From contig JAJQGJ010000012.1 in NCBI GenBank assembly GCA_021200565.1, positions 195,464 through 259,463 on the forward strand: 64,000 nt of DNA, given 5' to 3'. Below, piece by piece: positions 1 to 64,000 of this stretch. Origin of the DNA: Oscillospiraceae bacterium. GTDB lineage: Bacteria > Bacillota > Clostridia > Oscillospirales > Ruminococcaceae. Every line of letters begins with the position of its first letter. Position 1 is the first letter of the stretch. Below the pieces are notes generated by a model. It had not been told where the DNA came from and searched no databases. It was given only the letters and a program-made list of their open reading frames with translations. A program made the translations under genes and the position numbers.

Positions 1-34
1 TGACAGCGAGCACAATCAAAAGCGCTTTCTTCAT
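1..34 (-). CDS. 5' end of a secreted or lipoprotein gene (partial)
   Basis: On the minus strand an ATG at 34-32 is preceded by a GAGGTG-type ribosome binding site and opens a frame reading MKKALLIVLAV before leaving the window. The lysine pair followed by a run of hydrophobic residues is the start of a signal peptide. It resembles the starts of the lipoproteins at 1693-3138 and 3430-4887, but too little is visible to call it a paralogue. Confidence 0.5.
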   Translation of the reverse strand, partial: MKKALLIVLAV

Positions 35-170
35 ATTTTCACCTCACGAATTACGCATTATGAATTACGAATTACGCATTCAAAGTATATTTGATTTCCT
101 TGCAGGAATACTATTAAAACATAACACGCCCCGCTTTGGGTTTTAAGCGGAGCGCGATCAAAGCGTTTTA

Positions 171-416
171 TCAGCCGTTAAGCTTCTTAGCGAGCTGGGA
201 CTTTTTCCTTGCCGCCTTGTTCTTGTGGATGATTCCCTTAGCAGCTGCCTGGTCAACCTTCTTGGTTGCAAGCTTTACTGCTGCGGCTTTTTCCTCACCC
301 TCAGCTGCGTCGACCTTCTTGATAGCAGTCTTGAGTGCGCTCTTGGTAGCCTTGTTCTGAGCAGCCTTCTTCTCGTTTACCAGAACTCTCTTCTTGGCAG
401 ACTTGATATTTGCCAT
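171..416 (-). CDS. rpsT: 30S ribosomal protein S20
   Basis: This 81-residue, very lysine/alanine-rich protein begins [10 protein letters not shown] and has the usual S20 length and composition. S20 binds 16S rRNA early in assembly of the small subunit. A strong AAGGAGG site lies just upstream of the ATG. The roughly 150-base leader contains GC-rich hairpins (about 440-475 on the plus strand), which could serve S20 autoregulation; that role is inference. The gene is divergent from gpr, an arrangement common in Clostridia. Confidence 0.97.
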
Positions 417-564
417 AAGACACCTCCTTAGTTAATATTCTGCGGGAGCTTCCGCAAGCGGGTTTAACCCGCAGAGCAAACTTAGTTGGATATTGGTGCA
501 CGACTGAGAGAAAGTGCAGACCCCAGGGGTTAATGACTCCCCGACTATTCAACAAGTATCATAT

Positions 565-587
565 ATGACCAGTGGTCATGTGACCAC
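565..587. promoter_or_regulatory. Overlapping palindromes between rpsT and gpr
   Basis: ATGACCA-G-TGGTCAT (565-579) is a perfect inverted repeat. It overlaps a second one, GTGGTCA-TG-TGACCAC (572-587), giving three alternating TGACCA/TGGTCA half-sites in 23 bases. This looks like an operator for a dimeric regulator placed between two divergent genes. The binding protein is unknown. Confidence 0.5.
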
Positions 588-602
588 ATAATCACAAGCT
601 AT

Positions 603-631
603 AATATACCACTACTTGCCCGAAAATGCAA
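603..631 (-). promoter_or_regulatory. Candidate sigma-A promoter for rpsT
   Basis: On the minus strand TTGCAT (631-626) is separated by 17 bases from TATATT (608-603). It faces rpsT and would give a leader of about 180 bases. Moderate match to consensus. Confidence 0.4.
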
Positions 632-670
632 GTGTTTTTTTCGATTTTTCTTTGGAAAAGAGGATTTTTT

Positions 671-1495
671 ATGATTTTTCAGCCCGAAATTAAGAGAACC
701 GACCTCGCAATGGAGCTTTCAGACAATCTACCGGAGGGAGTTGAGATAAAAAGCGGCAGCTCAGGCGGCTTTTCAGTCACTGATATATGTCTCAAAAACG
801 AATCCGCCGCACGCTCTGTTGGAAAAGCCGTCGGAAGATACCTGACCCTCGAGCCACGTGACAGCTTCGAAATGATCCCGCAGGATGCTGATGAATACTC
901 TATGACTCTCTCGGAAAAGCTCCGGGAGCTTCTTGGAAATGCCGGTTCCGTCTTCGTTGCCGGACTCGGAAACGAATGCATCACTCCTGATAGCTTAGGT
1001 CCGAGAGTCGTTTCTCACATATTTGCGACCCGCCATATTCCAACCGATGCGCCAGAGCTCGACACCGAGGGTTTGGGACTCGTTTCCTGCGCCGCTCCGG
1101 GAGTCATGGGTCAGACTGGAATTGAGACGTCGGAGTTCCTTGGTTCGCTTATCTCGAAGGTTTCACCAGACGCAGTCATCGTCATCGACGCCCTCGCCTG
1201 CCAGGATCCCCGGCACCTGGGGCGCACAATCCAGCTCACCGACGCCGGAATCTCTCCGGGAAGCGGTGTCATGAATTCAAGAAGCGAGGTCTCAAGGAGA
1301 ACTCTCGGCATCCCCTGCGTCGCCATCGGCGTCCCGACAGTTGCAGACGCAGGAACAAAAGATGAACCGCTGATGGTGACACCAAAAAACATCGACAAGC
1401 TGATTTCGACATGCGCAATGATTATTTCGGGAGGGATAAATAAGTGTTTGCATGCGGGATTGACGATGGGGGAATTGAGGCTTTTGACGGCGTGA
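671..1495 (+). CDS. gpr: GPR germination protease (spore endopeptidase)
   Basis: This is a 274-residue member of peptidase family A25, which degrades small acid-soluble spore proteins when spores germinate. The N-terminus contains RTDLAMEL, close to the conserved RTDLA segment where the zymogen is cleaved. Further on are the GLGNECITPDSLGP and IDALACQDPRHLGRTIQLTDAGISPGSG-type blocks of the family. I chose the ATG at 671 because it follows AGAGGA and puts the conserved start near the N-terminus; an in-frame ATG at 626 adds 15 unlikely residues. It is somewhat shorter than the Bacillus enzyme. Its presence marks the host as an endospore former. Confidence 0.95.
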   Translation: MIFQPEIKRTDLAMELSDNLPEGVEIKSGSSGGFSVTDICLKNESAARSVGKAVGRYLTLEPRDSFEMIPQDADEYSMTLSEKLRELLGNAGSVFVAGLGNECITPDSLGPRVVSHIFATRHIPTDAPELDTEGLGLVSCAAPGVMGQTGIETSEFLGSLISKVSPDAVIVIDALACQDPRHLGRTIQLTDAGISPGSGVMNSRSEVSRRTLGIPCVAIGVPTVADAGTKDEPLMVTPKNIDKLISTCAMIISGGINKCLHAGLTMGELRLLTA

Positions 1496-1608
1496 ACCTC
1501 TCAGTCAGCTGCGCTGACAGCTCCCCTTAAAAAGGGGAGCCAGTGGTGCTACTCACAAAAAGGCTCCCCTGTCAAGGGGAGCTGTCTCGCAAAGCGAGAC
1601 TGAGAGGT
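1496..1608. repeat. Intergenic palindromic element, family A (complete)
   Basis: The element is 113 bp with 11-bp perfect terminal inverted repeats, ACCTCTCAGTC (1496-1506) and GACTGAGAGGT (1598-1608). Inside are inner arms GCTCCCCTT/AAGGGGAGC. It is non-coding and MITE-like. Related copies occur at 3261, 6573, 43005, 49595, 51231, 61515 and 62580. Confidence 0.85.
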
Positions 1609-1646
1609 GCCGCGAGCCGAAGGCGAGCGGCGTCGCACAAAGTGCG

Positions 1647-1679
1647 ACAAAAACAACCGCCCTGTAAGGACGGTTGTCT
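1647..1679 (-). terminator. Rho-independent terminator of the downstream lipoprotein gene
   Basis: Read on the minus strand, ACAACCGTCC pairs with GGGCGGTTGT and is followed by TTTTTGT. It sits just past the stop of the lipoprotein gene at 1693. Confidence 0.75.
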
Positions 1680-1692
1680 GAATTATTCTTTA

Positions 1693-3138
1693 TCACGTCT
1701 CCGCATCCGGGTCATATGCTGCGATGGATTCGTTCAGAGCGTTGACGTAATATTCAAGCTGCTCGTTATACGTCTCCTTGAGCTGTGCCCAGGTGGTGGG
1801 TTCCTCTGCGTAGGCAATGCCTTCGTAGTTATAGATTACCGCATAGAGCTTGTCGCCATAGCCTTCATAGTAGGTGATGACAACCTTGTCGATCTGAGTC
1901 GTCAGGTTGTAGCACTCATCCCACATCTCGAGCATTTCCTCAGTCCAGAGATATGTTTCCTCAAGCTGAACTCTGTCGATGTCGACAACTGTCGGATCGA
2001 GAACCTTGAAGCGCATGCAGGCTGCAAGAAGAGCAACTCCCTCAGGATTCGGAGCACCGTTTACGATGCAATAGCCATCGGCTGTGGATTCCATGTAGTA
2101 AACGCCATCGCCGTCATCGTCCCTCGGAAGCGGAACGAACATGACTTCGCCCTCTTCAATGTCGCCCCAGACGGAGTTGACATTCTCAACAGTGTCGGTG
2201 AATTCAGAAGTTTCTGCGATGCAGAAGAGCTGCAAGCCTTCCTTGATGCCGCCGCCGGAAACGCCGTTACGAATAGTCCAGCTCTTGTTCCAGAGTGGAT
2301 AAACGCACTCGTTCTTGCCGAGGTTATAGAGAAGGTTCGCCGCACGCTCAACAGCGGCAGAATCGATATTACTTTCAAATTGCTGAGTCTCGGTGTTGTA
2401 CTGGACAATAGTCTCGCCGCAGGAGTGCATCAGAGCTGCACTGTAATACCAGCCGTCAAGGGCATATCTGTCCTCGTCGACATCCGAGAAGTCTTCGCAC
2501 ATTTCATAGAATGCATCCCACGTCCACTCGTCGTTCCAGTAGAGCTCAGCAGGATCGTCATAGCCGAATTCCTCGACAACTCTTCTGTTATACACGACAA
2601 CGTGACCGAAAGCGTTATCATAAACGATAACATAAGGTCTGTCCTTCAGCGAGTAGTAGTTATAGGCGAATTCCTTTTCGCCGGACCACAATGGGTCGTC
2701 ATAGTCTATGTAGTTATCAACCGGCTGGAACATGCCCTTGATGCAGCTTGTCGGGAATATCTCGTTGCCGCCAGGGTAGAAGTCGGGTGAATTTGAAGCC
2801 AGAATGAGATTGGCAAGGTCGTCAAAGCGCACGTCCCAAGAGCACTCATACCACTCGATAGAGCAGCCGTATTTCTCCTGGAAAGTCCAATATCCTGAAT
2901 TGATGATTTCATCGTCAGAGTAGTTCTGCATATCGTCATACCATGAGAACCACACGATTGTCGAGCCAGCCGCAGAGGTTTCTTCAACAGTCGGAAGATA
3001 AACGCCGGCAGCATTAAGGATAGCCTCGGCATCCTGGGTTGCAAAAGTAAGCTGTACTACATCTCTACTTGTACTGCCGCAACCGACCAATGCCATGATC
3101 ATGATTCCGGCAAGAAGAAGCGCAATCACCTTCTTCAT
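1693..3138 (-). CDS. Lipoprotein related to extracellular solute-binding proteins (paralogue 1)
   Basis: This is a 481-residue exported lipoprotein. Its signal peptide begins MKKVIALLLAG and ends in the lipobox LVGC (Cys at about 20). The mature part contains YNRRVVEEFGYDDPAELYWNDEWTWDAFYEMCEDF-like text, the hallmark of family 1 sugar-binding proteins of ABC importers, plus many aromatic residues. I start it at the ATG at 3138 after AGGAGG; an in-frame upstream extension has no signal-peptide logic. It lies in tandem with a close paralogue (3430-4887), and a third, frameshifted copy is at 45328. No ABC permease or ATPase adjoins any copy, so ligand and transport partner are unknown. Confidence 0.85.
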   Translation of the reverse strand: MKKVIALLLAGIMIMALVGCGSTSRDVVQLTFATQDAEAILNAAGVYLPTVEETSAAGSTIVWFSWYDDMQNYSDDEIINSGYWTFQEKYGCSIEWYECSWDVRFDDLANLILASNSPDFYPGGNEIFPTSCIKGMFQPVDNYIDYDDPLWSGEKEFAYNYYSLKDRPYVIVYDNAFGHVVVYNRRVVEEFGYDDPAELYWNDEWTWDAFYEMCEDFSDVDEDRYALDGWYYSAALMHSCGETIVQYNTETQQFESNIDSAAVERAANLLYNLGKNECVYPLWNKSWTIRNGVSGGGIKEGLQLFCIAETSEFTDTVENVNSVWGDIEEGEVMFVPLPRDDDGDGVYYMESTADGYCIVNGAPNPEGVALLAACMRFKVLDPTVVDIDRVQLEETYLWTEEMLEMWDECYNLTTQIDKVVITYYEGYGDKLYAVIYNYEGIAYAEEPTTWAQLKETYNEQLEYYVNALNESIAAYDPDAET

Positions 3139-3260
3139 TACAGCACCTCCTAAAAGAATTTTGCTAAAAAGCTTGCTTTTTATTATACACCTTTTCGCCA
3201 TGAATTTCAATTCAGCATTATAGACAATAAAAGGTGGTGGGATTTGTGCAGAATATACAA

Positions 3261-3424
3261 ACCTCTCCGTCCGCACCTGCGATGCGTCCACCTCCCCTTA
3301 TCAAGGGAGGCTTAATGTCGTTCTCCTAAAAGCTTGTAAAGAGGCAAAAAAAGGCTCCCCTGTTAAGGGGAGCGCATAAGTTCGCAAGCGAACTTGGAAA
3401 GATCTGCTTCGCAAACTCTGACTA
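3261..3424. repeat. Intergenic palindromic element, family A (diverged)
   Basis: ACCTCTCCGTC opens the element and an ACTCTGACTAAGGGA-like end closes it. Inner GGCTCCCCTGTTAAGGGGAGC and AAGTTCGCAAGCGAACTT hairpins match those of other family A copies. It separates the two tandem lipoprotein genes. Confidence 0.65.
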
Positions 3425-3429
3425 AGGGA

Positions 3430-4887
3430 TTATCCCTCGTAATCATTCATTGCATATGGGTCGTAGGATTCAATCTGAGCGTTCAGCTCGGCAACATAGT
3501 ACTCAAGCTGTTCGTTATAAGCTTCCTTGATCTGTGCCCATGTGGAAGCATCAGAGGAGTCAGCTATCGACTCATACTTCTCGGTAACTGCCTGGAGCTT
3601 ATCGCCCAAACCGGAATCGTAAACAACGATGAGGTTCTCAGCGGAGGATGCAAGTCTGTAGCACTCGTCGTACATTTCGAGCATCTCTTCAGTCCAGAGA
3701 TAAGTCTCTTCAAGCTGGATTCTGTCGATAGAAATAACAGTCGGGTCAAGAACCTTGAATCTCATGCAAGCTGCCAGGAGCACAACGCCCTCAGGGTTCG
3801 ATGCGCCCTGAACTATGCAGTAGCCAAGGGATGTCGACTCAGTGTAGTAGTAGCCATCGCCATCGTCATCTCTGGGAAGCGGAACGAACATGAGCTCGCC
3901 CTCGGTTACATCGCCGAATACTGCACTGATTTCGGAAACTGTTCCCGTGAATACCCATGAGCCACGGATGTAGAAGAGAAGGAGTCCTTCCTTCATGCCA
4001 CCGCCCTCGGTGCTGTTACGAAGGCTCCAGCCGTTATTCCATCTCGGATAAATGCAGTCGTTCTTGTTGAGATCATAAAGAAGCTGTGCCGCACGCTCGA
4101 TAGCAGGTGAATCAACGTTGATTTCATACTGCTGTGTCTCGGTGTTGTAGACAATTATCGTCTCGCCGCTTGAATGCATGATACCGTGGTTATAGCCCCA
4201 TCCGTCAAGAGCATATCTGTCCTCATCAGGATCGGAGAAATCTACACACATCTCATAGAAGACATCCCATGTCCACTCGTCGTTCCAATAGAGCTCTGCA
4301 GGATCGTCATAGCCCCATTCCTCGATAACTCTTCTGTTATAAGCAACAACGTTACCGAAGGAGTTATCATAAACGATTATGTAAGGTCTGTCCTTGATTG
4401 AGAAGTAGTTATAAGCATAATCCTTCTCATCTGCCCACAGCGGATCGTCATAGTCCATGTAGTCGTCAACGGGGACGAACATGCCCTTGACACATCTTGT
4501 CGGGAAGATTTCGTTATCTCCGGGATAGAAGTCGGGAGAATTGGAAGCGAGTATCAGAGTTGCAAGCTCGTCATATCTTGTTTCCCAAGTGCATTCATCC
4601 CACTTGATTGCACAGCCATACTTCTCCTGGAAGGTCCAATAGCCGGAATTGATAATTTCATCTTCCGAATAGTTCTGCATGCCGTCATACCAAGCGAACC
4701 ATCTGACTGTGGAGCCTGTCGCTGCTGTTTCCTCTGCATTGGGAAGATAAACTCCCGCCGCATTGAGGATAGCCTCAGCGTCCTGAGTAGCAAATGTAAG
4801 CTGAACAACTTCACGGGATGAGCTACCGCATCCAACCAAAGCCATAATCATTAGCCCTGCCATAAGCATTGCGATGATTCTTTTCAT
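3430..4887 (-). CDS. Lipoprotein related to extracellular solute-binding proteins (paralogue 2)
   Basis: This is a 485-residue paralogue of the protein at 1693-3138, similar along its whole length. It has the same signal peptide type (MKRIIAMLMAG, lipobox LVGC), the same post-lipobox segment (SREVVQLTFATQDAEAIL) and the same YDDPAELYWNDEWTWD motif. The ATG at 4887 follows an AGGAGG-type site. It is probably membrane-anchored on the cell surface and binds a sugar or oligosaccharide. The family assignment rests on the motif and lipobox; the substrate is not predictable. Tandem duplication with partial divergence suggests specialised ligand ranges or surface variation. Confidence 0.85.
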   Translation of the reverse strand: MKRIIAMLMAGLMIMALVGCGSSSREVVQLTFATQDAEAILNAAGVYLPNAEETAATGSTVRWFAWYDGMQNYSEDEIINSGYWTFQEKYGCAIKWDECTWETRYDELATLILASNSPDFYPGDNEIFPTRCVKGMFVPVDDYMDYDDPLWADEKDYAYNYFSIKDRPYIIVYDNSFGNVVAYNRRVIEEWGYDDPAELYWNDEWTWDVFYEMCVDFSDPDEDRYALDGWGYNHGIMHSSGETIIVYNTETQQYEINVDSPAIERAAQLLYDLNKNDCIYPRWNNGWSLRNSTEGGGMKEGLLLFYIRGSWVFTGTVSEISAVFGDVTEGELMFVPLPRDDDGDGYYYTESTSLGYCIVQGASNPEGVVLLAACMRFKVLDPTVISIDRIQLEETYLWTEEMLEMYDECYRLASSAENLIVVYDSGLGDKLQAVTEKYESIADSSDASTWAQIKEAYNEQLEYYVAELNAQIESYDPYAMNDYEG

Positions 4888-5140
4888 TACATTACCTCCT
4901 GTTTACCTGAATCCAAGTAAATTTTTAGCTCTAAAATTCAAAAACCGCGCTGTTCGCACGGCTGTTTTCAACCCCGATTTGTCAAAAAAGAAATGGGAGG
5001 TACGAAAGTGAAATTTCAGTGCTTTTTTATTATACACCTTTTCACAAAACTTTGCAACATGACATAATGCACAAGATATGCCGGCTGATTTTGTGCAAGT
5101 TGCATAGGTGGGCGGTGGAAATCTGTAACCCCCGTGTAAC

Positions 5141-5169
5141 TTGACAATTTTACGGTCTTAGAGTAATAT
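5141..5169 (+). promoter_or_regulatory. Sigma-A promoter of glmM
   Basis: TTGACA (5141-5146) is followed after 17 bases by TAATAT (5164-5169), about 34 bases before the glmM start. The rest of the 316-base gap from 4887 to 5203 shows no gene that I can support. Confidence 0.75.
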
Positions 5170-5202
5170 ATTATAATAGATTTCATTATGAGGAGACTTG
5201 GT

Positions 5203-6573
5203 ATGTCTAAGTATTTCGGAACTGATGGGTTTCGGGGCGAGGCTAACGTCGGGCTGACGGCTGAGCACGCTTTCAAGGTCGGAAGATTTTTAGGATGGTA
5301 CTACACAGAGCTGAGACACCGTAGCGGCGATGACAGCTCTGCTAAAATAGTTATAGGAAAAGACACACGGCGTTCGAGCTATATGTTTGAATATTCTTTG
5401 GGCGGAGGCTTGACAGCTTCGGGAGCAGACGCATATCTTCTGCACGTCACGACGACTCCGTCTGTTGCGCACGTTGTCGCAACTGAGGATTTCGACTGCG
5501 GAATCATGATTTCTGCAAGCCATAATCCCTACTACGACAACGGCATCAAGCTTATAGGCTCGAGCGGCGAGAAGATGGACGAGGAAGTCATAAGCTTAGT
5601 CGAAGATTATCTTGACGGCAGGCTTCATGTTTTCGGGGAGGATTTCCCCGAGATTCCCTTCGCACACAAAGAGAATATCGGCAGAACTGTCGACTATATA
5701 GAGGGCAGGAATCGTTACATAGGCTATCTCATTTCTCTTGGGATGTTCTCTTTCAGAGGAGTGAAAGTAGGGCTCGACTGCGCAAACGGCGCAAGCTGGC
5801 ATATTGCAAGGGCTGTTTTTGATGCGCTTGGTGCCAAAACCTACGCCATCAACACCGAGCCTAATGGATTCAACATAAACCTGGATGCGGGTTCTACCCA
5901 CATCGAAGCGCTTCAGAAGCATGTTCTTGAAAATCACCTTGACGTCGGCTTTGCCTATGACGGCGACGCTGACAGATGCATAGCCGTTGACGAGAAAGGA
6001 AACGTCGTCACCGGCGACCACATTCTCTACATCTGCGGCAAATATATGCGTTCCCGTGGAGAGCTCTCAAACAACACAGTTGTCACAACGGTCATGTCGA
6101 ACCTTGGGCTCTACAAGGCTTTTGACCGTGAGGGCATCGACTACGCAAAAACCGCCGTTGGCGACAAGTATGTATATGAATATATGAGCGGGAATGGCTG
6201 CAGACTCGGCGGCGAGCAGTCGGGACACATCATCTTCTCGAAGTATGCCGGCACCGGAGACGGAATCCTCACGAGCCTCAAGCTTATGGAAGTGATGCTT
6301 TCGGAGAAGAAGACGCTTTCCCAGCTCTGCGAGGGATTGCAGATTTACCCACAGGTTCTGGTTAACGTAAAAGTAGCCGATAAAGAAGCAACTCTCAGCG
6401 ATCCGAAAGTGAAAGAAGCTATCGAGAAAGCTTCTGAAGCTCTCGGAGATAGCGGAAGAATTTTAGTGAGAGCTTCCGGGACTGAGCCGCTTGTCAGAGT
6501 TATGGCGGAAGCCGAGACAGAGGAACTTTGCAAAAAATATACGGATGATATAGTCGAAGTTATCGAGGGATAA
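5203..6573 (+). CDS. glmM: Phosphoglucosamine mutase
   Basis: GlmM converts glucosamine-6-phosphate to glucosamine-1-phosphate for UDP-GlcNAc and peptidoglycan synthesis. In 456 residues it shows FGTDGFRG at the N-terminus, the phosphoserine loop ISASHNP with Ser106 as the likely catalytic serine, the metal-binding DGDAD loop, the sugar-binding GEQSGH and the phosphate-binding RASGTEPLVRV. I start it at 5203 because AGGAG is correctly spaced there; the upstream ATG at 5188 overlaps that site. It lies directly before glmS, so the two consecutive steps of amino-sugar synthesis are encoded together. A family A repeat separates them. Confidence 0.96.
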   Translation: MSKYFGTDGFRGEANVGLTAEHAFKVGRFLGWYYTELRHRSGDDSSAKIVIGKDTRRSSYMFEYSLGGGLTASGADAYLLHVTTTPSVAHVVATEDFDCGIMISASHNPYYDNGIKLIGSSGEKMDEEVISLVEDYLDGRLHVFGEDFPEIPFAHKENIGRTVDYIEGRNRYIGYLISLGMFSFRGVKVGLDCANGASWHIARAVFDALGAKTYAINTEPNGFNINLDAGSTHIEALQKHVLENHLDVGFAYDGDADRCIAVDEKGNVVTGDHILYICGKYMRSRGELSNNTVVTTVMSNLGLYKAFDREGIDYAKTAVGDKYVYEYMSGNGCRLGGEQSGHIIFSKYAGTGDGILTSLKLMEVMLSEKKTLSQLCEGLQIYPQVLVNVKVADKEATLSDPKVKEAIEKASEALGDSGRILVRASGTEPLVRVMAEAETEELCKKYTDDIVEVIEG

Positions 6574-6650
6574 CCTCTCAGTCAGAGTTGCGAAGCAACT
6601 CTCGAAGTTCGCTTGCGAACTTCTGCGCTCACCCTTAGTAAGGGGAGCCA
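6573..6650. repeat. Intergenic palindromic element, family A (partial)
   Basis: Begins ACCTCTCAGTCAGAGTTGCG just after the glmM stop codon. It contains the GAAGTTCGCTTGCGAACTTC hairpin and the AGTAAGGGGAGCC end seen in other copies. It fills most of the glmM-glmS gap. Confidence 0.7.
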
Positions 6651-6688
6651 TAATTGGTTCTTTACAACGCAACAAAGGAGGCAAAATT

Positions 6689-8527
6689 ATGTGTGGTATT
6701 GTCGGATATTCGGGGCTTAAGCAGGCGGGTCCTATTCTTTTGGATGGGCTTTCGAGGCTTGAATACAGAGGCTATGACTCTGCCGGAATCGCTGTCAGGG
6801 ACGGCAACGGTGAGATAAACGTCGTCAAGGCTAAAGGCAGGCTTTCGGTTCTTATGGAGAAAACTGACTCGGGAAAGGCTCTTTCGGGCACATGCGGAGT
6901 CGGTCACACAAGATGGGCGACGCACGGTGCACCGTCCGAGATAAACGCCCATCCTCATAAGTCTGACGACGGAAACGTTGTCGGAATCCACAACGGAATC
7001 ATCGAAAACTACAAGGAGCTGAAAGAACTCCTCGAGAAGAACGGCTACAGCTTCTACTCCTCAACCGACACCGAGGTCGCAATCAAGCTTATTGATTACT
7101 ACTATAAAAAAGGCTCAGGAAGCCCGATTGACGCCCTCACCCGTGCTATGACGAGAATTTCCGGCTCATATGCATTTGCCGTCATGTTCAAGGATTTCCC
7201 CGACGAGATTTTTGCAGCAAGAAAAGACAGCCCGATTATCGTCGGAGTGAATGGCGATGAGTCGTTCCTGGCGTCGGACGTTCCGGCAATTCTCAAGTAT
7301 ACCAGAAGCGTCTATTATATCGGGAACTATGAAATAGCTCATCTCTCGGGCGGAAGCGTCGACTTCTACAACATCGACGGCGAGAAGATTGAAAAAGAGC
7401 TCAGCGAGATCAAATGGGATGCTGCAACCGCTGAGAAAGCCGGCTACGAGCACTTCATGATAAAAGAGATTCACGAGCAGCCGGAAGCGGTTAAGAATAC
7501 GCTGTCATCTGTCATCCATAACGGAAAGATTGATTTGAGTTCCGTCGGAATTTCTGACGAGGAGCTTAAGAGCATCAGCCAGATTTACATAGTCGCATGC
7601 GGTTCGGCTTACCATGTCGGGGCTGTCATGCAGTATGTGATTGAAGACCTGGCTGGAATCCCAGTGCGGGTTGAGCTCGCATCCGAATTCAGATACAGAA
7701 AACCTGTTTTAGACAAAAACGGGCTCTGCATCATCATAAGCCAGTCGGGAGAGACCGCCGACAGCCTTGCAGCCCTGAGAGAGGCGAAGAGCCGTGGGCT
7801 CAGGACTCTTGCCATCGTCAACGTCGTCGGAAGCTCAATAGCACGTGAAGCGGACAACGTCTTCTACACCCTTGCAGGTCCTGAAATTGCGGTTGCAACC
7901 ACCAAGGCATATTCGGCGCAGCTTGTCGCCGGGTACACCTTTGCCGTGCAGCTGGCTTATGTCCTTGAGAAAATCGACGATGCGAAATATTCTGACCTGA
8001 TTTCGGAGCTCTTAACGCTTCCCGAAAAGATTGAAAAGATCCTTGAAGACAAGGAGCGGCTGCAGTGGTTCGCAGCAAAGCAATCGTCATCTACTGATAT
8101 ATTCTTCATCGGGCGTGGCATCGACTATGCCATCAGCCTTGAGGGCAGCCTCAAGATGAAGGAGATTTCCTATATCCATTCGGAATCCTACGCCGCCGGC
8201 GAGCTGAAGCACGGCGCAATAAGCCTTATCGAAGACGGCACCTTGGTTGTCGGTTGCCTGACGCAGAGCGAGCTCTACGAAAAGACGGTCAGCAACATGG
8301 TCGAGTGCCAGAGCCGTGGTGCCTATCTCATGGCAGTCACAACCGACGGCAACTACAACACCGAAGACATCGCCGACTTCACAGTCTATATTCCCGAAAC
8401 CGACTCGCATTTTGCAGCATCACTGGCAGTGGTGCCGCTCCAGCTGATGAGCTACTACGTCTCCTTGGCAAAGGGACTGGATGTGGATAAGCCAAGGAAT
8501 CTGGCGAAGAGTGTGACTGTGGAATAA
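6689..8527 (+). CDS. glmS: Glutamine-fructose-6-phosphate aminotransferase (isomerizing)
   Basis: GlmS makes glucosamine-6-phosphate from fructose-6-phosphate and glutamine. The 612-residue protein has the N-terminal nucleophile Cys2 in MCGIVGYSG, the glutaminase motifs YRGYDSAG and GHTRWATHG, and two SIS sugar-isomerase domains (for example SQSGETADSL). AAAGGAGG precedes the ATG. The 116-base upstream gap is taken up by a repeat and leaves no room for a standard glmS ribozyme. A strong terminator follows. Confidence 0.97.
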   Translation: MCGIVGYSGLKQAGPILLDGLSRLEYRGYDSAGIAVRDGNGEINVVKAKGRLSVLMEKTDSGKALSGTCGVGHTRWATHGAPSEINAHPHKSDDGNVVGIHNGIIENYKELKELLEKNGYSFYSSTDTEVAIKLIDYYYKKGSGSPIDALTRAMTRISGSYAFAVMFKDFPDEIFAARKDSPIIVGVNGDESFLASDVPAILKYTRSVYYIGNYEIAHLSGGSVDFYNIDGEKIEKELSEIKWDAATAEKAGYEHFMIKEIHEQPEAVKNTLSSVIHNGKIDLSSVGISDEELKSISQIYIVACGSAYHVGAVMQYVIEDLAGIPVRVELASEFRYRKPVLDKNGLCIIISQSGETADSLAALREAKSRGLRTLAIVNVVGSSIAREADNVFYTLAGPEIAVATTKAYSAQLVAGYTFAVQLAYVLEKIDDAKYSDLISELLTLPEKIEKILEDKERLQWFAAKQSSSTDIFFIGRGIDYAISLEGSLKMKEISYIHSESYAAGELKHGAISLIEDGTLVVGCLTQSELYEKTVSNMVECQSRGAYLMAVTTDGNYNTEDIADFTVYIPETDSHFAASLAVVPLQLMSYYVSLAKGLDVDKPRNLAKSVTVE

Positions 8528-8547
8528 ACTACAGTGTAGATACAGAA

Positions 8548-8583
8548 AGAGCTCACAGACCTTTTTATCAGTCTGTGAGCTTT
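8548..8583. terminator. Bidirectional terminator between glmS and the anti-sigma-like gene
   Basis: AGCTCACAGAC (8550-8560) pairs with GTCTGTGAGCT (8571-8581) around a 10-base T-rich loop, with A and T runs outside. It serves glmS on the plus strand and the island gene ending at 8601 on the minus strand. It marks the left edge of the island. Confidence 0.8.
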
Positions 8584-8600
8584 GTTTATTGCCTGTTTCG

Positions 8601-9200
8601 TCAGTCGGCAGACGCCACAACAACCTTGAATTCTCCCTCAACGAGGTTATCGATGCTTCCCATAAGCAAAGCACCGCTTCTTTCCATCGGGATTTCTCTC
8701 ATACTGCCATCTGAGTACTTGACAGTTACCGATATGTTTTCATCGCCGATTTCTTTTGTGTTGATCTGAACAAACAGCTGACCGCTGCCAGAGTCAAATG
8801 AGATGTATGTCTTTTCATCGTTGACATCCTCAAGCCTGGAAGTATTCACCTGATAGTCGCCCGTTCCTCTGGTTGCAAGGCTCATTGCAGGCATAAAGCT
8901 GATTGCCGCAGTAGCCTGATCAAGCTGCTGCAGAACAGAATCGATTCCTGTGGAAACCTTGTCTTTAACAACACTGATTACTGCGAGAATCCTACTCCCA
9001 ACTGTCTCTTCAACTGTTTCTTCATACTCAACAGGCGAGCCTATAGTGTCAATCACTGCCACTGCCGCAAAAAATTCGTCATAACAATCCTTGCAGGTTT
9101 TAAGGTGCTCCATCAGATTTCTCTCATCCTCAGTGTATGGGATCTCTTCTACCGTTGCTGTTGCCAACGATAAAATTTCTTCATCAGTTAAATGTTTCAT
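8601..9200 (-). CDS. ZAS/zf-HC2 anti-sigma-like protein (no membrane segment)
   Basis: This 199-residue protein has His3 and then His32-x3-Cys36-x2-Cys39 (HLKTCKDC), the zinc-binding arrangement of ZAS-domain anti-sigma factors. A middle segment of roughly residues 60-105 is helical. The C-terminal half (about 110-199) is beta-rich, with SGSGQLFVQINT and SMREIPMERSG text, and I do not recognise it. I see no transmembrane helix, so it is probably cytoplasmic. Its ATG overlaps the stop of the sigma-like gene by four bases (ATGA), so the pair is translationally coupled. The natural reading is that it holds or senses for that sigma factor; this is inference from motif and position. Confidence 0.65.
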   Translation of the reverse strand: MKHLTDEEILSLATATVEEIPYTEDERNLMEHLKTCKDCYDEFFAAVAVIDTIGSPVEYEETVEETVGSRILAVISVVKDKVSTGIDSVLQQLDQATAAISFMPAMSLATRGTGDYQVNTSRLEDVNDEKTYISFDSGSGQLFVQINTKEIGDENISVTVKYSDGSMREIPMERSGALLMGSIDNLVEGEFKVVVASAD

Positions 9201-10090
9201 CTTGCTTTTCCTCCTCTGATTAACTCTCCTATAACTGTGTCCTTAGTGTAGTAATCTTCGAAAACACTCCTTATGTCATCTCGATCTTTGACAATATCAC
9301 ATACCTTTTTGAATGTCTCTTCGAATACAAAGTTCTCCTTATGCCCTATTTGTTTTTGATCGTAAAGCTTGGTATAGATAGCATCTCCACGTTTGACTCT
9401 ATCTCCATCAACTTCAATAAGCTCTGACAGTTTATCTAAGAAGCTCTGTCCCCATGTAAGCGTTTTATCCTGAAGTTCTTCTCTGATAATCTCTTCCGAC
9501 TCTCGCCGTAATTCGTCGAAACTCTTTCCTTCCATCCTCTTATATGCCCATTTTGGGGAAGTAGCCTTGGTCTCCACAATTTCATCAAGCATATGAGGAA
9601 GCAATCTCGCATAACAAAAGGCAAGCAAGCCATCTGCATACAGCTCCGAATTAAAAATAACAGGACAATATATGTGATACACCTTTACAGACGCAGATCT
9701 CCGTCTGTCATCCTCGTAGGTTGTGTCATTAGCAGGTATATCTATGATATTACCATCATTGTCGATTATAGGTTCAGTTGGTTTTCTTTTCTGATCTCGA
9801 TGAATATCACGAGTTGAATTTGAATATATCCTACGGGCATAGCCAGCAAATGCATCAACTTTCTTTGCCTTTTTCTCATTAACACTTTTGATATGCAAAA
9901 AAATTCCCTCATGAGAGTTAGCCACAACTTCTCCTACATTGGTATGGCTAAAACTCTTACCAAGCAAGTTTTTTACTTGACCAATGCAATAAGAGTCCAA
10001 TAGCTTAAAAAGCAAATCAAAATCTTCGCTTGCCATGGTTTCACAGCACCTTAGGTATACTTCCTGAATTTCCTTGGTTTTTTGCCCCAT
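9197..10090 (-). CDS. Divergent sigma-70-like RNA polymerase sigma factor
   Basis: The 297-residue protein has a sigma region 2-like segment at roughly residues 24-110. It runs from DFDLLFKLLDSYCIGQVKNLL to a FAGYARRIYSNSTRDIHRDQKRKP stretch that matches the pattern of regions 2.3-2.4 (aromatic, basic, then D-x-x-R-x-x-K-R). No clear region 4 helix-turn-helix is visible; the remaining 180 residues are helical and unrecognised. The ATG at 10090 overlaps the end of the small upstream gene; a second start at 10036 (MASEDFD) is possible. The base composition is more A+T-rich than in the flanking housekeeping genes. Four copies of a candidate ECF-type promoter occur in this island, which supports the sigma assignment. 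Confidence 0.55.
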   Translation of the reverse strand: MGQKTKEIQEVYLRCCETMASEDFDLLFKLLDSYCIGQVKNLLGKSFSHTNVGEVVANSHEGIFLHIKSVNEKKAKKVDAFAGYARRIYSNSTRDIHRDQKRKPTEPIIDNDGNIIDIPANDTTYEDDRRRSASVKVYHIYCPVIFNSELYADGLLAFCYARLLPHMLDEIVETKATSPKWAYKRMEGKSFDELRRESEEIIREELQDKTLTWGQSFLDKLSELIEVDGDRVKRGDAIYTKLYDQKQIGHKENFVFEETFKKVCDIVKDRDDIRSVFEDYYTKDTVIGELIRGGKAR

Positions 10091-10200
10091 TCATCAGACT
10101 TTTTATCAGACTTTTTTTGAAGTGCTGATATAACTTCTTCTTGTCTTTGAAGATATTCTACATCTTCTATTTGCCCCTGATTGTTTTTTACTTCCATCAT
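10051..10200 (-). CDS. Small basic protein, 49 residues, unknown function
   Basis: A textbook GAAGGAGGACAAC site precedes an ATG at 10200, 17 bases after the stop of the CHAT gene. The product starts MMEVKNNQGQIEDVEYLQRQ and ends in a lysine/arginine-rich tail (KKSDEWGKKPRKFRKYT). It overlaps the start of the sigma-like gene by about 40 bases, which suggests translational coupling. I recognise no domain. It could be a regulator or a CHAT substrate, but nothing in the sequence decides. Confidence 0.6.
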   Translation of the reverse strand: MMEVKNNQGQIEDVEYLQRQEEVISALQKKSDKKSDEWGKKPRKFRKYT

Positions 10201-10216
10201 GTTGTCCTCCTTCTTG

Positions 10217-13200
10217 TCAATAACACTGGTAGCAGGAAAAGCCTCCCCAGTATGCCTCATTTCTGAACGGCTTTCTTCTGTCATCCATACTCTTGTATTT
10301 TTGCAACGTTTCCATCATCCGAGGCTCCATCTCCTCCTTTCTTATGTCGTCAAACCAATGATTTTCCCGTAGCTCTCCAACGGTAACATTTCTCAGATAT
10401 TCTTTGGCAATACTGAGTGCTTCCGGCGGGGATTTTTTATTTTTAAGGTACTGACGGTAAAACTCGTCCATCAGAATGGTTGTGCTGAAATCTGCTGCTT
10501 CCCACAGATGCGAGATGACGTAGTGAACGCCTGCCGCCGAAAAGGCACTGATCATGCCGTGAAAGCTTCTGCTCAGGCTTATATCATTCATTCCGCTCAA
10601 GCAGGACGAAAGAACCACAAGCTCGGTGGAGCTGAGATCAAGTCTGCTGATTTCATCGGCGGTTACTATGCCATTTCCATACAAATCATCAGCTCTTCCT
10701 GCCTCAAACCGGTTGTCAGCACCGGCAAACAGAAGGTATGATGAAAACATGGAGTTCGTATTCTGCCCGAGGTCAAACATTCCGTGAGTTGCTACATGAA
10801 TGTTTCTGTAGCCGCTTGCAGAAAGCAAGAGGTCCTTTCTGGCATAGATTCCGGTATAGTAAGGGCTTCCACTCATCTCACTTATGCGCCTTGCCTCTAT
10901 TGCCGCAAAAGGAAGCTGCCTTGTGTGCGGTGCATCTGAAGAACGTGTATCCTCACGCTCTGGGGCGTCATGGATTTCTTCTTCGATTTCACGTGGACGG
11001 ATGTCATACTTAGGATTGCCTATAATCAGCTCACCCATGGTTGCATCCGAAGCATCACCTGAGTACAGGAAGTCCCTGGCGCACTCTATTCTGACGATAT
11101 TGTGCTTGTCCTGCAACCGCTCCTGCTCGTCGCCATAAAGAATCTCAAGCGGAAGATTCACAAGCAAGCTGTCAGGAGCGATATAGACTGTCCTGAACTC
11201 CTCAACATAAGGCAAAATCGGCAGAATCAACCTGTCATACAGGCTTTTTCTGAGCACTTCAAGCCTGAACAGCTGCTCAGGCGTCGCCTTGTCCTTGGAC
11301 ACCTCCTGGAGAATAGCTGTAAACTCCTCAGTATCATCAAGCAAAGAGATGCCATCCTTGACGGTAAACCTGTTCAGCCTGCATTCACCATTCTTTTTCC
11401 GGATTATGTATATATCGATTCCCGCTTCAACCTCCTTGTCCAGAAGGTCTGACAGCGTCTGACCATAGCTCAGTGTGCAATAGAAGAATTCCAGAACAAC
11501 GCAGTTATCAGGAACGGCTTTCTTCACCTTTTCCCATGTAATATCGGTAACCTCATTGACATGAGGAAACCTCTCCGCAAAATCAGCTTCCAGTGTCCGG
11601 AGCTTTGCCTTAACCTCAGCTGTTTCAGCTTCAGTGTCACTGAATGTACCGGCATCTTCCAAAACTGAAAGCCTGTCCTGAAGAGTCCGGATTTCTTTCA
11701 TCAAAGCCTCGCTTACGTCACTCTGATGCAGCAGTCTGTTCCGCTCTCTTCCCGCCAGAGAAGCAAGGGTCTTGAACCTGAGCACATTCTCATAAACTGA
11801 GCTGACATCCTGAAACCGCCTTAGTGTGGAGTAGCAGGTTGTAAAATTCATCTGGGTTGGGCTGAGAATCTGCAGCAGCCTTTCATCATTCAGGTATCTT
11901 ATATATGATTTCCATATGCCGTCAATCTCTTGTAACGCTTGCGTGGTATAACGGATACCGGTATTGTAGAAGCCGCATTTGCAATAGTATGCGCCGGCTG
12001 ACACCAGAACTGCCAAGCGGATTGACATCGAAACATTGTCATCTTCCATACGTTTGATAGCATCACGATAGTAGTAGTCGGTATTCTTATCGCCGAATGC
12101 CTGTGACAGAAGCGCAAGATAACTGTCAAGACCCACCCGCTGTGATACATTCATCTCAGGCAAGGCTTTCCTGTATGCTATTCCAAGCGCTTTCTTGCAT
12201 ATTTGTAGCTCGGCTCTTGTGATGATTCTATACGTAGCAAACTCACCCGCACAGCTGCCTACAAATGCTGCCGCCTCGCATATGCACTCCTCAGTTTCAG
12301 GGTCTGATTTTATTATATCCCTGCAAGTGTCCATTGCAATTCCTTTTAGAGTATGCGCATAATCATCTTCCAGTTTGACAAGGGATAATGAATAAAGACT
12401 CATCATAAGTCCGAGAACACGATAGCTGTCAGTAAGTGAAAGCTCTTCATTATCAACGGCATCCAGAAGCTCCGGCAAAACAGTATTTGCCATCTCCAGG
12501 TCATTCTGAATATAGTAGATGAACAGAAGATTGGTCTTTATCAGAGTATCAGATAAAACCTCCGATATTTCAGGATCTACCTTTGCAGCAAGCGCATCAT
12601 TAAAAGCGACCTCAGCCTGTATGTAATCCCCAGTCTTAATGTAATAGCCGCCTAAAAGATTTTTATAGAGGCGGATATTTACCAAAGAGTCCTTCATATG
12701 GTCATACTTAAAGGCTATCGGTTCAAGCAGAGATAGCAAACGCCTGTATTCTTCAAAATCATCTATCTGATTCAAATCATGTAGCAGAAAATAAAGTGTT
12801 CTGCCTTCAAATATTTTTGCGTGCACGATATAGTCGTCTGCGAAATCATAATAACCGCTTTCGATTCTGTCGACGAAGGATACAAGAAACTTCCGATCCT
12901 TCTCGCTGTGCGTGGACAGATATGATTCTATCGCTATTTCGATTTTTGCTAAAGTAGTAAACCAGTTGTCTTCCCCGAGCACTGATTTTCTTATCTCATA
13001 GCACCTTTCATAAAGCTCCAGGGAAGCCTCCTTGTCTCCCTGCTGATGCTTGACTCCGGCATAGAACCAGCAGAAATCACTGATGTACAGATTGCTGCCT
13101 TTCCTGAAATACTTCTCATTATCTTCTACGATGCGGGCTACAGTGTCTGGAGATATTTCAGAAATCCTGACAAGTACTGTTGCCACAATTTCCTGAAACC

Positions 13201-13777
13201 TGATCAGGGAATCTCTCTTTCTGCTTATGACGCAGAAGTTTTCAAGAATCAGCACACCATAGTCCGGGTCATAACTGTTGATAAAGAAATCAGCCATATT
13301 CAGAACCAGGAAGCACACATCATCGGACAGCTCTCCCTTTGCCGCTTTGGATATAGCATATTCCTTTCTGAAGTAATCAAGAATTACCGTTTCGCTTCCG
13401 GGACAGGCTATCATAAGAATATCAAGTATGTCAAGCTTAGCGGAAGGGTCTGATCTTCTGTAACGATAGATGTCACCAAAATACTTTTCAGCTGATTTTA
13501 TATCCTCCCCGAGCTGCTCATGCATTTCAGAGTAATACCTGCTTTTCATGAGCTTGCAGCAGACGTTTATGCGAATACACAGAAGAGCAAATATTCTGAG
13601 ATTGCGCTGTTTCTCCTGGATTCTGTAATCGTCGTCATCCGGCAGCTCTTCACCATACTTCTGCGCAAGAATCAGCGTGGCAATCTGAGAAATCAGGCTG
13701 TCGTTGGACGCTTCCTCCTCAGCCTCAATATCCGCTGAAAGCTTTTTAAACTGTTCATACAGCTCGCTGTCGCCCAT
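10217..13777 (-). CDS. CHAT-domain caspase-fold protease with TPR-like N-terminal region
   Basis: The first 700 or so of 1186 residues are helical repeats of TPR type, for example DKEASLELYERCYEIRKSVLGEDN and TGDYIQAEVAFNDALAAK. A short coiled coil follows (about 700-770), and then a C-terminal CHAT domain. The CHAT catalytic pair is visible: His about 998 in NIHVATHGMFD and Cys about 1059 in ELVVLSSCLSG. YIAPDSLLVNLPLEIL upstream is the usual entry to this fold. CHAT proteases cleave protein partners when their TPR sensor is triggered (as in the gasdermin-cleaving and Craspase systems). Here the neighbours are a sigma/anti-sigma pair and a peptide-maturation operon, so the substrate may be one of these. 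It heads the minus-strand operon. Confidence 0.85.
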   Translation of the reverse strand: MGDSELYEQFKKLSADIEAEEEASNDSLISQIATLILAQKYGEELPDDDDYRIQEKQRNLRIFALLCIRINVCCKLMKSRYYSEMHEQLGEDIKSAEKYFGDIYRYRRSDPSAKLDILDILMIACPGSETVILDYFRKEYAISKAAKGELSDDVCFLVLNMADFFINSYDPDYGVLILENFCVISRKRDSLIRFQEIVATVLVRISEISPDTVARIVEDNEKYFRKGSNLYISDFCWFYAGVKHQQGDKEASLELYERCYEIRKSVLGEDNWFTTLAKIEIAIESYLSTHSEKDRKFLVSFVDRIESGYYDFADDYIVHAKIFEGRTLYFLLHDLNQIDDFEEYRRLLSLLEPIAFKYDHMKDSLVNIRLYKNLLGGYYIKTGDYIQAEVAFNDALAAKVDPEISEVLSDTLIKTNLLFIYYIQNDLEMANTVLPELLDAVDNEELSLTDSYRVLGLMMSLYSLSLVKLEDDYAHTLKGIAMDTCRDIIKSDPETEECICEAAAFVGSCAGEFATYRIITRAELQICKKALGIAYRKALPEMNVSQRVGLDSYLALLSQAFGDKNTDYYYRDAIKRMEDDNVSMSIRLAVLVSAGAYYCKCGFYNTGIRYTTQALQEIDGIWKSYIRYLNDERLLQILSPTQMNFTTCYSTLRRFQDVSSVYENVLRFKTLASLAGRERNRLLHQSDVSEALMKEIRTLQDRLSVLEDAGTFSDTEAETAEVKAKLRTLEADFAERFPHVNEVTDITWEKVKKAVPDNCVVLEFFYCTLSYGQTLSDLLDKEVEAGIDIYIIRKKNGECRLNRFTVKDGISLLDDTEEFTAILQEVSKDKATPEQLFRLEVLRKSLYDRLILPILPYVEEFRTVYIAPDSLLVNLPLEILYGDEQERLQDKHNIVRIECARDFLYSGDASDATMGELIIGNPKYDIRPREIEEEIHDAPEREDTRSSDAPHTRQLPFAAIEARRISEMSGSPYYTGIYARKDLLLSASGYRNIHVATHGMFDLGQNTNSMFSSYLLFAGADNRFEAGRADDLYGNGIVTADEISRLDLSSTELVVLSSCLSGMNDISLSRSFHGMISAFSAAGVHYVISHLWEAADFSTTILMDEFYRQYLKNKKSPPEALSIAKEYLRNVTVGELRENHWFDDIRKEEMEPRMMETLQKYKSMDDRRKPFRNEAYWGGFSCYQCY

Positions 13778-13828
13778 GAAATCACTTCCAATGCTATGTC
13801 CAAATATCTATAATCCAGGTTTCTCTAT

Positions 13829-13855
13829 ATTAGTCGTCGGTATTTCGGTTTTCCC
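13829..13855 (-). promoter_or_regulatory. Island promoter motif, copy 1 (CHAT operon)
   Basis: On the minus strand GGGAAAA (13855-13849), 11 bases, then ACGACTAAT (13837-13829). It is about 50 bases before the CHAT start codon. Same bipartite motif and spacing as the copies at 13946, 16457 and 16900; proposed to be read by the island sigma-like factor. Confidence 0.65.
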
Positions 13856-13893
13856 GACTGATTCCTGAAATTTTTTCAACAAAAACTAATAGA

Positions 13894-13923
13894 AGTATAG
13901 CATATCAGGATGAAAAAAGTCAA
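13894..13923 (-). promoter_or_regulatory. Candidate sigma-A promoter upstream of the CHAT operon
   Basis: On the minus strand TTGACT (13923-13918) and TATACT (13899-13894) are separated by 18 bases. This would give basal housekeeping transcription of CHAT and the sigma-like gene, with the island motif closer to the gene adding autoregulation. Confidence 0.6.
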
Positions 13924-13945
13924 CGGAGTGCAGCACTATAACGAC

Positions 13946-13972
13946 GGGAAAAATGAATTTTGTGCGACTAAT
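13946..13972 (+). promoter_or_regulatory. Island promoter motif, copy 2 (M50/E1 operon)
   Basis: GGGAAAA (13946-13952), 11 bases, then GCGACTAAT (13964-13972). It is about 34 bases before the M50 protease ATG at 14006, a normal promoter distance. Confidence 0.65.
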
Positions 13973-14005
13973 GAGATATAAAACAGAAAGCGAGGCTTAC
14001 TACAT

Positions 14006-15070
14006 ATGACCACACCTATTATCGGAAATCACATCGATATATATGATGGCGATGGACAAAGCGTCTGTGTTTTCAACAGAAACACTTCAAAAACCTACTC
14101 CATAGGCTTGAAAGAAGCTTCCGTCCTGAGAAAGCTGGATGGAAAAAATACCATCGAAGACATTCAGAGGGAATGCAGCTGGTATACACAAAGCGAAATC
14201 TCGGAGCTCATCAGTGCATTCGAAAAAATCGGCTTGTTTGGTTTGCAAAAGAAGAAATTCAACCTTCTGAAAATCAAACTGCCGCTGTTCAGTCCCAACA
14301 AGGTATTCAGCAAAGACAGCAAACTGACAACCGCCTTATTCTGCTTTTACTGTGTCGTTTGTCCTGTCCTGTTTGTAGTCGGAATACTGACTAATCTTTT
14401 CTCGGATAACTCAGCGCTGGGTACTCAGGACTTGCTTGCAGAGCTTCAGAGGATAACTCCTCTGGATATTGTGTTATTAGTCGTCACAGTCTGCGGATGT
14501 CTTTTGCTTCATGAGCTGGGGCATGCAGTTTCTGCCAGGCACTTCGGAGTTCCCGTGCCGGAAATCGGCGTAATGCTCTACTACTTCATGCCCTGTGCTT
14601 ATGCCAATATCTCCGGAATAAATCTTCTTGAGAAGAAGCTGCCGAAGCTTCTGTCACTCAGCGCAGGAACATTTTTCAACCTTGGAGCCATTGGTGTGTG
14701 CTATCTTTTGCTGAGCTTTACGTCATCTCTTCATCTGCAGGCATTGCTTCTTATCATAATTCTTCTGAATGCGGCAACCATCTTTACAAACGGAATGGTT
14801 TTCATCAAGTTTGATGCCTACTATATCTTAGAGGTTTTGCTCGATGAGCCAAATCTGAAGGAAAAAGCCAAGAAGCACTTCATCTCCTATATCGGGATTC
14901 TTTTCAATAATCGCCCAATGCTGAAGCAATTCCACGAATCCTTGAGGTCAAATGATAGTGCATTTCTTACGCACATAATGTATTGCGCTTTCTCGGTGAT
15001 TTCGCTTATCTATGTTCCAGCTTTGCTCCTGAACACCATTCTTCCAATAGTTCTCAGCATAATTTTTTAG
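14006..15070 (+). CDS. M50-family membrane metalloprotease with PqqD-like N-terminal region
   Basis: This is a 354-residue intramembrane zinc protease of the site-2 protease group. HELGH (residues 169-173) lies in a membrane helix, and the second metal/active-site segment is probably NGMVFIKFDAYYI around residue 265. About six hydrophobic segments are visible. Residues 1-80 form a soluble winged-helix-like region (SVLRKLDGKNTIEDIQRE...ISELISAFEKIGLF), as in PqqD-type recognition domains fused to peptide metalloproteases. That suggests it recognises a peptide leader. It is 15 bases from the E1-like gene and upstream of two small peptide genes with hydrophobic cores, so it may cut or release them in the membrane. 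The substrate is inferred. Confidence 0.8.
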   Translation: MTTPIIGNHIDIYDGDGQSVCVFNRNTSKTYSIGLKEASVLRKLDGKNTIEDIQRECSWYTQSEISELISAFEKIGLFGLQKKKFNLLKIKLPLFSPNKVFSKDSKLTTALFCFYCVVCPVLFVVGILTNLFSDNSALGTQDLLAELQRITPLDIVLLVVTVCGCLLLHELGHAVSARHFGVPVPEIGVMLYYFMPCAYANISGINLLEKKLPKLLSLSAGTFFNLGAIGVCYLLLSFTSSLHLQALLLIIILLNAATIFTNGMVFIKFDAYYILEVLLDEPNLKEKAKKHFISYIGILFNNRPMLKQFHESLRSNDSAFLTHIMYCAFSVISLIYVPALLLNTILPIVLSIIF

Positions 15071-15085
15071 AAAGAAGGATTTTTC

Positions 15086-15778
15086 ATGAAGTACACATTG
15101 AACCCATACACAATTATATCTGAAAGCGAAAACAGCTTTACCTTCATGGGTAAAGCCAACAAAACCATCACTGCCACCTTGAATGACAGCCAGAAGCAGC
15201 TGCTCGATGAGCTGTCAAAAGGAAGCTTTCTTGAAAGCGAGCTTCTCAAAGGCTCATTCGGAGAAGAGCTGTATAGCTCCCTTATTGAGAATGCTTCTCT
15301 CGTCGACACAGAGGCTGACACAACCAGCTATACTTCACGTACCTATGCTTTTTACAACACCTTTGGAATGGAAAACGCCGCCAAAATCCTCAGCGACAAG
15401 CGTGTCCTAGTCCTCGGATGTGGAGGAATAGGGACACACCTTGCGTGGCACCTTCTGTCGATGGGTGTCGGACACATCACACTTCTTGATTTCGATACCG
15501 TCGAAGTCAGCAACCTCAACCGCCAGCTTCTTTTTGACAGCCTTGACGCAGGGCAAAAGAAGACAGAGGTTCTGAAAAACAAGCTTCTACGTATAAAGCC
15601 GGATGCCGATATTGAGACCATCGACCTGAAAATCGACTCTTCTGAGACTCTGGATGCCGTTTGCAGCGCATCGCAGTATGACCTGATCATCAAAGCTCTT
15701 GACACGCCGCTCATGATTTCTCATTGGGTTGATGAGGTGTGTAAGTCGCACCATATTCCATATATATATCAGGTATAA
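15086..15778 (+). CDS. ThiF/E1-like adenylating enzyme, N-terminal part (frameshifted)
   Basis: ThiF/E1 enzymes adenylate a peptide or protein C-terminus, as MccB does in microcin C7. This frame has a leader-binding-like N-terminal region (1-75), the nucleotide loop GCGGIG (111-116), and LLDFDTVEVSNLNRQ with the conserved Asp, Asn and Arg. It then stops after 230 residues at TAA 15776-15778. The missing half (SGITARESVLIGPTYIPGRY onward) continues without a stop in another frame to 16413. The break lies at a TATATATAT run (15761-15769). Removing one TA unit would restore ...PYISGITA.... AGAAGGAT precedes the ATG. This is a real or assembly-level frameshift in one gene of about 442 codons. Confidence 0.75.
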   Translation: MKYTLNPYTIISESENSFTFMGKANKTITATLNDSQKQLLDELSKGSFLESELLKGSFGEELYSSLIENASLVDTEADTTSYTSRTYAFYNTFGMENAAKILSDKRVLVLGCGGIGTHLAWHLLSMGVGHITLLDFDTVEVSNLNRQLLFDSLDAGQKKTEVLKNKLLRIKPDADIETIDLKIDSSETLDAVCSASQYDLIIKALDTPLMISHWVDEVCKSHHIPYIYQV

Positions 15779-16413
15779 CTGCCAGGGAGTCTGTCCTAAT
15801 CGGTCCTACGTATATTCCCGGAAGATATGATTCAGGCTGGACTGATCTCGTTCCGGCGTCCGTGCAGGGAAGCAGATACTTCGGCACCTCTCCAAGCCTC
15901 GGCATGATGCTCTACCATATTTCCGATGAAATCGCAACCGAAGCTTTCAAGGTGCTGACCGGCTACGGTGTTCCTAAATATGGAAGCAGGGTTGTCGCCC
16001 GGAATATCTTCACTAACGAGGAAGCCACCTTTGGCAGTTCCTCCGACAAGGCGAGCGCAGATATGCAGCCGAAAACAAGTCAGGGAAAAGCCTTTTTGCT
16101 CGGGCTGCTTCTCATACTGTGCACTTCAATAGCATCAATATCTGCGATGCCATTCGCACTTGTTAGCGTGGCACTGTCTCTGGCACTTCCCTGGCTGATA
16201 TACAATTCAGGAAAAGAAATATCTAAATCAACACTTATATATTCCATGCTGTCATCACTGGCGCTGCTGATAATAAACATCAGCAAAGTGAGCATATCCG
16301 TCGGGATTTCATCATTTATTGCGACTATAGTTATGTACTTCGGAATTGCAAGCATTGCTGTATTGGCTTGCTGCTTGATCAATGCAGCTGTGATCAGACT
16401 GAAGCACCTGTAA
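15772..16413 (+). pseudogene. ThiF/E1-like enzyme, C-terminal part with membrane tail (out of frame)
   Basis: This frame continues the E1-like fold (GITARESVLIGPTYIPG, then FGTSPSLGMMLYHISDEIA) and ends in about four transmembrane helices from roughly 16085 on. The intact protein would therefore be a membrane-tethered adenylating enzyme, which is unusual for ThiF proteins. An internal ATG could start at 15862 or later, but no convincing ribosome binding site supports a separate gene. The sequence stays open and well conserved in character, so the break is recent, phase-variable or a sequencing error. Confidence 0.65.
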
Positions 16414-16456
16414 TATGAACCCGGCAGATTTTTAAAAAAAGTTTTTCAGATTTGTC

Positions 16457-16483
16457 GGGAAAACATTCCAAGCTGCGACTTAT
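16457..16483 (+). promoter_or_regulatory. Island promoter motif, copy 3 (peptide genes)
   Basis: GGGAAAA (16457-16463), 11 bases, then GCGACTTAT (16475-16483). It is 47 bases before the first peptide start. It lets the two peptides be transcribed separately from the enzymes upstream. Confidence 0.65.
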
Positions 16484-16529
16484 ATGATGTAAGGCAAAAC
16501 AAATGCCAAACCTGAAAGGAGGGTTGAAA

Positions 16530-16649
16530 ATGTTCGAGATCAAAGAAGTTGCTTCCGTTGAAGCTACCGGCTCACTCATAGGCAGCGCAATCGCATGCGT
16601 CGGCACCTGGGGCTCTGTTGCACTCTTACTCATGGCTTTTTCCTGCTGA
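16530..16649 (+). CDS. Candidate precursor peptide 1 (39 residues)
   Basis: An excellent GAAAGGAGG site precedes the ATG. The product has a charged leader (MFEIKEV...VEATG, residues 1-14) followed by a hydrophobic 25-residue core rich in Gly, Ala, Ser and Leu. Cys23 lies in the core and Cys39 is the last residue. It shares 20 of 39 positions with peptide 2, including 13 of the first 14 residues, Gly18, Cys23, Gly25, Met35, Ala36 and Cys39. Third-position changes in the leader show that it is kept by selection at the protein level. Position after the M50 and E1-like genes marks it as the likely substrate of that machinery. No known peptide family is recognised. Confidence 0.75.
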   Translation: MFEIKEVASVEATGSLIGSAIACVGTWGSVALLLMAFSC

Positions 16650-16694
16650 TACAATCATCAGCAAACCAAATCTATCACAGAGAGGAGGATAAAT

Positions 16695-16814
16695 ATGTTC
16701 GAGATCAAAGAGGTTTCCTCTGTTGAGGCTACCGGCACCTTCTGGGGCACCGTAGCAGGATGCATCGGAAACGTAACCGCCGCAATTTTCCTCGGTATGG
16801 CTCTGGCTTGCTAA
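16695..16814 (+). CDS. Candidate precursor peptide 2 (39 residues)
   Basis: This gene starts 45 bases after peptide 1 and has its own AGAGGAGG site. It has the same length, leader (MFEIKEVSSVEATG), Cys23 and C-terminal Cys39 as peptide 1, but the core differs in detail: Trp17 instead of Trp27, and Gly at 14, 18, 22, 25 and 34. Two co-made peptides with a common leader and variable hydrophobic cores resemble two-component bacteriocins or modified signalling peptides. That comparison is structural only. A terminator follows immediately, so transcripts may be mainly peptide-only. Confidence 0.75.
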   Translation: MFEIKEVSSVEATGTFWGTVAGCIGNVTAAIFLGMALAC

Positions 16815-16848
16815 ACCAGCCACAACCATCCTGAATACCTGGCCCTTA

Positions 16849-16887
16849 GGCTCACAGGCTGCTGACCCGGTCTGTGAGCGATTTTTT
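16849..16887 (+). terminator. Terminator after the peptide genes
   Basis: GCTCACAG (16850-16857) pairs with CTGTGAGC (16872-16879) and is followed by GATTTTTT. It separates high peptide expression from the downstream AAA-like and VirD4-like genes, which have their own promoter motif. Confidence 0.75.
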
Positions 16888-16899
16888 ACTTCGGCTATT

Positions 16900-16926
16900 G
16901 GGAAAATATCCTTCCGTGCGACTATA
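16900..16926 (+). promoter_or_regulatory. Island promoter motif, copy 4 (AAA-like/VirD4-like operon)
   Basis: GGGAAAA (16900-16906), 11 bases, then GCGACTATA (16918-16926). It is 33 bases before the ATG at 16959 and just after a terminator, where a promoter is needed. Confidence 0.65.
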
Positions 16927-16958
16927 TGAGTGTAAAAAACTGAATGGAGGCATACGAA

Positions 16959-17738
16959 ATGAACAGTAAAGAAAAAAGAGCCGAATTGCAGAGCATTCTC
17001 TCTATAATCGATGAGAATTGCTGTCCTAATTTCTTCCTGACCGGAAGGTCATATTCTTCTCTTGAGAAAAGGGCTATTGATCTGGCTGATGAGATTCAGA
17101 AAAGAAAACTTGTTGATTTCTCTGGAACCAAACAGGACTTCAGCATCGTCATTCCCTACTTCAACGAGCCCGGGGCAGCCAAATCCTTCGTTGATCGCTT
17201 AGCTGAAAGCATAAGCATCGCAAGGGATTGCTATTATCAGTACCGAGGCATAGTCATAATTGAATTCGACAAAGAGTGGAGCAAAAGAGGAATAAACAAC
17301 CCTTTGAGAACGGTGTTTGACTATATAAAAAGTCAGAAAGAGCTGTGCTTCATACTCTTAGCAATTAATAGTAAAGAGTCGGATTACATTAGTTCTATAT
17401 ACAATGAACTGTGCAGTATGGATCTGTGGCTGCCGTTAGAGGTTGAATCAGCTTCACCGGAAGAATGCTTAGACTACGTCAAAGCAACCGCCGGGCACTT
17501 TAAGCTGAGCATTCCGGAAGACGTGAGCGAAGCTCTGCTTAAGATGTTCAGGCAGCGTGATGAGACGAATATTTCAAATGAGGAGGCTGCTGAGAGCCTC
17601 GTCAAACAGATACTGTTCAAAAGGCTTGTCAATTCAAATCATAGCCCTGAAATCGATATTTCAGAAATCAGCTACTTGAACAGCTCTTCCAGAGCTCACT
17701 TTTCAAGGCAGATTGGATTTATCCCGGACAACAGATAG
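16959..17738 (+). CDS. Degenerate AAA-like protein, unknown function
   Basis: I chose the ATG at 16959 because TGGAGG sits 8 bases upstream; the in-frame ATG at 16944 overlaps that site. The 259-residue product has the order of an AAA+ fold. It has a strand and loop FFLTGRSYSSLEKRA where a Walker A would be, but without the GxxxxGK[ST] signature. It also has a Walker B-like GIVIIEFDKEW, a sensor-1-like CFILLAINSKE, and a helical C-terminal lid. If the reading is right it cannot bind ATP normally and may act as an adaptor. It is followed after about 10 bases by the VirD4-like ATPase, so the two probably work together. Confidence 0.5.
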   Translation: MNSKEKRAELQSILSIIDENCCPNFFLTGRSYSSLEKRAIDLADEIQKRKLVDFSGTKQDFSIVIPYFNEPGAAKSFVDRLAESISIARDCYYQYRGIVIIEFDKEWSKRGINNPLRTVFDYIKSQKELCFILLAINSKESDYISSIYNELCSMDLWLPLEVESASPEECLDYVKATAGHFKLSIPEDVSEALLKMFRQRDETNISNEEAAESLVKQILFKRLVNSNHSPEIDISEISYLNSSSRAHFSRQIGFIPDNR

Positions 17739-17748
17739 GAGGATACAA

Positions 17749-19104
17749 ATGCTACAGGATGGACTTATTTATCAGGACTCACACATGTCCTCAACAGAAG
17801 ACTTTATCAAAGGGCTGCAGCCCTTTACTCCCGGTGATGGCGGCAATCACTCATCGGGAGGACCCGTCCTCTTTGCCGACGGCAAGAGGCTCTACACCGA
17901 TTCGAGCGAATCACATACCCTGATCAGCGGCGATACCGGCTCAGGGAAAACGCTTCGCTACATACTTCCTATGATATATTCCTGTGCTGATGCAGGAGAA
18001 TCGATGGTCATTATCGACCCGAAGGGTGAGCTTGTGACCAAGGCAACCCCCTTTCTGAGAGAAAAGGGCTACCGCCCAGTGGTCATCAATCTCAGAAGCC
18101 CCCAGAATTCTCCCGATTCCTTCAATCCGTTCGGAAAAATCAATAAGCTTTACTTTTCGGGTGACAAGGACAGTGCAATTCTGATGCTCAATGACCTGAT
18201 AGACAAGCTGTTTATCAGCAGATCAGCAGCCGACAAGGATAAATACTGGAACGAATCAGCAGGGCAGTTTGCTCTCGGGATATGCAAGCTTATTCTCAGA
18301 CTCGGCGAGAAGCTGACGATAGGCGAGCTTCTTGACTGGCGTTATGGGAAGTATCCGGAGGGCAAGCTGAAGGATCTCTTTCAGACGTTGCCGGCAAGCA
18401 GCGACGCTTATCAGGATCTTGCGGGAATCATGACGCTGACTGCCGAAAACACGAAATCGTGTATACTTTCGACCTTCGACCAGCTTATCCGGCTGTTCAA
18501 AGCCGCACCCTCGCTAACGAATATGTTGTCAGAATCCACATTTGATATTGACGACATCGGCTTGAAAAGAACAGCAATTTTCCTTGTCGTCCCCGATGAA
18601 AAAACGACATTTCACTTTTTGGCAACGCTTTTTATCAGCCAATGCTACGAGTCATTGGTAGAAATGGCTGACCTGCTTGGAGGCAGACTTCCGAAAAGGG
18701 TGAACTTCATTCTGGAAGAATTCTGCAATATGCCTATGCTGCCGGACATGGTGTCAATGCTGACCGCCGCACGCAGCCGCAACATCAGATTCCACCTGGT
18801 CATTCAGTCTTATGAACAACTGGTGGACAAGTATGGCGAGCATGTCAGCAAAACCATCCTCGACAACTGCGCAACACTTATCTATTTGCATAGCCGGGAG
18901 CTCTCATTCCTGCAATACATAAGCCAGCTGGCAGGAAACAACGAATTCAACAGACCTCTTTTGCCGGTGTCAAGACTGCAGCGAATACAGAAAAATGAGA
19001 ACATCATTTTCAGAGACAGGTGCTATCCCTGCCTCGTCAAGGACATCCCGATGATTTTTGATTACCAGGTTGAGCTTGGCAGTGTTATGCCACGAAGCGC
19101 CTGA
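17749..19104 (+). CDS. VirD4/TraG-type coupling ATPase, soluble and without a conjugation system
   Basis: This 451-residue protein has Walker A GDTGSGKT (61-68), the DPKGEL motif typical of type IV coupling proteins (about 88-93), and a Walker B-like FILEEFCNMP followed by ARSRNIRFHLVIQSYEQL, the VirD4 box. AGGAGG precedes the ATG at 17749 and overlaps the stop of the AAA-like gene. It lacks the usual N-terminal membrane helices. No relaxase, VirB4 or mating-pair genes are nearby. In VirD4 systems such ATPases deliver proteins or DNA to a secretion channel; here it may deliver or extract the small peptides or another partner. That role is inference. Confidence 0.8.
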   Translation: MLQDGLIYQDSHMSSTEDFIKGLQPFTPGDGGNHSSGGPVLFADGKRLYTDSSESHTLISGDTGSGKTLRYILPMIYSCADAGESMVIIDPKGELVTKATPFLREKGYRPVVINLRSPQNSPDSFNPFGKINKLYFSGDKDSAILMLNDLIDKLFISRSAADKDKYWNESAGQFALGICKLILRLGEKLTIGELLDWRYGKYPEGKLKDLFQTLPASSDAYQDLAGIMTLTAENTKSCILSTFDQLIRLFKAAPSLTNMLSESTFDIDDIGLKRTAIFLVVPDEKTTFHFLATLFISQCYESLVEMADLLGGRLPKRVNFILEEFCNMPMLPDMVSMLTAARSRNIRFHLVIQSYEQLVDKYGEHVSKTILDNCATLIYLHSRELSFLQYISQLAGNNEFNRPLLPVSRLQRIQKNENIIFRDRCYPCLVKDIPMIFDYQVELGSVMPRSA

Positions 19105-19128
19105 GAGGAGGTGGACAAAATGTCTTAA
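19105..19128 (+). other. Orphan ribosome binding site and two-codon reading frame at island edge
   Basis: Directly after the VirD4-like stop codon, GAGAGGAGGTGGACAAA leads to ATG TCT TAA (ATG at 19120). A full-strength translation start with an immediate stop looks like the remnant of a further operon gene whose body was lost. It coincides with the end of the island. Confidence 0.5.
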
Positions 19129-19244
19129 CTCAGACTCTGCAGCTCTTGACTGACTTCTGAATATATGGTAAACTACTAATCAGAAACTTTTCGCAATAAG
19201 TACTGTTCTCCGGATAATTTGTTATTTTTGAATCGAGGACCCCC

Positions 19245-19868
19245 ATGCCATCTGACATTGACCAAAAGCTATATTCTGAAATCAAGGCGTTTATTGACGT
19301 AAACTTTATTCTGCCCCGGGCTGCTGGCTTTCCGAAAAGCTTTGCGAAGGCGAAGCTGCAGCGGCAGGACGACTCTGAAGCCGACGAAATCTGTCCGGCT
19401 CCAACTGCGGCTCCGAAAATGGCTCCTAAGGCTCCGCCGATGGTGCAGGCAATTTGTGCGGCTCCGAAGGCGGCTTCGGCTGCTGACGACATCTCTCTTG
19501 AAGACGCCGTCGGGCAGATTGACGAGAGCTTCTCAGAAATGCTGCTTCGGAAGATCGACGAGTCGGGAATGACCGACGCCGAGGTCTACAAGAAGGCGAA
19601 CATCAGCCGGAAGCTCTTCTCGAAAATCCGCAGCGACAGGCTCTACAAGCCGAGTAAGCCGACTGTATTGGCGTTCGCAATCGCACTCGAGCTGCCGCTT
19701 GACGAGACTCAGGACATGCTGATGAAAGCCGGGTTCGCACTCTCCCACTCGAGCAAATTCGACATCATAATCGAGTACTTCATCACCCACGGAAACTACG
19801 ACATTTTCGAGATAAACGATGCATTGTTTGCGTTTGACCAGAGCCTTTTAGGAACAGTGTGCGCATAG
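19245..19868 (+). CDS. Helix-turn-helix protein with Ala/Pro linker
   Basis: The 207-residue protein has an acidic N-terminal stretch (1-50), an Ala/Pro-rich linker (about 50-88), and a C-terminal XRE-like helix-turn-helix region. In that region [23 protein letters not shown] and [22 protein letters not shown] are recognisable. The same C-terminal module, ending in [13 protein letters not shown] and [13 protein letters not shown], is in my memory common in Clostridia next to macro-domain or VWA genes. Here it precedes a VWA gene. It is probably a DNA-binding regulator of its neighbour; the target is unknown. Confidence 0.7.
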
Positions 19869-19978
19869 CTTCTCCAAAAAATGTCGCCTGGCAGGCGACC
19901 ACAGAAGAAAATAGATCCGCTATAATATGACTGTAAGGTTTGAGACCCGGCAGTCATATTTTTTACGGAGGTTTTATT

Positions 19979-20626
19979 ATGAGAAAGAATTTAACAGAAA
20001 TCGTTTTTATCCTTGACAGAAGCGGCTCCATGCGTGGGCTTGAGGACGACACCATCGGCGGCTTCAACTCGATGATCGACAAGCAGAAGAAAGAGGAGGG
20101 CGAGGCTCTCATCTCAACCGTACTTTTCGACCACAAGAGCGAGGTAATCCACGACAGAGTCAGCATCAGTGACATCCAGCCGATGACCAGAGACGACTAT
20201 TATGTCAGGGGCTGCACCGCACTTCTTGACGCCATCGGCGACGCAATTCACCACATTTCGAACATCCACAAGTATGCCCGTGAAGAAGACGTCCCGGAGC
20301 ACACGATGTTTGTCATCACAACCGACGGAATGGAGAACGCAAGCCGCCGCTACGATTCCGACCAGGTCAAGAAGATGATTGAGCAAAAGAAGGAGAGCGG
20401 CTGGGAGTTTCTCTTCCTCGGCGCAAACATCGACGCCGTCGAGACCGCCAGACGTTTTGGAATTGATGAAGACCGTGCCGTCAACTACCACAGCGACCAT
20501 AAGGGCACACAGCTCAACTATGAAGTTCTCAGCGACGCCATCTCCTGCGTCAGAGCCAGCGCAACGCTCGGAAGCGGCTGGAAGGATAGGATCGAGGAGG
20601 ATTATAGTAAGAGAAAGAGGAAGTGA
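19979..20626 (+). CDS. von Willebrand factor A (VWA) domain protein
   Basis: In 215 residues the protein carries the metal-ion-dependent adhesion site: DRSGSM near residue 11, a conserved threonine in TALLDAIGDAIHHI, and TTDGMENAS. It has no signal peptide or membrane helix, so it is cytoplasmic, like TerY-type VWA proteins. I chose the ATG at 19979 after ACGGAGG; an upstream ATG at 19940 lacks one. It lies about 110 bases after the HTH gene. VWA domains usually mediate protein interactions; the partner is not evident. Confidence 0.88.
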   Translation: MRKNLTEIVFILDRSGSMRGLEDDTIGGFNSMIDKQKKEEGEALISTVLFDHKSEVIHDRVSISDIQPMTRDDYYVRGCTALLDAIGDAIHHISNIHKYAREEDVPEHTMFVITTDGMENASRRYDSDQVKKMIEQKKESGWEFLFLGANIDAVETARRFGIDEDRAVNYHSDHKGTQLNYEVLSDAISCVRASATLGSGWKDRIEEDYSKRKRK

Positions 20627-20634
20627 GGGGGAAT

Positions 20635-20662
20635 AAAAAAGACGTCTTCGGGCGTCTTTTTT
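20635..20662. terminator. Terminator between the VWA and TetR genes
   Basis: AAAAAAGACG pairs with CGTCTTTTTTT around TCTTCGGG. A and T runs on both sides allow it to serve both converging genes. Confidence 0.75.
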
Positions 20663-20676
20663 TGCGCATGAAAAAG

Positions 20677-21258
20677 TCAAACCGGCTCCATTCCCTTGGG
20701 AAACGCTTCTGAAGAGATAAATCCCCTGACTCCCCCGGACACCAGCCTCTGCATCATCTCGCTGATTTCCTCGGGGCTCAGGTCCTTATTGTTTTCGTGC
20801 CAGCGCTCGAGGAGCCCGAACATAGCGGAATTGACGAAGGCGACGAGATAGTCGAAATTCTCGGAATCCGGGCGGACGGGAATGTACTGGGAAGCCAATG
20901 GAATCAGCTCGCTTCTGACCCTCGGCAGAAAGCTTGAATCACCGTTCGGACCGAGCAAAATATAGATTTCTTCATTCATTGCGGAAAAGACCATCCGGAA
21001 GAAGTCCGCTGGCGGTTTCTCGTCTGATATGGATTTCTGAGCCACTTCCTTGACCTCATCAATAAGCTTATTCTCGACATAGGACAATAAATCGTCGGTG
21101 TCCAAAAAGTATTCGTAAAAAGTGCTTCGGTTATAGCCCGCAAGCCGGGTCAGCTCGCTGACGGCAATCTTGGAGACCGGCTTGACTTTAGCCAGCTCCC
21201 AGAACGCATCCACAAACTTTCGCCTTGTTCTATCTGTGATTTCCGGTTGTTTTTTCAT
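20677..21258 (-). CDS. TetR-family transcriptional regulator
   Basis: The 193-residue protein has an N-terminal TetR DNA-binding domain (RTRRKFVDAFWELAKVKPVSKIAVSELTRLAGYNRSTFYEYF pattern, residues 9-50) and a helical ligand or dimerisation domain. It is divergent from the operon starting at 21413, which ends in drug-type exporters. The intergenic region holds a perfect 18-bp palindrome over a probable -10 element. It most likely represses that operon and is released by a toxic ligand; the ligand is unknown. Confidence 0.9.
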   Translation of the reverse strand: MKKQPEITDRTRRKFVDAFWELAKVKPVSKIAVSELTRLAGYNRSTFYEYFLDTDDLLSYVENKLIDEVKEVAQKSISDEKPPADFFRMVFSAMNEEIYILLGPNGDSSFLPRVRSELIPLASQYIPVRPDSENFDYLVAFVNSAMFGLLERWHENNKDLSPEEISEMMQRLVSGGVRGFISSEAFPKGMEPV

Positions 21259-21328
21259 CTAAAATCGCCTCTTTATAATCATCCGACAGTTCCGGAAAAA
21301 TTGGGGGTTGATAATACCTCCAAGCTGA

Positions 21329-21346
21329 GTATAATATATATTATAC
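21329..21346. promoter_or_regulatory. Perfect palindrome, candidate TetR operator
   Basis: GTATAATATATATTATAC is an 18-bp perfect inverted repeat containing TATAAT on both strands, midway between tetR and the divergent operon. A repressor bound here would cover the -10 elements of both. Confidence 0.6.
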
Positions 21347-21412
21347 AACAGGTTGTTGGACGATGTCAAGACAAATCTTCCCGTAATTTTGTCGGAGAGG
21401 AGAACGGATGTA

Positions 21413-21733
21413 ATGAGTATTCGTATCCTGAAAGAATGGTTCAAGTGGCGTAATGACTGGGATTCCCTTTGCACTCGCTGCGGAAAATGCTGTTATACCC
21501 GCTCTGTCGGCTCCGACGGCAAGGTTAAGATTCATTATGACAATCCCTGCGAATATCTTGACACGCAGACAAACCTGTGCCGTGTATATGACGAGCGTTT
21601 CAAGAAGTGCAACCACTGTGGAAAACTGACTTTATATACGGCACTGTTCAATACCACTTTGCCGGAGGATTGCCCGTATGTGACAACCTTCCGGCTGTGG
21701 GAAAGCGGTCCTGACCGCAGCAATAATAATTAG
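21413..21733 (+). CDS. YkgJ-type zinc/iron-chelating cysteine cluster protein
   Basis: The 106-residue product has CTRCGKCC near residue 20 and later Cys residues (NPCEY, NLCRVY, KKCNHC), the pattern of the CxxCxxCC family proposed to bind a metal cluster. Start at 21413 after GGAGAGGAGA. It is the first gene of the probable TetR-controlled operon. Its role is unknown. Confidence 0.75.
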   Translation: MSIRILKEWFKWRNDWDSLCTRCGKCCYTRSVGSDGKVKIHYDNPCEYLDTQTNLCRVYDERFKKCNHCGKLTLYTALFNTTLPEDCPYVTTFRLWESGPDRSNNN

Positions 21734-21745
21734 GAGACTATTATC

Positions 21746-22420
21746 ATGGCAATGACAATGAAAGAAGCAATGAAAACAAGGCACACCGTCCGCAAGTACG
21801 AGAAAACAAAACTCCCAGACGAAATTGTCAAAAAGCTCAACTCGAGAATCGAGGAAAACAACAAAAAGTATGCTCTGAATATCCAGCTTGTCACCGACAA
21901 CAAGGAGGCTATGCCGGGAATTCTGAGCGCAACCATGTCGAAAAACGTCCTGAACTACATGATTTTAGCCGGTCCTGACAAGGCATCCACCGATGAAACG
22001 CTCGGATATGTCAGCGCCGACCTGATGCTTTATGCACAGACTTTGGGACTGAACACATGGTGGATAGGCGGTATGTACAGCAAAAAGAACGCAAGAAAGA
22101 ATTCCTGCTCTCCCGAAGGCTCAAAGATTATAGGAGTTGTAGCCGTCGGCTATGGCATGGAGCAGGGTGTTCCGCACAAGTCGAAGTCCGCAAGCGATGT
22201 TTCCTCATACGAAGGCTCAGCACCCGCATGGTTCAAAGCCGGAGTTGAAGCGGCGCTTCTGGCTCCGACGGGCATGAACCGCCAGGAATTCACCGTGAAA
22301 GGCTCAGGCAACGAGGTTTCGATGACCGTTCCCGATGCCTCTTTCGCAAAAGCCGACCTCGGAATCTGCAAGTACTTCTTCGAACTCGGAGCGGGAAAGG
22401 AAAACTTCACCTGGAAGTAA
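21746..22420 (+). CDS. Nitroreductase-family flavoprotein
   Basis: This 224-residue FMN-dependent oxidoreductase has the typical start (MKEAMKTRHTVRKYEKTKLPDE), where the RHTVR segment contacts FMN. The middle has LGYVSADLMLYAQTLGLNTWWIGG and the C-terminal half VVAVGYG. Such enzymes reduce nitro compounds, quinones or other electrophiles with NAD(P)H. It follows the cysteine-cluster gene by 12 bases in a probable detoxification/export operon under TetR control. Confidence 0.88.
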   Translation: MAMTMKEAMKTRHTVRKYEKTKLPDEIVKKLNSRIEENNKKYALNIQLVTDNKEAMPGILSATMSKNVLNYMILAGPDKASTDETLGYVSADLMLYAQTLGLNTWWIGGMYSKKNARKNSCSPEGSKIIGVVAVGYGMEQGVPHKSKSASDVSSYEGSAPAWFKAGVEAALLAPTGMNRQEFTVKGSGNEVSMTVPDASFAKADLGICKYFFELGAGKENFTWK

Positions 22421-22455
22421 ATACAGAAAGAAAGAGAATGTCAAGGAGGAATTTT

Positions 22456-23370
22456 ATGCCGGTAATTTCTGTAGACCATCTGACAAAGGACTACGGCAAA
22501 GGGCGTGGCGTGTTTGATGTGTCTATTCAAGTTGAAAAAGGCGAATGCTACGGCTTTCTCGGACCCAACGGTGCCGGGAAAACCACTACAATAAGACATC
22601 TTATGGGCTTTTCGAAGCCTGAAAAAGGCAAAACCTCTATTTCAGGTAAGGACAGCTGGTCTTACTCGGCAGAGCTCAAGAACACCGTCGGCTATCTTCC
22701 CGGAGAAGTCACTCTCCCACAGGGACTCTCGGGAACAGGCTTCCTTAAGATGATGGAGGGAATGCGTAGCACCAAAAACGATGATTATCTCAGGATGCTG
22801 CTTGAGCGTTTTGATCTCGATCCGAACATCAGCATCAAGCGGATGAGCCTCGGTGTCAAGAGAAAGCTTGCGGTGGTCACGGCTTTTATGCACGACCCGG
22901 ATATACTCATATTGGACGAACCGACTTCCGGTCTCGACCCTGTAATGCAGGAGACGTTTATTGACTTCGTGAAAGAGGAAAAAGCAAGAGGCAAGACCAT
23001 CTTTCTATCTTCTCATATCTTCCACGAAGTCGATGCTTCGTGCGACAGGATTGCGATAATCCGTGACGGTAGTATTGTCTCCGAGTTCCGTTCGGAAGAA
23101 TTAAAGTCGAGCCACGACAGAATCTATCGTGTCACATTTAAAGATGAAGCTTCCTATCTCAGATTTATAGAGAAGCCGTTCAGATTTACATCTAAGAACC
23201 ATGACAAGCTTCGTGCAAGAGTCCAGATTGAGGCTGACAGAGTCGGCGAGCTGACACAGTGCCTCGGAGATTATGAGATTGCGGACTTTGTCGAGATTCC
23301 GTTCACGCTTGAGGACTACTTCATGAGCTTCTACGACACAGGTCATCATTTCGAGGGGGTGAGCAGATGA
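22456..23370 (+). CDS. ABC-2 type exporter ATP-binding protein 1
   Basis: In 304 residues: Walker A GPNGAGKTTT, an unusual signature MSLGVKRKLAVV in place of LSGGQ, Walker B ILILDEPTSGLDP and the H-loop SSHIFHEV. AAGGAGG fixes the start at 22456. The stop overlaps the next ATPase gene by four bases. Two different ATPases followed by one permease suggest a heterodimeric ATPase pair driving one channel; drug, peptide or lipid export is plausible. Confidence 0.9.
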   Translation: MPVISVDHLTKDYGKGRGVFDVSIQVEKGECYGFLGPNGAGKTTTIRHLMGFSKPEKGKTSISGKDSWSYSAELKNTVGYLPGEVTLPQGLSGTGFLKMMEGMRSTKNDDYLRMLLERFDLDPNISIKRMSLGVKRKLAVVTAFMHDPDILILDEPTSGLDPVMQETFIDFVKEEKARGKTIFLSSHIFHEVDASCDRIAIIRDGSIVSEFRSEELKSSHDRIYRVTFKDEASYLRFIEKPFRFTSKNHDKLRARVQIEADRVGELTQCLGDYEIADFVEIPFTLEDYFMSFYDTGHHFEGVSR

Positions 23371-24263
23371 GCGAATCGGTAATTTCCGTACAGCATCTTA
23401 CAAAAGACTACGGCTATAACCGTGGCTTGTTTGATATATCCCTCGACATCAAGAAAGGTGAGGTTTTCGGATACCTCGGCACCAACGGCTCCGGAAAAAC
23501 CACGACAATACGGCACATGATGGGCTTTTTAAAGCCCGATTCGGGCGAAGTAGATGTGAACGGTCTTAACCCGTGGAAGAACGCCCCTGAGGTCATGAAG
23601 AACGTGAGCTACATTCCGGGCGAGATTGCATTCCCGGATCTGAAGACAGGAACAGATTTCTTCAGGGTTCAGGCTGAGTTCCTTGGAGTCAAGGATTTTT
23701 CATACATGAACTATCTCATAGATAAGCTCGGGCTCGATCCGTCCGCAAACTTAAAGCGTATGAGCAAGGGCATGAAGCAGAAGACCGCCATTGTTGCGGC
23801 TCTTATGGGAGATAAAGAAATCCTCATCATGGACGAACCGACAACCGGTCTTGACCCACTGATGAGAGAAACCTTCCTTGAACTTGTCCGTGAGGAGAAG
23901 CAAAAAGGCAGAACAATCTTCATGTCGAGCCACATTTTTGAGGAAATCGAGGATGTCTGCGACAGGGTTGCCATAATCGGTAACGGCAAGATAGAAAGCG
24001 TTCTGAGCCTTTCCGACCTTCGTCACGGAACCAAACGAAACTATAGGATAGTTTTCGGTAATCAGCCATCGGCAAAGAAATTCCTTGAGAGAATGCCCGA
24101 GGCGACCATGAACGGCAACGAAGCTAAGCTAAGCCTTCTTGCAAGCGAAACAGACAGAATGTTTAAAGCTCTCAGAAATCTTGAAGTAGTCTCGATAGAT
24201 GAGAACCACGAGAACTTAGAGCAATACTTTATGAATGTTTATAGGGAGGAAAAAAGAGAATGA
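23367..24263 (+). CDS. ABC-2 type exporter ATP-binding protein 2
   Basis: The 298-residue protein has Walker A GTNGSGKTTT, signature MSKGMKQKTAIV and Walker B ILIMDEPTTGLDP. It is similar to the preceding ATPase and clearly a duplicate of it. Both ends overlap neighbours in ATGA junctions, so the three genes are translationally coupled. The C-terminal 80 residues form the accessory domain common in this exporter class. Confidence 0.9.
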   Translation: MSESVISVQHLTKDYGYNRGLFDISLDIKKGEVFGYLGTNGSGKTTTIRHMMGFLKPDSGEVDVNGLNPWKNAPEVMKNVSYIPGEIAFPDLKTGTDFFRVQAEFLGVKDFSYMNYLIDKLGLDPSANLKRMSKGMKQKTAIVAALMGDKEILIMDEPTTGLDPLMRETFLELVREEKQKGRTIFMSSHIFEEIEDVCDRVAIIGNGKIESVLSLSDLRHGTKRNYRIVFGNQPSAKKFLERMPEATMNGNEAKLSLLASETDRMFKALRNLEVVSIDENHENLEQYFMNVYREEKRE

Positions 24264-25441
24264 AAGTAACGAAAGTGTTTTCCGTGCCGCTGTTCAAGCA
24301 GAGCCTCCGGGCAAACAGAGTGCTTCTGATAGCCTGCACGGTGGTTCTGTGCCTGATGACAGTGGTCATAACATATGCCGGAAATCTGATCGCCGGAACG
24401 GAATCTGCAGATTATACCGATGCCCAGAGCGATTTCTACAGCCATCTGTATGTCTTAGCGGCATATAACGATATGATGGGAACTGACTTAAGCTATGACG
24501 ACTTCGCATCAGCTGACGACACAACCATGTATGAAACCGTTTTCGAGATGATGTCGGCGCAGTCGGATGAGCTTGATTTGTCGGTTGAGAAGTTCGCTGA
24601 ATCGGCTGAGCTCCTTGCAGAGTCGGACGTAGGACTTGATGTCTATATCACAAACTTTGAGTATGTCTATGCCTTGGGCGCCACTGAGGGAGTCTTCACT
24701 GGCGATACTCTCGACGTCAGCACCATGATGACGAACATGTTTGAGATGATGGGAATGTCAAGCGACATGCTGAACACAATGACTGAGATGGACACAAGCG
24801 CCATGCTCAACCAGATGTACTTCACAATTATGTGCTTACTGCCGATTATACTTTTCATCATCTTTGCCGGCAACGAGCTTTTCGTTGACCAAGTCGACAA
24901 GGGCTCGATGGCTTATGTCTTATCCACCCCGACAAAGAGAAGCGCAGTAGTTATCACTCAGCTTATATACATGATAATCACGCCACTAGTGATGGTCGGC
25001 TGCGGGCTGATAGTAAGGCTTGTGGCGACAAGAGCATTCACCGGTGAAGTGGATATAGTGAAATTTTTGGCTCTCTACGGCGGAATCTATCTCTTAGCGG
25101 AAGCGATGGCAAGCATCTGCTATATGGCAAGCTGTATATTCAATCTCAGCAAGAATGCACTTGCGCTGGGCGGAGGACTCAACGTCTGGTTCTTCCTCTG
25201 CTCGCTCCTCGGAATGTTCGGCTCCGAAACGATGGTCAGCATGGGAATGGGAGCAGAAATGCTCGGAGTCTTCAACAATCTGACTATAGTCGGACTATTT
25301 GACGCCGAAGCCCTGGGAACTGTTGGCTCAGGAGCGGTTGATTACGCATTCGTTCCAAAGCTGATAGCTTTGCTACTGATAGCTGTGGTCTGCTACGCTA
25401 TTGGCGCAGTTAGATTCCAGAAAAAAGATTTACCGTTATAA
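24260..25441 (+). CDS. ABC-2 type exporter permease
   Basis: This is a 393-residue membrane protein. It has a first helix (LLIACTVVLCLMTVVITYAG) and then a large acidic extracellular segment (about residues 45-190) with many Asp, Met and Ser. Five further helices follow, the last at VPKLIALLLIAVVCYAIGAVRF. ABC-2 permeases usually have six helices, with a large loop after the first in this subtype. It partners with the two ATPases upstream. Confidence 0.85.
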   Translation: MKVTKVFSVPLFKQSLRANRVLLIACTVVLCLMTVVITYAGNLIAGTESADYTDAQSDFYSHLYVLAAYNDMMGTDLSYDDFASADDTTMYETVFEMMSAQSDELDLSVEKFAESAELLAESDVGLDVYITNFEYVYALGATEGVFTGDTLDVSTMMTNMFEMMGMSSDMLNTMTEMDTSAMLNQMYFTIMCLLPIILFIIFAGNELFVDQVDKGSMAYVLSTPTKRSAVVITQLIYMIITPLVMVGCGLIVRLVATRAFTGEVDIVKFLALYGGIYLLAEAMASICYMASCIFNLSKNALALGGGLNVWFFLCSLLGMFGSETMVSMGMGAEMLGVFNNLTIVGLFDAEALGTVGSGAVDYAFVPKLIALLLIAVVCYAIGAVRFQKKDLPL

Positions 25442-25480
25442 AAACTTTGAAGCAAAATTTTCAAGGAGGAATGCCCATAT

Positions 25481-27277
25481 ATGCTTCATATTTTCGGAAA
25501 TATGAAGACCAAGGACAGGTGGCTCGCACTTCTGTGCGTGCTGCTTGTTTGCGGTCAGGTATATTTTGATTTGCGTCTGCCCGATTACACCGCTGAGATA
25601 ACAGTACTTATCAGCAGTGAAGTGACCGAGCTGTCGCAATATTTTGCGGCTGGCGGCAAGATGCTCGCCTGTGCTTTATGCAGTGCGCTTCTGACGGTTA
25701 TAGTAGGATATTTATCCGCAATGATTGCGGCTGACTTCTCATATGATGTCAGAGCGAAGCTCTTTGACAAGGTCACTTCTTTCGGCTCAGGCGAAATAAA
25801 GAAGTTCTCAACCGCAAGCTTAATCACCCGTACCACCAACGATATAACCCAGATCCAGATGATAATCTCGATGGGACTGCAGATGCTCATCCGTGCGCCC
25901 ATTATGGCCATCTGGGCGGTAATCAAGATAGTCGGCAAGAGCTGGGAGCTCTCGGTTGTGGTCGCCTCGGCTGTTGTAATCGTCGTGGGAGCGCTGATAG
26001 TCCTGCTCGCCATCATGATTCCGAAATTCAGAGTCGTCCAGAAGCAGATTGATGACGTCAACAGAATCACGGAAGAAAATCTGAACGGCATCAGGGTTGT
26101 CAGAGCTTTCAACGCCGAAAATTATCAGGAATCAAAATTCGACAAGGCGAATACAAACCTCATGAAAACTCAGCTCTTTACCGGCAGAGGAATGGCGGTT
26201 CTCTCGCCTATCATGATGTTTGTGCAGAGCGGCGTCAGCGTTGCCATCTATTATGTCGGAGCAATTCTGATTAATAATATCGAAGTTCCGCTCAGTGGCA
26301 CTGCCGCAGAGATTGCAACCGCAATATCCGAGCGTTCAACAATGCTCGGCGAGGTCGTTTCGTTCAGCTCGTATGCACTTTATGTCATCATGTCGTTTGT
26401 AATGCTACTCATGATATTCATGCTCCTTCCCCGTGCGCAGGTTTCTGCCCAGAGAATCAATGAGGTTCTGGATGCGGATATTGCAGTCAAAGAGGGCACC
26501 GAAACTGACTCAGACGAAACCGGAACTATTGAATTCAAAGATGTTTCCTTCCGCTATCCCGACGCTTCGGAGGGTTGCCTGAAGCACATCACATTTTCAG
26601 CTAAGAAAGGCGAAACGGTTGCATTTATCGGCGCTACCGGTTCGGGCAAATCCACTTTAGGCGGGCTCGCCGCAAGGCTTTATGACGCCACTTCGGGAAC
26701 GGTTCTTCTTGATGGCATGGAAATCTCGAGATATGATTTCGAAACGCTTTATAAGAAAGTGGGATATATCCCACAAAAGGCGACTCTCTTTGCAGACACC
26801 GTTGAGGGCAACCTGAAATTCGGCTCCACAAGAAGCAACATAACCTATGAGGAAATGGAAAACGCCATGGATATAGCTCAGGCTTCCGACTTCGTTCATG
26901 CTATGGATGACGATGTGAATAGCAGAATTGCCGCAGGCGGCTCGAACGTATCCGGCGGTCAGAAACAGCGTCTTTCAATCGCCAGAGCGGTTGCCGGAAA
27001 GCCGGAAATTCTCATCTTCGACGATTCCTTCTCGGCTCTTGACTATAAGACGGATAAGGCATTACGTCAGAGAATCAAGACAGACCTCAATGGCACAACC
27101 TGCCTCATCGTCGCCCAGAGAATCGGAACCATCCGACACGCCGACAAGATTATCGTTCTTGATGATGGCGAGGTCAAGGGAATAGGCACTCATGATGAAC
27201 TCATGAAGAATTGCCCGGTTTATCAGCAGATAGCTTTGTCGCAGCTCTCGGAAGATGAGCTTGCGGCTAATGAATAA
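25481..27277 (+). CDS. ABC exporter half-transporter (MsbA/LmrA type), subunit 1
   Basis: The 598-residue protein has six transmembrane helices (1-330) followed by an ATPase domain with Walker A GATGSGKST, signature NVSGGQKQR and Walker B ILIFDDSFSALD. In the Walker B motif the catalytic Glu is replaced by Asp (DDS), typical of the degenerate-site subunit of heterodimeric multidrug exporters. AAGGAGGAAT precedes the ATG. The gene directly follows the ABC-2 permease and precedes subunit 2. Confidence 0.93.
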   Translation: MLHIFGNMKTKDRWLALLCVLLVCGQVYFDLRLPDYTAEITVLISSEVTELSQYFAAGGKMLACALCSALLTVIVGYLSAMIAADFSYDVRAKLFDKVTSFGSGEIKKFSTASLITRTTNDITQIQMIISMGLQMLIRAPIMAIWAVIKIVGKSWELSVVVASAVVIVVGALIVLLAIMIPKFRVVQKQIDDVNRITEENLNGIRVVRAFNAENYQESKFDKANTNLMKTQLFTGRGMAVLSPIMMFVQSGVSVAIYYVGAILINNIEVPLSGTAAEIATAISERSTMLGEVVSFSSYALYVIMSFVMLLMIFMLLPRAQVSAQRINEVLDADIAVKEGTETDSDETGTIEFKDVSFRYPDASEGCLKHITFSAKKGETVAFIGATGSGKSTLGGLAARLYDATSGTVLLDGMEISRYDFETLYKKVGYIPQKATLFADTVEGNLKFGSTRSNITYEEMENAMDIAQASDFVHAMDDDVNSRIAAGGSNVSGGQKQRLSIARAVAGKPEILIFDDSFSALDYKTDKALRQRIKTDLNGTTCLIVAQRIGTIRHADKIIVLDDGEVKGIGTHDELMKNCPVYQQIALSQLSEDELAANE

Positions 27278-27291
27278 GGAGGTGACTGATT

Positions 27292-29112
27292 ATGCCGGAA
27301 ACAAATTCAAGACCCATGCGTGGACCCGGAGGCAGAGGCGCCCGTGACACAAGACGAGCCAAGGACATGAAGGGTGCGCTCTTGGGGCTTCTCAAATACA
27401 TCAGCAACCAGACGGGAATCATAGTTTTTGCACTCGTTCTCGCCGCCGCAGGTGCAGTTTTAACCATCATCGGTCCGAACCAGATAAGCCGCCTTACCGA
27501 CTATATCTATGACGGCTTGACGACTTCCATTGATATGGACGGAGTTCTGAGCGTTGCTCTTCTGCTGCTCGGAATATATCTCGCAAGTGCGCTCTTCAGC
27601 TTCTTGCAGCACTACATCATGCAGACTGTCACTCAGAGAACCTCAAAAAGGCTCCGTGGCGACATAAGCTCGAAGATCAACAGGCTTCCGCTTAAGTACT
27701 TCTCGGGAAATGCCGCAGGAGACGTACTCTCGAGAATGACGAACGATGTCGACATGATAGGTCAGGCTATGTCAAACAGCCTGTCGAACCTGGTCACTGC
27801 AATCGCTCAGTTCATCGGCTGCCTCATCATGATGTACTACACCAACTGGATTATGGCAACGACAACTGTCCTTGCGACTATTGTCGGACTTATCTGCATG
27901 GTAGTGGTCATGAGCCGGTCACAGAAATACTTCACTGCACGTCAGGAAAACCTCGGAATCCTCAACGGCTACATCGAGGAGATGTACACCGGTCACGATG
28001 TCATCAGGATTCTCAACGCCGAGGGCGAAGTCAAGGAAACCTTCACTTCGATGAACAAGGCAGTAAAGAACGCCAACTTCCGCTCGCAGTTCCTGTCTGG
28101 TCTCATGCAGCCGATTATGACATTCATCGGCAACTTCAGCTATGTAGCTGTATGCGTTGTCGGTGCGGCTCAGATTATCAACGGCAATATCAGCTTCGGC
28201 GTTATCACCGCATTCCTGATCTACACAAGGCTCTTCGAATCCCCGCTTCGCCAGATTTCGCAGGCTATGACTCAGGTTCAGTCCTGTGCGGCAGCTTCCG
28301 AGAGAGTATTTGAATTCCTTTCGGAGGAAGAGATGGAGGACGAGTCCTCGAAGACTGAGAAGATAGAGAACGTCAGGGGCGAAGTCGAGTTTAGAAACGT
28401 TAAGTTTGCATATCCGAATGCTCCTGAAAAAGAGATTATTCATGGCTTCAGTGTGAAGGTCGAACCCGGGCAGAAGGTCGCTATCGTCGGACCTACAGGT
28501 GCCGGCAAGACGACTATGGTCAATCTTCTGATGCGCTTCTTCGAACCAACAGGCGGCGAGATTTTTATCGACGGAGTTCCGACGAGCGACGTTCCCAGAA
28601 GCAACGTCCACAACCAGTTCGGAATGGTTTTGCAGGACACTTGGCTCTTTGAGGGAACCGTCAGAGAGAATCTTCTTTACAACACTGAGGGTGTAACGGA
28701 CGAGCAGGTGAAGGCGGCTTGCAAGGCTTGCGGAATTCACAGCTTCATCAAGGCACTTCCCCAAGGCTATGACTCAGTCCTCAGCGACAACACGGCAATT
28801 TCAGCCGGTCAGAAGCAGCTTCTGACTATTGCAAGAGCCATGATCCAGAACAGCCCGATGCTCATCTTAGACGAGGCAACCTCGAGCGTCGACACCAAGA
28901 CCGAGATGATCACTCAGGAGGCTATGGATAAGCTGACCGACAAGAGAACAAGCTTCGTCATCGCCCACCGCCTGTCGACCATCAGGAACGCCGACATAAT
29001 TCTGGTAATGCGAAACGGCGACATCGTCGAGCAAGGAACGCACGATGAGCTCCTGGCAAAAGGCGGCTTCTATGCCGAGCTCTATAACAGCCAGTTTGAA
29101 GAGGTGGCGTAG
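27292..29112 (+). CDS. ABC exporter half-transporter (MsbA/LmrA type), subunit 2
   Basis: The 606-residue partner of subunit 1 has a short basic N-terminal extension, six helices, and an ATPase domain with Walker A GPTGAGKTT, the signature-region text AISAGQKQL, and a full Walker B ILDEATSSVD with catalytic Glu. One degenerate and one intact subunit form the usual heterodimer. AAGGAGG lies 15 bases after the subunit 1 stop. Probable multidrug or lipid efflux, co-controlled with the TetR operon. Confidence 0.93.
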   Translation: MPETNSRPMRGPGGRGARDTRRAKDMKGALLGLLKYISNQTGIIVFALVLAAAGAVLTIIGPNQISRLTDYIYDGLTTSIDMDGVLSVALLLLGIYLASALFSFLQHYIMQTVTQRTSKRLRGDISSKINRLPLKYFSGNAAGDVLSRMTNDVDMIGQAMSNSLSNLVTAIAQFIGCLIMMYYTNWIMATTTVLATIVGLICMVVVMSRSQKYFTARQENLGILNGYIEEMYTGHDVIRILNAEGEVKETFTSMNKAVKNANFRSQFLSGLMQPIMTFIGNFSYVAVCVVGAAQIINGNISFGVITAFLIYTRLFESPLRQISQAMTQVQSCAAASERVFEFLSEEEMEDESSKTEKIENVRGEVEFRNVKFAYPNAPEKEIIHGFSVKVEPGQKVAIVGPTGAGKTTMVNLLMRFFEPTGGEIFIDGVPTSDVPRSNVHNQFGMVLQDTWLFEGTVRENLLYNTEGVTDEQVKAACKACGIHSFIKALPQGYDSVLSDNTAISAGQKQLLTIARAMIQNSPMLILDEATSSVDTKTEMITQEAMDKLTDKRTSFVIAHRLSTIRNADIILVMRNGDIVEQGTHDELLAKGGFYAELYNSQFEEVA

Positions 29113-29171
29113 GAAAGCTGTCAGCATTGCATGGAAAATGCGGTGTCATGATGCTGGGACTTTGGAAAATG

Positions 29172-29201
29172 AAAAGAGCGACCCTCCGGTCGCTCTTTTT
29201 T
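29172..29201 (+). terminator. Terminator after the exporter operon
   Basis: GAGCGACC (29176-29183) pairs with GGTCGCTC (29188-29195), followed by TTTTTT. The A run upstream could also serve the converging gene. Confidence 0.85.
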
Positions 29202-29206
29202 GATTC

Positions 29207-30322
29207 TTAGGTATAATACTGATACAGCCAGCACCTGATCATCCCGTTATAAAGCTTTCGTCTCTTATCGGCTTTTTTGCCGAAGAGGCGTTCGAATTCT
29301 TCGTGGGGAGAGATGATATAGCACGGGTGGTCTTTCGACGGGGCTAAAACCTGTCCCATCACTTTATAAAGCTCCTCGGCTTCCTTGAGCTCGAGTAGTC
29401 TTTCACCATATGGCGGGTTGCAGACGGTGATTGTGCCGTCCTTCGGCTTGAAGTTCTTTATATCCGCTTTTGCCGCTCTGATATACTCCCCGACTCCGGC
29501 AAGCTTCGAGTTCTGGAGCGTGAGTGCCACTGCCCTTTCATCAATATCAGAGCCGGTGCCAGTGAAGCCGCCGTTTAGATTCGCCTGCTCCCTTGCCTGC
29601 TCTCTTTCAGTCTTCCAGATGCTCTTCGGGACACTGTCCCAGCTTTCGGCGGAGAAGTGGCGCATGAGCCCGGGTGCGATTCTCATCGACTTGTATGCCG
29701 ATTCAATGAGAAGCGTTCCGCTTCCGCACATCGGGTCCACAACCTGGCTTCCGGTTTTGACCCTTGCAAAGTCGGCGATTGCGGCGGCGAGGGTTTCCTT
29801 TATCGGAGCTTCATTGGCGTCCTTTCTGTATCCACGCTTGTGAAGACCGGCGCCGGAGGTGTCGAGATAAACCGTGCAGCGGTCTTTATAGATATTGAAC
29901 TGGATCTGGTGGAGCGGTCCTGTCTCCTCAAAGCGCTCGATTCCGTACTTTTTCGACAGCCTTGTGACTGCCGCTTTTTTTATTATCGACTGGCAGTCGG
30001 GAATGCTGTGAAGAGTGGAATTAAGAGAGCTCCCCTTGACCGGGAACCGATCATACTTCCCGATGAAGTCTTCAAGCGGAAGAGCCTTGACTCCCTGGAA
30101 AAGCTGCTCGAACGTCTTTGCCTCGAAGCTTCCAAGCTCAATCATCACTCTTTCGGCTGTCGAGAGGCGGATATTAGCCCTTGCGAGCATATTTATGTCG
30201 CCGTCGAATGAGATTCTTCCGTCGGAAACGGCTAAGTTCTCACCGCCTGCTCTCTTAATCTCAAAGGACAACACGCTCTCCACGCCGAAAAGGCAGGGGC
30301 AGCAGTATCTTATCCTGTCCAT
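29207..30322 (-). CDS. THUMP-domain class I RNA methyltransferase (RlmL/YpsC type)
   Basis: The 371-residue protein has an N-terminal ferredoxin-like/THUMP region for RNA binding, and a Rossmann methyltransferase domain with VVDPMCGSGTLLIE (SAM loop) and the catalytic NPPYGERL, which marks N2-guanine or related base methylation. This fits the Firmicutes 23S rRNA m2G enzyme family. The ATG at 30322 follows GAGGTG; TTG at 30325 is a weaker start. Confidence 0.88.
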   Translation of the reverse strand: MDRIRYCCPCLFGVESVLSFEIKRAGGENLAVSDGRISFDGDINMLARANIRLSTAERVMIELGSFEAKTFEQLFQGVKALPLEDFIGKYDRFPVKGSSLNSTLHSIPDCQSIIKKAAVTRLSKKYGIERFEETGPLHQIQFNIYKDRCTVYLDTSGAGLHKRGYRKDANEAPIKETLAAAIADFARVKTGSQVVDPMCGSGTLLIESAYKSMRIAPGLMRHFSAESWDSVPKSIWKTEREQAREQANLNGGFTGTGSDIDERAVALTLQNSKLAGVGEYIRAAKADIKNFKPKDGTITVCNPPYGERLLELKEAEELYKVMGQVLAPSKDHPCYIISPHEEFERLFGKKADKRRKLYNGMIRCWLYQYYT

Positions 30323-30370
30323 CAAAACACCTCAAATGCTAATTTATAATATTCGTGATTATGCAGGTGC

Positions 30371-30394
30371 GGGCGGATGACATCCGCCCCTACA
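30371..30394. repeat. Intergenic palindromic element, family B (half)
   Basis: GGGCGGATGACATCCGCCCC followed by TACA, one arm of the family B element described at 46786. Confidence 0.7.
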
Positions 30395-30411
30395 ATTTCC
30401 CCTACAGATTT

Positions 30412-32766
30412 CTAATAGAATTCACGCAAAATTTCAGTAATATACGTGTAGTTGTTTCCGGTCAGTTCAATATAGTCGTTCAGGTCAACGCCGTCGGTCA
30501 CGATGCAGGCAGTTGAGCTCGACGAAAGCGCAGAAAGTGTCTGGTCAAGCTCTGTAACCTCGTGAACGCCCGAGCAGGTTGCCGGAATATTGGTCTTCTT
30601 GTAGTAGCCGGTGGCGGTGGAGGTGCAGTTGCTTCCGGCGATAAGACCGGTTTCAGTGCAGTATTCGCGGGTTACAACCGACGAGCAGGTGTCAAAGGTC
30701 GTGACCTCGCCTGCGTCGGCAATGTCTCCGAAAATATTCTTCCACATTGCAGCAGAGCCATAGCAATTATCGGTGTCAATCTCCTCCGGGGTGTCGTGAC
30801 CTATCCAGAGACCGGTTACATATTCGGGAGTGCAGCCGATGAACCAGAGGTCGCACCAGTCCTGAGTGGTACCGGTTTTTGCGATGAGCTCGACGTTGTC
30901 AAGCTTTGCGTTTCTTGCAGTTCCTCTTGAGGAGGAAACGACGCTTTCGAGCATTCTGTTCATGACATATGCCGTCGATTCGTCAATTACCTGTTCGCCG
31001 ATGAGCGAGTGGGTATAAATAGCCTCGCCGGTGCTGTCAAGAATTCTCGTTATGAATGTCGATTCATAGTATTTTCCGCCGTTGCCGAAAATCTGATAGG
31101 CGGTTGTGATGTCCTGAAGAGTTACGCCGTTGGTGAGAGCGCCAACCGCCATAGGCGAACGTGCGACGTCCGTGAGACCGTCCTCGTAAAGCACCAGAGT
31201 GCTGAGATGCAGCCTGTAGTAGAGGAATTCAAAGCTTGTACTCGGGCTCAGAAGCTCCACAAGCTGGGCAGCACCGGTGTTGAGAGAGCGCTGCAGGTTT
31301 GACGCCACTGTGTTGTATTCCTTCGACCAGGATGACGTGTAGGCGCCGCTCGTCGAGTAGTTTCTCGGCCATACAAGGTAGCCGTTTTCCGAGCTCGAAT
31401 CCTCTATAAGAAGCGGAACGTCCAGAAGAAGCGTTGACCATGTAACCAAATCGTTCTCAATAGCAAGCGAATAGGAAGCAAGCGGCTTTATCGAGGAGCC
31501 CGGCTGACGTGTTGACATTGTGGCACGGTTAAGCCCGAGTGGGCTCTCCTTTTCGCCGATTCCTCCGACTACTGCAAGAATTCGCCCGCTGTAATCCATG
31601 CAGATAAACGCACTTTGCGGAATGTCCTCGTTGCCGTCCTCCGAGAAGGTGTAGAGGTCAAGATACTTCTCCTCAAGCTCGATCTGAATGTCGAGGTCGA
31701 CGCAGGTATAGATCTTGTAGCCTCCCGAGCAGAGCTCCTGATAAGCCTCATTCCATGTTTCATAGCCATAGTAGCTCATGAAGTAGTCGACAGCCTGATA
31801 GATGACGGCATCGACATAGTAGGAGGAAACATCGTCGAAGTTATCATAAGCCGAAAGAGCCGATGTGTCGACATCCTCCGACGAAGAGGAATTATAATCC
31901 ATGCTTCCGATGAGGTTCAGCTCCTCATTGAGAGCTCCCTCATACTCCTCAGTCGAAATAGCTCCGTTTTCGAGCATCTGATCAAGGATATAGACACGTC
32001 TTTCATAGTTACTCTCAGGGAAGTTTATCGGGTCGTTATAGTAAGGGTTCTTGGTGATGGCTGCGATACAGGCCGATTCGGCAAGCGTGAGCTGGCTTAC
32101 GTCCTTATTGAAGTAGTAGTTCGCCGCCGCCTGGACGCCGTAGATATTATTGTTAAGAGGGACCAAATTCAGATATGCCTCAAGAATATCGTCCTTTGAA
32201 TAGTTCTTCTCGAGCTGAACCGCACGATAAATCTCACGGAGCTTTCGCTGAACGCCCTCAATGCCGTCAGCATCGTCATCGCCGGTTATCTGCTTGACGG
32301 TCTGCTGGGTGATTGACGAAGCGCCTCTCACGTTGCCTTTGAGGAATATTTCGGCAACCGCAGTTGCAATTCCATAGAAGTCGACGCCGTCGTGGCTATA
32401 GAATCTCTCGTCCTCTGAATAGACGAAGGCGTCTCTTACATACTGGGGGATCTCCTCAAGGTCAGCCCAGATTCTCTTTTCGCCCTCGCTTGTGAGGGTG
32501 TCATAGACTATCCATTCATCGCCCGATTGAGCATAGATATAAGTAGTGTAGCTCGAAGAGATGTCGTCGAGGCTTATCTCGGAGGTGTCTTCCATAAGGT
32601 TCACGACGAACACGGTTGCCGCACATGCAACAATCATAACGGTTATTATTGCAATCATGAGGGCGCAAAGAATAACAGTCCCTATCATCTTAAGAACCAC
32701 TACAAGCGGCGTTGTCGCCATTTTAAAGCCCTTTTTGAATTTTTTCATGTTGGATTTTTTCTTCAC
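30412..32766 (-). CDS. Penicillin-binding protein 1A (transglycosylase/transpeptidase)
   Basis: This bifunctional peptidoglycan synthase of 784 residues has one N-terminal transmembrane helix (about 25-55) and a GT51 glycosyltransferase domain with EDERFYSHDGVD. The penicillin-binding domain has the active-site serine in RQPGSSIKPLASY, SLN and KTGT (AKTGTTQDW). The start is GTG at 32766, preceded by GAGAGGAG; an ATG six codons inside has none. The extracellular C-terminus is Ser/Thr-rich. Confidence 0.94.
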   Translation of the reverse strand: MKKKSNMKKFKKGFKMATTPLVVVLKMIGTVILCALMIAIITVMIVACAATVFVVNLMEDTSEISLDDISSSYTTYIYAQSGDEWIVYDTLTSEGEKRIWADLEEIPQYVRDAFVYSEDERFYSHDGVDFYGIATAVAEIFLKGNVRGASSITQQTVKQITGDDDADGIEGVQRKLREIYRAVQLEKNYSKDDILEAYLNLVPLNNNIYGVQAAANYYFNKDVSQLTLAESACIAAITKNPYYNDPINFPESNYERRVYILDQMLENGAISTEEYEGALNEELNLIGSMDYNSSSSEDVDTSALSAYDNFDDVSSYYVDAVIYQAVDYFMSYYGYETWNEAYQELCSGGYKIYTCVDLDIQIELEEKYLDLYTFSEDGNEDIPQSAFICMDYSGRILAVVGGIGEKESPLGLNRATMSTRQPGSSIKPLASYSLAIENDLVTWSTLLLDVPLLIEDSSSENGYLVWPRNYSTSGAYTSSWSKEYNTVASNLQRSLNTGAAQLVELLSPSTSFEFLYYRLHLSTLVLYEDGLTDVARSPMAVGALTNGVTLQDITTAYQIFGNGGKYYESTFITRILDSTGEAIYTHSLIGEQVIDESTAYVMNRMLESVVSSSRGTARNAKLDNVELIAKTGTTQDWCDLWFIGCTPEYVTGLWIGHDTPEEIDTDNCYGSAAMWKNIFGDIADAGEVTTFDTCSSVVTREYCTETGLIAGSNCTSTATGYYKKTNIPATCSGVHEVTELDQTLSALSSSSTACIVTDGVDLNDYIELTGNNYTYITEILREFY

Positions 32767-32916
32767 AGCACTTCTCCTCTCTTAAAGCCTGAACACGGGT
32801 GGCGTTGTGAATCATATATCATATGCCTATCATTATAGTACAAATCCCTCCGGATGTTAAGAGGGTATGGGAATTTGTAATGGATTTTTAATCTTTTGCG
32901 CAGGTGCAGCGGGTAT

Positions 32917-32945
32917 AAAAACAGGCGGCAACTAAGCCGCCTGCT
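32917..32945 (-). terminator. Terminator of the cmk-ispH operon
   Basis: On the minus strand CAGGCGGC pairs with GCCGCCTG and is followed by TTTTTAT. It lies 20 bases after the IspH-S1 stop. Confidence 0.8.
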
Positions 32946-32963
32946 CAATTTCATGTAAAGATA

Positions 32964-34964
32964 TTACTCTTCCTCAGCCTCAGCTTCCTCTTCGGGAGCT
33001 TCATCATGGGACTTAGGCTTGTATTCGCCGTCGGGGAGAAGCGCTCTTATCGAAAGGCTTACTCTCTTGTTAGCGATGTCGCAGTCGGTGATCTTGGCAG
33101 TCACTACGTCGCCTACAGTCAGGAAATCGGAAACGTTTGCAACTCTCTGGTTGGCGATCTGGGAAATATGGATGAGTCCATCGATGCCGGGAATGATCTG
33201 AGCGAATGCTCCGAAGCCGGTGATGGAAACGATCTTTACTTCAACGGTCTGTCCGACAGAATAGTTATTCTCGAAGATTACCCAAGGATTATCCTCAGTC
33301 TTCTTGTAGACGAGAGAAACTTTGCCGGTCTCCTTGTCGATGTCCTTGATGGTGACTTCGATGTGATCTCCTACCGATACAACATCCGACGGATGCTTGA
33401 TTCTTGCCCATGTGAGATCCATTCTTCTGACCAAGCCGTCAACTCCGCCGACATCAACGAATACTCCGTAGTCGGTGATGGACTTGACTTCGCCCAGGAT
33501 GGTCTGTCCGACCTCAGCGTTTTCGAAGAACTCTTCCTTGCGCTTTGCTCTCTCCTCAGCGGTTACCTTTCTTATCGAACCTACAGCTCTCTTTCTCTGC
33601 TCGTTGAGTTCAATTATCTTGAATCTGACTTCCTTCTTAAGAAGGGAATCCATAGCCTCAGAAGCTCTGACACCAGTCTGGGATGCAGGAACGAAAACTC
33701 TCATTCCGTTGCAGGTGACGATAACGCCGCCCTTGATGATGTTGGTGACTGTGCCGGTGAGAACCTCGCCGCTCTCATAAGCCTTCTTGACATCGTCATA
33801 GCCCTTCTGAGCGTCAACCTGCTTCTTTGAAAGCGTTGCGATGCCCTCTGCGTCGTTCAATTTGGTGACGATTACGTCGATGGTGTCGCCAACCTTGACT
33901 ACATCTTCAGGCTTTGCGTTAGGATCTGCCGAAAGCTCGGATGATGGAATATATCCGGTATGCTTGGTGCCAATATCAACTATAACTTCAGTGCTGTTAA
34001 CCGCTGTTACTACGCCGCTTACTCTCTTTCCGGTATATATTTTCTTGAAGGTCTGTTCAATCGCTTCTTCGAAATTGAACTCCTCCTCGTTTGACAAAAT
34101 CTCAGTCATGTCTTTTTTTACCTCCTCAATGATATATGCCGGAGTTGATGCGCCGGCTGAAATCCCAACGGATTCCGCAGTAGAAAAATCAATGTCCTTT
34201 AGCTCCCGGGAACTTTCGATAAGGTAGCACCTGCAATGACAATTACAAATGTCGTACAGCTTTTTTGTGTTTGAGCTGTTGCGCCCGCCTATTATCAGCA
34301 TAGTATCACATTTGCGGGAAAGAGACTCCGCTTCCGACTGTCTTTTCTCGGTAGCGGTGCAGATTGTGTCATAAATCGTAACTCCCTGAAAATCCGAGGA
34401 TGCCACTATACACTGATTCCACATTCTTATATTATAAGTTGTTTGCGAAAGAATTGCAACACCTTTTTTTGATTTTTCACAATTCTTTCTAAGAAGCTTA
34501 ACAAGCTCAACGCAATTCGGGAAAACTTCAGCACTTCCGGAGCCATTTGTATCCGCCCAACCTAAGATTCCCTGAACCTCCGGATGCTCCTTATCTCCTG
34601 CTATGAGAACAAGGTCGCCCGCCAAGGTTCTCTCCGCCACAAGCTTATGAATCTTCGTGACGAAAGGGCATGTGGCGTCGATGATATTGACTCCTCTTCT
34701 TTCAAGCTCTTCGAAAACAGCTTTCCCGACTCCGTGGGAACGGATGATGACTGTGTCTCCCGCATCAGCCTCAGACGGAGAATTTATGACGCTGATGCCA
34801 CGGCTTTCGAGGTCGGAAACAACAGACGGATTGTGGATAAGAGGACCCAGAGTGTAAATTTTACTGCCCGCTCTTTTCTCTGCGGTTTCATAGGCTATCT
34901 TCACCGCCCTGTCCACTCCGAAGCAGAAGCCGGCGGTTTTCGCAACTGTTATGCTCTTATTCAT
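32964..34964 (-). CDS. ispH: IspH fused to four S1 RNA-binding domains
   Basis: In 666 residues, the first 285 or so are 4-hydroxy-3-methylbut-2-enyl diphosphate reductase, the last step of the MEP isoprenoid pathway. Three cluster cysteines are visible (GFCFGV, DATCPFV, DTICTAT). Four S1 domains follow (GVVTAVNSTEVIVDIG, GTVTNIIKGGVIV, GEVKSITDYGVFVDVGG, KIVSITGFGAFAQI), like ribosomal protein S1. The C-terminus is acidic. This fusion is known in Clostridia. Its start overlaps the end of the Cmk-PlsC gene, so they share an operon. Confidence 0.95.
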   Translation of the reverse strand: MNKSITVAKTAGFCFGVDRAVKIAYETAEKRAGSKIYTLGPLIHNPSVVSDLESRGISVINSPSEADAGDTVIIRSHGVGKAVFEELERRGVNIIDATCPFVTKIHKLVAERTLAGDLVLIAGDKEHPEVQGILGWADTNGSGSAEVFPNCVELVKLLRKNCEKSKKGVAILSQTTYNIRMWNQCIVASSDFQGVTIYDTICTATEKRQSEAESLSRKCDTMLIIGGRNSSNTKKLYDICNCHCRCYLIESSRELKDIDFSTAESVGISAGASTPAYIIEEVKKDMTEILSNEEEFNFEEAIEQTFKKIYTGKRVSGVVTAVNSTEVIVDIGTKHTGYIPSSELSADPNAKPEDVVKVGDTIDVIVTKLNDAEGIATLSKKQVDAQKGYDDVKKAYESGEVLTGTVTNIIKGGVIVTCNGMRVFVPASQTGVRASEAMDSLLKKEVRFKIIELNEQRKRAVGSIRKVTAEERAKRKEEFFENAEVGQTILGEVKSITDYGVFVDVGGVDGLVRRMDLTWARIKHPSDVVSVGDHIEVTIKDIDKETGKVSLVYKKTEDNPWVIFENNYSVGQTVEVKIVSITGFGAFAQIIPGIDGLIHISQIANQRVANVSDFLTVGDVVTAKITDCDIANKRVSLSIRALLPDGEYKPKSHDEAPEEEAEAEEE

Positions 34965-36249
34965 CTATTAGTCCTTTGACTTCGTTCAAAATTATGTCTC
35001 TTGAGTGCCTGAGCTCGCTTGAGCTCAGCGAATTGACCTTGAGCTTATAGTATGGAATCAGCTTGCCAAATCTGACAGTCAGGAAAATTCTTCCGAATCT
35101 TGTTTTGCGCTTGGTGATTCCGACCGGAAGAACATCGGCATTGGCTTCGCTTGCGACGAATGCAACGCCGCTCTTGAAGGTGCCGAGTTTACCGTCCTTT
35201 GAACGTGTTCCCTCGGGGAAGATGGTGAGGTTGTAGCCTCTGTCAAGCCATTTTATAGCAGTTCTGATTGCAGATTTGTCGCTCTTTCCTCTCTTGACCG
35301 GAAAAGCGTGGAACACCTTGAGAGCATTGGCGATCTTGTAGTCGAAAATGTCCTCCTTAGCCATATATGCCGAGATGTTATTTATCTTCACTCCGATTGC
35401 AACTGGGTCAAGAAGCGTGTGGTGATTTGGTGCGATGACATACGAGCCGGTTTTCGGGATGTTCTCAAGCCCTTCATAGCGCACCTTCATCACTATTTTC
35501 AGGAGGACAAGCGCAATTCCCCTGATTATGCTGTAAAAAAAGCGGTTTACTGCCGGCACCATGCCACGTGCCGGTCTTAATGCGTTGAGCCTCTCATCCA
35601 CTATCTCAAGGACTGCCGAAACTGCGCCGTCTATATCTAAGTTTGAAGTGTCGAGCTCATAAGCATCATCGGCTTTTTTGAGAGGCGCTGCCGCCCTGTG
35701 GGAGTCGTTATAGTCACGCTCGTTGATCTCTTTCAGAATCTCTTCATACGAGATTTCCTGACCCTTTGACAAATGCTCCTTGAGCCTTCGGTTGGCTCTT
35801 TCCTCGGCAGAAGCGGTCATGAATATCTTGACCTGGGCGTTCGGGAGGATAACTGTTCCGATGTCCCGCCCGTCCATGACGATATTGTGCTTTTCCGCCA
35901 TGTTTCTCTGAAGCGAAAGAAGGAATTCACGAACTTCAGGAATAGCCGAAACGCTTGAAGCCGCCATCGCAATTTCAGGAGTCCTAATTGCCTCGGAAAC
36001 GTCTTCGCCGTTCATGATGACACGCTGCGTGCCGTCTATATACTTGAGTTCAAGCTGGATTTCGGGAAGCAGAGGAACAACCTCGGAAGCCACGCCCGTC
36101 TTCGCACCATGCCTCACCGAATAGAGCCCGATTGAACGGTATAATGCGCCGGTATCGACATAGACATAACCTAAGGTTTTTGCAACCTCCTTAGCTATTG
36201 TCGATTTTCCGGCACCGCTCGGTCCGTCGAGTGCGATATTTATTCCCAT
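34957..36249 (-). CDS. cmk: Cytidylate kinase fused to a PlsC-type acyltransferase
   Basis: Residues 1-220 are CMP kinase (P-loop GPSGAGKST, then YVDTGALYRSIG and GRDIGTVILP). Residues 230-430 are 1-acylglycerol-3-phosphate acyltransferase, with the catalytic NHHTLLDP (HX4D) and FPEGTRSKDG. It joins a nucleotide step to membrane lipid synthesis in one polypeptide. In most bacteria cmk and plsC are separate but neighbouring genes, so this is a fusion of adjacent genes. It overlaps the yhiN-type gene upstream and the ispH gene downstream. Confidence 0.94.
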   Translation of the reverse strand: MGINIALDGPSGAGKSTIAKEVAKTLGYVYVDTGALYRSIGLYSVRHGAKTGVASEVVPLLPEIQLELKYIDGTQRVIMNGEDVSEAIRTPEIAMAASSVSAIPEVREFLLSLQRNMAEKHNIVMDGRDIGTVILPNAQVKIFMTASAEERANRRLKEHLSKGQEISYEEILKEINERDYNDSHRAAAPLKKADDAYELDTSNLDIDGAVSAVLEIVDERLNALRPARGMVPAVNRFFYSIIRGIALVLLKIVMKVRYEGLENIPKTGSYVIAPNHHTLLDPVAIGVKINNISAYMAKEDIFDYKIANALKVFHAFPVKRGKSDKSAIRTAIKWLDRGYNLTIFPEGTRSKDGKLGTFKSGVAFVASEANADVLPVGITKRKTRFGRIFLTVRFGKLIPYYKLKVNSLSSSELRHSRDIILNEVKGLIDE

Positions 36250-37490
36250 GTGGATTCACCTTTCCTGATTATGATTGCCCTGACTGCTGTCTCGGCTGTT
36301 GCAAACGCTATCTGCAGGTTATAGCCGCCTGTCATGGCGTCGCAGTCGATTATCTCTCCCGCAAAGTAAAGCCCGGAAACGAGCTTTGACTCCATAGTTG
36401 CGGGATTTATTTCTTTCGTCTTCACTCCGCCACGGGTGACTATTCCCTCTTCTATAGGTCTTAAGCCTGTTACCGTGAGCTCGAGAGACTTTGTCAGTCG
36501 TGCCAGATTCTCTTTTTCTTCTCTTGTTATCTGGTTGCAGGGCTTGTCCGGATTTATTTCCGAAAGCCTGAGCATGTCGGGTCTTAGCTCTCTTGGGAAA
36601 AGCTTCCCGAGCGATTCCGAAAACGGTTCGTTCGGTATTTCATCGAAATCTCTCTGGATTCGCTTCACGAGCTGTTCCGTAGTAAGCCCGGGCTTTAAGT
36701 CTATCACTATCTTGTAGTCTTGTTTATCGTCGATAAAGCAGGATGCAGACAAGCTGAGCGGTCCTGCAATGCCGTATCTTGAGAAACTCATCTCGCCGAG
36801 TTCACTGTAAATAGGCTTCTTTTTATCCCCGTAAAGCGAGAGAGTCACATTCTTTATCGTGAAGCCATATAGCACCTCAGAAAATCTTTCTCTTGTCTCG
36901 ATTGGCACTAGTGACGCTTTCGGCTCGGAGATAGTGTGACCACACTTGCAAGCAAGTGTATATCCATCCCCGGTTGAGCCGGTTTTCGGGTAGCTTTTGC
37001 CGCCGGTTGCGAGTATCACATAATCTGCTTTATATTCGCCATGCTCTCCCTGAACTCCGGTAACTGCGCCGTTTTCAGTGAGAATCCTGACAGCTCTGTC
37101 CCTGACAACCTTGACGCCAGATCTTTCAAGAACCGCTGCGACGTCACTTGCCTTGTCGCTCACCGGGAAGACTCTTCCGCCACGCTCAGTTTTGAGAGGA
37201 ACGCCGTGAGCTTCGAACCACTGCATTGTGTCCTGCGGAGAGAGGTTGTCAAGAGCACTGTAGAGAAACTTCGGGTTCCGGATGACGTTTTTCAACACGT
37301 TTTCAACAGTGCAGTTGTTGGTCAGGTTGCATCTGCCCTTGCCGGAGATGCGGAGCTTGCGGAGGGTTTGTCCTGTCGGTTCAAGAACTCTGACGCTAAG
37401 ACCCATCTCAGAAAGTCTTGCTGCTGCAAACATTCCTGCTGCACCGCCGCCTATTATCACTATGTCAGATGCCACGGTTTCCGTCCTCAT
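36240..37490 (-). CDS. YhiN/HI0933-family flavoprotein (NAD(P)/FAD-dependent oxidoreductase)
   Basis: The 416-residue protein has an N-terminal FAD-binding GGGAAGMFAA motif, GKGRCNLTN typical of this family, and a second FAD contact (ATGGKSYPKTGSTGDGY). The C-terminal GLYFAGEIIDCDAMTGGYNLQIAFATA is diagnostic. The substrate is unknown. I prefer the ATG at 37490, nearest to the FAD motif; ATGs at 37505 and 37529 lie deeper inside the RpiR gene. Confidence 0.9.
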   Translation of the reverse strand: MRTETVASDIVIIGGGAAGMFAAARLSEMGLSVRVLEPTGQTLRKLRISGKGRCNLTNNCTVENVLKNVIRNPKFLYSALDNLSPQDTMQWFEAHGVPLKTERGGRVFPVSDKASDVAAVLERSGVKVVRDRAVRILTENGAVTGVQGEHGEYKADYVILATGGKSYPKTGSTGDGYTLACKCGHTISEPKASLVPIETRERFSEVLYGFTIKNVTLSLYGDKKKPIYSELGEMSFSRYGIAGPLSLSASCFIDDKQDYKIVIDLKPGLTTEQLVKRIQRDFDEIPNEPFSESLGKLFPRELRPDMLRLSEINPDKPCNQITREEKENLARLTKSLELTVTGLRPIEEGIVTRGGVKTKEINPATMESKLVSGLYFAGEIIDCDAMTGGYNLQIAFATAETAVRAIIIRKGESTWE

Positions 37491-38352
37491 TCTTCTGATA
37501 GACATCGTATTCGTCCCAGATTTCCTCAAGCTTTGAGAAGCTCTTCTCGACTTCCTCGTGATTTTTCAGCGATACCGCCGCAATAAGTGCGTTAATCAAA
37601 CTCATCGGAGCGACGAGCGAATCTACGAACGAGACCATATCGGATCTTGCCAAAAGAACATTTCCCGAATTCTCAGCGATAGGCGAATCGAGGCTGTCGG
37701 TGATGGCGAGCGTTCCTGCGCCCTTCTTTCTCGCATAAGCAAGAGCCTGAACCGTCTGGCGGGAGTATCTCGGGAAAGAGATGCCTATAAGGAGATCCCC
37801 TTCGCCGAGCCGCATGAGCTGCTCAAAAAGCTCTGAGCGGCTGCCCTGCCGGAGTGTCACGACATCCGGGCGCATGAGCTGGAAATAGTAGCCCATGAAC
37901 GAGGCAAGTGCTGCCGAGCTTCTGACACCCAATATGTAAATGTGCCGGGCGTTTATAATGCTGTCGACAGCTTGATTGAAATTATTCTCATCGGTCTCTT
38001 CAAGGGTCTGCCGGATGTGCTCGATGTCGTTTTTAAGAACTTTGCTGAAAACGTCTTCGGGACTGAGCCTACTCTGCTCGATTCTCTGAACCGCCGTCAG
38101 CTTGTTTCTGGCGGCTTCACGCAGAGCTCTCTGGAACTCCGGATAACCGGAAAAGCCGAGGTCGGAAGCAAATCTGACAACCGTCGATTCGCTGACGCCC
38201 ACGCACTCTCCAAGCTTTGCAGCAGTCAGATACTCCGCTTTGTCGTAGTGACCAAGGATATACCCGGCAATCTTCCTGTGACCCTTTGATGCGGTCTTTT
38301 CCCTTTCCCTTATCAAATCGAAAAGGTCTGATGAACTATTCAAGTCTGTCAC
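37465..38352 (-). CDS. RpiR/MurR-family regulator with SIS domain
   Basis: In 295 residues there is an N-terminal HTH_6 domain (residues 5-80, with LGECVGVSESTVVRFASDLGFSGYPEFQ) and a SIS sugar-phosphate-binding domain (about 130-260, with HIYILGVRSSAALASF). Regulators of this family sense phosphosugars. It heads an overlapping chain with the flavoprotein, cmk-plsC and ispH genes. Its stop overlaps the flavoprotein start, and its start overlaps the stop of the DUF3006 gene. Confidence 0.92.
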   Translation of the reverse strand: MTDLNSSSDLFDLIREREKTASKGHRKIAGYILGHYDKAEYLTAAKLGECVGVSESTVVRFASDLGFSGYPEFQRALREAARNKLTAVQRIEQSRLSPEDVFSKVLKNDIEHIRQTLEETDENNFNQAVDSIINARHIYILGVRSSAALASFMGYYFQLMRPDVVTLRQGSRSELFEQLMRLGEGDLLIGISFPRYSRQTVQALAYARKKGAGTLAITDSLDSPIAENSGNVLLARSDMVSFVDSLVAPMSLINALIAAVSLKNHEEVEKSFSKLEEIWDEYDVYQKNEDGNRGI

Positions 38353-38579
38353 TCCTCTGTCCTGTGTCTGAAAAGCCTCTTCTGCTTTTCCTTAATTCTT
38401 TCACGGCGCTCCCCCGTCAGATCCTCACGGAATATGAATCCGCTTTCGGTCTTCTCAAGAGAGTCGCCCTCATGTATGCCAGCTGGAAGCTCTCCTATCG
38501 GCACATCTATATGGCTGCCGTCCTCGCTTTCAAGAACGGCTATGTTATCTTCAAATCGGTCTATAATGTAAATTCCCAT
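38349..38579 (-). CDS. DUF3006-family small protein
   Basis: This 76-residue protein begins MGIYIIDRFEDNIAVLE, the characteristic DUF3006 pattern of a short beta-rich domain, and ends in a basic tail. It lies 6 bases after the MBL hydrolase gene, a pairing common in Firmicutes. The function is unknown. Confidence 0.8.
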   Translation of the reverse strand: MGIYIIDRFEDNIAVLESEDGSHIDVPIGELPAGIHEGDSLEKTESGFIFREDLTGERRERIKEKQKRLFRHRTEE

Positions 38580-38585
38580 CCAGTC

Positions 38586-39557
38586 TTACTCTCCATTCTC
38601 AGCCGATATGCTTAATCCCGAGTTCGTCACTGTGAAGACCACCGTGCCGTCGACATCGGTTCTGTAGATGTTTTCGGTGTAGAGCTCAAGCCGTGTGACA
38701 ACGTCCGAATTCGGATGGTTATAGCTGTTGTCGCCGCACTCGATGACGCAGTATTCTGGCGTGACGGCATCAAGGAAGGTGTAGCTTGAGGAAGTCGAGC
38801 TCCCGTGGTGCGCCACCTTCAGGACATCGACATCAACATTGACGCCGTTCTCAACAAGCTGGGTTTCTATGGCTTTCTCTATGTCTCCTGTGAAGAGGAA
38901 GGAGCTGCCGTCACAGTCGAACCTTATAACCACAGAGTAGTTATTGAGATTACTCGAATCGTAGTCAGGCACAGTAATTGTCAGAGTCCCGCTACCGAAC
39001 TCAAGCGTGGTGCTCTCGGCAGCATAGAGTGGGCAGCCTTTTTCATCGATGGCGTCAAGGAGCTTTTCATATGCGTTCGTTGTCGGAACATATTCGTCCG
39101 GCAGCTCTGGCATTATGACCTCGCCTATCTCGATGTCGGAGGCGATAACCTTTCTGAGCCCGCCGATATGGTCGGAATGAGGGTGGGTTCCCACGACATA
39201 GTCGAGCTTCGTGATTCCGAGCTCGCTCAGGTATGCAACTACCGTGTCGCCATACTCCGCCTCACCGGCGTCTATGAGCATAGTAGTTCCGTCGTCGGCG
39301 ATGATGAGTTCGCTGTCTCCCTGACCGACGTTTATGAAGTGCACCGTAGCATAGCTCTGCTCATCATCAGGCTCCGGCTCTTCGCTGGATGAAGCAGCGG
39401 TGGTGACTGGTTCGTCAGGCTTTTCAACCTCCGGCTCCTCCACAAAGAAATGGTCGACGCCGACATAGATAATAAACAGCGCAGCAATCAGCACGAGTGC
39501 CGCCGGCAAGCTTATTCTGTTTTTTCTTTTATGTGTACTGCGGCGGGATGGTGGCAT
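38586..39557 (-). CDS. Secreted or membrane-anchored ComEC-type metallo-beta-lactamase-fold hydrolase
   Basis: The 323-residue protein has an N-terminal membrane anchor (about 17-37) and an acidic Ser/Pro-rich spacer. The MBL domain contains INVGQGDSELI, THPHSDHIGG (metal-binding His/Asp), LFTGDIEKAIE and KVAHHGSSTSS, which match the extracellular MBL domain of the competence protein ComEC. It probably acts outside the membrane as a nuclease or phosphoesterase; the substrate is not proven. GAGGAG precedes the ATG. Confidence 0.88.
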   Translation of the reverse strand: MPPSRRSTHKRKNRISLPAALVLIAALFIIYVGVDHFFVEEPEVEKPDEPVTTAASSSEEPEPDDEQSYATVHFINVGQGDSELIIADDGTTMLIDAGEAEYGDTVVAYLSELGITKLDYVVGTHPHSDHIGGLRKVIASDIEIGEVIMPELPDEYVPTTNAYEKLLDAIDEKGCPLYAAESTTLEFGSGTLTITVPDYDSSNLNNYSVVIRFDCDGSSFLFTGDIEKAIETQLVENGVNVDVDVLKVAHHGSSTSSSYTFLDAVTPEYCVIECGDNSYNHPNSDVVTRLELYTENIYRTDVDGTVVFTVTNSGLSISAENGE

Positions 39558-39577
39558 GTGTCTCCTCTAAATATATC

Positions 39578-40321
39578 TCAATAAATATGGCTGAAAATGA
39601 GTGCTAGAATTCCGGCTAAGGCTAAGAACGGAAGAAGCAGGAGAAAGAGATACAGAAGTCCTGCCCAGCAGGATGGTTTTTCCTTGCTTGCTGCGACTGC
39701 CGGCGCTTCATATGCTGGCTCTTTCTGGTTGGCTTCTTTACACTTCTTTATGAATTGGCTGTGTTCGCTCTCAGGAATAACATGCAGTGTATCCTCCATG
39801 AGCATCAGGAATGGAGTGTCGACTTCAATCGGAGGCAGTGTCACTCCGGTTGCGTTCTTCAGATCATTTCTGATTTTGTCGATTTCCATCTGCCCGATGC
39901 CGAAGGCATAGCAAAGCATCGAATCCCATCTTACCTCTTCGGGAGTGAATGCGAGCTTATACTGCGTTTTTTCCGGATGGGAATACTTCACAACCTTCCG
40001 TGAAAAATACTTCCATACCTCGCTCATTTCCTCAAAATTAAGATTTTTCTCATAATATTGATAAGCAAATCTGTACATATCCCTGAGTGTCACGAAATCT
40101 GAGACATAAACCTCGTCAACAGGCGGCAACATAGCTAAGGTCTCCCTCAGGTGCATGTAAATTACCGTTTTCTTTATGTTACTGACCTGAAGCTCCTCAA
40201 AGGTCTGACTGAGGTTCAGCTCCTCATTTTCATTCAAACCGCAATCACTTACAAGTACATCACGGAAGTCATTATAAACTTCGCCATAGCGTATCAGCGC
40301 CGCATCTCTGCTCATTGCCAT
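39578..40321 (-). CDS. Hypothetical protein with C-terminal membrane anchor
   Basis: The 247-residue product (start at 40321 after AAAGGG; an in-frame ATG at 40339 has no site) is soluble and helical over most of its length. It ends in one strong hydrophobic helix (LLYLFLLLLPFLALAGILALIF), so it is tail-anchored. I recognise no domain. It lies between the MBL hydrolase and ftsK genes on the same strand. Confidence 0.7.
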   Translation of the reverse strand: MAMSRDAALIRYGEVYNDFRDVLVSDCGLNENEELNLSQTFEELQVSNIKKTVIYMHLRETLAMLPPVDEVYVSDFVTLRDMYRFAYQYYEKNLNFEEMSEVWKYFSRKVVKYSHPEKTQYKLAFTPEEVRWDSMLCYAFGIGQMEIDKIRNDLKNATGVTLPPIEVDTPFLMLMEDTLHVIPESEHSQFIKKCKEANQKEPAYEAPAVAASKEKPSCWAGLLYLFLLLLPFLALAGILALIFSHIY

Positions 40322-40369
40322 ATTCAATTTCCCTTTCAATTTGTATTTAATGCCGCCCGGCTTGAAAAA

Positions 40370-42952
40370 CTATTCTCCGTTGGAATTGTCGGAAGCTTCC
40401 TGTCCCCCCGCTCCCGCTCCGATCATCGCCCTTCTCTCCATCCACTGCGCCTTGGTCATCAGGACCTGTCTTGGCTTTGCGCCATCTGCGGGTCCTACGA
40501 TGCCCATCGATTCGAGCTCGTCCATTGTTCTGGCGGCACGGGCATAGCCTAATTTCAGGCGCCTCTGCAGGAAGCTCGTAGAGGCTTGTCCGGCTTCGAC
40601 GACCACCTCGATGGCACGCTCGGTCATATCGTCAGTTCCACTGCCCTTGGATTCGTCTCCGTCAGCTGCCGGCTTCTCGCCCTTTGAGACCGGAATGTGC
40701 TTCTCGATTTCGCTTTCGATCTTTTCGTCATACTGCTGCTCTGCGGTTTGTGACTTCAAATACTCGACAACACGCTTTATCTCGTTTGTGGCGACAAAGC
40801 CGCCCTGGATTCTCGTAGGCTTCGACTGTCCTACCGGCTTATAGAGAAGGTCTCCGTTTCCGAGGAGGTCTTCGGCTCCGCCCTCATCAAGTATTACTCT
40901 TGAATCAATCTGGTTCGATACCTTAAGAGCGACACGGCTCGGGATATTTGCCTTGATAAGACCGGTGACTATGTCAACTCTCGGGCTTTGGGTTGCGACA
41001 ATAAGGTGCATGCCGGCAGCACGAGCAAGCTGAGCAAGTCTGCAGATAGATTCCTCAACATCCTTCGGAGCCGCCATCATGAGGTCTGCCAGCTCGTCCA
41101 CGACTATTACCATCTGGGGAAGAGGCTTCAGGTTCTCACTTTCCTCAGCAAGCTTGTTGTAGTCCTTGAGGTCACGGACGCTGTTTTCGGCGAAGATGCT
41201 GTAACGCTTGAGCATTTCGGTGACCGCCCAGCCGAGAGCACCCGCCGCTTTCTTGGCGTCGGTTACAACCGGGATGAGAAGGTGCGGGATTCCATTATAG
41301 ACCGGGAATTCGACCTGTTTCGGGTCGACTAAGATAAGCTTGACCTCTTCGGGAGAGGCGTTGTAGAGGATACTCATTATGATTGAGTTTGTGAAGACCG
41401 ATTTACCGGAGCCGGTGGTTCCGGCGATCAGGATATGCGGCATCTTCGAGATGTCGCCGATTATTATCTTGCCGTCGATGTCACGCCCGACAGGGAAGCT
41501 GAGCTTGCCCTTGGCTGTCTTAAACTCCTCGCTGTCGATAAGCTCTCTTATGTAGACTGTTTCACGCTGCTTGTTGGCAAGCTCGATGCCGACTGCGGCT
41601 TTTCCGGGGATAGGAGCCTCGATTCTCACGCCGCTTGCGGCTAAGTTGAGGGCAATATCGTCGGCAAGGCTTGTGATTTTTGAGACCTTGACGCCCGCCG
41701 CCGGCTGGAGCTCATAACGGGTAACCGAAGGACCACGGCTGATGCCGACAATCCGGGTTGCTACTCCAAAGCTTCTGAGAGTTTCAACCAATGTCTGGGA
41801 ATTCTTCTCGGATTCTATAGCATAATCTTCAGCCGAAGACTTTCTCTCAACAGGATTCAGAAGATCAATAGGAGGAGCATTGTAAGCCGAAACTGTCGAA
41901 TTCTCCATCTCGATAAGAGCGGTCTGACCACCCTCGGTGACATAGATTTTGTTTTCCGGCTCGGCTTCTGTTACGCCGGTTTCGACTGTCTCAGTCTTCT
42001 TCGGCTCTTCTTTCTTAGCCTTGACGGGTTCAGGCTTTTTCTCCTCCGGCTTCTCAGCAGTCGGAAGAACCTCCTCGCTCGCTTTGATTGTGATGTCATC
42101 GTCTGTTATGAAGTCGGCGGGCATCTTCTCAGCCTTTTTCGCAGGCTTCTTCACAGGAAGATTCTTAAGAGCCTCCTGCTCATCATCCTCTAAGAATTTG
42201 GCAATGTCGATTCTCGGCTCCTGAGCTTTTTTCTGCTTTTCTTTTTCCTTGGCTTCTGCTTCTTCTTTCTTGCGCTTCTCTGCGTTTTCGGCTTCACGCT
42301 CCTGACGCTGGGCTTCTCTCTCCTCGGCAGATTCCGAAAGCGCGCACTTCGCCTTTCCGAAAAGACCGCCGATGAATTTTCCAATATCGACTATCGTGAT
42401 ATTCGTGAGAAGCATCACAAAGAGAAGCACCAGAAGTATAATGACAATCAGTGCTCCGACATTTCCGCAGAGCTTACTGAGGGCTCCGCCTATGAATATA
42501 CTCAGTGCGCCGCCGCCCTTGTGGTTCAAGGCGCCGTTCTGATAAAGGGATTTGATGATTGCTCCGAAGCTGTCACCCGAAAATGCAGGGGTCTTCGAGA
42601 TGAAGCCGTTGATTATCTCGAACATCGGGCTGACGAGGAAGATAAGAACTATTCCCTGAACCGTCTTGATGACGGCTGCGCTGCTCGATTTGTCGATAGC
42701 CAGCATGCAAGCAACATATATAATTATAGGCGCAACAAAGGCTGCGGAGATTCCGAAGAGTCCCCACATGACATTGTGCATACCGTTCCACAGAGCCTGC
42801 CCCTTGATCCACGTCACAAACAGCAGGAATATTCCCACAATAGAGAATACTATAGAGTAAACCCGGTTCCGCCTGAGCCTCTGCGCCTCGGTAGCTTTAG
42901 CCGAAGTCGAGGTTCTTTTTCTTGTTGTCGTCTTTTTCTTTGCTTGCGCCAT
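40370..42952 (-). CDS. ftsK: FtsK/SpoIIIE-family DNA translocase
   Basis: The 860-residue protein has a basic N-terminus, four membrane helices (about 25-190), and a long Lys/Glu-rich linker. The motor domain has Walker A IAGTTGSGKSVFTNS and IVVDELADLMM, and a C-terminal winged-helix gamma domain (STSFLQRRLKLGYARAARTMDELES) that reads the polarity sequences in DNA. It pumps chromosome DNA at the septum, in division or into the forespore. I start it at 42952 after AAAGGTGATATA; upstream codons run into a repeat element. Confidence 0.95.
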   Translation of the reverse strand: MAQAKKKTTTRKRTSTSAKATEAQRLRRNRVYSIVFSIVGIFLLFVTWIKGQALWNGMHNVMWGLFGISAAFVAPIIIYVACMLAIDKSSSAAVIKTVQGIVLIFLVSPMFEIINGFISKTPAFSGDSFGAIIKSLYQNGALNHKGGGALSIFIGGALSKLCGNVGALIVIILLVLLFVMLLTNITIVDIGKFIGGLFGKAKCALSESAEEREAQRQEREAENAEKRKKEEAEAKEKEKQKKAQEPRIDIAKFLEDDEQEALKNLPVKKPAKKAEKMPADFITDDDITIKASEEVLPTAEKPEEKKPEPVKAKKEEPKKTETVETGVTEAEPENKIYVTEGGQTALIEMENSTVSAYNAPPIDLLNPVERKSSAEDYAIESEKNSQTLVETLRSFGVATRIVGISRGPSVTRYELQPAAGVKVSKITSLADDIALNLAASGVRIEAPIPGKAAVGIELANKQRETVYIRELIDSEEFKTAKGKLSFPVGRDIDGKIIIGDISKMPHILIAGTTGSGKSVFTNSIIMSILYNASPEEVKLILVDPKQVEFPVYNGIPHLLIPVVTDAKKAAGALGWAVTEMLKRYSIFAENSVRDLKDYNKLAEESENLKPLPQMVIVVDELADLMMAAPKDVEESICRLAQLARAAGMHLIVATQSPRVDIVTGLIKANIPSRVALKVSNQIDSRVILDEGGAEDLLGNGDLLYKPVGQSKPTRIQGGFVATNEIKRVVEYLKSQTAEQQYDEKIESEIEKHIPVSKGEKPAADGDESKGSGTDDMTERAIEVVVEAGQASTSFLQRRLKLGYARAARTMDELESMGIVGPADGAKPRQVLMTKAQWMERRAMIGAGAGGQEASDNSNGE

Positions 42953-43004
42953 TATATCACCTTTTACATACAGTATGTCGCCTGTTGGCGACTGCGCTTT
43001 GCGC

Positions 43005-43124
43005 GCCCTCTCAGTCAGCTTCGCTGACAGCTCTCCCAAAGGGAGAGCCAAGTAGAGCACTCGACAAAATCTCGGCTCCCCCTCTGGGGGAGCTGGCTGC
43101 GCCACGGGCGCAGACTGAGAGGGC
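43005..43124. repeat. Intergenic palindromic element, family A (complete)
   Basis: GCCCTCTCAGTC (43005-43016) and GACTGAGAGGGC (43113-43124) are perfect 12-bp terminal inverted repeats around a 120-bp element with an inner GGCTCCC arm. It lies between uppP and ftsK. Confidence 0.85.
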
Positions 43125-43138
43125 GACCCGCAGGGTCG

Positions 43139-44005
43139 TTATCCACCTATTACGAAAGCATGCCCTACTATTGCTTCGAGTATTGCAATTATGATTACAA
43201 CTATGCCTAAAACTCCGGTGTAGATCCAGAAAATCTTGAACTTTTCGGTTTTGACTATGTACTGGATCAGCCTTATCGCTATAAAGCCTACAACCGCTGC
43301 TACTATAAAGCCGACAAGGCACGGCAGGAAGCCGATTGAGCTTTCTGAGCCTATTGCTCCGCCAATTTCAGATATGCAGCCGGCTATTATTGCAGGAATT
43401 CCCAGGATGAACGAATAGCTGACGGCGGCGTCTCTTGAAAGTCCGCAGAAGATGCCTGCTGAAATTGTCGAGCCGGAGCGGGAAACGCCCGGCAAAAGCG
43501 CAACGCCCTGGAAGAAACCTATCTTTACCGAGTCGGAATACTTCAGGTCGGTCATCTTTTTCGAGCCCTTTGCAGACATATCCGCCATGAAGAGGATTGC
43601 CGCAGTATAGAGGAAGCAGATGCCCTCCATCAGAATTGATCCGTCCTCAGAGAAGCTCTCGAAGAAGCCCTTGAAGATTGCGAACGGGATGAGCATGGCT
43701 GTCGAAATTATGAACATGAATAAAAGCCGTCTCTCGGGAGAAGCGTTGTCGATTGAGAACTTTCTCTGAAAGATGTCCTTTATCATCGAGATGAATTCCT
43801 TTATGAGCTTCCAGATTTCCTTATAGTAAACAGCGCAGACTGCAACCAGGGTGCCAAGATGCAGAACGGCAGTCAGAACAAGCCCTTCCTCGCCGCTCGT
43901 GCCGGAAAAGTGCTGGAACAGCGAAAGGTGCCCCGACGACGAGACCGGCAGAAACTCCGTCAATCCCTGAATGATCCCTTGCCAGATTGCTGATAAAATC
44001 GACAT
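43139..44005 (-). CDS. uppP: Undecaprenyl-diphosphatase
   Basis: UppP (BacA) recycles undecaprenyl pyrophosphate, the lipid carrier for the cell wall. The 288-residue membrane protein has the two catalytic signatures EFLPVSSSGHL (near residue 17) and LLPGVSRSGSTISAG, and about eight hydrophobic segments. AAAGGG precedes the ATG. Confidence 0.95.
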   Translation of the reverse strand: MSILSAIWQGIIQGLTEFLPVSSSGHLSLFQHFSGTSGEEGLVLTAVLHLGTLVAVCAVYYKEIWKLIKEFISMIKDIFQRKFSIDNASPERRLLFMFIISTAMLIPFAIFKGFFESFSEDGSILMEGICFLYTAAILFMADMSAKGSKKMTDLKYSDSVKIGFFQGVALLPGVSRSGSTISAGIFCGLSRDAAVSYSFILGIPAIIAGCISEIGGAIGSESSIGFLPCLVGFIVAAVVGFIAIRLIQYIVKTEKFKIFWIYTGVLGIVVIIIAILEAIVGHAFVIGG

Positions 44006-44060
44006 ATGCTCAAGCCCTTTCTATGAATAAATCTGTTTTGCTTTTTGGTGTGGCGACTTC

Positions 44061-44149
44061 TGTAGGGGCGGATATTATCCGCCCGTTTTTTGCAGGTGCT
44101 TTGGTTCGGGCGGTCAGCTAGCTTGCTAGCTGTATATCCAGCCCCTACA
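44061..44149. repeat. Intergenic palindromic element, family B (89 bp)
   Basis: TGTAGGGGC (44061-44069) and GCCCCTACA (44141-44149) bound a palindromic element. It contains an internal insertion of CAGCTAGCTTGCTAGCTG compared with the 72-bp copies. Confidence 0.8.
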
Positions 44150-44150
44150 A

Positions 44151-44339
44151 TTAAATCCGCTTCCCGGGAATGTACCGTTTGTCAAGATACATACTCGGGT
44201 CTGTAGAAAACAAGCTCTTTACTACTTTATTTTTGCCGGAAACAGTATATTCTACCTTTCCGTTACCGATGTCCATAAACTGCGTTGGTCTTTCGCTTTG
44301 GGTGAAGATGTCGTACTCACTGATTATTGTGTAGAGCAT
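44151..44339 (-). CDS. YlzJ-like protein
   Basis: This 62-residue protein begins [12 protein letters not shown] and contains ERPTQFMDIGNGKVEYTVSG, recognisable as the YlzJ family that follows the ClpP-like gene tepA in Firmicutes, as it does here. Its start touches the tepA stop. The function is unknown. Confidence 0.85.
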   Translation of the reverse strand: MLYTIISEYDIFTQSERPTQFMDIGNGKVEYTVSGKNKVVKSLFSTDPSMYLDKRYIPGKRI

Positions 44340-45025
44340 CAGGGTTCACCCTCTATCATCTTATATAAGCACTCAATAGCCTCGCTCAGACCTCCGACGG
44401 AATCGATTATTCCCTCAGCGACGGCATCCTCGCCGGTTAAGACGCTTCCGACGTCCATGACGAGTTCACCTGTCTGGAGCATCAGTTCCTTGAACCGCTC
44501 GGCTGAGATATTTGAATTGTCGGCAACGAACCGCACAATCCGCTCCTGCATCTTTTCAAAATAGGAAAGCGTCTGCGGGACTCCGAGAACCAGTCCTGTA
44601 AGCCTGACCGGATGAATTGTCATCGTTGCGGATTTTACAATGAACGAGTGTCTGGCGCTGACCGCAAGCGGCACGCCTATCGAATGCCCGCCCCCGACAA
44701 CTATCGAAACTGTCGGCGTCTTCATTGAAGATATTAGCTCCGCAAGCGCCAAGCCGGCTTCGACATCGCCGCCGACGGTGTTTATGATTATTATGAGCCC
44801 TTCTATGGTCGCATCCTGCTCGATGGCAACGAGTGCCGGCATGATGTGCTCATATTTTGTGGTTTTGTTCTGCGGCGGAAGGATATAGTGCCCCTCAATC
44901 TGCCCGATAACGCTGAGGCAGTGTATGAGGTGCCTCGAATTCTGGATCGCAATATCACGATACTGCTCCGAAAACTCCGCCTGCTCCTCGGTGACTTCGC
45001 TGCTTTCCGCAACTCCTTCGGTCAT
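44339..45025 (-). CDS. TepA, ClpP-family serine protease
   Basis: The 228-residue ClpP/crotonase-fold protein has [21 protein letters not shown], a [15 protein letters not shown] nucleophile-elbow region, and [15 protein letters not shown]. TepA has been linked to protein secretion and signal-peptide degradation in Bacillus. The ATG at 45025 follows an AAGGAG-type site. It heads the tepA-ylzJ pair, followed by uppP and ftsK. Confidence 0.88.
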
Positions 45026-45253
45026 ACTACCAACTCCTTTTGAAGTAGTTTGACCGATATTAAATCAAATATGCGGCAAAGCTGCCTGATTGCGCATTAC
45101 GCATTATTTTTAATTATACTCTATAAAAGCGAAATCGTCAAGGAAATAAGAGCATTTTTGCCGAAACAAATTTGATTCTGAAGCAGCTGAAATGTCTGCA
45201 ATTTTCTTTAACGGTTTTGACGGATTCCGTAAATACTGTACAAAAACTTATGA

Positions 45254-45282
45254 TTGCGTCCGAATATTAAAATTGTTATAAT
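45254..45282 (+). promoter_or_regulatory. Sigma-A promoter of the third lipoprotein copy
   Basis: TTGCGT (45254-45259), 17 bases, then TATAAT (45277-45282), 45 bases before the start codon. I see no further gene in the 303-base gap from 45025 to 45328. Confidence 0.7.
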
Positions 45283-45327
45283 GACATCAGGAATATATTC
45301 TACAAACTCTTGAAAGGAAACACCAAC

Positions 45328-46765
45328 ATGAAAAAAATTATTTCGCTTTCGCTGGCGATTGTTATGATAATGGCACTCGTGGGATGTGGGAGCTCTTCAA
45401 GGCAGATAGTCAAGCTTACCCTCTCGACAGAGGACTCTCAGGCAATCTTAGCCGCCGCAGGAATCCGGCTTCCCGACGCCGAAGACACCGCTGCTTCGGG
45501 AACCACGGTCAAATGGTATGCGTGGTATGACGACTTCCACAACTATTCGGAGGATGAGGTTGTCAACACCGGTTACTACACCTTCACCGAAAAATACGGC
45601 TGCGAGGTGCAGTGGATCGAGTGCATATGGGATGCAAGATTTGACGACCTGGCGAATCTCGTTCTCTCTTCGAACTCGCCTGACTGCTACCCCGGCGACG
45701 TTGAAACCTATCCTGCAAACTGCATCAAGGGCATGTTCCAGGCAGTTGACCCATACATAGACTACAGCGATCCTCTCTGGGAAGGCACCGCAGACCTGGC
45801 GTATTCAAGATTTACTCTTGGAGATCACGTTTATATGATCATAACCGACATAACCATCGAGCATGTTGTCGCCTATAACAGGCGTGTCATCGACGAATAT
45901 GGCTATGACGATCCGGCTGAGCTCTACTGGAACGGCGAATGGACATGGGACGTCTTCCTGGACATGTGCATCGACTTCTCGGATGCAGATGAGGACAGAT
46001 ATGCCCTCGACGGCTGGGCTTACGACAACGCTCTGATGGAGTCCAGCGGCACCGACGTCGTCACATACGATGTCGAGCTGGGAGAATTCGTCACGAATTT
46101 AGACGACCCGAGGCTTGAGCGTGCTGCCAATCTCATATATGAGCTCAAAAAGAACGACTGCATCTATCCCGTCTGGAACAACGGCTGGACGCTCCGAGGC
46201 GGTCAGGAGATCGAGGGCGTTGGAATCAAGGAGGGGCTTACTCTCTTCTGGCTCAGGAGGCACATGGGCATTCACAGGAACGGTTGAAGAAATGAGCCAG
46301 ATCTGGGGAGACATCTCCGAGGGCGAGCTGATGTTCTGCCCGCTTCCTCGTGACTCTGAGGGCGACGGCAACCACTATGTGACCGTCAAGACCGGCGGCT
46401 ATGTCATCGTTGAGGGCGCTGAGAACCCCGAGGGCGTTGCGCTCTTGGCATCCTGCGACAGATTCAAGATTCTTGACCCGACAGTAGTCTCAGTCGACCG
46501 CAAGCAGCTTGAAGAGATATATCTCTGGACAGACGAAATGCTCGAAATGTACGACCACGTTCACGACCTCGCAAACGGCGACTACACGGTTGTAGTTTAC
46601 GATGCCGGTCTCGGCGATAAAGTAGACGACGCCGTCAACAGCTGCAAGGAGCTCGGGCGCCTCGCCACTGCCTCCACCTGGGCGCAGGTAAAGGAATCCT
46701 ATTCGGAGAAGCTCGAATACTATGTCGGACTGCTGAATGATGAGGTTGAGGAATATAATTCGTAA
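45328..46765 (+). pseudogene. Solute-binding-like lipoprotein, paralogue 3, frameshifted
   Basis: This third member of the family at 1693 and 3430 is on the opposite strand and 40 kb away. It has the same signal peptide (MKKIISLSLAI, lipobox LVGC) and YDDPAELYWNGEWTWD motif. The first frame (45328-46287) runs to GLTLFWLRRHMGIHRNG and stops. The proper continuation (GTWAFTGTVEEMSQIWGD to the C-terminus at 46765) is one frame over. Comparison with paralogue 2 (LLLFYIRGSWVFTGTV) shows that one extra base in CTCAGGAGGCAC (46253-46264) causes the break. The rest is intact and its promoter looks good, so the loss is recent or the base is a sequencing error. Confidence 0.8.
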
Positions 46766-46785
46766 TTCTTAATGCGGACTACTGG

Positions 46786-46857
46786 TGTAGGGGCGGATAT
46801 TATCCGCCCGCACCTCTTGCAGACACCCACAACGGGCGGATAATATCCGCCCCTACA
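46786..46857. repeat. Intergenic palindromic element, family B (complete, 72 bp)
   Basis: TGTAGGGGCGGATATTATCC and its inverted partner form long terminal repeats of about 25 bp around a 22-base centre. It has the same total length as the copy at 56523. Confidence 0.85.
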
Positions 46858-46897
46858 AGAAGAGCACCAATCGAAATTTGCGATTAGTGCTCTTCTT
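46858..46897. terminator. Long hairpin with flanking A/T runs, candidate bidirectional terminator
   Basis: AGAAGAGCAC...AATCG pairs with CGATT...GTGCTCTTCT, between the frameshifted lipoprotein gene and the converging desulfoferrodoxin gene. Confidence 0.6.
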
Positions 46898-46937
46898 AAT
46901 TACGAATTCCTAATTAAGAATTACGCATTGCAAGGCG

Positions 46938-47312
46938 TCAGCCTTGCCAAAGTCCATGCAGATTGCAATAAGCATAAACCGCTACAACTTCATCACCCGG
47001 GAGGAGTGCGAAGCTGGCTTTCGGAGCGTCAGTGGGAGTGAGAACCTTTCTCTGATTGCCGTTTTTGGTTTCAAGAAGGATCCACTCTATGTAGTGAGCC
47101 TCGGTCATCGGATGCTCGACTGAACCGACGGTGACGTTTACGACGCCGTTCTCAACAGTGTAGACCGGGATGTGCTTTTCGTGGGCTGCCTCGGTGGTTC
47201 CGGGAACGAGCTCCTTCATAGGCTCGCCGCAGCAGATGACAGGCACGCCTTTGTCCTTGATTTTAGCAATAATTTGTCCACAATGGGAGCAGATATAGAA
47301 CTTAAGCTTCAT
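46938..47312 (-). CDS. Desulfoferrodoxin (superoxide reductase)
   Basis: This iron protein reduces superoxide to hydrogen peroxide without making oxygen, as in anaerobes. The 124-residue product has an N-terminal rubredoxin-like domain (CSHCG and CCGEP, four Cys). The C-terminal domain holds the catalytic-iron ligands: EKHIPVY, GSVEHPMTEAHYIEWI and YCNLHGLW (His and Cys). Start at 47312 after TTGGAGG. It stands alone and supports an anaerobic host. Confidence 0.95.
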   Translation of the reverse strand: MKLKFYICSHCGQIIAKIKDKGVPVICCGEPMKELVPGTTEAAHEKHIPVYTVENGVVNVTVGSVEHPMTEAHYIEWILLETKNGNQRKVLTPTDAPKASFALLPGDEVVAVYAYCNLHGLWQG

Positions 47313-47376
47313 AGTGTTTACCTCCAAGTATTATTCTTGTGTTTATGATAGCATATCTTGGCTCACTTTTCAAGAT

Positions 47377-48648
47377 CTAATCATCAGAAACTGTGAGGAC
47401 TCCAACCTGTCCCAGAACTCTTTCCGCTTCATCGGAGTTGAGCTCGCCAACCGAGCCCATCTTTTTCTGGATGATGTCTGAGCGGTGCTTGAGTTCGTCG
47501 ACGCCTGAGCGTGCTGAGTCAAGCTGCTTCATAACCTTGTCGATCTGTGTGCCGAACTTCTGATACTGCGCCTTGACAGCCATGAGTAGCTTGAGAACCT
47601 CTGCACTCTTTTCGTTGAGTGCGACGTTTGCGAATCCTACACGCAGGCTGTTGAGAAGAGCCGTTATCGTTGTGGGACCGGCTATCATGATCTTCTCGTT
47701 CTGCTGGCACCACTCGGACAAACCGTCAATCCGGAGCACCTCGGCATAGAGTCCCTCAGTCGGCAGGAACATGATTGCGAAGTCGGTTGTGTACGGCGGA
47801 TCGATGTATTTTGAAGAGATGCTCTTTGCCTCTGCCTTGATTCGCTGCTCGAGCTCCTTGACTCCTGCTGCCACTGCTGCCGGGTCGCAGGCTTCGGAGG
47901 CATCTAAAATCTTATTGTAGATGTCGGAGGGCATCTTCGAGTCGATGGGAAGATAGGCAAACGACTTCTTGTCGCCGGTGCTCGACGGAAGCCTGACGGC
48001 AAATTCGACTCTGTCGGAGGAACCACGCTTTGTGGCGACGTTCTTTTCATACTGGGATGAGGACATTGTGTCCTCAAGTATCGCTGCAAGCTGCTGCTCA
48101 CCCCAGATGCCACGTGTTTTGACATTTGAAAGAGTGCGGTTAAGATCCTGAACTCCTCCTGAAAGCTGGTTGAGCTCGCCCAATGTCTTGTAGAGCTCGC
48201 TTAATTGCTCGCCAATCTGCTTGAAGTTTGAGTCGAGGCGCTCGTTCAGGGTTTTCTGCATCTTTTCGTCGACAACACCCTTTATCTCGCCTAGCTTCTC
48301 GTTCATGGTGTTCCTCACACTTCCGAAGCCGCTCTCCATCGTGTCGGTCTGTGAACGACGGAAGGCTTCAATCGACTTCGAGAGCTCCTCACGGTTGTCG
48401 GAAAGTGACTTCGAGAGCTCCTGCCTTAGAATCTGGTCGGACGTCAGCTGAGAGGAACGGATTCCCTCAATCTGCGCTTTTATCTCGCCGATGGGCTTCG
48501 AGCTCTCCCTGATTTCGGAAATAATCCTCTCGTTCTCCTGGGAGGTGTCCTTCTGGGCGTTCTTTTTCCCGAAGTAGATAACCGCTCCGAGAACTGCCGC
48601 CAGGAGAACTATAGCTATGACAAGTAAAACCGTCATCAGTGTTTGCAT
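47377..48648 (-). CDS. rmuC: DNA recombination protein RmuC
   Basis: The 423-residue protein has an N-terminal membrane helix (about 1-25), a long coiled coil (about 35-150), and the RmuC nuclease-like domain with TRGIWGEQQLAAILED, DSKMPSDIYNKI and PPYTTDFAIMFLPTEGLYAEVLR. RmuC limits inversions at short repeats. The start at 48648 follows AAAGGAAG. Its presence is of interest in a genome with so many palindromic repeats. Confidence 0.93.
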   Translation of the reverse strand: MQTLMTVLLVIAIVLLAAVLGAVIYFGKKNAQKDTSQENERIISEIRESSKPIGEIKAQIEGIRSSQLTSDQILRQELSKSLSDNREELSKSIEAFRRSQTDTMESGFGSVRNTMNEKLGEIKGVVDEKMQKTLNERLDSNFKQIGEQLSELYKTLGELNQLSGGVQDLNRTLSNVKTRGIWGEQQLAAILEDTMSSSQYEKNVATKRGSSDRVEFAVRLPSSTGDKKSFAYLPIDSKMPSDIYNKILDASEACDPAAVAAGVKELEQRIKAEAKSISSKYIDPPYTTDFAIMFLPTEGLYAEVLRIDGLSEWCQQNEKIMIAGPTTITALLNSLRVGFANVALNEKSAEVLKLLMAVKAQYQKFGTQIDKVMKQLDSARSGVDELKHRSDIIQKKMGSVGELNSDEAERVLGQVGVLTVSDD

Positions 48649-48672
48649 GATTAAACTTCCTTTCAAAATCCT

Positions 48673-48861
48673 CTAAACAGCTTGCTTAAATGTCTTGCAT
48701 TGCTCGCTGTTTTTTGGTATAATGTCTGTATCGGGTTCCGTCTGGGCTCTCAGAAGCTGTGCTTCCTTTTCATCATTATAGTTCTGGATGATGAGAAGAC
48801 CCTCCCTGAGCTTATAGACTCCGATAATTCCTAATGCAAGTGCAACCAAATATGTAAGCAT
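48673..48861 (-). CDS. Small membrane protein, unknown function
   Basis: This 62-residue frame has an AAGAAAGGCGG site before its ATG, an N-terminal hydrophobic helix (MLTYLVALALGIIGVY) and a charged tail. It lies 24 bases before rmuC on the same strand. No family is recognised. Confidence 0.5.
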   Translation of the reverse strand: MLTYLVALALGIIGVYKLREGLLIIQNYNDEKEAQLLRAQTEPDTDIIPKNSEQCKTFKQAV

Positions 48862-48992
48862 GATGATGCCGCCTTTCTTTAAGTTTCTGACACCATTATA
48901 CTATACAGGTTGTCCGTTTATTCGGACTATAGCACGACTTTATTCGATTTTCAGTACCATTTTTCGTACTTCGAAGATATTTTTTCGCAGAG

Positions 48993-49547
48993 GTGAGAGG
49001 TTTGTCCGGAATAAAACTGATTGCAGGCGTGAGCGTTAACGCCGATTCCGTCAAAAAAGAATATAAAATCGATGGCGAAAGGCTCATTCTCACTCTCTCG
49101 GCAGAGGATTACAAAGGCTTCTTCCGGCAGGCAATCGCCAAGTTCACCGAGCCGATGTTCTTCTTCATCGAAATTCCCGACGGGGATTCGGACGAGTATC
49201 TCACCTATTACCTGAACTGCACCGTTCCGGTTGCAAAGGCAATACTCAAGAGATACGGCGGAATCTTGTTCGCAGATGGCATCATCCGGTTCGGCTTCGG
49301 AAGCGACTCAGGCGACGAGATATACATGCAGGAATTCCAGCACCTCGAAATCTACTCTACCAGTTTATCAAAATTCGAGCCGATTGTAAAGAGCCTCGGC
49401 TACAAAAATAATCCGGAAGCGACTACTATCTGGGATGTACTCAGCGACGACACCCCCGGCATGAGGGAATGCGTCGAAGTCGACGACGAGAGCTTTGAGG
49501 ATATTATAGAGAATCTTACAGAAGTAGGATTGTATTTCAATGCGTAA
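48993..49547 (+). CDS. Hypothetical cytosolic protein
   Basis: The 184-residue acidic protein has no signal peptide or membrane helix. A GTG at 48993 and a TTG at 49002 are both possible starts and neither has an ideal binding site. Segments such as EPMFFFIEIPDGDSDEYLTYYL and FGFGSDSGDEIYMQEFQHLEIYS suggest an alpha/beta fold of the kind seen in small immunity-like proteins, but I cannot assign a family. Confidence 0.6.
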   Translation: MRGLSGIKLIAGVSVNADSVKKEYKIDGERLILTLSAEDYKGFFRQAIAKFTEPMFFFIEIPDGDSDEYLTYYLNCTVPVAKAILKRYGGILFADGIIRFGFGSDSGDEIYMQEFQHLEIYSTSLSKFEPIVKSLGYKNNPEATTIWDVLSDDTPGMRECVEVDDESFEDIIENLTEVGLYFNA

Positions 49548-49594
49548 TGCGTAATTAGTCGCCCTGCGGGCGACGCGCCTCCCTTTGGTCGGCG

Positions 49595-49642
49595 CACCTC
49601 TCAGTCGGCTTCGCCGACAGCTCCCCTTGACAGGGGAGCCAT
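49595..49642. repeat. Intergenic palindromic element, family A (half)
   Basis: ACCTCTCAGTCGGCTTCGCC and ACAGCTCCCCTTGACAGGGG are one arm of the family A element, upstream of the xylulokinase gene. Confidence 0.7.
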
Positions 49643-49699
49643 AAGCAATTCTAGTAAAAATCCGATTTACACATCGGAAACATATTGGAGGAATCATTT

Positions 49700-51223
49700 A
49701 TGGCTTACATTATAGGTGTAGACATTGGAACAAGCGGAACCAAAACGGTTCTGTTTGACGAATTGGGTAAGGTTATCGCTTCAAAGACGATAGAATACCC
49801 GATGTATCAGCCGAAGAACGGCTATGCAGAGCAGGAGCCCGCTGACTGGGCTAACGCCGCTATCGGCACTATCAAAGCTGTTGTCGCTGAAAGCGGAGTC
49901 AAGAAGGAGGATGTCAAGGGTATCGGTCTTTCCGGTCAGATGCACGGTCTTGTCATGCTCGACAAGGACAATGAGGTCATCCGCCGCTCTATCATCTGGT
50001 GCGATCAGAGAACCGCCAACGAAGTCGACGAGATGAATAGAATCTTAGGCAGAGAGAAGCTCATCGAGATAACCGCTAATCCCGCACTCACCGGCTGGAC
50101 AGCCGCAAAGATTCTCTGGGTCAAGAACAATGAGCCTGAGAACTACGAGCGCTGCCGCCACATTCTTCTCCCGAAGGATTATATAAGATTCGTTCTCACT
50201 CATGAGTATGCAACCGAGGTTTCGGATGCTTCCGGAATGCAGCTTCTTGACGTTCCGAAGAGAAACTGGTCGGAAGAGGTTATCTCAGCTCTCGGATTTG
50301 ACCGCTCGATGTTCGCTAACGTTTATGAATCCTGCGAGGTAACCGGCGGTCTTACGAAAGAGATCGCAGAAACTGTCGGACTTTGTGAGGGCACACCGGT
50401 TGTCGGCGGTGCCGGAGACAATGCTGCAGCTGCAGTCGGAACCGGAGTCGTTGAGGACGGCAAGGCGTTCACAACAATCGGCACCTCCGGCGTTGTATTC
50501 GCCCACACTTCAAGCATTTCTATAGATAAATTAGGCAGAGTCCACACCTGCTGCGCAGCAGTTCCGAACAGCTGGCATGTAATGGGCGTCACCCAGGGCG
50601 CAGGCTTGTCACTCAAGTGGTTCAGAGACAACTTCTGCAACGCTGAGAAAGAAACCGCAAAGATGATGGACGTCGACACATATTATCTCATGGACAAGGA
50701 GACTGCAACCGTCCCGATTGGTGCGAACAGACTTCTCTATCTTCCTTATCTTATGGGAGAGAGAACCCCGCACCTCGACCCGGATGCAAGAGGCGTGTTC
50801 TTCGGACTTTCCGCTATGCACACAAAGAAGGATATGCTCCGTGCTGTTATGGAGGGCGTTTCCTACTCGCTCCGTGACTGCGTCGAGGTGTTCAGACAGA
50901 TGAATATCAATGTTTCCGACATGATGGCATGCGGAGGCGGCGGCACCAGCCCGATCTGGAGACAGATGCTCGCAGACCTCTATAACTGCCCTGTAAAGAC
51001 CGCTTCCTCCAAGGAAGGTCCCGCACTCGGCGTTGCAATCCTCGCCGGAGTTGGCGCAGGTCTTTACTCAAGCGTTCCCGAAGCCTGCCACGCAATCATC
51101 AAGACCGACAAGGTTCAGGAGCCGATAGCAGAGGATGTCCCGAAGTATGAGGAGTTCTATAAGCTCTATACCGAGATCTATCCGGCACTCAAGGCAGAGT
51201 TTAAGAAGCTGGCGAGTCTGTAA
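49700..51223 (+). CDS. xylB: Xylulokinase (FGGY family)
   Basis: XylB phosphorylates D-xylulose for entry into the pentose phosphate pathway. The 507-residue FGGY kinase has the phosphate loop GVDIGTSGTKTVLFDE, the xylulokinase-type GLSGQMHGLVMLD and IIWCDQRT, GGAGDNAAAAVGTG, and the C-terminal CGGGGTSPIWRQMLAD. TTGGAGG precedes the ATG at 49700. No xylose isomerase or transporter lies beside it. Confidence 0.93.
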   Translation: MAYIIGVDIGTSGTKTVLFDELGKVIASKTIEYPMYQPKNGYAEQEPADWANAAIGTIKAVVAESGVKKEDVKGIGLSGQMHGLVMLDKDNEVIRRSIIWCDQRTANEVDEMNRILGREKLIEITANPALTGWTAAKILWVKNNEPENYERCRHILLPKDYIRFVLTHEYATEVSDASGMQLLDVPKRNWSEEVISALGFDRSMFANVYESCEVTGGLTKEIAETVGLCEGTPVVGGAGDNAAAAVGTGVVEDGKAFTTIGTSGVVFAHTSSISIDKLGRVHTCCAAVPNSWHVMGVTQGAGLSLKWFRDNFCNAEKETAKMMDVDTYYLMDKETATVPIGANRLLYLPYLMGERTPHLDPDARGVFFGLSAMHTKKDMLRAVMEGVSYSLRDCVEVFRQMNINVSDMMACGGGGTSPIWRQMLADLYNCPVKTASSKEGPALGVAILAGVGAGLYSSVPEACHAIIKTDKVQEPIAEDVPKYEEFYKLYTEIYPALKAEFKKLASL

Positions 51224-51230
51224 GGAGGGA

Positions 51231-51330
51231 CCACCCCTCAGTCGCACTTCTGTGCGAAGAAGTTTGGCATAGCCAAACTTCCGAAGTTCGCAAAGCGAAC
51301 GTCTGCGCTCCCCTTAAAAAGGGGAGCCAT
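51231..51330. repeat. Intergenic palindromic element, family A (diverged)
   Basis: CCACCCCTCAGTCGCAC, then nested GAAGTTTGG/CCAAACTTC and GAAGTTCGCAAAGCGAAC hairpins, and CTCCCCTTAAAAAGGGGAGC. Confidence 0.65.
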
Positions 51331-51354
51331 AACTGCTTCTTTCAAAAGTTTGAA

Positions 51355-51390
51355 TTGCCCCGACCAAAATAACAGTCGGGGCGATTTTTT
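51355..51390 (+). terminator. Terminator of xylB
   Basis: GCCCCGAC (51358-51365) pairs with GTCGGGGC (51375-51382), followed by GATTTTTT. Confidence 0.8.
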
Positions 51391-51411
51391 GTGATTTATC
51401 GTTCGATTTCC

Positions 51412-51440
51412 TTGACTTTTCCGTTCGGTTTGGATATAAT
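51412..51440 (+). promoter_or_regulatory. Sigma-A promoter of the PIN toxin-antitoxin operon
   Basis: TTGACT (51412-51417), 17 bases, TATAAT (51435-51440), 30 bases before the antitoxin start. Confidence 0.8.
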
Positions 51441-51469
51441 ATAGGTAGAATATCTAAGGAGATGATAAT

Positions 51470-51685
51470 ATGACCGTTACTGCAACCGAATTTAAAGTGA
51501 ACCTCGGAAAATATCTCGTTCTTGCCGAAACCGAGGACGTATTTATCTCAAAAAACGGCAAAGTAAGCGTCAAGCTTGTCAACAGCAATCAGGACAAGGT
51601 TGAGGCTATGCAGTCTCTCTTTGGCATTCTCCCGCCGGACATTTCTCCTGAGGAAGCCCGGGAAGAAAGGCTCGGGAGAATATGA
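51470..51685 (+). CDS. Phd/YefM-type antitoxin
   Basis: The 71-residue protein begins MTVTATEFKVNLGKYLVLAE and continues with VFISKNGKVSVKLV, the DNA-binding fold of Phd/YefM antitoxins. The C-terminal tail would neutralise the toxin. The stop overlaps the toxin ATG (ATGA). As in other type II systems it probably represses its own promoter. Confidence 0.88.
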   Translation: MTVTATEFKVNLGKYLVLAETEDVFISKNGKVSVKLVNSNQDKVEAMQSLFGILPPDISPEEAREERLGRI

Positions 51686-52113
51686 ACGTAATCGTGGACA
51701 CATGCGTCATCATCGACGCTCTTGCCAACCGTGAGCCTTTTGCCGAAGCCGCTCAGGCGCTTTGCCTTACCGTAGCAAATGATAAAATCACCGGCTTTAT
51801 ACCCGCCAAATCCGTTGCTGACATCTACTACATCATGCACAGATACTTTCATAGCAACGCTGAGACACGAGCTCTCCTGAAAAAGCTTTTTATGTCCTTC
51901 GGCATCCTCGACACAACAGCCCTTGACTGCCGGAATGCTCTTACTTCCCCGATTTCCGATTTTGAAGACGCCATTCTCGCCGAAACCGCCTATAGATGCG
52001 GAGTAGACTATATCGTCACGAGGAACACAAAAGATTTCGCTCGCTCTGTTGTGCCGGTTGTGACAGCGGAGGAGGTTATGGAGATTCTCAGAGAAACAGT
52101 GAAAGAAGAATGA
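51682..52113 (+). CDS. PIN-domain toxin (VapC-like ribonuclease)
   Basis: The 143-residue PIN nuclease has the acidic residues in VDTCVIIDAL (Asp6), a central Glu/Asp pair in DFEDAILAETA, and IVTRNTKDFA at the C-terminal site. VapC toxins cut tRNA or rRNA when freed from the antitoxin. It forms a coupled operon with the gene at 51470. Confidence 0.9.
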   Translation: MNVIVDTCVIIDALANREPFAEAAQALCLTVANDKITGFIPAKSVADIYYIMHRYFHSNAETRALLKKLFMSFGILDTTALDCRNALTSPISDFEDAILAETAYRCGVDYIVTRNTKDFARSVVPVVTAEEVMEILRETVKEE

Positions 52114-52116
52114 ACA

Positions 52117-52153
52117 CTAAAAAGCGCACCTTGTCTGTTGGTGCGCTTTTTAT
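52117..52153 (+). terminator. Terminator of the toxin-antitoxin operon
   Basis: AAAAAGCGCACC pairs with GGTGCGCTTTTT, followed by ATTTT. Confidence 0.85.
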
Positions 52154-52289
52154 TTTAACCCCAAATCCCCTCCCTGCATAAAATGAACCAAGCCTCGTTT
52201 TCTCCCCGGTGGGGCTGAATAAACGGCTTTGATGTCGTCAACAATAATGGCATCGATACGTTTATTACCTCGAAAGGAATGGTGATTTT

Positions 52290-52643
52290 ATGTCAATGCC
52301 GGTGCCGGTATACAGAGGAGAGATTTATTACGCCGACTTAAGCCCTGTGGTCGGAAGCGAGCAAGGCGGGATCAGACCAGTACTTATAGTTCAGAATGAC
52401 GTCGGAAACCGTCATTCGCCGACGGTCATCGCCGCAGCTATCACAAGTCAGCGGGAGAAGACCCATCTGCCGACGCATATCGAGATAGACTCGAACTCCT
52501 GCGGACTCGCAAAGGACAGCATTGTTCTTCTTGAGCAGATCCGAACTATCGACAAGAAGCGTCTCAAAGAGCGCATGGGCGTCTTAGATTCAACCTCTAT
52601 GGACAAAATAAATCAGGCACTCGCTGTCAGCCTTGGAATGTAG
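52290..52643 (+). CDS. MazF/NdoA-type endoribonuclease toxin
   Basis: The 117-residue MazF-fold protein has YRGEIYYADLSPVVGSEQGGIRPVLIVQND, PTVIAAAITSQ, and the ILLEQIRTIDKKRL-type segment of the catalytic groove. These enzymes cut mRNA at short sites. AAAGGAATGGTG precedes the ATG; a second ATG lies two codons in. No antitoxin gene adjoins it on either side, as is often seen for NdoA in Clostridia where the antitoxin is elsewhere or diverged. Confidence 0.93.
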   Translation: MSMPVPVYRGEIYYADLSPVVGSEQGGIRPVLIVQNDVGNRHSPTVIAAAITSQREKTHLPTHIEIDSNSCGLAKDSIVLLEQIRTIDKKRLKERMGVLDSTSMDKINQALAVSLGM

Positions 52644-52686
52644 CACTTTGCGGAGCATAGCGAAGCAAAGTGTGTGCCCGAACGGC

Positions 52687-53547
52687 TTATTTTTCGAGGT
52701 CTTTCAGAGCCTTGAGCTCTTCACGGGAAACTTTTATAACTGCGTCCTTGATGACAGTCAGCTTGTCACGTTCGAAGACGGTTGTGCCCTCGGTTCCGTC
52801 AAGCTTGACGGTAATTTTCCCGGAAATCAGGTTCGCATCTGTAACTGTTCCACGCCCTGAGGGAGTGTTGACGAGCGCTCCGACCTTGGGAGTTATCTTC
52901 AGAAGCTCCTCATAGCCGTCCTGCTCATACTTAAGGCAGCACATCAGCCTTCCGCATGCTCCCGAAATCTTTGTTGGGTTGAGGGACAAGCCCTGCTCCT
53001 TCGCCATGCGGATCGAAACCGGCTGGAATTCGCCAAGGAAGCTTGCGCAGCAGAACTGCCTGCCGCAGACACCCAAGCCGCCCATCATCTTGGCTTCGTC
53101 TCTGACGCCAATCTGCCTCAGCTCAATTCTTGTGTGGAAGACGGAAGCGAGGTCCTTGACCAGCTCTCTGAAGTCAACTCTGTTCTCCGCAGTGAAGTAG
53201 AAAAGAAGCTTCGAATTATCAAATGTGCACTCGACGTCGACCAAGTTCATTTTGAGCCCATAGTGAGCAATCTTTCTCTCGCAGATGTCGGCGGCGTCGA
53301 CTTCTTTGATTTTGTTTTTCTCAATCTGCTTGAAATCGTCCTCAGTGGCGATTCTTATGATTGTTTTGAGAGGCGGAACAATCTCCGAGTCCTCGACCAT
53401 CTTATTTGCGAGAACGACATTTCCGCACTCAACGCCCCGGGCAGTCTCGACAATTACTTTTGTGCCAACAGGGATCTCAGCCCCATCCGGCGAGAAGTAA
53501 TAGACCTTCCCGACACTTTTGAATCTTACTCCGATTATTTCAGTCAT
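52687..53547 (-). CDS. ricT: PSP1-domain protein RicT (YaaT)
   Basis: The 286-residue protein has a PSP1 domain with two cysteine clusters (GVCGRQFCCASF and GACGRLMCCLKYE) that bind Fe-S centres in the Bacillus Ric complex. That complex adjusts RNase Y-dependent mRNA decay and sporulation onset. A KOW-like segment (VGALVNTPSGRGTVTD) and a short basic C-terminus follow. It is the last gene of the darA-holB-ricT group. Confidence 0.93.
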   Translation of the reverse strand: MTEIIGVRFKSVGKVYYFSPDGAEIPVGTKVIVETARGVECGNVVLANKMVEDSEIVPPLKTIIRIATEDDFKQIEKNKIKEVDAADICERKIAHYGLKMNLVDVECTFDNSKLLFYFTAENRVDFRELVKDLASVFHTRIELRQIGVRDEAKMMGGLGVCGRQFCCASFLGEFQPVSIRMAKEQGLSLNPTKISGACGRLMCCLKYEQDGYEELLKITPKVGALVNTPSGRGTVTDANLISGKITVKLDGTEGTTVFERDKLTVIKDAVIKVSREELKALKDLEK

Positions 53548-53591
53548 TTTTATTCTCCCCGTTCTCAGAAGCGGGGTCCTTTCTTATATAA

Positions 53592-54557
53592 TTACAGTCT
53601 CCCTGCCAGCTTCCCGCTCAGGTCAGCTATTGTCAGTCCGACGCTTGCGTTGCCCTTGAGCTTATTCATAGCTTCCAGGATTCGGTCATACATAGTCATC
53701 AGTGCTTTGCTTCCGGTGGTTTCGCTGAGCTTTCTTGCCTCTTCTGAATAGAAGCTCGTTTCCTCATAGCCCTGCTTGCGCTTTATCGCTTCGGAGAGAG
53801 CCTTCGAGAGCTCGGTTACGAGTTCTGTTGCTGCCACTCTGTCCGTCTCATTCAGAATCTTCAGAAGCGCATACTCGTCAGACTTAGCCAACGCAGCCAA
53901 AGCGGATTTCACTTTCAGATAGAGCTCGTCGCTGCCGCCGTTAAGATATTCGATGCACGCTCCGATGTTGCCACCACAGAGCTGATATGCCTTTTCTGCG
54001 TCGGCTTCAGGAATTCTTCTTTCGGTCAGCGCCGAAATGACGTCATCGTGCGTTGCCTCGGGAACATTGATAACGATTGCTCTTGAGCGAACTGTCGGAA
54101 GGACGTTTTCAAGCTTCACGGCAGTCATTATGATGACAACGTGGTCGGGCGGCTCTTCAAAAATTTTTAAAAGAGTATTCTGTGCTGCTGGAAGAGCCTT
54201 GTCGATGTCCGGCAGGATATATATCTTGTATCCGCCCTCATTAGAGGCTATATATGCGTCGCTGATGATAGGTCTTAAGTCATCTGCACGGAAATTGCCC
54301 GACTTTCCGCTTGCCGAAACGGTTATCACGTCCGGGTGGGCGTCGTTTGAAATCATCCGGCAGTCCTTGCAGACTCCGCAAGGAATCTCTCCATCGCTCC
54401 GGCAGAGAATCTCGAGAGCCATATACTTCGCAGACGTCTTCTTGCCGACACCCTTGTCTCCGACCAGGAGAAACGAATGGCAGAGCCGGTCACGCTTTCT
54501 CATCGAGAGAACTGTTTCCGAGATATTTTCTTTTGAATAAAGCCGTAACCGTGCCAT
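53592..54557 (-). CDS. holB: DNA polymerase III delta' subunit
   Basis: This clamp-loader subunit of 321 residues has a P-loop-like GDKGVGKKTS, a zinc-binding CGVCKDCR region, and ILPDIDKALPAAQNTLLKIFEEPPDHVVII, which is typical of the DnaX/HolB AAA fold. The C-terminal collar domain is helical. Its ATG overlaps the darA stop by one base. Confidence 0.93.
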   Translation of the reverse strand: MARLRLYSKENISETVLSMRKRDRLCHSFLLVGDKGVGKKTSAKYMALEILCRSDGEIPCGVCKDCRMISNDAHPDVITVSASGKSGNFRADDLRPIISDAYIASNEGGYKIYILPDIDKALPAAQNTLLKIFEEPPDHVVIIMTAVKLENVLPTVRSRAIVINVPEATHDDVISALTERRIPEADAEKAYQLCGGNIGACIEYLNGGSDELYLKVKSALAALAKSDEYALLKILNETDRVAATELVTELSKALSEAIKRKQGYEETSFYSEEARKLSETTGSKALMTMYDRILEAMNKLKGNASVGLTIADLSGKLAGRL

Positions 54558-54874
54558 CAGAACTTCTCGAACCGGTCAACTTCGGTGACAAATATCGTGG
54601 CGCCGCCTATCGTGACTTCAAGCGGCTTTGCAGCGAAATTGCCTCTTACTGCCGTTGTCGGAACATACTGCTTGCGCTTGCGGCAGTTGTGCTTGATTAT
54701 ATCTATGCAGTCTTCAAGCTTTTCATCGTCGACGCAGATGAGTAGCGTCGAGTTTCCCGAGCGAAGGAAGCCGCCGGTGGACGAGAGCCTTGTTGACTGA
54801 AATCCGGCAGTGTTCAAAGCGTCCGAAACGCCTCTGAAATCGTCATCGTTTATTACAGCAAATATCAGCTTCAT
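54557..54874 (-). CDS. darA: Cyclic di-AMP receptor (PII-like)
   Basis: The 105-residue product starts MKLIFAVINDDDFRGVSDAL and has STRLSSTGGFLRSGNSTLLI, the characteristic DarA/PstA (YaaQ) c-di-AMP-binding sequence with its flexible loops. The family reports c-di-AMP levels to unknown targets. It sits directly before holB, as in many Firmicutes, though tmk and yaaR are absent here. Confidence 0.93.
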   Translation of the reverse strand: MKLIFAVINDDDFRGVSDALNTAGFQSTRLSSTGGFLRSGNSTLLICVDDEKLEDCIDIIKHNCRKRKQYVPTTAVRGNFAAKPLEVTIGGATIFVTEVDRFEKF

Positions 54875-54976
54875 ATGTTCAGGCTCCTTAATATCCGGTC
54901 AAAAACCGATTAGTAGTTCTATTATAACACAGCTCCGGGAAAAATGCAACGATTCACTCTGTTTTTTGAACATCGC

Positions 54977-55168
54977 TCAAAGATATTTTCTCATTGCGAT
55001 TATATCCTCCAGGATTTCGAATCTTTCAACCTCTGCGGCGTAGATTCGCCTTTGAAGCGATTTGCGCTCGTTCACGTTTCTTTCAACCTCAAGCTGAGCT
55101 TTAAGCTTCTCCACATGCAAAGCCAGCTTTGCCGCCTCTTTTTCATAGCTTTCAATCAGATCTTTCAA
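54977..55168 (-). CDS. Small coiled-coil protein with TTG start
   Basis: The 63-residue frame (KDLIESYEKEAAKLALHVEK...) is nearly all helix, with heptad-like leucines. A TGGAGG site 7 bases before TTG (55168-55166) sets the start; no ATG is available. It lies upstream of darA on the same strand. The function is unknown. Confidence 0.65.
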   Translation of the reverse strand: MKDLIESYEKEAAKLALHVEKLKAQLEVERNVNERKSLQRRIYAAEVERFEILEDIIAMRKYL

Positions 55169-55355
55169 ATATTATACCTCCATCAATACTAGAACTTCTG
55201 TTCTGCAATATCAATGATAGCAGAATTTTTCCGATTGTCAAGCTTGGAGAGGGTAAGAATTCGGACAGAACAAAAAAATATTTCCCGGTTGGGATTGAAA
55301 TTGAGCGGCAAGCGTGATATACTTTTCCTATTGCCAATAGTTGGAGCTGATTATT

Positions 55356-55526
55356 TTGAATCAAGAAAAGATAGCGAGAATAAACTTCCTTGCGAAAAAG
55401 TCACGTGAAGAGGGCTTGACGGAGGAGGAGAAGCAGGAGCAGCAGCTTCTTCGTGACGAATACAGAGCCGCAATAAGAGCGAATCTCACTGCGACACTCG
55501 ACAATATAGAATTCAAGGAGAGTTGA
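55356..55526 (+). CDS. UPF0291/DUF896 small protein with TTG start
   Basis: The 56-residue protein reads MNQEKIARINFLAKKSREEG and continues with LTEEEKQEQQLLRDEYRAA, the two-helix DUF896 family. TGGAGCTG precedes the TTG at 55356, which matches the usual start of the family. It is divergent from the coiled-coil gene, and its stop lies 5 bases before the WYL regulator start. Confidence 0.8.
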   Translation: MNQEKIARINFLAKKSREEGLTEEEKQEQQLLRDEYRAAIRANLTATLDNIEFKES

Positions 55527-55531
55527 CTGAC

Positions 55532-56521
55532 ATGTTTGAACCAAGACCGAAGATAAAGCTTTTGATGCTACAGAAGATTCTTCTTGAAAACACCGACCCG
55601 GAGCATTCTATCTCCGGAAATGAAATCATAAAGCTTCTTGGAGAATACGGCATCAACGTCGAGAGAAAATCCGTCTATGACGACATCGACACTCTCATCC
55701 AGTCTGGAATGGACATCGTGACCGAGCGCAGAGGTCATGCAAACTACTACTATGTCGGCTCCCGCACCTTCCAGGACGAAGAGCTGATGATCTTAGTAAA
55801 CACAGTCGCATCCTCAAAGTTCCTGACAAAAAAGAAGTCGGATGAGCTCATCTCGAAGCTGAAGACCTTAACGAGCAAGTATCAAGCGCAAAGTCTCTCA
55901 AGAACCATCTATGTCGACGGGCGGTCTAAGTCGAATAACGAGCGTATATACTACTCTATAAACGCAATCCACGAGGCTATCGTTGCGAACAAGCAGATCA
56001 CATTCCACTACACCGAGTATGACATCACTCTGAAGAAAAAGTATCGCTGTGGCGGACAGCTCTATTCCGTCTCGCCAATATATCTGATCTCGGACAGCGA
56101 CTATTATTACTTGACCGCCTACAATCCCCAGCACGACGACATCTCGAATTTCCGAATCGACAAGATGGCGGATGTGAGCATTTCAGACGAGCCGAGAAGC
56201 GAGATTTCTCCCGAGCTCCAGGAGCGTGCGAAAGAATACCGTTCCACCTTCGGAGCGTTTGTCAGAGAAAAGTCGACGGTCACTCTCCGCATGACCAGTA
56301 AGCCCTATGTCATCGGCGTTCTCGTTGACAAATACGGCTCGAATCTCCACCCGACACGCATCTCTGAGGACAAATTCACCGTCCGCCTCGAAGCCCAGAT
56401 AAGCCCAGCATTCTATGCCTGGCTCTTCTCGTTTGGAGAAGACGCAGAGGTTGTGGAACCGGAATGGGTGAGAAACGAAGCAAAAACCCAGTTAGAAAAA
56501 ATGATTGAGGTGTACAAATAA
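55532..56521 (+). CDS. WYL-domain transcriptional regulator
   Basis: In 329 residues: an N-terminal winged helix (KLLMLQKILLENTD...ISGNEIIKLLGEYGINVERKSVYDDIDTLI), a WYL domain (about 140-215, with QLYSVSPIYLISDSDYYYLTAYN) and a C-terminal WCX extension. WYL domains sense nucleic acid or nucleotide ligands, and this class often controls defence or stress genes. AAGGAGA lies 10 bases before the ATG at 55532. Confidence 0.85.
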   Translation: MFEPRPKIKLLMLQKILLENTDPEHSISGNEIIKLLGEYGINVERKSVYDDIDTLIQSGMDIVTERRGHANYYYVGSRTFQDEELMILVNTVASSKFLTKKKSDELISKLKTLTSKYQAQSLSRTIYVDGRSKSNNERIYYSINAIHEAIVANKQITFHYTEYDITLKKKYRCGGQLYSVSPIYLISDSDYYYLTAYNPQHDDISNFRIDKMADVSISDEPRSEISPELQERAKEYRSTFGAFVREKSTVTLRMTSKPYVIGVLVDKYGSNLHPTRISEDKFTVRLEAQISPAFYAWLFSFGEDAEVVEPEWVRNEAKTQLEKMIEVYK

Positions 56522-56522
56522 C

Positions 56523-56594
56523 TGTAGGGGCGGATACCATCCGCCCGTTGTAGTGCCAACGCTTTGGTTCGGGCGGATAATATCCGCCCCTACA
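56523..56594. repeat. Intergenic palindromic element, family B (complete, 72 bp)
   Basis: TGTAGGGGCGGATACCATCC at one end, GGATAATATCCGCCCCTACA at the other. Same length and ends as the copy at 46786, with a different centre. Confidence 0.85.
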
Positions 56595-56614
56595 TAAATA
56601 ATTCGGAGGTTTCC

Positions 56615-57094
56615 ATGTTTACTTGGTTGACATCAACACATATCGGCAAGCTGATTGCCACATTCTTAATTTCCATGCTCCCGATTGTCGAGCTCAGGGG
56701 CGGGATCCCCTATGGCGTCGGGTTTGGGCTTAAGCCCTATGAGGCTTTTATCGTCGCTGTGCTCGGAAATATGCTTCCCGTTCCGTTTATTCTTCTTTTG
56801 CTCGAAAAAGTCCTTGAGTGGATGAAGAAGCAAGATAACTTTCTCGGCAAAGCCGCCAACTGGCTCGAGAAAAAAGCCTATAGCAAGCAGTCGACGATTG
56901 AGCGCTTCAAAGCCCTCGGGCTCTTCGTCCTCGTCGCCATCCCCCTCCCCGGCACTGGTGCCTGGACCGGCTCGCTTGTTGCCGTGGTCTTAGGCATAGA
57001 TAAGAAAAAAGCCTTCCCCATCATCTTTGCGGGAGTCATCACGGCAGGAGTTATTATGCTGCTGGTGTCTTATGGAGTTAAGGCGATTTTCTGA
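56615..57094 (+). CDS. Small multidrug export-type membrane protein (COG2426)
   Basis: The 159-residue protein has about four hydrophobic segments and the family pattern MLPIVELRGGIPYGVGFG, LGNMLPVPFILLLLEKVLEWM and FVLVAIPLPGTGAWTGSL. The last is like the re-entrant loop of DedA-related proteins. Start at 56615 after CGGAGG. The transported substrate is unknown despite the family name. Confidence 0.85.
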   Translation: MFTWLTSTHIGKLIATFLISMLPIVELRGGIPYGVGFGLKPYEAFIVAVLGNMLPVPFILLLLEKVLEWMKKQDNFLGKAANWLEKKAYSKQSTIERFKALGLFVLVAIPLPGTGAWTGSLVAVVLGIDKKKAFPIIFAGVITAGVIMLLVSYGVKAIF

Positions 57095-57106
57095 ATACAC
57101 AAACAA

Positions 57107-57146
57107 CTCAGCCCCACCGAAAATCCCGGCAGGGCTGAATTTTTAT
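57107..57146. terminator. Terminator between the COG2426 and GNAT genes
   Basis: TCAGCCC (57109-57115) pairs with GGGCTGA (57132-57138), followed by ATTTTTAT. Confidence 0.7.
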
Positions 57147-57163
57147 GCACTATTTCAAGCCAA

Positions 57164-57706
57164 CTATTCCGAATAAAAATACACATCCGCCTTCCCCGCT
57201 TGCTTCGTGCCTTCATAGATTTCGGTATCGAGACCGCCAATTTTGAAGCCGGTGGAGAGGTAGAGGCGGCAGGCAATCAGATTGTTGTCCTGACCGACGG
57301 TGCAGATGCCTTTGTAGCCCTGCGCTTTGGCGTAGGTCTTGCAAGCTTTGATGAGAAGCTTGCCGACGCCTTTGCCACGGGCTCCAAGTGAGACCTTGAG
57401 GTCCTCGAGATAGAGCCGCCCTGTGAAATGCGGGCATAGAATCGCCACGCCGACGCAGTCATCGCCAGTTCCCTCGGAACTGTTATCATAAGCGCCCAAG
57501 AAGACGTAATCGGGCATCTCCTCATAGACATAGTTCTCGTCCGGAAAGACCATCTCGGATACTTCCGTCTCGGGGAGCATCTCCTCCCGATAACTCCATT
57601 CGCCGTCACGGCGTTCGACAATCAGCCTGCCGATGAGGCGAAACGGGTCGTTTTTGAGATTGATGTCCGCCTTGTTTTCGGCGGTTATTTTGCGGATTTC
57701 AATCAT
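57164..57706 (-). CDS. GNAT acetyltransferase, SatA (streptothricin)-like
   Basis: The 180-residue GNAT protein has the acetyl-CoA loop SLGARGKGVGKLLI and the segment GQDNNLIACRLYLSTGFKIGGLDTEIYEGT, close to what I remember of streptothricin acetyltransferases. It may detoxify streptothricin-like compounds, but an unrelated amine substrate is equally possible. Start at 57706 after AAAGAGGAAA. It lies 18 bases after the AAA/DUF4143 gene. Confidence 0.8.
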   Translation of the reverse strand: MIEIRKITAENKADINLKNDPFRLIGRLIVERRDGEWSYREEMLPETEVSEMVFPDENYVYEEMPDYVFLGAYDNSSEGTGDDCVGVAILCPHFTGRLYLEDLKVSLGARGKGVGKLLIKACKTYAKAQGYKGICTVGQDNNLIACRLYLSTGFKIGGLDTEIYEGTKQAGKADVYFYSE

Positions 57707-57724
57707 AGCTGTTTCCTCTTTCAA

Positions 57725-58936
57725 TTACCACTCGCTGTCCGTCAAAAAATCCCTTATATTTCTGTGCTTGATCCCGTCACGGCTCATGTCCAGCTCATCC
57801 ATGGTGACGACATATTTCGGGAAATTGTCACGTATCTCAGCATAGGCGCCGAATTCACGGTTGACAGTGCTTTCATCAGCAAGAAGATACGCCACCTGAA
57901 CATATAGCTTTTCTGAACGCTTCTGGCACACAAAATCGATCTCTTTGTCCTGAACCTTGCCGACGGTGACCGTATAACCTCGCCTTAGGAGCTCCATATA
58001 GACAATATTTTCGAGAACCAGATTTATATCCCGCATATTTCCGCCATAGACTGCTTCACGGATGCCATGATCTGCGATGTAGTATTTTTCATTCGATGAG
58101 AGAATCTGTTTGCCATGTAAATCCTCACGTTTGACCTGATAGAAAAGATAGGAATCACAGCAGTATTTGATATAGTTGAGAACTGTATCCGGAGAAACAG
58201 TTCTTTTCTCGCTTTTCAGATATTTTGTGAGAGAATTTGCCGAGAAGCTTGTCCCGATATTAGCTATGACATAGGCAATAATTCTCTCAAGCAGGTCGAC
58301 ATCACGAACTTTATTTCTCTTGACAACGTCCTTAAGCTGAACTGAATTGAACAAATCCATAAGATATTGCTTTGACGATTCGTCTTCGTATCTTAGATTC
58401 GAGAGATAGGGCATCCCACCGACGGTGAGATACTTTCTGAAACACTCAGATTGCGAAGCTGCCGGCTCCACCGTCTTATAAAGCTCAGAAAATTCCAAGA
58501 ACGAGAACGGATAAATGACAAATTCAACGTATCTGCCACCTAAGTAGGTCGCCAGCTCTCCCGAAAGGAGCTTCGCATTTGAGCCGGTGATATAAATATC
58601 GCAGTCAAGCGAAACCCGAAGAGAGTTTATGCATCTCTCCCAATCCTTTACTTCCTGAATCTCATCAAAGAAAATGTAAGCTTTTCCGTCAATGCTGTTC
58701 GATTCATTCATGACATATTCGTTGAGAGCCACGGCGTTCAGAAGCCCTGAATAGCGCATATCTTCAAAATTGATTGAAATAAAGCTATTCTTACTAACGC
58801 CAGATTCCAGAAGCTCCTGTTTGATGAGCTCCAACATTACCGACTTCCCGGCTCTACGGATTCCGGTCATAACTTTTATCAGCTCGCCGCCGATAAACGG
58901 GCGAATTCTTTGCATATACATTTCTCGTTTGATCAT
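57725..58936 (-). CDS. AAA ATPase with DUF4143 domain
   Basis: In 403 residues: Walker A TGIRRAGKSV (about 26-35), Walker B AYIFFDEIQEV, sensor DIYITGSNAKLLSGELATYLGGR, and a C-terminal DUF4143 domain with VGKVQDKEIDFVCQKRSEKLYVQVAYLL, a PD-(D/E)xK nuclease-like pattern. Such proteins occur in many copies in gut bacteria; their role is unclear. GGGAGGG precedes the ATG. Two palindromes lie upstream. Confidence 0.9.
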   Translation of the reverse strand: MIKREMYMQRIRPFIGGELIKVMTGIRRAGKSVMLELIKQELLESGVSKNSFISINFEDMRYSGLLNAVALNEYVMNESNSIDGKAYIFFDEIQEVKDWERCINSLRVSLDCDIYITGSNAKLLSGELATYLGGRYVEFVIYPFSFLEFSELYKTVEPAASQSECFRKYLTVGGMPYLSNLRYEDESSKQYLMDLFNSVQLKDVVKRNKVRDVDLLERIIAYVIANIGTSFSANSLTKYLKSEKRTVSPDTVLNYIKYCCDSYLFYQVKREDLHGKQILSSNEKYYIADHGIREAVYGGNMRDINLVLENIVYMELLRRGYTVTVGKVQDKEIDFVCQKRSEKLYVQVAYLLADESTVNREFGAYAEIRDNFPKYVVTMDELDMSRDGIKHRNIRDFLTDSEW

Positions 58937-59020
58937 TTCAAAGCCCTCCCAGACGCAAAACTATCTTCCATAGGCTTATTATATCACTTTTATGCTGAAA
59001 ATTCAACCCAAATTTCAGGA

Positions 59021-59083
59021 TTTCTTCGATTATAATCGAAGAAATTTGATTTTATAGGCGTTTTATCGACTATAATCGATAAA
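59021..59083 (-). promoter_or_regulatory. Twin palindromes upstream of the AAA/DUF4143 gene
   Basis: A perfect 24-bp inverted repeat (59021-59044, core TCTTCGATTATAATCGAAGA) is followed by a near-perfect 22-bp one (59062-59083, TTTATCGACTATAATCGATA core). Both contain TCGA-N-TATAATCGA, and the first embeds a -10-like TATAAT on both strands. Spacing of the centres is about 40 bases, four helical turns. This looks like a cooperative operator over the promoter of the gene starting at 58936. Confidence 0.6.
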
Positions 59084-59094
59084 TTTCTGCGCAG

Positions 59095-59119
59095 CGGGCG
59101 GATAATATCCGCCCCTACA
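59095..59119. repeat. Intergenic palindromic element, family B (half)
   Basis: CGGGCGGATAATATCCGCCC followed by CTACA, one arm of the family B element. Confidence 0.75.
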
Positions 59120-59810
59120 ATTTTTGAATTGTTTCCACTGTCAAGCTGTCTCCATCCACCCTAAACCCAATTTTCATACTTCCAAACTCAAACATATACG
59201 TCCTCTCAGGATCATCCTGATACCTTGGTCTCGGGTCGAGGCTCAGGAGCTCCCTGAGATTCTCAAGCTTATCTTCCGGGATTTCGGATTCTATTTCGGG
59301 AGGGATGGTGACTTTGAGCATATGGTGCTCGCTGTCGACTTGGTCTGAAAAGCCGCAGATGGCATCGGGGTGGCTGTCTGAGTAAGCGATGTAGGGCTTG
59401 ATGTCGAAAATTGGAGTGCCATTCATGAGGTCTGCGCCCGTCACTTCGAGAACTGTGCCTTTGTCAGCCGTCTTCTTCACGGCTACAAGCCGGACAGACG
59501 AGAGTCCCAGAGAATTCGGTCTGAACGGCGATCGAGTGGCGAACACTCCGACACGCTTATTGCCGCCGAGCCTCGGAGGTCTCACAGTCGGAGAGAAGCC
59601 GCCCCGAACCGACTCCGAGAACTGCCAGATAAGCCAGAGGTGCGAGAAGCCGTCTATTTCCCTAAGCGACTGCTCATCCCGGAATTCCGGCTCAAATACT
59701 ATAATCGAATGCATATTTTCAAGAAGCCCGCTCTGGCGGGGGATTCCGAATTTCGAGGTGAAGTCGTTTTCGATGTGCGCTATCTGTCTAATTTCAAAGG
59801 TTTTTGACAT
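59115..59810 (-). CDS. trmO: tRNA N6-threonylcarbamoyladenosine methyltransferase TrmO
   Basis: The 231-residue TsaA/YaeB-family protein methylates t6A37 of some tRNAs. It has the N-terminal beta-barrel domain with IAHIENDFTSKFGIPRQ, GFSHLWLIWQF, VGVFATRSPFRPNSLGLSSVRL and GADLMNGTPIFDIKPYIAYSD. The C-terminal extension contains LLSLDPRPRYQDDPERTY, also typical. AAGGGG precedes the ATG. Confidence 0.92.
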   Translation of the reverse strand: MSKTFEIRQIAHIENDFTSKFGIPRQSGLLENMHSIIVFEPEFRDEQSLREIDGFSHLWLIWQFSESVRGGFSPTVRPPRLGGNKRVGVFATRSPFRPNSLGLSSVRLVAVKKTADKGTVLEVTGADLMNGTPIFDIKPYIAYSDSHPDAICGFSDQVDSEHHMLKVTIPPEIESEIPEDKLENLRELLSLDPRPRYQDDPERTYMFEFGSMKIGFRVDGDSLTVETIQKL

Positions 59811-59969
59811 GAAAATGCCCCTTTTCAGCTCTTTTTAAACAGTATAACAGATTCTGAGCTGGCTTTCAATAAAATTCCCCGACAATTTCTCAAAACTGTG
59901 CCTTTTCAAGTTGCGCCCGGGGTAAATTTATGCTAAAATAAGGCTAACAAAAAAATGGAGGCGGCACTA

Positions 59970-61454
59970 ATGGCAGATAAGAAATATATTTTGGCTCTCG
60001 ACGAGGGCACAACAAGCGCTCGTGCGATTCTCTTTGACAAAAGTGCAAATATAGTCGGGCTTTCCCAGCAGGAAATTCCGCAAATTTTCCCTCACCCGGC
60101 ATGGGTCGAGCAGAACCCGATGGACATCTATGCAAGCCAGTACGCCGCCATGACCGAATGCGTCCTGAAAAGCGGCATTTCGCCGTCGGAGATCGCCGGA
60201 ATCGGCATCACAAACCAGCGTGAGACCACCATCGTCTGGGACGCTGAGACTTCAAAGCCGATTTTCAATGCAATCGTATGGCAATGCAGGCGCACCGCAG
60301 ACATCTGTGAGAAGCTCCTTGAAGCCGGCGAGGGCGATTACATAGCGAAAACCACCGGGCTTCGGGTGGACGCATATTTCAGCGCAACTAAAATCAAATG
60401 GATTTTAGACAACGTTCCCGGCGCACGTGAAAAAGCCGACAGAGGCAAACTCCGATTCGGAACGGTCGACACCTGGCTTGTCTGGAAGCTGACCGGCGGC
60501 AAAGTTTACGTCACAGACCGCACCAATGCCTCAAGAACTATGCTGTATAACATCGACAATGACGATTGGGACGACAGGCTTCTTAAGCTTTTCGGAATTC
60601 CACGCTCGATGCTCCCCGACATTCGCTCCTCAAGCGAAATCTACGGCTACACTGAGATTTTGGGTGAGAGGATACCGATTTCAGGCATCGCAGGCGACCA
60701 GCAGGCTGCTCTCTTCGGGCAATGCTGCTTTTCAGAGGGCGACGCCAAGAATACATACGGGACCGGCTGCTTCCTGCTTTCACACACCGGGAACCGGAGG
60801 GTCACCAGCTCTCACGGCTTGGTCACCACTGCTGCAGCTTCGGAAAAGGGCAAGCCAAGAGAATTTGCACTTGAGGGAAGCGTTTTCGTTGGCGGAGCGG
60901 TTATACAGTGGCTTCGGGACGAAATGCGTCTTATAGCAGAAGCCAAGGATTCGGAGTATTTCGCAGAAAAGGTTCCCGATTGCGCAGGAGTTTACCTCGT
61001 TCCGGCATTTTCCGGGCTCGGCGCACCATACTGGGACATGAACGCCCGTGGAGTCATAACAGGTCTCACCCGTGGTGCCAACACCAATCACATAATCAGG
61101 GCTGCTCTTGAGTCGATAGCCTATCAGTCGAACGACCTCTTAGATGCGATGAGAAGCGACATGGGAACGCTTTCAAGTCTCAAGGTTGACGGCGGTGCTT
61201 CGGCAAACAACTTCCTGATGCAGTTCCAGGCGGATATTTCCGGCATTTCGGTCATCCGTGCCGGAACCACTGAAGCGACAGCCTTGGGTGCTGCTTTCTT
61301 AGCTGGTCTTGCAGTCGGGTTCTTCGAAAACCGTGAAGAGCTGAAAGCCTTGACTTCGCAGGGGAAGACTTTTGAGCCCACTATGAATGAAGACAGAAGA
61401 GAAGAATTGCTCGAGGGGTGGAAGAAGGCTGTAAAAGCAACGCTGGTGCATTGA
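59970..61454 (+). CDS. glpK: Glycerol kinase
   Basis: GlpK phosphorylates glycerol to sn-glycerol-3-phosphate for catabolism or lipid synthesis. The 494-residue FGGY kinase has [54 protein letters not shown] and [23 protein letters not shown] precedes the ATG at 59970. A lipase-like hydrolase gene follows on the same strand, which could supply glycerol. Confidence 0.96.
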
Positions 61455-61455
61455 C

Positions 61456-61480
61456 TGTAGGGGCGGATATTATCCGCCCG
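61456..61480. repeat. Intergenic palindromic element, family B (half)
   Basis: TGTAGGGGCGGATATTATCC then GCCCG, just after the glpK stop. Confidence 0.75.
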
Positions 61481-61514
61481 TTATGGACACCTGCGAGGGA
61501 TTCGGGCTGGATCT

Positions 61515-61565
61515 AGAAGTTCGCTTGCGAACTTCGGAAGTTTGGCAAAGCCAAACTTCTCCGCC
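61515..61565. repeat. Family A hairpin arm
   Basis: GAAGTTCGCTTGCGAACTTC and AAGTTTGGCAAAGCCAAACTT are two adjacent hairpins that also occur in the element at 51231. Confidence 0.6.
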
Positions 61566-61595
61566 ACCCTACAAAATTTGACAGGAGGAATACAA

Positions 61596-62522
61596 ATGAA
61601 TATAATAGAAAAGAAAGTAAAATCTTCGGACGGCATACATACGCTTGTCGGAAAAGTTTATCTGCCTGAGGGCACACCTAAAGGCGCGCCGAAGGCATAT
61701 CTTCATGTCGTCCACGGGATGGAGGAGCATATCGGGAGATATGATCGGTTTATGAGGGTTGCCGCAGAGAATGGATATATATGCTTCGGGTATGACCATC
61801 TAGGGCATGGGCTCACTGCCCAACCCACCAATGATTTTGGGTATATTGCGGATAAAGATGGCTGGCTGAGGCTTTGCCAGGATGTCGAATTCTTTTCAAG
61901 TGCCGTCCGGACAGAGTATGGCAGCGGACTTCCCTATTATCTGATGGGGCACAGCATGGGCTCATTTATCGTAAGAGCCGCAAGTGAAATGTACGTTAAG
62001 CCAGACAAGCTCATAATCATGGGCACCGGCGGACCGATGGCGCTTTCCGGATTCGGCTTAGGGCTCGTCAGGCTCAACAAGGCGATCTATGGCGGAAAGC
62101 ACTGCTCGAAATTCGTATACTTAACCGTTTTCAGCTCCTATAACGACCACTTCAAGTCGGAAAACGACACCCGCAGCTGGCTCTCCTCGATAAAAGAAGA
62201 GCGTGATCGCAACCGTGAGGATGAATTCTGCCGCATCAAATTCACCATCGGCGGCATGGAGGATCTTCTGAGGCTCCAGCGCTTCGTAAACCGCAAGGCG
62301 TGGTTCTCAGCATTGCCTGCAGAACTTCCGATATTCTTGGTAGCGGGAACCGACGACCCCGTCGGCAACTACGGCAAGGGCGTCAAGAAGGTCTACGAAC
62401 TCCTCAAAGCAAACGGCAAAAACGCCACCCTCAAGCTCTATCAGGGCTGCAGGCATGAGATTCTGAATGATACCTCAAGGGAAGAGGTTACGGGGGATAT
62501 TATGTATTTCCTAAATAAGTAG
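61596..62522 (+). CDS. Alpha/beta hydrolase (monoacylglycerol lipase-like)
   Basis: This 308-residue serine hydrolase has the oxyanion-region VVHGMEEHIGRYD, the nucleophile elbow GHSMGS, the acid in AGTDDPVG and the catalytic His in CRHEIL. The Hydrolase_4 pattern is typical of monoglyceride lipases and lysophospholipases. It has no signal peptide. ACAGGAGG fixes the start at 61596. The stop codon lies within a family B repeat arm. Neighbouring glpK suggests use of glycerides. Confidence 0.88.
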   Translation: MNIIEKKVKSSDGIHTLVGKVYLPEGTPKGAPKAYLHVVHGMEEHIGRYDRFMRVAAENGYICFGYDHLGHGLTAQPTNDFGYIADKDGWLRLCQDVEFFSSAVRTEYGSGLPYYLMGHSMGSFIVRAASEMYVKPDKLIIMGTGGPMALSGFGLGLVRLNKAIYGGKHCSKFVYLTVFSSYNDHFKSENDTRSWLSSIKEERDRNREDEFCRIKFTIGGMEDLLRLQRFVNRKAWFSALPAELPIFLVAGTDDPVGNYGKGVKKVYELLKANGKNATLKLYQGCRHEILNDTSREEVTGDIMYFLNK

Positions 62523-62545
62523 GGGCGGATATTATCCGCCCGTCG
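62520..62545. repeat. Intergenic palindromic element, family B (half)
   Basis: TAGGGGCGGATATTATCCGC then CCG; its first bases form the stop codon of the hydrolase gene. Confidence 0.7.
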
Positions 62546-62579
62546 TGTAGCAGGTTCTTTGGTTCGGGCTGGATTTAGA

Positions 62580-62668
62580 AGTTCGCTTGCGAACTTATGC
62601 GCTCGCCCTTCGGGCTCGCGAACCTCTCAGTCAGCTTCGCTGACAGCTCCCCTTAAAAAGGGGAGCCA
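62580..62668. repeat. Intergenic palindromic element, family A (partial)
   Basis: AGAAGTTCGCTTGCGAACTT, then AACCTCTCAGTCAGCTTCGC and CTCCCCTTAAAAAGGGGAGC. It directly follows a family B arm, a composite also seen after glpK. Confidence 0.75.
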
Positions 62669-62689
62669 ATAGCAAACCCTCATAAAGTG

Positions 62690-62716
62690 CAAAAAGGCTC
62701 CCAAGTGGGAGCCTTA
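62690..62716 (-). terminator. Terminator of the aminotransferase gene
   Basis: On the minus strand GGCTCCCA pairs with TGGGAGCC and is followed by TTTTTGC. Confidence 0.8.
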
Positions 62717-62725
62717 ATTACGCAT

Positions 62726-63940
62726 TTACCTCAACTCTTCTATCGCTTCCGCCAGAATCTTCACGCCTCGATCGATTTCTTCATCTGAAGGCATAGAGTA
62801 ATTCATTCTGAATGAGCGGGTGGGCTTCGATTCGTCGCAGAGGAACGCAGTGCCAGGGACTACAAAGACGTTCTTCTCACCGCATCTGGCAACGAACTTG
62901 CCGAGGTCTATTCCCTCGGGGAGAGTTCCCCAGAGGAAGATTCCTCCCTCGGGACGGGTGAATTCGGCGTCAGCGGGCATATACTTCTCAAGGCATGAAA
63001 TCATCAATTCAGCCTTGTGGCGGTAGAGTTCCCTGGTCTCAACGATGTGCTCTTCGAGATCATATTCGGTCATGTATTTTGCGCAGACCATCTGGAAGAA
63101 GACGTTTGTGTGGACGTCCTCAACCTGCTTGCCTACAACAATCTTTGAAACAATTTCTTTATTTGCCGTCAGGGTTCCGACACGGATTCCGGCGGCTAAA
63201 ATTTTCGAGAATGAGCCGCAGTAGATGACTCTGTCGTCGACGTCGAAGCTCTTGTATGTCGGGACATCCTCACCCTTGAAGCGAAGGTCGCCATATGGGT
63301 TATCCTCGATTATGAGAACATCATACTTTCTCGCAAGCTCGTAGACCGCCTTGCGGTTCTCAAGAGTCGAAGTGATTCCGGCTGGATTCTGGAAGGACGG
63401 GATGAGATACATAAGCTTGGTGTTCGGGTTCTCTTTGAGAGCCTTTTCGAGAAGCTCGGTGTCGATGCCGTCAGACTTAAGCGGGATTCCAACCAGCTTC
63501 GCACCGTTTGAGCGGAAAGCGTTGAGAGCTCCGATGAAGCTCGGCTCCTCGCAGATGACGACGTCGCCCGGGTTGCACATGACCTTGCAGGTGAGCTCAA
63601 TTCCCTGCTGACCGCCGCTGACGATTATAGTGTCGTCGTCGGGATTATTGATGCCATAGACTCTTGCAAGGCGAGCCTTGACAAGCTCACGAAGAGGCGC
63701 ATAGCCCTCGGTGATGCCATACTGGAGAGCCATGATAGGCTCGTTTGTGAAGATGTCGTCGGCAATCTTCTTTATCTCAGCAACCGGGAACGAATCGGGG
63801 CTCGGGTTTCCCGCCGCAAAGCTGATTGAGCCCGGCTGCCCAAGGCTCTTGAAAATCTCCCTGATTGCTGAGGGCTTCATGTCGACGAATTTGTCGGAAA
63901 TTCTGTAATTAGTCTGTGACTGTGTGCTCTGTGTGCTCAT
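62726..63940 (-). CDS. PLP-dependent aminotransferase, class I/II (LysN/2-aminoadipate type)
   Basis: The 404-residue fold type I aminotransferase has SISFAAGNPSPDSFP near the N-terminus, IIVSGGQQGIELTCKVM, IPSFQNPAGITST, IEDNPYGDLRF with the PLP-contacting Asp and Tyr, and YCGSFSKILAAGIRVG, where the Schiff-base Lys lies. This subgroup acts on 2-aminoadipate, aromatic or branched-chain amino acids; the substrate cannot be fixed from sequence alone. AAAGGACGG precedes the ATG. Confidence 0.92.
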   Translation of the reverse strand: MSTQSTQSQTNYRISDKFVDMKPSAIREIFKSLGQPGSISFAAGNPSPDSFPVAEIKKIADDIFTNEPIMALQYGITEGYAPLRELVKARLARVYGINNPDDDTIIVSGGQQGIELTCKVMCNPGDVVICEEPSFIGALNAFRSNGAKLVGIPLKSDGIDTELLEKALKENPNTKLMYLIPSFQNPAGITSTLENRKAVYELARKYDVLIIEDNPYGDLRFKGEDVPTYKSFDVDDRVIYCGSFSKILAAGIRVGTLTANKEIVSKIVVGKQVEDVHTNVFFQMVCAKYMTEYDLEEHIVETRELYRHKAELMISCLEKYMPADAEFTRPEGGIFLWGTLPEGIDLGKFVARCGEKNVFVVPGTAFLCDESKPTRSFRMNYSMPSDEEIDRGVKILAEAIEELR

Positions 63941-64000
63941 GATAATTACCGTCCTTTGATGTGGAATTTAATCTGTTGAGAATATTATAGCACGGATTTG

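Follow-up and report, generated by a model that had tools for sequence, protein, structure and literature searches.

RsiW, the ZAS anti-sigma factor of SigW, has an N-terminal Hx3Cx2C domain and a transmembrane segment, and its circuit relies on membrane proteases. Another switch is known from type III-E CRISPR systems, where a TPR-CHAT protease cuts the inhibitor of the sigma factor (PMC10028731). Among peptide systems, the closest are daptides (MpaA/B/C/D/M/P; PMC10036551) and the peptides modified by ThiF-like enzymes of the MccB type (PMC12250964; PMC12150305). We describe a gene island of about 10 kb in a gut bacterium that brings together a TPR-CHAT protease, a sigma factor, a ZAS protein, an M50 protease, an E1-like enzyme, twin peptides, a 264-residue protein and a VirD4 ATPase. 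The window is the whole stretch of DNA that was analysed (64,000 nucleotides). All parts named in a preliminary description (CHAT, sigma, anti-sigma, M50, E1-like enzyme, twin peptides and VirD4) were recovered by profile matches and motifs. That description had called the system a candidate undescribed one, which holds only within the searches made; the peptide half is related to daptides and therefore has known kin. The features are as follows.

8601..9200, minus strand: anti-sigma-like protein, 199 aa, ZAS motif HLKTCKDC, conserved middle FMPAMSLATRG
9197..10090, minus strand: sigma-like factor, 297 aa (TIGR02937 6.7e-05, below cut-off)
10217..13777, minus strand: TPR-CHAT protease, 1186 aa, His998/Cys1059 (Pfam CHAT 7.4e-38)
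13832..13855, minus strand: regulon motif of the CHAT-sigma-ZAS operon; its longer TCGGG form begins 80 bases upstream of the start codon of CHAT
13946..13969, plus strand: regulon motif of the M50-ThiF unit
14006..15070, plus strand: M50 intramembrane metalloprotease, 354 aa, HELGH (NF041824 daptide_HExxH)
15086..15778, plus strand: ThiF/E1-like adenylyltransferase, N-terminal and catalytic part, GCGGIG (PF00899 1.8e-38); the frame stops here
15862..16413, plus strand: remainder of the E1-like protein, read in a different frame and including the hydrophobic tail; homology to residues 226-441 of the intact sister-species protein (L004); dN/dS 0.19
16457..16480, plus strand: regulon motif of the peptide genes
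16530..16649, plus strand: precursor peptide A, 39 aa, leader MFEIKEVASVEAT, hydrophobic core with Cys end
16695..16814, plus strand: precursor peptide B, 39 aa, leader MFEIKEVSSVEAT, hydrophobic core with Cys end
16900..16923, plus strand: regulon motif of the 264-aa gene and virD4
16944..17738, plus strand: 264-aa protein, start possibly ATG at 16959, no Pfam match
17749..19104, plus strand: VirD4-like ATPase of the CD1115 family, 451 aa (NF045973 261 bits, cut-off 250)

Like the Craspase circuit (Csx29, Csx30 and CASP-sigma; PMC10028731), the island places a TPR-CHAT protein beside an ECF-type sigma factor and its likely inhibitor, and carries several copies of a promoter motif. Unlike in that circuit, the inhibitor looks ZAS/RsiW-like, and the output consists of RiPP and probably DNA-handling genes. 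The claimed catalytic residues of CHAT, His998 and Cys1059, are present and invariant across three homologues; TPR matches ahead of the CHAT domain are weak (best 1.6e-05, below cut-off). Searches of PDB with CHAT gave no match, whether with the single protein at 0.01 or with its profile at E values as high as 1, and kinship to Csx29 therefore finds no support. TIGR02937 and Pfam Sigma70_r2 match all three sigma homologues (best Sigma70_r2 1.6e-05), and the model NF041236 CAS_III-E_sigma matches two of the three (best E-value 1.8e-07); the window protein gave no match to NF041236, and no sigma structure was matched in PDB. The expected grouping of sigma and anti-sigma with CHAT is seen in three species, with a III-E-like sigma in two of them.

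The reported zinc motif of the anti-sigma protein is there as well, its H-x3-C-x2-C being invariant in all three homologues. RsiW is the best PDB match of the family profile (E 0.022, residues 7-46), and Pfam zf-HC2 reached just 0.1; other signals were a weak Rib match of the C-terminal domain (0.00035, below cut-off) and a PADLOC match at 0.0069, which looks like general similarity. The window protein thus shares with RsiW the Hx3Cx2C N-terminal domain, at the level of a weak profile match, and differs from it in having no transmembrane segment (a hydrophobic 19-mer is absent) and in being accompanied by CHAT in place of membrane proteases. Neither Cas7-11 nor a CRISPR array was found in the region scanned (no Rfam match; no Cas protein in 20 island ORFs by Pfam), and exact 22-base repeats with starts spaced 30-78 bases are absent from the window. 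Judged from its genes, the switch resembles the type III-E CHAT/sigma circuit without CRISPR.

The motif GGGAAAA-N12-CGACT, which had been proposed to tie all units together, occurs upstream of each of the four window units. Four exact sites are present against 0.01 expected, and at least four were reached in none of 100 shuffles. Because the pattern was first derived from these four sites, only the remainder of the genome and other species provide a fair test. The whole genome contains six sites, compared to none for the control, and the sister species has six matches at no more than two mismatches against 0.04 expected, forms with two mismatches being noise across the genus. The eleven sites in the window and the sister species start 61-100 bases upstream of the adopted start codons, and the distances to the units are the same in both. 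The motif also precedes an exonuclease gene on a different contig of the window genome, as it does the sister-species homologue of that gene, which lies behind VirD4. In genome G001, what we read as a sigma70-like promoter faces CHAT, and the motif there points the other way. These data support the assignment of the window units to one predicted regulon, and the list of motif sites offers a ready regulon for expression work.

The reading that we consider moderately probable is a CHAT-controlled sigma regulon that would deploy capped membrane peptides and a DNA-handling pair as an emergency programme. Upon a trigger, TPR-CHAT would cut the cytosolic ZAS anti-sigma protein and free the sigma factor, which would drive the four units, as predicted from the motif, with CHAT's own among them; since that unit carries the common motif, the circuit would be self-amplifying. 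The regulon would yield two short, leader-bearing hydrophobic peptides. By its family, the ThiF-like enzyme would adenylate the alpha-carboxylate of their C-terminal Cys, leading to a neutral group or a ring, and the M50 protease would take off the leader after EAT/EAP. The product would be a pair of membrane-active helices, following the logic of daptides, whose C-terminal Thr has its carboxylate replaced. The likeliest purpose would be an emergency response to a rival or invading DNA, with the peptides hitting the cell's own or its neighbours' membranes. Such a locus would make a compact case for the role of CHAT/sigma pairs without CRISPR. A related reading, which we put forward only tentatively and regard as possible rather than likely, would make the island a CRISPR-free relative of Craspase, where CHAT frees a CASP-like sigma to launch a membrane-breaking new RiPP class while VirD4 and the exonuclease act on DNA, in defence against invaders or altruistic death.

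The two 39-residue peptides are related, as had been noted, with 51% identity, and their cores have no charged residues. Leader-bearing peptide genes accompany M50 and ThiF at all five loci where these two occur together (the window, L004, L007, L012 and L115), in keeping with the expectation that peptides go with these enzymes. Daptide clusters and the window share at least two short hydrophobic precursors, a similar leader, a related protease and a modification, predicted for the window, aimed at a conserved C-terminal residue (PMC10036551). In daptides this residue is an invariant Thr, processed by a decarboxylase, an aminotransferase and a methyltransferase; the window has C-terminal Cys and a ThiF-like adenylyltransferase instead. 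No oxidoreductase, aminotransferase or accessory gene of the MpaB, MpaC and MpaD set was found among ten cluster ORFs, where no immunity or export gene was recognised by profile scans either. The daptide precursor model NF041808 did not match the window peptides even at an E-value limit of 1 (a longer start was used for peptide A); at L115 it matched a Thr-ending peptide (0.0043) and not the Cys-ending one. By eye, the leader agrees with that of daptides at its hydrophobic positions and in the type of residue at -3; the leaders of L012 and L115 also agree at -1.

HELGH of the M50 protease is present as claimed, and NF041824 daptide_HExxH matches the window protein with 2.1e-33 and 116 bits (L007, 133; L012, 138; L115, 128) against an equivalog cut-off of 300; LiaK/YydH reached 45 bits. 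By these scores, the M50 protease is homologous to the daptide protease, not equivalent to it. The latter is an RRE-peptidase fusion (PMC10036551). The N-terminal stretch of the window protein resembles PqqD/RRE when read by eye; the PqqD profile comparison was negative, with no RRE detected.

Cys is the last residue of nine of the ten peptides at ThiF loci, among them all those of the window, L004, L007 and L012. The tenth, at L115, ends in Thr, and L115 is the sole locus of the five with a daptide-type aminotransferase detected (NF041821 334 bits, cut-off 450); it also has an SDR, and MpaB was not recognised there. This hybrid locus suggests that the daptide and ThiF chemistries are convergent, both acting at one end of one type of peptide. 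At M50 loci without ThiF and with twin leader-like ORFs (L087, L117 and L119), six of six end in Thr. A clean rule of Cys with ThiF and Thr without it was rejected: L090, a 3.4-kb contig with ThiF not in view, has three Gly/Cys-rich small ORFs, one of them Cys-ending, and small ORFs of L116 and L118 end in Lys and Gly. The rule is therefore a tendency. The small ORFs behind it were selected by eye or by filters on length, ribosome site and resemblance to a leader; no leader-like peptide was picked out at L086, L088, L089, L091, L092 and L120. Overall, the peptide half looks like a RiPP module from a new branch of the daptide-related family, in which an E1-like enzyme would mask the C-terminal carboxylate of a membrane peptide.

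Caspase-like proteases act on gasdermins directly. CHAT might similarly be the executioner, cleaving the peptides or membrane partners itself, with sigma just setting the dose. Its intact catalytic residues, its membership in the regulon, and the short and hydrophobic nature of the peptides would suit this account, which we nevertheless find improbable: M50 adjoins the peptides at five of five loci, the leaders contain a daptide-like cleavage motif, and the CHAT gene lies with sigma and anti-sigma genes in all three species. Moreover, no CHAT, sigma or ZAS relatives were found in 18.4 kb of L012, 16.0 kb of L115 or the 4.7-kb L007 contig, so the RiPP module can do without them in places.

The E1-like enzyme has the GCGGIG loop and the ThiF domain attributed to it, with one correction: its gene is not intact in the window, the frame stopping at 15778. 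The break sits at an AT-repeat tract, whereas the sister species has one 441-aa frame (PF00899 2.8e-40); because of this frameshift, the peptides may stay unfinished in the window genome. MccB is the best PDB match of the ThiF family profile (7e-33). A profile comparison for an N-terminal RRE was negative, and a PADLOC match (E1-E2, best 9.6e-19) looks like general similarity. With MccB, PaaA, GrcB, EnfB and IndF (PMC12250964; PMC12150305) the enzyme would share ATP-dependent activation of a peptide carboxylate, and it shares with them conserved Arg, Lys and Asp and a precursor gene alongside. It differs from all five in its hydrophobic tail and in the daptide-like leader and protease. The substrates differ as well: C-terminal Asn for MccB, where the window peptides have Cys; a core Glu for the Glu-Cys thiolactone of GrcB; and a WWIVI or NWYFI end for EnfB and IndF, the window peptides having neither this Glu nor either end. 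A GrcB-type Glu-Cys ring is excluded for the window peptides, whose cores lack Glu and Asp, as do those of L007 and of the L115 Cys peptide; the two L012 cores have one and two such residues, so the exclusion does not extend to them. An internal-Cys thiolactone was rejected as a class rule, the internal Cys missing in L007 B, L012 A and the L115 Cys peptide.

ThiF could instead be a mere docking protein, as in YcaO systems, with the peptides modified otherwise or unmodified. A YcaO gene lies beside or near ThiF at L012 and L115, imidazoline-making YcaO enzymes also occur in daptide clusters (PMC12338566), and ThiF proteins of YcaO clusters have been described as docking domains only (PMC12150305). 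We consider this improbable, as the Gly-rich loop and the ATP/Mg residues Arg146, Lys159 and Asp206 are conserved in four of four proteins, the best solved relative is the active MccB, and the L012 YcaO has no relative in the window, in L004 or on the L007 contig, which is short.

The 264-aa gene adjoins VirD4 in all three of the 31 genus genomes that have it. An AAA fold, guessed by eye, was rejected for its product (none in Pfam or PHROGs; PDB profile best E 0.064). No relaxase, transfer channel or other T4SS gene was found among the ten cluster and 20 island ORFs scanned, which confirms, for the cluster ORFs, the reported VirD4 without relaxase. The suggestion that VirD4 delivers the peptides is not borne out: the protein lacks a hydrophobic 19-mer and any membrane segment, there are no T4SS neighbours, and the pair, with its promoter motif, is found in G001, a genome with no match to the window M50. 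A PADLOC match to mad8 (7.7e-09) looks like general similarity. Behind the pair in the sister species lies a DEDD exonuclease gene that carries the regulon motif too, so DNA work fits the pair better than peptide delivery, and the co-regulated genes most likely handle DNA.

One might also see here a bacteriocin cluster beside leftovers of a conjugative element, with the VirD4 pair and the sigma operon as chance neighbours untied to the peptides. VirD4 belongs to a conjugation family and is frame-broken in G001, about 20.6 kb are inserted behind glmS (four relatives lack the insertion at the same place), synonymous divergence is a mosaic, and an ORF near the sister cluster resembles, by eye, a serine-recombinase fragment. 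Against this quite improbable view stand the same motif before each unit at distances conserved in the sister species, and purifying selection on all units: dN/dS between the window and the sister species is 0.06 to 0.29 for ten gene pairs, counting ThiF in two pieces, the values for the two peptides being based on just 5 and 6 changes. Furthermore, three of the 31 genomes encode both CHAT and the 264-aa protein and, within the limits applied, the remaining 28 encode neither. In each of the three, CHAT has sigma and ZAS as neighbours and the 264-aa gene has VirD4; the two groups are on separate contigs in G001. The three species belong to one genus and are not independent.

Ubiquitin-like tagging or defence, where the E1-like enzyme and a sister-species JAB protein would attach and remove the peptides, is very improbable: a Prok-JAB protein (0.00087, below cut-off) is indeed encoded next to the sister cluster, within a unit that has a regulon motif of its own, but the window and eight other loci examined have no JAB relatives, no E2-like or ubiquitin-like protein was recognised, and the peptides are 39-aa, hydrophobic and leader-bearing, with a ThiF closest to MccB.

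A Tn7-like island was rejected despite insertion directly behind glmS, transposition genes being absent from ten right-half ORFs. Phage or plasmid origin was also rejected, on the results for viral contigs and plasmids. A collection of viral contigs had no relatives for the M50 profile, the leader pattern or the 264-aa profile, and 13 partial ThiF matches. In plasmids, neither sigma nor the 264-aa protein was matched; M50 had 11 distant matches, and ThiF 378 records, none reaching 80% coverage. The right half of the island consists of HTH, vWA, TetR, nitroreductase and ABC genes.

The two divergent arms of the preliminary description are seen, as it had described them, between glmS (ending at 8527) and position 19104:

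Left arm: TPR-CHAT caspase-like protease (1186 aa); sigma-like protein (297 aa); zinc anti-sigma-like (ZAS-like) protein (199 aa)
Right arm: M50 protease (354 aa); ThiF/E1-like enzyme; two 39-aa peptides; 264-aa protein; VirD4-like ATPase

The cluster is real, coherent and unusual, and its biological role is something we infer. The promoter motif that had been proposed to tie its units together, GGGAAAA-N12-CGACT, occurs at four sites in the 64-kb window against 0.01 expected, each preceding a unit of the cluster; the pattern was derived from these four sites before counting. The whole window genome (24 contigs, 2.18 Mb) contains six exact sites, and the reversed control none. Of these, the fifth stands before a gene on contig 5 (locus L053, 10406-11335) for a DEDD-exonuclease-like protein. 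The homologue of this gene (RNase_T, 5e-19) at L004, the cluster locus of a congeneric sister species, lies directly 3' of virD4 and also has the motif in front. The sixth falls within an open reading frame, with other genes around it, and is probably there by chance. When two mismatches were allowed, 30 of the 31 genus genomes matched, much as with the reversed control; this count is noise, and therefore only near-exact sites in context were used. L004 carries six sites within two mismatches (0.04 expected) and a seventh, exact in a shorter form, before M50; its sites stand before CHAT, M50, the peptides, the 264-aa protein, the exonuclease and a second M50, as well as before a unit that encodes a JAB-domain protein. 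All 11 sites of the window and L004 start 61-100 bases 5' of the assumed start codons, that of the window 264-aa gene being taken as the ATG at 16959. At the level of sequence, the claim of one regulon is well supported.

Next to the L053 exonuclease lies a 29-aa remnant of the second M50 seen in the sister species, which suggests that regulon pieces move about. At L004 (600-3900), the JAB-domain protein and second M50 lie behind further motif copies, and nearby small genes look decayed by eye. One and the same terminator-like stem (GCTCACAGAC/GTCTGTGAGC or a near form) closes off regulon units in the window (8551-8580 and 16870), at L004 and at L154, and could be a recombination site for unit shuffling.

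Within the genus, CHAT was found in three of 31 genomes (1e-5) and the 264-aa protein in an identical set (1e-3). By this distribution, CHAT-sigma-ZAS belongs together with the 264-aa/VirD4 pair; of the three species that have both, two carry the RiPP module of M50, ThiF and peptides. M50 was matched in three of 60 relatives including the window genome, one of these being a weak 24% match. In the third species (G001) the set is split between two contigs, the first carrying CHAT-sigma-ZAS and the second the 264-aa gene and virD4 behind the motif. Its VirD4 is frame-broken and its CHAT protein is ~130 aa shorter near the start; the motif near the CHAT operon faces away from it, towards the expected place of the second arm. 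By our reading, a sigma70-like promoter is directed at CHAT. In an order sample of 394 genomes, the sigma profile had no match in any genome but the window's own; the species listed for that sample include five others of the genus, and neither G001 nor the sister species.

Divergence from the sister species varies along the cluster, which is a mosaic. CHAT, M50, ThiF and the peptides have dS values of 0.11-0.26, and the other genes higher ones: the 264-aa protein 0.56, ZAS 0.72, VirD4 0.90 and sigma 1.85. In all of them dN/dS is below 0.3. CHAT and M50 are 92-96% identical, the anti-sigma 75-77% and the sigma 38-40% (window 8601-10090). Sigma and anti-sigma are probably an exchanged regulator pair, and the promoter motif would have stayed while the pair was exchanged.

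A general ECF model matches the sigma in all three homologues, and the model of the type III-E CRISPR sigma matches two of them (best 1.8e-07). In the III-E system, cleavage of the inhibitor Csx30 by a TPR-CHAT protease releases the sigma factor (PMC10028731). The inhibitor here has a ZAS motif, a weak RsiW match and no membrane segment; its conserved middle stretch, FMPAMSLATRG, is the proposed cut site. CHAT as the trigger of sigma release is a good analogy. Comparison of the CHAT protein with PDB gave no match supporting kinship with Csx29.

M50, ThiF and leader-bearing peptides occur together at five loci: the window, L004, L007 (an Oscillospiraceae MAG), L012 (a Lachnoclostridium MAG) and L115 (a genome of the L012 family). 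Scanning a genome collection with an M50 profile from three sequences gave three loci. Nine of the ten peptides at M50-ThiF loci end in Cys, and these nine share the leader consensus F-(E/A)-I-x-E-(V/I)-xx-(V/I/L)-(E/D)-A-(T/P). In daptides, RiPPs with a C-terminal Thr, the leader, going by the substitutions named, has E-8, L-7, D-6, P-5, M-4, E-3 and P-1, position -2 not being among them, and L-7 and M-4 are essential (PMC10036551); by eye, our leaders agree at both hydrophobic positions and at -3, and in L012 and L115 at -1. The M50 proteins of the window, L007, L012 and L115 score 116-138 bits against the daptide-protease model (cut-off 300). L115 (1766-11231, minus strand) has a Thr-ending and a Cys-ending peptide side by side with ThiF, YcaO, a second M50, an SDR oxidoreductase and a daptide-type aminotransferase (1.1e-99, below the cut-off). 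It is a hybrid RiPP locus, in which the Thr peptide goes with daptide-type enzymes and the Cys peptide with ThiF and YcaO. At class level the M50 profile matches 82 of 391 genomes, mostly over a short stretch around HExxH, and no ThiF was found in the 3.4-13.5 kb examined at the seven such loci, other than our own, that were stronger than 1e-12. In the family sample of the L012 genome, M50 is matched in six of 299 (1e-8), with ThiF adjoining in two, including L012 itself. The RiPP module is well supported at the level of sequence. At L007 (1540-1790, minus strand), directly behind ThiF, a tiny ORF (MTETRCRGRP) is repeated three times in tandem, near-identically and with a similar upstream stretch. 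At L090, a 3.4-kb contig, three Gly/Cys-rich small ORFs (157-703) precede an M50 gene and are possibly another peptide type with the same protease family.

Searched against PDB, the ThiF profile matches MccB first (7e-33), then MoeB, and PaaA lower (1e-19). The glycine loop, Arg146, Lys159 and Asp206 are kept in all four intact ThiF proteins, which have no Cys common to all and no CxxC; by spacing only, these residues were equated with Arg167, Lys180 and Asp225 of EnfB. Both ThiF proteins examined for hydrophobic tails have them. The window peptide cores have no charged side chains, therefore the carboxylate of the C-terminal Cys is the only core carboxylate to activate. A Glu-Cys thiolactone of the GrcB type (PMC12250964, section 14) is impossible in these window cores. 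The attacker could be an internal Cys (16 residues upstream of the C-terminal Cys in three of four window and L007 cores), a freed N-terminus, or a small amine such as that reported for EnfB. Each would remove the last negative charge, as daptide enzymes do by a different route.

Judged by listings and abstracts, the open-access literature, with most subscription papers outside its scope, yielded no description of the present combination under the topics of M50-ThiF RiPPs, CHAT with an anti-sigma, daptides, ThiF with a C-terminal Cys, or daptides with ThiF/YcaO. RRE-ThiF fusions are known in large numbers, with 27,400 candidates (PMC12150305).

The window E1-like gene is broken: the frame stops at 15778 and homology resumes in another frame up to 16413, and the sister gene is unbroken (441 aa). 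The break site (15760-15790) is an AT-dinucleotide tract of a length unlike that in the intact sister gene; phase variation, decay or assembly error could account for it. In four relatives, genes starting near window 29166 come after glmS at once or within ~350 bases, so that ~20.6 kb (8531-29166) is extra in the window. Besides the cluster, this stretch has in its right half another block, with four ABC-ATPase genes and others that include HTH, vWA, TetR and nitroreductase genes. In the sister species the cluster and glmS are on separate contigs, and near the cluster an ORF reads, by eye, like a serine-recombinase fragment.
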